A DNA stretch of 22,778 nt from a virus. Location: IMG/VR virus record IMGVR_UViG_3300030090_003797, positions 1,649 to 24,426 of that record; one strand, 5' to 3'. The notes under the pieces are model-generated. The model was given only the letters and a program-made list of their open reading frames with translations, did not search any database and was not told the origin of the DNA. Below, in pieces: positions 1 to 22,778 of the stretch; position 1 is the first letter of the stretch; each line of letters begins with the position of its first letter. The position numbers were made by a program, and so were the translations under genes.

Positions 1-131
1 ATATCATTGTGAATAATATACTCACAGATATCATCTATGTTCATGAGATTTAAACCATCCCTAGAAGGCTTAAAATTTGATGGGATAGTGGAACCTACGA
101 GTCCACTTCCTCCAGTGACTAAAGTTTTCAT
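1..131 (-). CDS. fcl: GDP-L-fucose synthase-like NAD(P)-dependent epimerase/reductase (N-terminal fragment, cut by window edge)
   Basis: Only the first 43 codons are inside the window. They begin MKTLVTGGSGLVGS, a Rossmann-fold TGxxGxxG dinucleotide-binding motif at the very N-terminus, as in extended short-chain dehydrogenases. The following SRDGLNLMNIDDICEYI segment matches the position and pattern of the R-x-x-D-L-N-L-x-D stretch of GDP-L-fucose synthase, which converts GDP-4-keto-6-deoxymannose to GDP-L-fucose in the cytoplasm. The ATG lies 2 nt after the gp45 stop, and a GAGG ribosome site falls within the last codons of gp45, so the gene is translationally coupled to the clamp. In phage T4 the clamp gene is followed by clamp-loader genes, so a sugar-nucleotide enzyme here is a departure. 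The family is well supported; the exact substrate cannot be settled without the catalytic SxnYxxxK region. Confidence 0.72.
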   Translation of the reverse strand, partial: MKTLVTGGSGLVGSTIPSNFKPSRDGLNLMNIDDICEYIIHND

Positions 132-133
132 GT

Positions 134-829
134 TTAGACCTCAGTGAATGTTGAATCGTTTTCAAGTGCAATGTAATACACTAAATCAGTTGATTGATGA
201 GAAAATTTACTAACAACAGACTTAGAAACTGATACATCATAATCGCCAGCAAGAAGTCTTATGTTTTCCATCTTGAGATAGAATTCAAAGTTAGCATCAA
301 TTTCATTGTCGCCGACAACTAGAGCGAATTGATTTGATGTCGCACTCTTTTTATCCAGAACAACCAATTCGATTTCATTATTATCATTAGATCGAATGCA
401 AAGATCTGGAAGTTGAAGAACTGAAGCTGCTCTCTGTAAAGACACAAAATTATCCTCTGTTATAGAGAAATCTACAACCGCTTCAGGCATCTTGACATCT
501 TTTGTTAGTGTAGATAGGAGTCTAGGTTCAGAATAATAATAAGCTACTCTTGCACCATCTCCTCCTTCGATATAAACACACTTCTCATCAAAAGTAAATT
601 CAGGATCATTGAAAAGAGAAATGGTTCCTAGAAACTTATTCAAATCCCAGATCCCAAATTCTACAGGGAAATCTTCCTTTACCGTTGCCTTGGCAACTAC
701 ATTCTTTGCAGGTGTGATTGTGTTAATTTCATTTCCGGGCTTAACCAACAAGTTACTGTTGTGTCCAGAAAAGTTTTTAAGAATTGAAAGCGTATCTTTC
801 GATAGTTTCACTTTAGTCGCAGTAATCAT
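134..829 (-). CDS. gp45: DNA polymerase sliding clamp (gp45)
   Basis: This 231-aa protein is the T4-type trimeric sliding clamp that tethers gp43 DNA polymerase to DNA and, in T4, activates late transcription through gp55 and gp33. The N-terminal KLSKDTLSILKNFSGHNSNLL corresponds to T4 gp45 KLSKDTTALLKNFATINSGI. The internal IWDLNKFLGTISLFNDPE matches T4 IYDLNGFLGILSLVNDD, and the C-terminal YYIALENDST matches YVVALEADST. Length is close to T4 gp45 (228 aa). The ATG has a CGGAGA ribosome site 8 nt upstream. It follows a 59-aa basic protein and precedes a GDP-fucose synthase-like gene by 2 nt. Identification is firm from several collinear motifs. Confidence 0.96.
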   Translation of the reverse strand: MITATKVKLSKDTLSILKNFSGHNSNLLVKPGNEINTITPAKNVVAKATVKEDFPVEFGIWDLNKFLGTISLFNDPEFTFDEKCVYIEGGDGARVAYYYSEPRLLSTLTKDVKMPEAVVDFSITEDNFVSLQRAASVLQLPDLCIRSNDNNEIELVVLDKKSATSNQFALVVGDNEIDANFEFYLKMENIRLLAGDYDVSVSKSVVSKFSHQSTDLVYYIALENDSTFTEV

Positions 830-844
830 AATATAGTCTCCGTT

Positions 845-1024
845 TCATTCTTCAAAGTGATCAACATATGTTTCCGAGTCTAGATTGCCTCTAGCAACTT
901 CGTCTAACCACTTTTTTTCATTGTGACGACGAGTTCTTCTCTTCTCTTTCCTTGTCCCTTTTCCCTTAACATCTTCATAATCTTCATATTGATTATAGTT
1001 ATTATTCTGTTTTTTCTTTGGCAT
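845..1024 (-). CDS. Small basic protein with acidic C-terminus, unknown function
   Basis: A 59-codon reading frame fills the gap between RNase H and gp45. It starts MPKKKQNNNYNQYEDYED, continues with a strongly basic block (KGKGTRKEKRRTRRHNEKK, residues 21-38), and ends in a hydrophobic-acidic tail (ETYVDHFEE). The ATG follows the RNase H stop by 5 nt, and a GAGGAG sequence inside the end of RNase H lies about 11 nt upstream. The stop is 15 nt before the gp45 start, so it fits an operon without gaps. The charge pattern suggests nucleic-acid binding. The short acidic tail loosely recalls the C-terminal clamp-binding tails of T4 gp33 and gp55, but that is only inference. I do not recognise a named family. 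Confidence 0.7.
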   Translation of the reverse strand: MPKKKQNNNYNQYEDYEDVKGKGTRKEKRRTRRHNEKKWLDEVARGNLDSETYVDHFEE

Positions 1025-1029
1025 CGAAA

Positions 1030-1860
1030 CTAAAACTCCTCTATGTTAGACATTAAATTTTTTAACTTATTTGTTATGAAATAATTTAGTATGTTACTTC
1101 TCTTTCCCACAGGTTCTTTTTCATACTCTGTAAGTATAGCAGATTCATATTGTTTAGGTAAACTATTTAGATCAATTAGACTTTGGTTTCTTTTCCATTT
1201 ATCTGTTCCTGTCCATTCGGACAGATTCTCTTTGATGCTCCCTATCTTTTTCTTTCCGCATGGGTTTTGTCTTTTATCTTGTATAAGGAAAACATCATCA
1301 TCTGATAGAATATTTGGAATACCGTCTGATGAATCTCCTTTGATTATGTGATCTGTTAGAAACTCTTCAGGATTTTCACAGGAAAGAAAATCTTTTCTAA
1401 CAGGACTATACTGATCTACATTTTCATATCTCTGTAGTTGTTGGAAATCTTTATCACTGGATATGATTAGTATTTTTTCGTTGCGATTGTGTTTACATAT
1501 GACAGAAATAATATCATCTGCCTCTGTTCTATCCACTGTGATGTTTTTGTATGGAAAAATTTCTTTTACTTCTTCTCGAATCTTTGTCATGCTATTGAAG
1601 ATAGAACTCCAATCTAAATCGGAGTCCTTGATCTTTGCCTTTCTACTATGCTTGTAGTGTGGGAAAATATCCTTCCTCCAATAATTTTTCGAGTCATTGC
1701 ATATAACAAGTTCTCCGTACTTAGAACCGAATTTATTTCTATAGAAACGATATGTATTGAGAGTCATATGTCTTAGATAATCTTCGTCCACTATTGAAGA
1801 TCTTTTGATTGATTGGAAGACATTTGCAAAAAGTATTTGATTGTTATCTAAAAGAATAAT
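1030..1860 (-). CDS. rnh: RNase H, FEN1-family 5'-3' exonuclease (T4 rnh type), probable AUU start
   Basis: This enzyme removes RNA primers and adjacent DNA from lagging-strand fragments. Motifs align with T4 RNase H: NYWRKDIFPHYK matches YWRRDFAYYYK, then TEADDI, LIISSDKDFQQL (T4 LIISSDGDFTQL), and IIKGDSSDGIPN (T4 ILKGDKKDNVAS); both proteins end in IEEF/INEF. The first GTG in frame is at 1791, but starting there would delete ILLDNNQ, the counterpart of T4 CLIDFSQ, which holds the first metal-binding Asp. Upstream of it, back to an in-frame TGA at 1888-1890, there is no ATG, GTG or TTG. An AGGAG site at 1869-1873 lies 8 nt before an ATT codon at 1858-1860, which I take as the start, giving 276 aa. 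The AGGAG overlaps the stop of the preceding gene. The family is certain; the start codon is inferred. Confidence 0.9.
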   Translation of the reverse strand: MILLDNNQILFANVFQSIKRSSIVDEDYLRHMTLNTYRFYRNKFGSKYGELVICNDSKNYWRKDIFPHYKHSRKAKIKDSDLDWSSIFNSMTKIREEVKEIFPYKNITVDRTEADDIISVICKHNRNEKILIISSDKDFQQLQRYENVDQYSPVRKDFLSCENPEEFLTDHIIKGDSSDGIPNILSDDDVFLIQDKRQNPCGKKKIGSIKENLSEWTGTDKWKRNQSLIDLNSLPKQYESAILTEYEKEPVGKRSNILNYFITNKLKNLMSNIEEF

Positions 1861-1868
1861 TTTTAAAA

Positions 1869-1873
1869 CTCCT
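1869..1873 (-). promoter_or_regulatory. Ribosome binding site deciding an AUU start for RNase H
   Basis: AGGAG overlaps the TAG stop of the upstream gene (1872-1874) and lies 8 nt before the ATT at 1858-1860. No canonical start codon exists between the upstream in-frame TGA and the catalytic Asp codon, so this site argues for a rare AUU initiation. Confidence 0.6.
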
Positions 1874-2432
1874 AAAAACCACTTTCTTCATAACCAACTG
1901 TATTATCCGGCAAATCAATAGGGCTCCAAGCACTACAATCTGGATGAGAATAATTAGAAGGAACACACCCCGAAACCGTTTCGGAAGCTATGTATGTTTT
2001 ACCATCATAGTATACCACATCACTTGATTCATAGCGAATCATATTTCCGTTTTCGTCCTTCATTCTAAATTTGCCACGCATGTTTAAATTTTTTTCTTGA
2101 CCGAATTGACTGCCGGTGCTTTGTGTTTCAGTAACTCCTGTTAGAGTATCAAGCTCCTCTCTAACATAAGAGTCTAATAAAAGAAACGCCATTGTCAGAT
2201 TGCTTAATCCAATTTGACTTATTGGGTCAAAAGAAAAACTAGGATTTTCCAAATAAGATAATGTCCGTCGAGACTTAGTTCTAATCGAAAGAACTTTAGC
2301 CACTGTTCCATATGTGTAATATGCATGAACTACCTGTTCTAAAACCGTGTCTGGAACAGATCTTAGTTTACCAGATGCTTGGTTGGTTTTTATGTAGTCC
2401 AACTCTCGTACATATTTTCTTTTATTTGACAC
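1872..2432 (-). CDS. Unknown protein with a possible C-terminal carbohydrate-binding-like module
   Basis: The 186-aa product is not one I can name. It begins at a GTG overlapping the end of the preceding gene by 11 nt; the only ATG near the start is out of frame. The N-terminal two thirds are mixed, with a SYLENPSFSFDPISQIGLSNL stretch and a hydrophobic helix-like NLTMAFLLLDSYV. The last 60 residues (DVVYYDGKTYIASETVSG...CSAWSPIDLP) resemble the short beta modules of the CBM5/12 type, in which a Y-x-G-x-x-Y strand pair precedes a conserved Trp-x-Pro. Such modules occur in virion fibres and hydrolases. It carries two Cys in the C-terminal module and no signal peptide. The module call is inference from pattern only. 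Confidence 0.75.
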   Translation of the reverse strand: MSNKRKYVRELDYIKTNQASGKLRSVPDTVLEQVVHAYYTYGTVAKVLSIRTKSRRTLSYLENPSFSFDPISQIGLSNLTMAFLLLDSYVREELDTLTGVTETQSTGSQFGQEKNLNMRGKFRMKDENGNMIRYESSDVVYYDGKTYIASETVSGCVPSNYSHPDCSAWSPIDLPDNTVGYEESGF

Positions 2433-2772
2433 TAGACTTCTCTTTTTTTATTACTGCATCTTTTACCTTATTTAAATGAATATCGGCGAATGATCTCATC
2501 CATTTCCTGTCTTCTTTATTTCTGTTGCTTTGATAGAAGAATGCTTTATCTACAACGAACTCATATATTCTTTTTTTATCTAGGTAAAATTGAACCCTTA
2601 GATCCAACCCTCTTTGAAAGATACCATATTCTGCTTTCGGGGCTAGTTTGTAAACCCTTAGAGATAATCTATCTGTCAATAAAGAAAAACCAGACTTTAA
2701 ATATTGTTCATACGATAGGTTGGAAGTTTCACTCAAACCACTTTTGTTAATTATTTTTTTTGTTCTTGGCAT
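2422..2772 (-). CDS. Hypothetical protein, 116 aa
   Basis: The ATG is 7 nt downstream of the glutamine synthetase stop, without a strong ribosome site, and the end overlaps the next gene by 11 nt. The product is basic and aromatic-rich (KRIYEFVVDKAFFYQ, RKWMRSFADIHLNKVKDAVIKK). It has no transmembrane segment or recognisable catalytic motif. The predicted character is alternating strands then a C-terminal amphipathic helix. I recognise no family. Tight spacing on both sides supports it as a real gene in the accessory operon. Confidence 0.7.
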   Translation of the reverse strand: MPRTKKIINKSGLSETSNLSYEQYLKSGFSLLTDRLSLRVYKLAPKAEYGIFQRGLDLRVQFYLDKKRIYEFVVDKAFFYQSNRNKEDRKWMRSFADIHLNKVKDAVIKKEKSSVK

Positions 2773-2779
2773 TTTATTT

Positions 2780-4207
2780 CTACGCTTCGGTTAGAATACT
2801 TTCCTCTGCACTTTTAACTACTTCTCTTAAATTAAGCAACGCTTCATATGGATCAATGTTAGCACCAGGCCTTCTATCTTCAAGATAATTTCCTGTTGTT
2901 GGAATTCTTATTGATGCACTCCTATCAGACTTTCCATAAGTAAATTCATCTATATTTGATGTTTCATTTTTGCCGGTTAGTCTTTTATCATTGTCATAAC
3001 CATAAACAGATATTGCCTTTTCGTGATTTAAAGCAAGTGTTTCAATCATAGAATCAATATATTCTGTTTCAAATTCTTCTCTCATCTTTGCAGTTGAAAA
3101 ATTAATATGACAACCTGAACCATTGTGATCTCCTGAAATTGGTTTAGGATCAAATGATACATCTAGTCCTCTTGATTCGCAAATCTTATACAATAGGAAT
3201 CTACTGATCCACAGGTCATCTGCGGCTTTCATTACATTTGTTATTGCTGTTTGATATTCCCACTGTGATTTCAACACTTCTGCATTATACCCAGTCAAAG
3301 CAATACCCAGTTGGTAGCACATCTTCGCATGAGCATCAACAAGATTTCTAAGAGATCCTGCCTGTCCTCCTAACCCGCAATAGTATTCACCTTCTTTTGT
3401 AGGCTCTAAAATATTTGAAGGGGTTTCACTTCCTTCCCATCCAGCAGGAACATTAAACTTTTCATTCCAGAAAACAAATTCCTGTTCAAATGAAACTCTC
3501 ACATCATCCTTTTCGATTGTGTCAACATAAGTCCTTAGCTTATGACGAGAATTTGATTCATGAGGTGTTCCGTCTGTGTTGTAAACTTCACAAAATACAA
3601 ACATAGACATCTGTGAATTTTGCTGTGTCATCTCCATCACATTAGGATAAATCTTGACTGGCTTTAGAATCAGATCACTATCTTCGGTAGTTGCCTGAGA
3701 CGTACTAGAACCATCAAATGACCACTCTGGAGTCTTCTCAAAAATTTGTTGGTTCATGTTTGCACCGGGATTGTCTGCACTAGGCTCCATCAGGTGAAGA
3801 ATTTCATACCTTACCTTTGATCTCAACTTCCTTGATTTGCCTCCATCCAACCAGATGTATTCAAGTTTAACTCTCTTTGGAGCAGGTCTAGATGGGGGAG
3901 CAGTTGGTTTACGCTCAGGTTCAGGCATTTTTTCACCCTTTGCCCAATTCACTAATTGTTCCTTTGGTCTGAAACCACAAACCGAGTTTCCAGATTCAGC
4001 ATCAATAAACAAAGGAGTTCCACATTGTAGATTGTGCTTAGACTTTATTTGAGAAGCCTTTGCCATCTCTTCAGAATTTGTAATATTGAGTGTGGTTATC
4101 TTGTGACCTTCTTTCACAAGTTCCTCAACTACTGGATCGGCTTTCTTGCACCACCCACAATTAGGATTCATAATATAAAGAAGATCAGTCTTTTTCTTTT
4201 TTGCCAT
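2780..4207 (-). CDS. Thioredoxin/glutaredoxin-like domain fused to type II glutamine synthetase
   Basis: The 475-aa product has two parts. Residues 1-93 form a thioredoxin/glutaredoxin-like domain: beta strand LLYIMNPN, active site C17-G-W-C20, and a cis-Pro loop CGTPLF (P65). A Pro-rich linker (about 95-112) leads to a full type II (eukaryote-like) glutamine synthetase, which makes glutamine from glutamate, ammonia and ATP in the cytoplasm. Landmarks are EYIWLDG, PEWSFDGSST (162-169 region, ammonium-site Asp at D165), FEQEF (E241, E243), NAEVLKSQWEYQ (E310, E317), GSGCHINFS (H367), NETSNI (E415), RSASIRIP (R429, R434) and YLEDRRP (E443, R445). These match human E134, E136, E196, E203, H253, E305, R319, R324, E338 and R340. 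An AAAGGA site 8 nt before ATG 4207 favours this start over a TTG two codons upstream. It follows the methyltransferase stop by 2 nt. The activity is inferred from intact residues. Confidence 0.93.
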   Translation of the reverse strand: MAKKKKTDLLYIMNPNCGWCKKADPVVEELVKEGHKITTLNITNSEEMAKASQIKSKHNLQCGTPLFIDAESGNSVCGFRPKEQLVNWAKGEKMPEPERKPTAPPSRPAPKRVKLEYIWLDGGKSRKLRSKVRYEILHLMEPSADNPGANMNQQIFEKTPEWSFDGSSTSQATTEDSDLILKPVKIYPNVMEMTQQNSQMSMFVFCEVYNTDGTPHESNSRHKLRTYVDTIEKDDVRVSFEQEFVFWNEKFNVPAGWEGSETPSNILEPTKEGEYYCGLGGQAGSLRNLVDAHAKMCYQLGIALTGYNAEVLKSQWEYQTAITNVMKAADDLWISRFLLYKICESRGLDVSFDPKPISGDHNGSGCHINFSTAKMREEFETEYIDSMIETLALNHEKAISVYGYDNDKRLTGKNETSNIDEFTYGKSDRSASIRIPTTGNYLEDRRPGANIDPYEALLNLREVVKSAEESILTEA

Positions 4208-4209
4208 TT

Positions 4210-5814
4210 TCAAGTTCCTTTATAAAAAACAAATACTGGTTCGTATTTTAAGTATTTCTCATTCACCTTACAGAAATTTTTACACTTGGGCTTTCCGTCT
4301 TCTCCCACTCTATTTTGTCCCGGCATTCCTTCGAGTCCCATCTTCAAAGTATATTTATACATCATACCTAGAGATTCTAATATGTCAATACTATCCTGTT
4401 CTATCGGTAGATATTTGCCACTCACTAAAACGTCGGCTACATTCCACAATAAATATCTATCATTCTTTAACCACTCCACACAAGTTGTTAATGTTGGTCG
4501 AAGAAAACCTTCTTTCCATGATTCATATGATGATCCATATTTTTTGTACGATTGATTTTCATCTTCTGAGTACGCTTCCCTGTTGAAATAGGGTGGCGAT
4601 GTAAAAATAAGATCTGTTTTCCCTTTATATGGTTGGAAATCAGAGTGCTTGCCAATCTCCTCCGAACCCTCTTTGAAAATATGGTAAGAGTTTGTTTCGG
4701 AAAAGAATGGATTTCCACGATAAGTTTTGGTATTGTAGAAATCAGCAAGAGACTCATACTTACTGTAAGAATCACCATCAATAAAATTATCAGGATTTGG
4801 GTCAGTGCCAACATAATGAATCCGACGATCATCCCGACAGCCCATAGCACCGAGTATGCGGCCGCCCCACCCACTCGACGGGTCATATATGATAATGCGT
4901 TCTTGATCTTTAATGTCTTCTGTGAATCTCTCATACAAATATTTCGCAGTCATTGGCGGAAAGTTTACCGCAGGTTGAATATATCCTATCCTAAAAGACT
5001 TAAAAGCAGCGGGGAATACCTTTCTCCCTTTCTTATATATGCGGATTGCATACAGTTTATCATCAGACATTGAAGAAATATCAAAAGTGGAGTAATGGCG
5101 GTATTCCATTTTATCTTTCCACTTCTCTACCTGATCCTTTGTTAACTGAAGAATATCATCCTGCTCCAACTGAAAATATCCAGTGTTTGCTCCGTCTCGA
5201 ATCTTCACCTGTTCGAGTAGGAAATCATACCCTCGAAATATGTTTGGATTGTTAAAGAATGCTTCCATCCATTCATCTCCACTGCCCACATCCACAACAG
5301 CATATTTCTTATCATGCTTGATCGCGGAAAGTGCATGAGTGTAAAATGAATCACGACGAAGATGACGCATCGCTCCCTTTACAACCTGATCCAATCTCTT
5401 ATCATCGGCTACCAGATCGTAGATAGAATATCCATTATCTTTTTCGGTGTAGTTGATTCTCGTCTTGAACATGTTTGAGAACCATTGATCAACTTCTACT
5501 CCAAGACGAGACTTGTTGATGATTACATCATCGTCCATGTCAGACAGTTCATCGGTGTGTGTGAATTTATGAACTGGATACTCGGCAATCTTATTGAAAG
5601 AATCAATGATGTCTTGTTCATCTTTGCCGGTTCGTGGAGGACAGCCGTAAGTGTCCCATGCTTGTTTCACTGCCTTACGCATTTCGATAACCCATTCACG
5701 AAACTCGTCTGGAGTCATCTCAAGTAAATCTTCAAAGTTACAATTCACATGCGAATCGATCACATGGTTGTTGCGTTCATAGTATGGTTTTATTTGTGAC
5801 ATAACAGAAGACAT
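4210..5814 (-). CDS. Amino-DNA methyltransferase (N4-cytosine or N6-adenine type) with a long unassigned N-terminal region
   Basis: The 534-aa protein has its methyltransferase core in the C-terminal 230 residues. The AdoMet-binding motif I is DPSSGWGGR (311-319), followed by a motif II-like GTDPNP (336-341), and the catalytic motif IV TSPPYFN (405-411). The SPPY form is typical of exocyclic-amine methylation. Motif I precedes IV, and the region after IV (SYESWKEGFLRP...LLWNVADV) fits the rest of the fold. Residues 1-300 have no domain I can name; they include an isolated VVDVGSGDEW that looks superficially like another AdoMet loop. The start overlaps the GNAT gene by 38 nt; ATG at 5802 (M5) is an alternative and neither has a clear ribosome site. 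It may protect phage DNA from restriction or form part of a modification pathway. No cognate nuclease is present. Confidence 0.88.
   Translation of the reverse strand: MSSVMSQIKPYYERNNHVIDSHVNCNFEDLLEMTPDEFREWVIEMRKAVKQAWDTYGCPPRTGKDEQDIIDSFNKIAEYPVHKFTHTDELSDMDDDVIINKSRLGVEVDQWFSNMFKTRINYTEKDNGYSIYDLVADDKRLDQVVKGAMRHLRRDSFYTHALSAIKHDKKYAVVDVGSGDEWMEAFFNNPNIFRGYDFLLEQVKIRDGANTGYFQLEQDDILQLTKDQVEKWKDKMEYRHYSTFDISSMSDDKLYAIRIYKKGRKVFPAAFKSFRIGYIQPAVNFPPMTAKYLYERFTEDIKDQERIIIYDPSSGWGGRILGAMGCRDDRRIHYVGTDPNPDNFIDGDSYSKYESLADFYNTKTYRGNPFFSETNSYHIFKEGSEEIGKHSDFQPYKGKTDLIFTSPPYFNREAYSEDENQSYKKYGSSYESWKEGFLRPTLTTCVEWLKNDRYLLWNVADVLVSGKYLPIEQDSIDILESLGMMYKYTLKMGLEGMPGQNRVGEDGKPKCKNFCKVNEKYLKYEPVFVFYKGT
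4216..4221 (-). promoter_or_regulatory. Ribosome binding site for the redox-glutamine synthetase gene
   Basis: AAAGGA lies inside the last codons of the methyltransferase gene, 8 nt before ATG 4205-4207. That spacing selects ATG over the in-frame TTG at 4211-4213, which would be only 2 nt from the site. Confidence 0.65.
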
Positions 5815-6250
5815 ATCCGGGTAGTTTTCCTTTCATCCAATGCACGGTTCCAACATTTTCGAAATTCATCTTTTCATAAAAGCGTACGGCACGATCATTG
5901 TTTTGACGAACAGTTAACCATACTCTTTTACCATGACAATTCTCTTCGAGAAATCTTTGCACGATCTCCTTGCTCTTGCCGTTACTTGGATTTGCATTTG
6001 CAAGTTGATGTATCATAACATCACCCTTGGAGGCTTTCAACTCTAAATTCTCATAAGACGTTCCTACTTTATTTTTTCTTTGGTAGATTGTGTAGGTGAT
6101 GGCGACATCATCTTCATAGATGCATCTATCTGATTTAACCTTGCGAGTAAGATAATCAAATCGTAGATGTGGAAATATATCTTTATACAACCGAAAGGTA
6201 TCGTATATTTCTTTTATTTGAGATTCAGTGCCATGTTTTACAAGCATCAC
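5777..6250 (-). CDS. GNAT-fold N-acyltransferase
   Basis: The 157-aa protein shows the late GNAT core: a strand HQLANANPSNGKSKEIV whose NGKS replaces the usual R/Q-x-x-G-x-G/A pyrophosphate loop, then VWLTVRQNNDRAVRFYEKMNFENVG, the typical motif B in which an Asn-x-x-Ala-x-x-x-Tyr helix follows the strand. Such enzymes transfer an acyl group from acyl-CoA to an amine. It starts in a 4-nt ATGA overlap with gp46 and its 3' end overlaps the DNA methyltransferase start by 38 nt, an arrangement suggesting coordinated synthesis. The substrate is unknown. The Mom DNA-modifying enzyme of phage Mu has a GNAT-like fold, which makes DNA or a modified base a possible substrate beside proteins or small amines, but nothing in the sequence decides this. 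Confidence 0.82.
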   Translation of the reverse strand: MMLVKHGTESQIKEIYDTFRLYKDIFPHLRFDYLTRKVKSDRCIYEDDVAITYTIYQRKNKVGTSYENLELKASKGDVMIHQLANANPSNGKSKEIVQRFLEENCHGKRVWLTVRQNNDRAVRFYEKMNFENVGTVHWMKGKLPGYVFCYVTNKTIL

Positions 6251-7959
6251 TTTATCCTACTGAAGTTGTTCTTCTTCTCAAACACAATATGATTCTGAAA
6301 CTTGTCTGTCATTGAATCAGACTTGTGACTGATTACAAATATGTTAGCACGGTTGCCGAACGATGTCAATATCTTTAAGAACTCTTCTGTGCCAACTCCG
6401 TCAAGGCTAGAGTCAAACACCTCATCAAGAATCAGAAGATTACAATTCACACTATTCTTTAACCGTGCAATCTCTCGCCATGCAAGAAGCAACGACAAGT
6501 CAATACGCAATCGTTCACCTTCACTGAAACTGTGGTAGGTAAACTCGTCACGATGTCGGCTCTTGATTGTCTCGTTAAAGTTTTCATCAAGGTTGAACTG
6601 ACAGAAGAAGTCCATGTCCGCAAGATACTTGTTAATCAGTTTGTTCATGATTGGCAAGTAGTGCTTGATAATTTTTGATTTGATTCCACTGTCTTTCAAA
6701 AGAGTAGAAGCAATACCATAATAATGTTTATCTTCGACCAACTCTTTTCTTCTTGTGACATGATTTTTTCCTTCACCAATCAGTTGGTTCAATTCATCTT
6801 TGGTTTCTTGAACCTCTTTTCCTTCAGTAAGAACTGACTCAATATTTTTTTGCATCTTGTCAATGTATTGTGAAGAAACTGAAATCTCATTTTGTTTAGT
6901 TGAGATTGCCTTCTCAATTCCCTCTATAGTAGTCAAGACTGCGTTGATGTCATTTAATCTTTTTTGAACCGAATCGATTGTTTCTGACAGTTTCTCTAAT
7001 TCTGAATCAATAGATTCCTTTTCTTTCTTCTTCTCTGCAAACACATTATCACGATGATGCTGTTGTATATCTTGCTTACATGAAGGACAAGTATCATTCT
7101 CTTCATAAAACTTTACGTTCTTCTGAATATTTTTAATCTTGTTCTTTAATTCCTTTTCATCGGACTCCATGTTCAACAGAGACTTAGGAATAATATCTTT
7201 ATCCTTTATCTGACTCATTAGATGTTCAACATTACTTTGATATGATTCAATCACATGATTGTATTCAGAAATCATTTTTCGATTCTCTTTGATTTCCTCT
7301 TCATACTTTTCAACCGAATCACTTGATTTCTTTTCAAGTGTCTTTATGAGTTTTTGTTTATCTTCAGCCTTACTCTTCGTGATCTCGATCTTATAATCAA
7401 CATCCTTAATATATTCTTTCGTTATCTGAAGTCTCATTTTTACAAGAGTATTCATAGCAGAAAATATATCAATGTCTAGAAGGTTCTCGACCACCGCTCG
7501 TCGATCTGCCGCACTAAGCTGCATGAACGGCACATAATTTGATGATCCTAATATCACAACCTGACAAAATGATTTGTAACTCATCTTGAGAATCTGCTCT
7601 TCAAGTATCCTCTGGTAGTCTTTCGATTTTGCATCTTGTGGAAGTAGATCATCGTTCTTGTATATCTCAAACTTTTTTGGCTTAAGGCCACGAACAACGC
7701 GATATTCATCTTTTCCGATTGTGAAAATAATTTCTACCTCACAATCTTTTTCATTAATAGAGTTTGGTATCTGTGGTATATTGATGCCACGAAATGATTT
7801 TCCAAACAACGAAAACGTCAATGCATCTAGCATTGTAGATTTACCTGCACCATTCTCACCAGACACAAGTGTATTGTCGTGACGAGTTAGATCAACAGTT
7901 GTCTTATAGTTTCCTGTTGAGAGAAAGTTTCTCCAACTTAATGATTGGAATATTATCAA
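6247..7959 (-). CDS. gp46: Recombination endonuclease subunit gp46 (Rad50/SbcC-like ATPase)
   Basis: This 570-aa SMC-like ATPase pairs with gp47 to resect double-strand breaks for recombination-dependent replication. The order is as expected: Walker A GENGAGKST (34-42), Q-loop region near FCQVVILGS (131-139), a long coiled coil (about 175-290), zinc hook CPSC (291-294), a returning coiled coil (about 300-400), ABC signature FSEGER (478-483), Walker B LLILDEVFD (508-516) and the H-loop His545 in FVISHKSD. The length is near T4 gp46 (560 aa). It begins in an ATGA overlap with the 184-aa gene and ends in one with the GNAT gene, so the three are translationally coupled. Confidence 0.97.
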   Translation of the reverse strand: MIIFQSLSWRNFLSTGNYKTTVDLTRHDNTLVSGENGAGKSTMLDALTFSLFGKSFRGINIPQIPNSINEKDCEVEIIFTIGKDEYRVVRGLKPKKFEIYKNDDLLPQDAKSKDYQRILEEQILKMSYKSFCQVVILGSSNYVPFMQLSAADRRAVVENLLDIDIFSAMNTLVKMRLQITKEYIKDVDYKIEITKSKAEDKQKLIKTLEKKSSDSVEKYEEEIKENRKMISEYNHVIESYQSNVEHLMSQIKDKDIIPKSLLNMESDEKELKNKIKNIQKNVKFYEENDTCPSCKQDIQQHHRDNVFAEKKKEKESIDSELEKLSETIDSVQKRLNDINAVLTTIEGIEKAISTKQNEISVSSQYIDKMQKNIESVLTEGKEVQETKDELNQLIGEGKNHVTRRKELVEDKHYYGIASTLLKDSGIKSKIIKHYLPIMNKLINKYLADMDFFCQFNLDENFNETIKSRHRDEFTYHSFSEGERLRIDLSLLLAWREIARLKNSVNCNLLILDEVFDSSLDGVGTEEFLKILTSFGNRANIFVISHKSDSMTDKFQNHIVFEKKNNFSRIK

Positions 7960-8510
7960 ACTAAAGCCTCCTCATACCAAGTAGGAGTTTTTGTATTCTT
8001 CCATTCTGCAAAGCCTGTTTTCTCTCCGAGATAATATGCACGGTAGGCTTCAACGGCATTCTTGTTCTTATATGTATCTGGCATTGCTTGAGCAAATGGA
8101 GTCATAGAATCTGCTACTTTGATGTTCGCAGGTTTACGATAACGCATGTAAGAAATCATATTTTGTGCCTTGTGTTCTTTTCCTTTGTATCTGTAAGTAT
8201 ACTCTCTACACAAAGCGTATGCGTGTTCCGCTAACCAATAATAATTTTTATCATTTTCCATTACCCATTGAGTGCATGGATGTCCTACGAATGATGCTTT
8301 ATACAACATCTCTTCAAACATTTCGTAAGGCAACTTCCATCTTTTGATTCGGCGATTGTTTGCAGACAGTTCTGTATATTGATCTCCATCTAGAACCCTC
8401 CACGCCGTGGAAAGCATTTGTCCCGACTCTACAATCATTTTTACTACATGCTTGTCGCACATCATTTGTGCGGCAGTTTGTGGATTCTCATCCAATACAA
8501 AAATATTCAC
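7956..8510 (-). CDS. Conserved phage protein between gp46 and gp47, function unknown
   Basis: The 184-aa product begins MNIFVLDENPQTAAQMMCDKHVVKMIVESGQML, a start I recognise from a family found in many phages and some bacteria, but I know no demonstrated function. Conserved-looking features are the N-terminal LDxNP, the CDKHVVK segment, a central GHPCTQWV, an aromatic ENDKNYYWLAEHAYALC stretch, TYRY, and a C-terminal FAQAMPD...AYRAYYLGEK followed by TPTWY. Cys and His residues at C18, H21 and in GHPC could bind metal, which is inference. It overlaps both gp47 and gp46 by ATGA, so it sits inside the Mre11/Rad50-like operon and may take part in DNA processing. The closing PTWY resembles the end of T4 DenV glycosylase, but nothing else matches. 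Confidence 0.8.
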   Translation of the reverse strand: MNIFVLDENPQTAAQMMCDKHVVKMIVESGQMLSTAWRVLDGDQYTELSANNRRIKRWKLPYEMFEEMLYKASFVGHPCTQWVMENDKNYYWLAEHAYALCREYTYRYKGKEHKAQNMISYMRYRKPANIKVADSMTPFAQAMPDTYKNKNAVEAYRAYYLGEKTGFAEWKNTKTPTWYEEALV

Positions 8511-9559
8511 AGCGATAAACTCTCCATGTAAAGATCTTTAATTATCTTTTTCATTCTTGGTTTGTCTTCTACTTCATCCAATAAATCGATTTCGTTATTG
8601 ATTAGTGTAACAGTATCCTGAGCTAAGTCAACAAGTTCTTCCTCTTCATTTTCATCTATTGATTCTTCTACCGTTGTGATCTTTGCGGCTCCAACATCAT
8701 AAAGCCGATCCATGAAGCGATCAAAACTGTAAGCATGTTTCTTATGGTGAATGTCCAGACGGACATAACAATCTTTTAAGTAATCCAAATCTAACTTATC
8801 TACATCGATAGGGCCATCTTCATCATTATATTCTAATATATGAAACATTTGATATGGATTTTCGATGAACTCTACTTCCCTAGTTTCAGTGTCAAGAATA
8901 TGAAAACCTTTTTGTTCATTTAAGTCAGCAAACGTCATTTGATATTGTGTGCCAAGATAATAAATATTATCTTGTTCTTGACGGCAATGAAAATGCCCTG
9001 AAAGAACTTTCTCGTAACGATCAAACAATTTAGAATCCATCCCCCCATGATACTTTACGCCACGGAGAACCTGATACCCATCTAATTCTAAATGTCCAAC
9101 CAAAATTGCTGCATTTGCTTTCTTGATGAATTGAATTGACTCTTCATAATTTTCTTTGTTTACCCAAGGCAAAAATCCAACATTCAATCCATCAAAATCT
9201 ATGACAGTGGGATTTTCATATATTGAAATATCATCTTTAAATAACTCTGTTGTTGAGTTGACATCATTAGTGTTTCTATAGTAGATGTCATGATTGCCAA
9301 TAATACAATGCATCTGAATGTTTTCATCTTTGAGTTGCTTGATGAATCTATTACGAACTTGATTTAGAATACTGAAGTTTACAAACTTTCGGCGATCCAT
9401 TAGATCGCCGGCATGGATAATAGTTTTGATATTGTTTTCTTTTAGATATGGAAAGAATACATCATCGAAAAATTTCATGAAGTAATCTAAGAATAACTGC
9501 GAATCGCCTCTAGCGCCAAAGTGAGTATCATTTATCAGTGCTATCTTCATTTGCATCAT
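8507..9559 (-). CDS. gp47: Recombination endonuclease subunit gp47 (Mre11/SbcD-like nuclease)
   Basis: This 350-aa calcineurin-like phosphoesterase is the nuclease partner of gp46. The metal-binding motifs are in order: DTHFG (11-15), GDLMDRR (51-57), GNHD (88-91), GHLE (155-158) and GHFHC (188-192). The C-terminal part is acidic (VEESIDENEEEELVD). The start overlaps the 3' end of gp55 by about 32 nt. M4 (ATG at 9550) is an alternative that would place LINDTHFG nearer the N-terminus, and neither has an obvious ribosome site. Length and motif order agree with T4 gp47 (339 aa). Confidence 0.96.
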   Translation of the reverse strand: MMQMKIALINDTHFGARGDSQLFLDYFMKFFDDVFFPYLKENNIKTIIHAGDLMDRRKFVNFSILNQVRNRFIKQLKDENIQMHCIIGNHDIYYRNTNDVNSTTELFKDDISIYENPTVIDFDGLNVGFLPWVNKENYEESIQFIKKANAAILVGHLELDGYQVLRGVKYHGGMDSKLFDRYEKVLSGHFHCRQEQDNIYYLGTQYQMTFADLNEQKGFHILDTETREVEFIENPYQMFHILEYNDEDGPIDVDKLDLDYLKDCYVRLDIHHKKHAYSFDRFMDRLYDVGAAKITTVEESIDENEEEELVDLAQDTVTLINNEIDLLDEVEDKPRMKKIIKDLYMESLSL

Positions 9560-10109
9560 CTTTCATAACATCATCAAGAGATGATTTCTTTTTTCTCTTC
9601 TTTTTCTTTTTTGGAGTAAACTTCTCTATGTCTTTTTCTGTGAGATTAAAAACATCTTTCATTGACTTATCTTCGCTCTCTTTTCCAAAATAGTTTTCTT
9701 TAAAATATTTTGAATATAACCCATTAACATCATTCATTTCTAGTAGCTTGTACTTGGTATAAGAATGTTTTTTCTCTTTCTCAATTCTTCTCAAGAATGC
9801 ATAGTATATGATCTGTGTGAAATATGAAAAAGGATTTTTTGATTTTTCTGGATCAAAATTGTGAGCGTATAAAATACAATTTTCTATTCCGTCACCTATC
9901 ATCTCATCTTTATATGGATAGTTCATAAAATTGGGTCTGTAGGCTAAATGTTCTGCTATATCCATAAAACATTTACCAATGTAATCAGTTACAGGAGGAG
10001 TTGGTTCACCTACCTCTTCTGCTTCTTTTATAGTTTTTTTCCAACCAATCATCGCTTGATAAAACTCTTTGTTGTCTATGTAATGATTGGAGTTTTTCTT
10101 TTTACTCAT
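9528..10109 (-). CDS. gp55: Late-transcription sigma factor gp55
   Basis: The 193-aa protein is the T4-type sigma subunit that directs host RNA polymerase to TATAAATA late promoters, working with the gp45 clamp. The sigma region 2-like core is MIGDGIENCILYAHNFDPEK followed by NPFSYFTQIIYYAFLRRIEKEKK (about residues 69-115), as in T4 gp55 and related phages. Residues 1-8 are basic. Unusually, residues about 167-174 are a run of Lys and Arg (KKKKKRKKK), followed by SSLDDVMKDD and an acidic end that could serve as the clamp-binding tail. A sigma70-like promoter lies about 40-65 nt upstream of the ATG. The late boxes upstream of the structural genes in this window are its expected targets. Confidence 0.93.
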   Translation of the reverse strand: MSKKKNSNHYIDNKEFYQAMIGWKKTIKEAEEVGEPTPPVTDYIGKCFMDIAEHLAYRPNFMNYPYKDEMIGDGIENCILYAHNFDPEKSKNPFSYFTQIIYYAFLRRIEKEKKHSYTKYKLLEMNDVNGLYSKYFKENYFGKESEDKSMKDVFNLTEKDIEKFTPKKKKKRKKKSSLDDVMKDDANEDSTDK

Positions 10110-10134
10110 TCTTCTTCAACCTTATGTTTTTTTC

Positions 10135-10162
10135 TTGACAGTTTTCATTGTACGATTAAAAT
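10135..10162 (+). promoter_or_regulatory. Possible plus-strand sigma70-like promoter opposing the gp55 promoter
   Basis: TTGACA at 10135-10140 is followed after exactly 16 nt by TAAAAT at 10157-10162 on the plus strand. It would direct an antisense transcript into the 3' end of the Sm-like gene (10189-10977). It overlaps the minus-strand gp55 promoter so that each -10 box lies between the elements of the other. No plus-strand gene follows, so this may be fortuitous. Confidence 0.35.
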
Positions 10163-10174
10163 CGCCTTTGTCAA
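10147..10174 (-). promoter_or_regulatory. Sigma70-like early promoter for gp55
   Basis: On the minus strand a perfect TTGACA -35 (10169-10174) is followed after 16 nt by TACAAT (10147-10152), one mismatch from consensus. The expected start is near 10140, about 30 nt before the gp55 ATG. It fits recognition by host vegetative RNA polymerase early in infection, and no TATAAATA box is present here. Confidence 0.62.
10153..10164. other. Small dyad between overlapping promoters
   Basis: CGATTAAAATCG is a 5-bp inverted repeat (CGATT / AATCG) around AA. It directly abuts the gp55 -10 box and contains the opposing plus-strand -10. The position would suit an operator, but a 12-bp dyad in AT-rich DNA can arise by chance. 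Confidence 0.25.
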
Positions 10175-10188
10175 GGATTGAAGAGATA

Positions 10189-10977
10189 TTATTCTTTAAA
10201 GTAATCATTAATATCAGATGACCAATCAGACCACTTATTACCAAAATCTTCTCGGTCTTCTTCATCACCTGTATAATCATCGCTCAATCCTTCTGGATGT
10301 AGATCATTTTCTTCATCATCAAAACTAGACATTATGTTTCCTAACTCACCACCATCTATTATACCTTTGTCTATTAGATCTTGCAACAATTTTGGCGGAA
10401 ACATCATATTCATAACTATAAATTCTTGTGTGGGAAAATCATCCATCATAGGATCAAAACCATCTTTATGATCATCTAAACTTTCAATTAGATCTTTGAG
10501 AGTTTGATCGGAATTTGCATTTTTGTTTTCTGGTGACATGGGACCGCCACCATTCTTAATGATGTCATCGATCATATCCATAACAGAAGGCTTCTCCAAT
10601 TCCTTCAAGTCATCGAATAAATTTTTTAAAGTTGCGTCTGTTACGTTTTGATCCACGCTTTCATCCTGTGGAATATCTTTCAATGAACCTATATCATCTT
10701 TTTCTCTTTCTAAATGATACAGCTTTAATACTTCACTACTAGGATGTAAAAATGTAGCGATATGATCTCTAGGTATTTGAACTCTTATGTCTGTTGTATT
10801 TTGCAGCCAATCTCTTAAAAATGTCAACTCTCTTTTTCTTCCGAGTCCGTCCAACTGAAAACTGGTTTTGAATACCATTGGTCTTTCAAGAGTCATTTTT
10901 TCCTTTGTGGAACCTACAATACGAGCGATCAATTCTTCCCCACTTTTCAACTTTAAGATTTTGTATTTGTCTGCCAT
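10189..10977 (-). CDS. Sm/LSm-like protein with long acidic C-terminal tail
   Basis: The 262-aa protein has a compact N-terminal domain (about residues 3-92) that starts KILKLKSGEELIARIVGS and continues with TLERPMVF. The pattern h-x-S-G-x-x-h-x-A-x-h-V then T-L-x-x-P-h is that of an Sm1-like five-strand barrel, as in Hfq/LSm relatives; this is inference from pattern. From about residue 95 the protein is rich in Asp and Glu, with no visible enzyme motif, and ends in SDWSSDINDYFKE, a hydrophobic-acidic tail. An AGGAGGT ribosome site precedes the ATG, 10 nt after uvsW. Its place between uvsW and gp55, followed by a promoter for gp55, hints at a role in RNA handling or late transcription, but no function is known to me. 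Confidence 0.85.
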   Translation of the reverse strand: MADKYKILKLKSGEELIARIVGSTKEKMTLERPMVFKTSFQLDGLGRKRELTFLRDWLQNTTDIRVQIPRDHIATFLHPSSEVLKLYHLEREKDDIGSLKDIPQDESVDQNVTDATLKNLFDDLKELEKPSVMDMIDDIIKNGGGPMSPENKNANSDQTLKDLIESLDDHKDGFDPMMDDFPTQEFIVMNMMFPPKLLQDLIDKGIIDGGELGNIMSSFDDEENDLHPEGLSDDYTGDEEDREDFGNKWSDWSSDINDYFKE

Positions 10978-10987
10978 CTACTACCTC

Positions 10988-12469
10988 CTACAAGTCTATT
11001 GAGATTCTTTTAAAATTGAATCTCTCTCTACTATATATCTTAAGTCTCTCATGCAAATGTTTGTATGTATGATTGACGTATTTTTTGAATCTTAAATCGT
11101 CACTGATATCATATAGTTTAACAGAATTTTTAGTCTTTGAAGTCCTTAGGCCGCGTCCTATGGACTGTAGGACACGAATGACAGATCTAGAGGGCGAAGC
11201 AAAAACTATGTTATGTATGTTCTTAATATTGATCCCTGTTGAACATGTACCATAAGATGCAACAAGAATAGCGTTTTCCTCTTTATCAACGATATTTCGT
11301 ATCTCTTCCCTCTGATCTACACTAGTTCCCCCATGAATCATAAATACAGGTTTATCTTTACATTCTTTTTGAATTTCTTCATATAGGGGAACACCATGTT
11401 CCTTCACATAATTGAAAAGAAGCAGAGTATTTCCCTTAACATTTTTGACTAAGTTTTTGAGGAATTGATTTCTACTTTCATTTCCTATTAGCCATTTTAT
11501 TTCCTCTATATACTTAGCACGTTTTATCTCTTGAATTTGTTCATCTGGATATGACAGAGTGATACAATCAATCTTCAGTTCTGATAGTAGATTTTCTTCC
11601 ATCAACTGCTTTGTAGTCGTTACCTTAAACACTCTACCAAAAAGCCCTTCAATGACTAGCTTATGAGTCTGAGAATCATCTAAGGTTCCAGTTGTTCCAA
11701 AACGGTATGGACAGTTTACTAATTTTGTCATGATCTTTGTAAGAGACTTCGCTTTAAACAGATGACACTCATCTCCAAACACAGCTTCGTATTGATCAAA
11801 GTAGTCTTGTTTCATATTATGAATACTTTGCCACGTAGATATTACCACTCTCTTATCTGTGTTCTTATCCTGTCCAGAAAAAATTGAGTGACAATTTTTA
11901 TTCACATTCCATTTTGATTTTTTAGAATAGTCTTTGAAATCACTCGTCATCTGGGACACCAATCCGGTGGTAGGAACGATGATTAATATTTTCTTATCTG
12001 GATTTATCTTGTCTAGATAGAACCGCATAAGAGAATATATTATCAACGATTTACCCGAACCAGTCGGGGATAAAAGCAATCCTCTGTTACTATTTAATGC
12101 ATATTCGATTGCATCTACTTGATGATCATATGCCGTATATGGAAGATTTAAATGTGAATCTAGATAAGAGATTATATTATCTCTTTTGTAATTGACTATT
12201 TCATCGTCCAAAGAGGAAGTTATATTGTAATTTCTATCTTCAGCAAACTGAACAACATAATCCAACAAACCTTTATAGATTGTTTGTTTATAGATGTTAT
12301 ATAATCTTATCTGTCCATCCCATGCTTTATTCTTGTATGCTGGAGTGTATTGATAATTAGGAACCTTAAATGTGAAAAAATCGGAGAGTTCTTTGGCTAC
12401 TCCTCTTTCACAGTCTATTTTTAGATAGACATCATCATAAGGTTTTATGTTTAACGTATCATGTGCCAT
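10988..12469 (-). CDS. uvsW: UvsW RNA-DNA/DNA-DNA helicase
   Basis: The 493-aa SF2 helicase has Walker A SPTGSGKS (134-141), DECH box (233-236), motif III GTTGTLDD (258-265), and motif VI QSIGRGLR (435-442). T4 UvsW unwinds R-loops and branched recombination intermediates and helps shift replication from origins to recombination-dependent initiation. The N-terminal ~110 residues form the small UvsW-type substrate-recognition domain preceding YDHQVDAIEYAL, the Q-like motif. Its start overlaps the uvsY end by 11 nt. Length is close to T4 UvsW (503 aa). Confidence 0.95.
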   Translation of the reverse strand: MAHDTLNIKPYDDVYLKIDCERGVAKELSDFFTFKVPNYQYTPAYKNKAWDGQIRLYNIYKQTIYKGLLDYVVQFAEDRNYNITSSLDDEIVNYKRDNIISYLDSHLNLPYTAYDHQVDAIEYALNSNRGLLLSPTGSGKSLIIYSLMRFYLDKINPDKKILIIVPTTGLVSQMTSDFKDYSKKSKWNVNKNCHSIFSGQDKNTDKRVVISTWQSIHNMKQDYFDQYEAVFGDECHLFKAKSLTKIMTKLVNCPYRFGTTGTLDDSQTHKLVIEGLFGRVFKVTTTKQLMEENLLSELKIDCITLSYPDEQIQEIKRAKYIEEIKWLIGNESRNQFLKNLVKNVKGNTLLLFNYVKEHGVPLYEEIQKECKDKPVFMIHGGTSVDQREEIRNIVDKEENAILVASYGTCSTGINIKNIHNIVFASPSRSVIRVLQSIGRGLRTSKTKNSVKLYDISDDLRFKKYVNHTYKHLHERLKIYSRERFNFKRISIDL

Positions 12470-12893
12470 GCGTGAACTTTACCCAATCGATTGCTTCTCG
12501 TATCAACCACTGTCGATTTGAAATCATTTTTATAGTGCTTTCGAGATAGTTAACTTTTTCCTCTATGAAAACGATCTTATCTTTGATCTTTATTAATTCT
12601 TCATCCGAATCTAAAAATTTATCAATGTCGCTTTTGAGTATCGACAGTCCAAAAGGTTCCCAATTCAAATCTCTCAGTTCCTCTTCACTTAGTTTACCTG
12701 TGTAGTAGAGCCATTTATTTCTCTTTAATCTCTTATAGTCACTACGATACTTTGATAGTGAAAGTTTTTCGTCTGTTAAAATGTTTAGATATTTGCCGTG
12801 TAGCTGTGGAGTTTTGAGAGCCTCTTTGTCCAATTCAGTTGGATCAATAACAATATCATCTTCTATCATTCTTTTAATATCATCAAAACGCAT
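12459..12893 (-). CDS. uvsY: UvsY recombination mediator
   Basis: The 144-aa protein corresponds to T4 UvsY (137 aa), which loads the UvsX recombinase onto gp32-covered single-stranded DNA. Diagnostic stretches are LHGKYLNILTDEKLSLSKY, WLYYTGKLSEEEL, a coiled-coil-like IKIKDKIVFIEEKVNYLESTIKMI and the C-terminal NRQWLIREAIDWVKFTHG. It directly precedes uvsW as in T4-like phages. A TTGACT-16-TAAAAT promoter lies immediately upstream, marking the start of the recombination and replication operon after the late virion module. Confidence 0.93.
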   Translation of the reverse strand: MRFDDIKRMIEDDIVIDPTELDKEALKTPQLHGKYLNILTDEKLSLSKYRSDYKRLKRNKWLYYTGKLSEEELRDLNWEPFGLSILKSDIDKFLDSDEELIKIKDKIVFIEEKVNYLESTIKMISNRQWLIREAIDWVKFTHGT

Positions 12894-12918
12894 AAAATAC
12901 TCCTATACTTTAAGGCTT

Positions 12919-12946
12919 ATTTTACCACCAATTACCACAAAGTCAA
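12919..12946 (-). promoter_or_regulatory. Sigma70-like early promoter for uvsY-uvsW
   Basis: TTGACT (12941-12946) and TAAAAT (12919-12924) are separated by 16 nt on the minus strand, each one mismatch from consensus. The -35 overlaps the stop codon of the tail-tube paralogue. The predicted transcript start is near 12912, about 20 nt before the uvsY ATG. There is no late box in this gap. Confidence 0.55.
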
Positions 12947-13515
12947 TCGAATACTTTTATATCATGTATCGAGTATGATGTATATCTAAATGTTGCAGTT
13001 GCTATTATTGGTTCTGTTTCGGTAGTCGTAGAGTCAAAATCTATTCCGCTTAAATTTGTGGGGAAAACATCTTTAAAAGTAACCGCATGAATTGGCTGAT
13101 AAGCACTACTTAAAACTATTATTTCTGCCGTGGATGTGTGTTCATGGAATGGAATATACCCCTCATCATTTTCTGCGTTAGATAACGATCTCATCCAGTT
13201 GTATATTTCTAGCCAGTTTTTCATTTTCTCATCAACTATAAAAGCAATTTCTAATTCACTATAGTCATATGATGTTCCAGATTTATAAACCTTAGTACCA
13301 AATGGCGTTGGTTGCTCTATGATATTGAATGCAAAATTAGGTATGTTTGCTCTCTGACAGAAGTAACTTACATGAGGAATTCTCTCTAGAGAAAACTTAA
13401 AAGAATTATTCATCAAGTAATTGTCAGTATCAGGCTGCTTTAAATTCGCTGCTTGATACTGAACATCTATTGCTACTTGTTCCTGAGCATATGTTGTTCC
13501 AGGCGTTGGTTTCAT
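12943..13515 (-). CDS. Tail-tube (gp19) family paralogue, possibly a tail tube terminator or initiator protein
   Basis: The 190-aa protein looks like a second member of the T4 gp19 tail-tube superfamily. It has NNSFKFSLERIPHVSYFCQ, then PTPFGTKVYKSGTSYDYSELEIAFIVDEKMKNWLEIYNWMRSL, the beta-rich layout with a conserved W-x-E-I-x-N-W-M helix seen in tube proteins, and a C-terminal FKDVFPTNLSGIDFDSTTTETEPIIATATFRY corresponding to gp19 NCFPTDVGAVDFSYET...FTVTMQYDYW. It lies directly after the gp23 terminator with its own TATAAATA box and a GGAGG site before the ATG. In T4-like marine phages this slot between gp23 and uvsY often carries a gene annotated as tail completion protein gp3; I cannot confirm that equivalence from sequence alone. 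Tube capping or tube nucleation are the likely roles. Confidence 0.82.
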   Translation of the reverse strand: MKPTPGTTYAQEQVAIDVQYQAANLKQPDTDNYLMNNSFKFSLERIPHVSYFCQRANIPNFAFNIIEQPTPFGTKVYKSGTSYDYSELEIAFIVDEKMKNWLEIYNWMRSLSNAENDEGYIPFHEHTSTAEIIVLSSAYQPIHAVTFKDVFPTNLSGIDFDSTTTETEPIIATATFRYTSYSIHDIKVFD

Positions 13516-13531
13516 AATTCGTCCTCCATAC

Positions 13532-13539
13532 TATTTATA
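13532..13539 (-). promoter_or_regulatory. T4-type late promoter box for the tail-tube paralogue
   Basis: A perfect TATAAATA reads on the minus strand 16 nt before the ATG at 13515. It begins within 10 nt of the U-rich end of the gp23 terminator, so transcription is stopped and restarted. Confidence 0.7.
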
Positions 13540-13540
13540 T

Positions 13541-13573
13541 AAAAGAAAAGGGGGAGTCCCAAAGGACTCCCCC
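13541..13573 (-). terminator. Intrinsic terminator after gp23
   Basis: GGACTCCCCC (13564-13573) and GGGGGAGTCC (13550-13559) form a perfect 10-bp stem with a 4-nt loop. On the minus strand the stem is followed by TTTTCTTTT (13541-13549), giving a textbook intrinsic terminator 40 nt downstream of the major capsid stop. It should isolate abundant gp23 mRNA from uvsY-uvsW. Confidence 0.9.
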
Positions 13574-13612
13574 TATATCGGAGTAACGATATCCGAACCT
13601 ACGAATCAGTTA

Positions 13613-15085
13613 TCAGGAACCCTGTCCATGAAGATTGATGATACGGAAGATTCTATAATACTGGTTCACTCTAAGTGTCAGAGTTTCACCATCTGGAGTA
13701 CCGTTCAAGGCACCAGTTGTAGTCACGAATGGATTGCTGACTAAGCCGTAGCGAGTCTTGAATCCAATCTTAGGCTGGAAGGTATTCTCACCAACCGCAC
13801 GAACCATCTGGAGTGGAACGTATGGGCAGTAGAAGAGTCCAGCATCATAAGGATTAGTTCCTCTGTATCCAACACAAGCGAAGTTGTGTCCAACAGAACC
13901 AGGCGTACCCTCGGCACCGAGAGTCGGGCTACCACCGATGAAACCACCAGTTGTTGGTACATAAGGATCAATGTAAACCTTATACTTACCGTTTAGAATA
14001 CCAGCGAAGGTGTTACCAGTATCATCAACATTCAATCCAACATTAAGTGCTGGTGAGATGTTAAGGAAACCACCCATCGCAAGAGCAGAAGCGGTGTCAC
14101 TGTCGCAGATTACGAAGTTACCCTTTCCTCTACGAGTTTCTTTGGCGATAGTATTTGCTTCACGTTCGATCTGGAACATGAGTCCTCTCCAACGCTCTGC
14201 ACTCCAACGTCCGTCAGAGTCACTAGTGACATCATAGATACCACCATTGGAGTTGTATGTCTTAGTCAGATCAGCGTGCTGTGCGCCAAGTTTAGAGACA
14301 CCATAAATGGTACGCATAACTTCACGGTTAATTTCAGCAAGAATTTCTGTGCTAAGAATGTTAGCAAGTTCGCTCTCTGCATCGAGACCGTGGACTGCTT
14401 TGAGGTCCTGAGCAAGCTCAGTAGTGTACTCTGCTTTGAGGGCGCGAGTCTTCGCAGTAACAGATGTACGCTCAATGCTGAATGCCATCTGTGCGAATGC
14501 GTGCTGACCACCAAGGCCTTCAGCTTCACTTCTAGTCATACCACGACCGATTCCAATATCAGCAGCGGTGTAACCCAAGAGAGGGTCCCAGTTAGAGAAG
14601 GTGCTACCAAGATCTGCTGCACCACCGGATGCACCGTGAGCGGTCAAACCATAAGTACCACCGTGGTTTGCTGCTTCGTTGAATAATGCTTCGTTGTTAC
14701 GATCAGTTGAAGTCTGATTGTAGTTCGAACCAAACTGTGCCTTGAGGGCAAAGATGAGTCCTGTTGGAGCGTTCATTGGCTGAACACCTGCAACATCGTA
14801 TGCCATTAAGTTAGGCATTGCACGACGTACAAGACTAATAAGAATTGGATCGTAACCACCCATCGGACGCTGCTCGCCGTTAACGCCTTTAAGGCCTCCA
14901 CCAGCAGCATTCAGGGGAGTTTCATTGAGTGATTGTTCTGCTAATGCTTTTTCCTGATTTTCAAGAAGTGCAGCAGTACATTTCTTACGATAACCATCAT
15001 CAATAGATGGCATTTCGTTGTGATCTAAAATTGGTGACCACTTTTCCACCAACTGATCATAGGGTGTAGTTCCGTTAAAGTCCAT
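13613..15085 (-). CDS. gp23: Major capsid protein gp23
   Basis: The 490-aa protein is the HK97-fold T4-type hexamer. Recognisable stretches are LVRRAMPNLMAYDVAGVQPMNAPTG (around residues 85-108), ALKAEYTTELAQDLKAVHGLDAE, ILAEINREVMRTIYGVSKLG, GNFVICDSDTASALAM and YVPLQMVRAVGENTFQPKIGFKTRYG, all characteristic of gp23. The N-terminal ~55 residues should be removed by gp21, which cuts after Glu in (L/I)-x-E. Two candidates are close together: LAE at 48-50 and LNE at 53-55. The ATG has an AAGGAGAA site and the box TATAGATA upstream. A strong terminator follows. It is the most abundant virion protein and its codons are more GC-rich than those of the neighbouring early genes. Confidence 0.98.
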   Translation of the reverse strand: MDFNGTTPYDQLVEKWSPILDHNEMPSIDDGYRKKCTAALLENQEKALAEQSLNETPLNAAGGGLKGVNGEQRPMGGYDPILISLVRRAMPNLMAYDVAGVQPMNAPTGLIFALKAQFGSNYNQTSTDRNNEALFNEAANHGGTYGLTAHGASGGAADLGSTFSNWDPLLGYTAADIGIGRGMTRSEAEGLGGQHAFAQMAFSIERTSVTAKTRALKAEYTTELAQDLKAVHGLDAESELANILSTEILAEINREVMRTIYGVSKLGAQHADLTKTYNSNGGIYDVTSDSDGRWSAERWRGLMFQIEREANTIAKETRRGKGNFVICDSDTASALAMGGFLNISPALNVGLNVDDTGNTFAGILNGKYKVYIDPYVPTTGGFIGGSPTLGAEGTPGSVGHNFACVGYRGTNPYDAGLFYCPYVPLQMVRAVGENTFQPKIGFKTRYGLVSNPFVTTTGALNGTPDGETLTLRVNQYYRIFRIINLHGQGS

Positions 15086-15120
15086 TTCGTTCTCCTTGTT
15101 AGTAAGTAACTATTTTCCTA

Positions 15121-15128
15121 TATCTATA
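15121..15128 (-). promoter_or_regulatory. Late promoter box variant for gp23
   Basis: TATAGATA, one mismatch from TATAAATA, reads on the minus strand 35 nt before the gp23 ATG, between the gp22 stop and gp23. No perfect late box is present in this gap, so this is the best candidate. Confidence 0.45.
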
Positions 15129-15140
15129 AAAACTTAAATT

Positions 15141-16295
15141 TCAGTCTAATTTATTCTGTCTACTGATTTTTGCTGATTTGCTGAGTGCTGACATGTAATT
15201 TTGCATGTGTGAATTCTCAACAATTTGATTATCAGAGGATGAAACGTCATCCTCGTTATAAACAGTATCACCGTTAAAATAACTCTCCTTTAAGATGTCG
15301 AGTTTTTCACGATACTGTTCCTCAGTTTCAAATTCAATTCCTTCTGCTAATGAACGAAGTTTATCGCTTTCAATATCAACGAGTCCTTCGCAAACCTCAG
15401 AAAGAATAGTTTCGCAACGGCTTTCCATTACGTTCGAACGAAGATCAATATTTCTAGCAATCTCGTTTTCTAATTTATCCTGAAGATCAACAACTGCCTC
15501 TGCAAGATGCTCAACAAGATCATTCTTGTCATCTGGAACAGAAACATATGAATTGTCAAAGAGTTCTTTGAGACCGGTCATGAACTGCTCTGCAACGTCA
15601 GCACGAATGCCAGTTTCAATAGCAATTTCATTTTCCTCTACCCACATCTCAACAACGTATGAAAGGTAATTATCAAGTTTCTCTGCAAGTTCTTTTGTAA
15701 CTTCCTGAGTATGCTCTTCGATTACGTCGTTATATTGTTCAAGTAAAGACACTTCTACTTCAGAAATCTTTTCATTAATAACTGCTTCAAAGATAGTTGA
15801 TGCTTTATTCATAAACTCTTCGCTCAACTCTTCACCATCAAAGAGAGTTGTCATGTGGTGATCGATCTCTTCTTTAGTTGCAGTTGGAGTTTCAACTTTA
15901 CCCTTCGCAGCAGAAGCCTTAGGTTTAACGCTACCTTTATTTGCACCAGACTTATTACCTACAGGTTTAGCTACTTTAGCGTGCTTACCTTCTGCATCCT
16001 GATAAAGATCGGCATCCTCTTCGCTTTTCGGATCAACTACGGCTTCTTCGACTTCATCTTCATCTTCGTCCTCGTCGTCGTCCTCGTCGTGGTCTTTCTG
16101 AGCAGCGAGCTTCTTCTTACCATACATTTCTTTCATTTTGCCTTTAGAATGATATGCCTCTTCGACACTATCTTCCTCGACTTCAACATCAGCATCAATG
16201 GCTGTATCCTCTAGATCCTCTTCGGGATCTAAATTTTCATGAAGTTCTCCTGCAAGAATCGCTCTTGCTGTTTCGATTGGATCCAAATATTCCAT
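15141..16295 (-). CDS. gp22: Prohead core scaffold protein gp22
   Basis: The 384-aa protein fits gp22, the main scaffold of the T4 prohead, which is degraded by gp21 before DNA packaging. It begins MEYLDPIETARAILAGELHEN. A conserved gp22 region includes LSEEFMNKASTIFEAVINEKI (about 157-177), followed by highly helical, acidic sequence. Residues about 71-83 are almost pure Asp/Glu (EDDDEDEDEDEVEE) and are followed by a Lys/Ala/Gly-rich segment. The protein is longer than T4 gp22 (269 aa), mainly through this low-complexity N-terminal half. It lies between the protease and major capsid genes, as in T4, with its own TATAAATA box. Confidence 0.93.
   Translation of the reverse strand: MEYLDPIETARAILAGELHENLDPEEDLEDTAIDADVEVEEDSVEEAYHSKGKMKEMYGKKKLAAQKDHDEDDDEDEDEDEVEEAVVDPKSEEDADLYQDAEGKHAKVAKPVGNKSGANKGSVKPKASAAKGKVETPTATKEEIDHHMTTLFDGEELSEEFMNKASTIFEAVINEKISEVEVSLLEQYNDVIEEHTQEVTKELAEKLDNYLSYVVEMWVEENEIAIETGIRADVAEQFMTGLKELFDNSYVSVPDDKNDLVEHLAEAVVDLQDKLENEIARNIDLRSNVMESRCETILSEVCEGLVDIESDKLRSLAEGIEFETEEQYREKLDILKESYFNGDTVYNEDDVSSSDNQIVENSHMQNYMSALSKSAKISRQNKLD
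16053..16090. repeat. Trinucleotide low-complexity tract in gp22
   Basis: A run of TCN/TCG-type triplets on the plus strand encodes the Asp/Glu stretch of the scaffold protein. It is an imperfect codon repeat that could change length by slippage without shifting frame. Confidence 0.55.
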
Positions 16296-16331
16296 GTTAG
16301 ATTCTCCTTGTAGACGATATATATCTGAACT

Positions 16332-16339
16332 TATTTATA
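16332..16339 (-). promoter_or_regulatory. T4-type late promoter box for gp22
   Basis: A perfect TATAAATA reads on the minus strand 36 nt before the gp22 ATG, at the gp21 3' end. The leader that follows shares CTACAAGGAGAATC with the gp18 leader. Confidence 0.75.
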
Positions 16340-16343
16340 CTTT

Positions 16344-16991
16344 TCAAAATTTTGACATAAAGTTAGTAAACAACTTTAAAGCCTTTTCTTCTAAATCTCT
16401 CTTAGAAGTCTTCTCAATTTCTTCTTTGTACTCTTCTATGGCTTGTTGTTTTAATATTCCATTATCCCAAACCCATTCTGCACCCTCCATGATTCCGTTC
16501 ACGAAAGCATTTGGCGCTGATGGATCAGCAACAATGTCAACAGCCGCTAACATGAAGTCCTTCTGCACTTCATTGACTCCCTTCACCTCTTTAAGTGAAC
16601 CCATTCCACGGGAGGATACGCCAAGTTTAGCACCCTCATCGATAAGATTTTTTGCAATCTTGCCCATAGGAGTGTCCATTATCTTTGCTTTACCATAGAT
16701 ATCATTTCCATCTGCACGAAGTTCTTTGATAATATGAGACACACGGTCGAGATTTACTGTGGGGCCTTGTGGGTGATTTAGTTCTCCCATTGCTCGATTC
16801 TTGTTAACATACTCTTTAGTATATCTTTTAACTTCGTTCATTAGAGTTTCGGGCGGATATACTCTATTATTTCGATTCTTTTGAGCAGCTTGCATGAAAA
16901 TGCCCTCGATGAAATAATTCTTTTCACCAGTCTCTTCATTTACTTCAGCAAGAAGTTGAATATCTTCTGTCATTTCTGTGATTAGCTTCAT
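16344..16991 (-). CDS. gp21: Prohead maturation protease gp21
   Basis: The 215-aa serine protease matures the prohead by degrading the core and trimming gp23. The herpesvirus-protease-like catalytic elements are visible: His73 in ELNHPQGPTVNLDRVSH, Ser126/127 in GVSSRGMGS, and an acidic DIVADPSAPNAFV segment (152-164) that follows. The N-terminus has FIEGIFMQAAQKNRNNRVYPP, typical of the T4 family. It begins in a 4-nt ATGA overlap with the upstream gene. Length equals T4 gp21 (about 212 aa). Confidence 0.96.
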   Translation of the reverse strand: MKLITEMTEDIQLLAEVNEETGEKNYFIEGIFMQAAQKNRNNRVYPPETLMNEVKRYTKEYVNKNRAMGELNHPQGPTVNLDRVSHIIKELRADGNDIYGKAKIMDTPMGKIAKNLIDEGAKLGVSSRGMGSLKEVKGVNEVQKDFMLAAVDIVADPSAPNAFVNGIMEGAEWVWDNGILKQQAIEEYKEEIEKTSKRDLEEKALKLFTNFMSKF

Positions 16992-17491
16992 TCTGATTTA
17001 CCACCTCTATATTGACCTGTATATACAACATGGTTGCCGTCGTTATCTTTTTCAACACTACCTTGTGGGTATTTCTTTCTTAATTTGGAAACCTGATCAC
17101 GGTCTAATTCTTTATTGGTGTAACCAACTTTTTGTCCACTATTATCATAATCCCATTGTTGGACAAATTCACCCAGTTCAACTTCTTCTTTTTTAATTGC
17201 CTTTTTGATTACCTTTCTTCTGTTCTTTAGGTAATCATCAGTCTCATCTGAATCGCCATCATTATCAATGTCATCGTCTCCATGGCCTACAGGATCCATT
17301 CCTTCACCATCGTCATCTTTGTCGGTGACTTTTGCTTTCTTTGCTTCTCCAAATAAACTGGGAGCAACTTCCTCATACTTCTCTGACATGATGTCTGAGA
17401 TTTTAGAGTAAAGAACTGTTTCTGTTAATTCCATGGCTTTAGATAACTTGTCTTCATTGACAAGTTTTATGATCTGTTCAGTTAATGTCAT
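16988..17491 (-). CDS. Probable prohead core protein in gp68 position, with calcium-loop-like motif
   Basis: The 167-aa product lies between gp20 and gp21, where T4 has gp67 and gp68, small prohead core proteins. Its N-terminus is helical (MTLTEQIIKLVNEDKLSKAMEL). The middle is very acidic and contains DIDNDGDSDETDDYL, a D-x-D-x-D-G-x-x-D-x-x-D loop like those of EF-hand and dockerin calcium-binding proteins, directly followed by basic KNRRKVIKKAIKK. A weaker DKDDDGEGMDP precedes it. The C-terminal 50 residues are small and polar (QKVGYTNKELDRDQV...VVYTGQYRGG). It overlaps both neighbours (14 nt and 4 nt). Position and composition favour a core role; calcium binding is inferred from the motif. 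Confidence 0.78.
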   Translation of the reverse strand: MTLTEQIIKLVNEDKLSKAMELTETVLYSKISDIMSEKYEEVAPSLFGEAKKAKVTDKDDDGEGMDPVGHGDDDIDNDGDSDETDDYLKNRRKVIKKAIKKEEVELGEFVQQWDYDNSGQKVGYTNKELDRDQVSKLRKKYPQGSVEKDNDGNHVVYTGQYRGGKSE

Positions 17492-18002
17492 CTGTTAATT
17501 CCTTTGCTAACTCTAGGATTTCTGTGTATGCTAATTCATCGTTTGCTATACCATTAACTAAAATATTTTTAGTCTCAGGATCTAATTGCTCTAGTAAATT
17601 ATTTATGCTTTTCTTATTTTCTAGAGCCGAAGATTCACCAATAGAGTTCATATCTTTAGCCATAAAATAGATCAGTTCACCCATGTCTCCATCATCAAGA
17701 TCCTTTACCACTACATTATTTCCTGATACTTTAACATTTGTTTTCTTTGCACCCGTTTTAAGAACAGACTTTACAAACTTTTTAGCGTCTGCACTGTTCT
17801 TGAAACTGTACTTATTCGATTTAGCTTTTTTAGAAAACGCTTCTTCAACATCAGATTGCATTATGGTTTGTGAAACCTCAACATGTTTTTGAGCAATTTT
17901 AGAAGAGATTCTGTCATTAACCTCTGTCTCAAATGATGCCTTAAACGCGTCCATGTCATCATTTAAAGAAGCACTTATCATATCTTTTAGATTTTTATTC
18001 AT
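17478..18002 (-). CDS. Probable prohead core protein in gp67 position
   Basis: The 174-aa protein is coupled to the portal gene by an ATGA overlap and overlaps the next gene by 14 nt. It has a helical charged N-terminus (LKDMISASLNDDMDAFKASFETEV), a central basic block KKAKSNKYSFKNSADAKKFVKSVLKTGAKKTNVKVSGNNVVV that looks like a small alpha-beta domain, and a helical acidic C-terminus. No enzyme motif is visible. In T4 the gene after portal gp20 is gp67, required for core assembly; the assignment here rests on position and charge, since I see no direct sequence match. Confidence 0.75.
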   Translation of the reverse strand: MNKNLKDMISASLNDDMDAFKASFETEVNDRISSKIAQKHVEVSQTIMQSDVEEAFSKKAKSNKYSFKNSADAKKFVKSVLKTGAKKTNVKVSGNNVVVKDLDDGDMGELIYFMAKDMNSIGESSALENKKSINNLLEQLDPETKNILVNGIANDELAYTEILELAKELTDDIN

Positions 18003-19555
18003 TCAAAATCTCCTTCTTCCCCTTCAACTTCTTCAGAATCAGATGGTTCATTTTCCTTTTCTGCTTGAATTTGCTGATCAATTTCGTAAATTTCTTCGTC
18101 AGTTTGATTCAGAACTTTCTTGCGAATGTATTCAGTTGAATAATACTTTCCAACATAATCGTCTAAATCTCTTAACATTTCTGTACGTTCTTTTAGAATT
18201 TCATTTTCTTTAAGCTCTTGGAAATAAGAATCAGTTTTAAACTTAAAACTTATATCCTGATATATCTTTTCCCAATCCTCTTGTCTGATTATGCCTTTCA
18301 ATATTAATTGAGAACGAAGCAGTGTTAAAAATAATTCAGAAAAACGCATTCGCAGTCTGTCTATGAACTTTGAAAATTTAACTTCGTCTCTGGTAATCTC
18401 AGCAGATCTTCCCATGTTGAAGCCGTTTTCTGCTTCTAATCTTGAAGGAGGAACATTCAGTGAACGATATAATTTCTTTTGTAGATAAAGAACATCTTCC
18501 ATTTCTCCTAGATTCTGTCCACCATCAAGAGTTGAAATTTCAGTCCCTCTGCCACCTTCTCGTCTAGGCAACCAGTAATCCTCAAGGATACTCATATGTC
18601 GTCTATCATCTTCAATTTCGCCAGTAGATTCGTTATATGTAATCTTGTTGCGATACCGATTCATGATGCCCTTTAGATACTGCTCTGCTTTTTGCTTTGG
18701 AAGATTACCAACATCAATGTAAAAAATTCTTCGTTCTGGCGCTCTTGAAATTCTATAGATTACAACAGCGTCTTCAATTTGACGAAGCATGTTCATAGGT
18801 CTAATTGCTTTTTGCAAGTAACCTATTACCTTTTTAGTGCCAGTATCAACTTGTCCTGAGTGAACATAACAAATCGAGTCTGGTGAAATTTTCAAACCTT
18901 GTGTGCCAGTTTGATATAATGATGTTTTATCTGTTTCAACATAAAGGAAAAACTCTTCAACCCCCGTCACCATAGGAACCGCAACATCATTTTTCTTAAT
19001 CGTTTCTTTATTTACAGTTCTTACTTTGTTTATTTTGATGGGATCGATAGGTCTTAATTCTTTTATGCCCTTTTTAGGATTATCTTCATCTATGATAATG
19101 TGATAATACAATTTACTATCAATATACCATCTACGGAAAATTTCATATCCTTTATTATTAAAGTTCAAAAGATAAAGAATGTTTTTAAATTCATCCTCTA
19201 CCTTTCTTTTAATATTATCTGATAGATTAGTTTCACTGAGTTCTACTTGAATGGGTTTCTTATCCTCATCCAAGACAATAGCATCATTAGAAATGTCTGT
19301 TATTGCCATATCAACTTCAGGAAACAATGCCATTGATCTGAATCTTCTAACATAATCATTATCATTTTTTATACTTCCAGCAAAATCGATGTATGTTCCA
19401 AAAACACCGCCTGCTTCAATAGTCATAGAACCATCATAATCATCTGGAGCAACAAAAGAAGTTATGTTCTTGTTGTTCTCAGACTCAAATGTGGTTGGTT
19501 GAGGGGATTCCTTTCCCCTTCTTCCAATCGTAAAGCCAAAGAGATCTAAGGGCAT
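17999..19555 (-). CDS. gp20: Portal vertex protein gp20
   Basis: The 518-aa portal forms the dodecameric DNA entry ring at one capsid vertex, docking terminase and the neck. T4-family landmarks include VFGTYIDFAGSIKNDNDYVRRFRSM, MDMAITDISNDAIV-type text near residues 75-90, RPIDPIKINKVRTV, AIRPMNMLRQIEDAVVIYRISRAPERRIFYIDVGNLPK (the most conserved gp20 block) and DYWLPRREGGRGTEISTLDGG. Length matches T4 gp20 (524 aa). An AAAGG site lies before the ATG; no late box is visible in the 26-nt gap from gp19, so it is probably read from the gp19 promoter. Confidence 0.97.
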   Translation of the reverse strand: MPLDLFGFTIGRRGKESPQPTTFESENNKNITSFVAPDDYDGSMTIEAGGVFGTYIDFAGSIKNDNDYVRRFRSMALFPEVDMAITDISNDAIVLDEDKKPIQVELSETNLSDNIKRKVEDEFKNILYLLNFNNKGYEIFRRWYIDSKLYYHIIIDEDNPKKGIKELRPIDPIKINKVRTVNKETIKKNDVAVPMVTGVEEFFLYVETDKTSLYQTGTQGLKISPDSICYVHSGQVDTGTKKVIGYLQKAIRPMNMLRQIEDAVVIYRISRAPERRIFYIDVGNLPKQKAEQYLKGIMNRYRNKITYNESTGEIEDDRRHMSILEDYWLPRREGGRGTEISTLDGGQNLGEMEDVLYLQKKLYRSLNVPPSRLEAENGFNMGRSAEITRDEVKFSKFIDRLRMRFSELFLTLLRSQLILKGIIRQEDWEKIYQDISFKFKTDSYFQELKENEILKERTEMLRDLDDYVGKYYSTEYIRKKVLNQTDEEIYEIDQQIQAEKENEPSDSEEVEGEEGDFE

Positions 19556-19581
19556 AATCTAAACCTTTAAGTTAATTTTCA

Positions 19582-20106
19582 CTATCCATTTTCTCCGGCG
19601 CCGCCGCCGTACCAATAGTCATATTGCATTGTAACTGTAAACTCTGAAATGCTATCCGTAGTTTCATAACTAAAATCTACTGCTCCAACATCAGTTGGGA
19701 AACAATTTACCAAAGTAATTGTTTGTATTGGAGAACCATCTTGTGCCTGTGGAGTAATTGTCCACTCTGCCCCATACTCTTCCGGACTAGCTAAGTTTCC
19801 AGTATTAAAATGACCGCTGATGCCTGCCATCCAGTTGACAAAATCTGCTCTCATAGCACCTTCACTATCCTGAAGAATAGTCAAAGACCATTCCGCAAAA
19901 GTTCTGTCGCCAGGTCTTTTAATCTTTCTTCCTTTATATGGAACTTCGATTGTTCCTATACTAGAAGCAGGTAACTGTGCTGATTTTATGAAAAAATGTT
20001 TATCACCAGAAAATGTATCTGATCCACGAATAGCACCGTCAACTCTAAAAAGAGTCGGTCTCATTCCGCTTCCAAATCGATTTGCAAATTCCCCTATGTC
20101 TGCCAT
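19582..20106 (-). CDS. gp19: Tail tube protein gp19
   Basis: The 174-aa protein is the tail tube monomer through which DNA is ejected. It follows sheath gene gp18 as in T4 and is close to T4 gp19 in length (163 aa). Typical segments are RPTLFRVDGAIRGSDTFSGDKHFFIKSAQLPASSIGTIEVPYKGRKIKRPGDR, FAEWSLTILQD, and the C-terminal NCFPTDVGAVDFSYETTDSISEFTVTMQYDYW. The C-terminus ends in a Gly-rich GGGAGENG. A TATAAATA box and an AAGGAGAA ribosome site lie directly upstream. A second, diverged member of the family is encoded at 12943-13515. Confidence 0.96.
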   Translation of the reverse strand: MADIGEFANRFGSGMRPTLFRVDGAIRGSDTFSGDKHFFIKSAQLPASSIGTIEVPYKGRKIKRPGDRTFAEWSLTILQDSEGAMRADFVNWMAGISGHFNTGNLASPEEYGAEWTITPQAQDGSPIQTITLVNCFPTDVGAVDFSYETTDSISEFTVTMQYDYWYGGGAGENG

Positions 20107-20131
20107 TGTTTTCTCCTTAGACTATTATTAG

Positions 20132-20139
20132 TATTTATA
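20132..20139 (-). promoter_or_regulatory. T4-type late promoter box for gp19
   Basis: A perfect TATAAATA within GTATAAATAC reads on the minus strand 25 nt before the gp19 ATG, in the 39-nt gap between gp18 and gp19. It probably also serves gp20 and the two core genes. Confidence 0.75.
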
Positions 20140-20145
20140 CTCATA

Positions 20146-22125
20146 TCAAGATGTTGTTTCCGTAAATACTGCATCTTGTCGAAGAGCAACAAAGTTCAGA
20201 TTAATAAAGTTTGTGGATATTGCAGGCTTGATGAATATGTCTGCAACAAACTTGTTTCCACTAACAATGTCATCTGTATTGTTAGTTTCGTCACACACCA
20301 CACGGAAATCTGTAATTCCTCTTTGAGCTTGAACTCTTCTCAAGAACGGAGTAATTGTTGAAACAAATGCTCTTCGTGAGAATGTGTCATTGAATTCAAA
20401 GAGTTGGAATTTAGCAGCGGTTGAAATTGCTTTTTCCAAGAAGATCATAAGTCTTCTTACATTAATTCTATCCAAAGCACTAGGTCTTCTTTGGAGTGTT
20501 TTATCTCCAAACAACACTGCTCCTTCTCCGGGGAAAGAAACTACAGGATTGATACCTGATTGATACAACTTGTCTCTATCCGCCTTTGATGGATTGATTG
20601 CTAATTTAACTACTCCTTGGACTCTTCCTCGATTTAAACCGGCAGGAGAGTACCAAGGTGCGACTTCATTTTCAGTTCTAGCACACAGTCCAGCAGTGTC
20701 GGCATTCAATGGAAGCCATCTGAATATTCCATTGTATGAATCAAACTGATACTTCCAACCACTGTCCATTACAGCGTAAGAAGAATTTAGATTATTGCTA
20801 TTTCTGTAGTTGATGATGTTATCCGAACCAGAGTAACCTTTCAACTCAGTCTGATACACAACATCGTTATACTCTGTTCCTGCTGGAGATGCAGGTGGAG
20901 AGATGAATGCAACACAATCTTTTCTTGATTCTGCTATGTCTACCAGTTTTCCAGAAATTACCGACTCCGCTGCACCACCGATCAGAAGATCAATGTCAAC
21001 TTCATCTGCGTCTGAGAAGTGATCCTCGTAAGCCCTATTGATCGCTGCGGTGTGTGGATTTGTTCCACTGGAAGAGGAATCAGATCCACTGCCTTCGTAT
21101 GGCCAAGTGAGTCCTGCTGCTCCGACGGCACCAAAGAATGATGCGTTTCTGCTCCAAGGAGGTCCAGAGAATCCGACGTTTCGAATGTGACCATGATAGT
21201 AAGGAACAGCGGTTGATGTTGGACTCCAGAGAGGATCTCCTCCAGTCGCGGCTCCAATACTTCCAGCAGTATGTCCTGAGAAAATACTTCTATGAACATC
21301 TTCTTCAATCTTGATGTATTGTGACTCTGCATTAATTACATCTTTATAGTAAAGATTCTTTCCAGTATTGTCCTGAACACCTCTCCACTGTGATAAACCT
21401 TCCCATTTTTCAAGAACAGTTCCGGTGAATCCTTGATCGTAATTGACTAAACCTTTATGATCAATAAGTGCAATGTGAACTTCGTCCGCTGTGTTTCCAG
21501 TGGAGTCGCCACCAGCTAAGATTCCAGCAGAGTATGATTCAAATACCTTTTCGGTTGTGGTTGGTGCGTAACTAAACAAGTTTCTATCATTTAGATAGAA
21601 CTCTATACCTTCATTATGACCACCATGTCCTGCTGCTCTAGTGGCTGTAGGATCAACGCTTCCGGATCCTCCTGCCCAAACTACAAGTCTTAGAGAATTT
21701 CCGACTGGACCTGGCTCTTTAAACTCAACTCTTGCATTTATAGATCCGTCTAGAGTTTGACCACCATAGATTGATGCCCCGTCAGAAGCACAAACACCAC
21801 CGGGAACTGCTGCTGTAGATCCAGCATATCCTATTGCGGTATACTCGTCAGATGTTCCGTCATTTTCATCAACTCTAACAACCTTTAATTTATCGCTATA
21901 ATTTAAAAAGTTTGCACAAACCCACCAGTCTGTTCCTCTTTCACCTGCGTTTGGTGAACCAAATGTAGCAAATAATTCTTGCTCACTTGAAATCTCAACG
22001 ATCTCATCGACTGGACCCGCGTCAAATCTACCAACAAATGCACCAACGGTGGTTGCTACTTGTGGGATTATTGAACTTTGATCTACTTCTGTTACGGTAA
22101 CACTAGGGCTAACACTAAATGGCAT
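20146..22125 (-). CDS. gp18: Contractile tail sheath protein gp18
   Basis: The 659-aa protein is the T4-type sheath subunit, whose contraction drives the tail tube through the cell envelope. The N-terminus MPFSVSPSVTVTEVDQSSIIPQ is typical, as is the GAFVGRFDAGPVDEIVEISS stretch. The conserved C-terminal domain is clear: LDRINVRRLMIFLEKAIST, FEFNDTFSRRAFVSTITPFLRRVQ and FVADIFIKPAISTNFINLNF. The length equals T4 gp18 (659 aa). The middle third, including Ser/Gly-rich GSGSDSSSSGTNP (about 346-358), is probably the surface-exposed variable region. An AAGGAG site precedes the ATG. Confidence 0.97.
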   Translation of the reverse strand: MPFSVSPSVTVTEVDQSSIIPQVATTVGAFVGRFDAGPVDEIVEISSEQELFATFGSPNAGERGTDWWVCANFLNYSDKLKVVRVDENDGTSDEYTAIGYAGSTAAVPGGVCASDGASIYGGQTLDGSINARVEFKEPGPVGNSLRLVVWAGGSGSVDPTATRAAGHGGHNEGIEFYLNDRNLFSYAPTTTEKVFESYSAGILAGGDSTGNTADEVHIALIDHKGLVNYDQGFTGTVLEKWEGLSQWRGVQDNTGKNLYYKDVINAESQYIKIEEDVHRSIFSGHTAGSIGAATGGDPLWSPTSTAVPYYHGHIRNVGFSGPPWSRNASFFGAVGAAGLTWPYEGSGSDSSSSGTNPHTAAINRAYEDHFSDADEVDIDLLIGGAAESVISGKLVDIAESRKDCVAFISPPASPAGTEYNDVVYQTELKGYSGSDNIINYRNSNNLNSSYAVMDSGWKYQFDSYNGIFRWLPLNADTAGLCARTENEVAPWYSPAGLNRGRVQGVVKLAINPSKADRDKLYQSGINPVVSFPGEGAVLFGDKTLQRRPSALDRINVRRLMIFLEKAISTAAKFQLFEFNDTFSRRAFVSTITPFLRRVQAQRGITDFRVVCDETNNTDDIVSGNKFVADIFIKPAISTNFINLNFVALRQDAVFTETTS

Positions 22126-22182
22126 TTGGATTCTCCTTGTAGAACGATCATTTCATATGGAAATATATCTTTTTTTCTATGA

Positions 22183-22190
22183 TATTTATA
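22183..22190 (-). promoter_or_regulatory. T4-type late promoter box for gp18
   Basis: A perfect TATAAATA reads on the minus strand in the 78-nt gap between gp17 and gp18, giving a leader of roughly 50 nt. The end of that leader shares CTACAAGGAGAATC with the gp22 leader. Confidence 0.75.
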
Positions 22191-22203
22191 GTTTTTGATT
22201 TTT

Positions 22204-22778
22204 TCATTCTTTCCACAAATCACTTTCATACCATCTAGATTCACCATCCCAAAAAGTCTCAATTTCATCATCACTATTTATAACAAAACCAAAAGGGGTC
22301 ATTTCATCTTCCAATCTAGCAATTTCATCTTCATAAATGGCTGTTCTAGTATCCACGTTAGTCAAATCTTTAAAGTAGTCTTGTCTACTCAACCATGAGA
22401 ATAGAACGAGACACATAACTAAATCATCATTGTGTCCATCATCAGCTTCGAACGACTGCTTCTTTGCTATGAAAGTAATTAATTCCCCTACGGTTTCCAT
22501 GTCTTCGACAATTAATTTATCTTCTTCTATCAAACTCTTCAAAACTGAACATCCGAGTTTTTTCACGACCTGTGTCGTTCTCACTCCCATCTGTGCGGAT
22601 CCTCCCCCGAACCCGCCACTGATGGTTTGCCCTTTCCTTCCCCTTGTGGAACACATCAACACATTTTCATATTCTAAATCAGCATGAAGAATATCGGCTA
22701 CTTGTCCTCCAATATCATTAATCTCAACAAGACAGAATGCTTTATTGAACTGATCGCACAAACTTTTAACAACAGTTG
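22204..22778 (-). CDS. gp17: Large terminase subunit gp17, C-terminal nuclease domain (fragment, cut by window edge)
   Basis: The reading frame is open to the right edge and covers the last ~190 residues of the packaging motor-nuclease. CLVEINDIGGQVAD matches the T4 gp17 segment holding a catalytic Glu (E458), and GHNDDLVMCLVLFSWL carries the catalytic Asp (T4 D542); the first catalytic Asp and the ATPase domain lie outside the window. LEYENVLM and the Gly-rich loop GGFGGGSAQMG are also typical. The enzyme cuts concatemeric DNA and drives it into the prohead through portal gp20. It sits upstream of gp18 as in T4. Confidence 0.96.
   Translation of the reverse strand, partial: TVVKSLCDQFNKAFCLVEINDIGGQVADILHADLEYENVLMCSTRGRKGQTISGGFGGGSAQMGVRTTQVVKKLGCSVLKSLIEEDKLIVEDMETVGELITFIAKKQSFEADDGHNDDLVMCLVLFSWLSRQDYFKDLTNVDTRTAIYEDEIARLEDEMTPFGFVINSDDEIETFWDGESRWYESDLWKE

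Follow-up and report, generated by a model that had tools for sequence, protein, structure and literature searches.

The fusion gene and its genomic setting

The stretch of DNA analysed here (the window, 22,778 nucleotides) is part of a 24,426-base IMG/VR record. Its minus strand carries a gene that is open for 475 amino acids from an ATG at position 4207 to a stop at 2780, and that encodes a thioredoxin-like domain, a Pro-rich linker and a type II glutamine synthetase (GSII), as judged from the open frame, matches in Pfam, PHROGs and the PDB, and an AlphaFold model. A reading of the sequence alone had placed the gene at 2780-4207, which is correct; the strand is minus, and the plus strand across this interval is packed with stops. 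That reading had also taken the two domains to belong to one gene, and the frame indeed runs without a stop or frameshift between the redox and synthetase parts. The redox domain (residues 1-94; 3926..4207, minus strand) was delimited from secondary structure, invariant columns and thioredoxin-family matches, and includes the C17-G-W-C20 motif at 4148..4159 (minus). It is joined by the Pro-rich linker (residues 95-112; 3872..3925, minus) to the synthetase (residues 113-475; 2780..3871, minus), which was recognised by its catalytic residues and its match to Streptomyces GlnII (4bax). The AlphaFold model, for which the input alignment had 43 rows, has a mean pLDDT of 88.6 and a pTM of 0.76, with high confidence in both domains and a dip in pLDDT to about 70 in the linker, which differs in length and sequence between aligned relatives. 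Both domains are under strong purifying selection, with dN/dS against the nearest relative (L001) of 0.078 for the redox domain and 0.082 for the synthetase part. An assembly chimera or frameshift is ruled out by these ratios together with the same two-domain order in 29 other contigs, which come from many metagenomes.

The source is a T4-like phage, with a gp23 capsid/tail module and a replication module of gp45, gp46/47, gp55 and UvsW. In transcription order the window contains gp17-18-19-20, gp21, gp22, gp23, UvsW, gp55, gp47, a pyrimidine-dimer-glycosylase-like gene, gp46, a GNAT gene, a 534-aa methyltransferase-like gene, the fusion, two small genes, RNase H and gp45. The names of gp17-gp23 and UvsW are taken from sequence and gene order; that of gp23 is backed by a phage match, at best 54% identical among deposited phages (S-SSM7). 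Where a contig extends sufficiently, the fusion is flanked by the RNase H/gp45 end and, on its opposite side, by gp46 or the methyltransferase-like gene. The conserved upstream gene gp46 (6247..7959, minus) encodes a recombination endonuclease, identified from SMC/AAA profiles and synteny and named from gene order. Downstream are a 116-aa open frame that is usually conserved beside the fusion (2422..2772, minus; synteny), the T4 RNase H (rnh) homologue (1030..1791, minus; profile match and synteny) and the gp45 sliding clamp (134..829, minus; Pfam/PHROG-type profile matches and synteny). GNAT was rejected as a conserved partner, since only the two nearest relatives have it.

Immediately upstream, at 4210..5814 (minus), lies a putative DNA methyltransferase of 534 aa with a TSPPY motif, suggested by weak Pfam N6_N4_Mtase and PHROG matches and by synteny. 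In most of the T4-like contigs it adjoins GSII, whether before or after it, and it is not found nearby in the fused contigs L003, L005 and L040. No sequence match to it was found in the PDB, and its AlphaFold model reaches a pLDDT of only 67.6. Copies in 15 other phages are 60-99% identical to that in the window, with a mean column identity of 80%, well above that of the adjoining GSII. A search for the host by means of this gene gave only partial, weak matches in 245 genomes from the phylum to which a Marinimicrobia single-cell genome belongs.

Some further observations concern the surroundings of the gene. Between the window and contig L002, gp46, GNAT and the methyltransferase-like gene are 97-98% identical; identity then drops sharply to 67% in the redox domain, 56% in the synthetase and 63% and 34% in the next two genes, and beyond these returns to 81% and 89%. 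Judged by this break in identity, the fusion gene looks like a cassette exchanged by recombination. A promoter-like match, TTGACA-16-TATGAT (11/12; 4361-4388, minus), is the best of the region; it falls within the methyltransferase-like gene and precedes the start of the fusion by about 155 bases. Overall, matches of this kind exceed the expectation from shuffled sequence only moderately. A search for a glutamine riboswitch near the gene, prompted by PMC9004378, found no Rfam match at gathering scores in the window and seven loci, the exceptions at those scores being manA and tRNAs in L008 only. In the 123-kb fusion phage G001, what looks by eye, and by eye only, like a large sugar-nucleotide cassette lies beyond the clamp-loader gene (L244-L245), and has dehydratase/epimerase-like, cytidylyltransferase-like and aminotransferase-like genes.

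The two halves of the protein

The C-terminal part, residues 113-475, is a glutamine synthetase of type II, nearer to GSII than to GSI or GSIII. Pfam Gln-synt_C matches residues 220-456 of the fusion with an E-value of 3.7e-18, and Gln-synt_N matches at 7e-8, slightly below its cut-off. In phmmer searches of the PDB the yeast GSII was best (E 1e-72), with GSII proteins ranging from 1e-72 to 1e-62 and class I enzymes reaching at best about 1e-11. The synthetase part of the model superimposes on Streptomyces GlnII 4bax with a Z score of 40.8 and 1.8 A over 334 residues; GSII structures gave Z scores of 33-41 and other matches at most 32. The type II class proposed from the sequence is thus upheld by GSII-first PDB matches, by the fold and by the presence of both GS domains. 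The beta-grasp and catalytic domains are shared with the synthetases of Streptomyces (GlnII), yeast, human and plants, with 37-40% identity over the aligned structure and Z scores of 34-41; the phage protein differs from these structures in its added N-terminal redox domain.

It had also been claimed that the human active-site residues E134, E136, E196, E203, H253, E305, R319, R324, E338 and R340 have counterparts here. All ten are present and identical, as are D63, R299, R341, N248 and G249, and in total 16/16 of the active-site positions checked, covering the metal, glutamate, ATP and ammonium sites, are identical to mammalian GS. In a set of 67 phage GSIIs, variation is confined to 2/16 of these positions, in one unfused protein each. 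The synthetase half therefore has the features of a working enzyme, and we infer that it is catalytically active. The domain is 363 aa long, and when it is aligned with Salmonella GSI the match extends no further than residue 387, short of Tyr397, the adenylylation site of that enzyme. The adenylylation region of bacterial GSI has no counterpart in this protein. Because the alignment ends before the GSI adenylylation tyrosine, it is reasonable to suppose that control of the host GSI is bypassed; this phage GSII is probably adenylylation-independent and would thereby escape host control of glutamine synthesis.

Fused GSIIs average 5.3 cysteines, compared with 7.3 in unfused phage proteins and 8.2 in cellular GSIIs. 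Three cysteines are invariant (C206, C277 and C297); every phage class and almost every cellular row has them, as does mammalian GS. Comparison of fused, unfused phage and cellular proteins revealed no conserved, potentially regulatory cysteine specific to the fused GSIIs.

Residues 1-94 are predicted to form a thioredoxin-fold domain. In the AlphaFold model the order of elements is strand-helix-strand-helix-strand-strand-helix, with CGWC preceding helix 1 and T64-P65 preceding strand 3. The C17-G-W-C20 motif and Pro65 are found where the sequence-only reading had put them; T64-P65, a putative cis-Pro, is invariant across members, and alignments of relatives show that C62 and C77 are invariant too. 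Part of the conservation of the domain is biased by the CGWC pattern used in the search; the motif is, in addition, kept in all 28 fused loci (28/28) that a search by GS patterns alone brought up. The domain matches profiles of thioredoxin and glutaredoxin-like families weakly but consistently; Pfam Thioredoxin covers residues 3-89 with an E-value of 1.1e-4 and 22.6 bits, against a cut-off of 23.5. Foldseek matches include thioredoxin/glutaredoxin models of about 85-100 aa. Since fold searches of the PDB with the full model are dominated by GS, the redox fold rests on element order, profiles and Foldseek/BFVD.

Membership of established families was considered. TrxA proper was rejected, as the motif is CGWC instead of WCGPC and the NCBIfam equivalog scores 25.5 bits against a cut-off of 96.8. 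Glutaredoxin 3 and NrdH were also rejected, CGWC not being of the CPYC/CVQC type and GRX_bact matching (E 0.048) in only 1/8 members. The stand-alone phage thioredoxin/glutaredoxin of PHROG 22 shares the thioredoxin fold, the CXXC motif and the cis-Pro, with a weak match (E 1.5e-4). The module here is unlike PHROG 22 in its CGWC and its two extra invariant cysteines, and in that the relatives seen always carry a C-terminal extension attached via a Pro-rich linker. Among deposited phages, no match to the redox domain was better than E 1e-2. It should be mentioned that six of the loci (L014, L024, L026, L029, L030 and L036) have a Cys-rich N-terminal head, e.g. MACKCGKNKDCKC, before the redox domain; this head (CxC) is possibly metal-binding.

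Distribution of the fusion and of the module

Protein and alignment scans of viral contigs recovered the same two-domain order from no fewer than 29 further IMG/VR contigs, all of them from uncultured ocean phages of the T4-like type, with synthetase parts about 43-95% identical. The architecture is thus recurrent and not a one-off; the scans were built on short peptide patterns and most records are fragments, so that the counts are lower bounds. The fusion was also looked for in cellular genomes and not found: a scan of 84,980 species genomes, which covered relatives of this redox domain, gave none (0/15 pattern matches proved to be a relative). The 80 cellular GSIIs compared are unfused to this redox domain and at best 44% identical. 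Among deposited phages GSII was found only as genes of uncultured jumbo phages; those of LR756501, LR756502 and LR745206 are 39-43% identical to the fusion GS and are without the redox domain. A partial literature search found no published description of a thioredoxin-domain/GS fusion in a phage. Viral GS itself has been described: it is listed as an auxiliary metabolic gene of marine viruses in the ETSP viromes reviewed in PMC9083009, is encoded by Ross Ice Shelf viruses (PMC10721903) and has been proposed to affect ammonia assimilation (PMC9083009, PMC10721903). The sections of these two papers that concern viral GS mention neither a redox-domain fusion nor the GS class or the gene order. 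A further paper on nitrogen genes of marine viruses refers to GS only in passing.

The best 80 viral GSII loci comprise 28 that are fused, 50 that are unfused and two that are cut off. A quick tree of GSII sets almost all phage sequences apart from the cellular rows sampled, as a clade with a support of 83. The fusion label changes 6 times on this tree, at least 4 of these changes being forced by well-supported branches, and all 6 are confined to a single supported group of 43 phage rows. Two proteins without the redox domain, L171 and L172, are nested among fused forms; both keep a Cys-containing head and L172 also keeps a Pro-rich linker, an apparent case of domain loss.

The redox domain also occurs, about 40-70% identical, with two other C-terminal parts in related phages, and the linkers of these carriers are Pro/Gln-rich. 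In one group the domain is followed by a short helical 'WQEAKQ' tail, at a locus with an IMPDH/GMP-reductase gene and a DUF4406 gene; in the other it is followed by a long Pro-rich tail and adjoins gp32. The former arrangement, module and short helical tail beside an IMPDH/GMP-reductase homologue and a DUF4406 gene, is seen in L008, L015, L041 and similar loci; this neighbourhood is another nucleotide-metabolism setting. In L008 a manA RNA motif (5864-6071, 73 bits) lies just 3' of the gene for module and tail, and several tRNAs surround it. The helical tail is itself a stand-alone 80-aa gene beside DUF4406 in the fusion phage G001 (L251, G001:C1 107010-107240); G005 and G007, phages with an unfused GS, likewise encode it separately. 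The survey shows that two carriers exist without the module and that the module is found on several carriers. None of 15 module-holding records has a second copy of the module, GSII is present in 0/19 records with the module on other carriers, and no redox domain was found in the unfused-GS records searched. No record has both domains as separate genes, their co-occurrence always being as a fusion, a pattern equally compatible with a functional link and with simple fusion. A tree of the redox domain agrees with movement of the module; with 85 columns it is unresolved and too short to give the direction or to establish repeated exchange.

Possible roles of the fused protein

A link of the synthetase to nucleotide synthesis had been proposed from the sequence, and it is plausible, since in other phages GSII directly adjoins a class II ribonucleotide reductase (RNR) or ThyX. 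The class II RNR ends 10-12 bp before GSII in the relatives L229 and L233, and elsewhere GSII lies among ThyX, RNR and primase/helicase-like genes, neighbours that support a role in supplying phage DNA precursors. The link comes from relatives only, because G001 is without a recognisable RNR large subunit (none by PF02867).

As for the redox domain, PMC10371808 cites a thioredoxin-activated GS in Chlorella and Anabaena and gives GS as a captured target of TrxC in M. tuberculosis. By analogy, the domain could be a built-in activator that reduces a disulfide in the synthetase, so that glutamine synthesis tracks the redox state of the infected cell, and the fact that the two domains, where they share a record, are always fused is in keeping with this. 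However, the fused GSIIs are the cysteine-poorer ones, their invariant three cysteines are not fusion-specific, and GSII and the domain each occur without the other in many phages. We regard such an activator as unlikely. The suggestion, made from the sequence, that the domain regulates the synthase is weakened by the 50 of the best 80 viral GSII loci that are without it and further by its absence from L171 and L172, by its presence on two other C-terminal parts and by the lack of an extra conserved cysteine. A targeting function, likewise suggested from the sequence, is conceivable. That a phage-specific module exchanged among unrelated metabolic and structural carriers of ocean T4-like phages should, when joined to GSII, make a covalently built-in thioredoxin-activated synthetase, redox-coupled, seems to us rather unlikely.

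Alternatively, the synthetase homologue might be a DNA-modification amidoligase partnered with the adjacent putative DNA methyltransferase. The frequent adjacency of the two genes and the presence of several phage amidoligases among the weak fold matches are compatible with this idea, but all checked glutamate, ammonium and ATP-site residues of true GSII are retained, some fused contigs are without a nearby methyltransferase and GSII elsewhere adjoins RNR/ThyX; we consider it improbable. About equally improbable, in our opinion, is that the N-terminal domain serves as a tag for targeting or assembly, through which its carrier docks to a complex of the phage or the host, with the redox motif of minor importance for the carrier. 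One module on three unrelated carriers with Pro/Gln-rich linkers, and the Cys-rich CxC head added in some members, could be understood in this way; yet CGWC, the cis-Pro and two further cysteines are retained, as expected under selection for thiol chemistry.

The explanation that we favour, and think probable, is an active GSII feeding phage synthesis and carrying an autonomous thiol-disulfide module that is shuffled between carriers. An autonomous module is preferred over built-in regulation because fused GSIIs have fewer cysteines, none of them fusion-specific. The synthetase, made alongside phage replication genes, would convert glutamate, NH4+ and ATP to glutamine and, free of host control, would provide the amide nitrogen of phage nucleotides and of further products, to the presumed benefit of the phage. 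The N-terminal CGWC domain would be a thioredoxin/glutaredoxin-like module acting on a redox partner, not a dedicated GS regulator, and would ride on GSII via the flexible Pro-rich linker here and on other proteins in related phages.

GSII as a class and viral GS were already known; the fusion of a redox domain to GSII is an architecture that recurs among phages. Across much of the ocean, phage production is believed to be limited by the supply of nitrogen, and a phage GSII that probably escapes the control of host GSI would be a direct lever on that supply. The natural set of fused, unfused and domain-lost synthetases, with the module also found elsewhere, would make the effect of a thioredoxin on GS testable with matched proteins.
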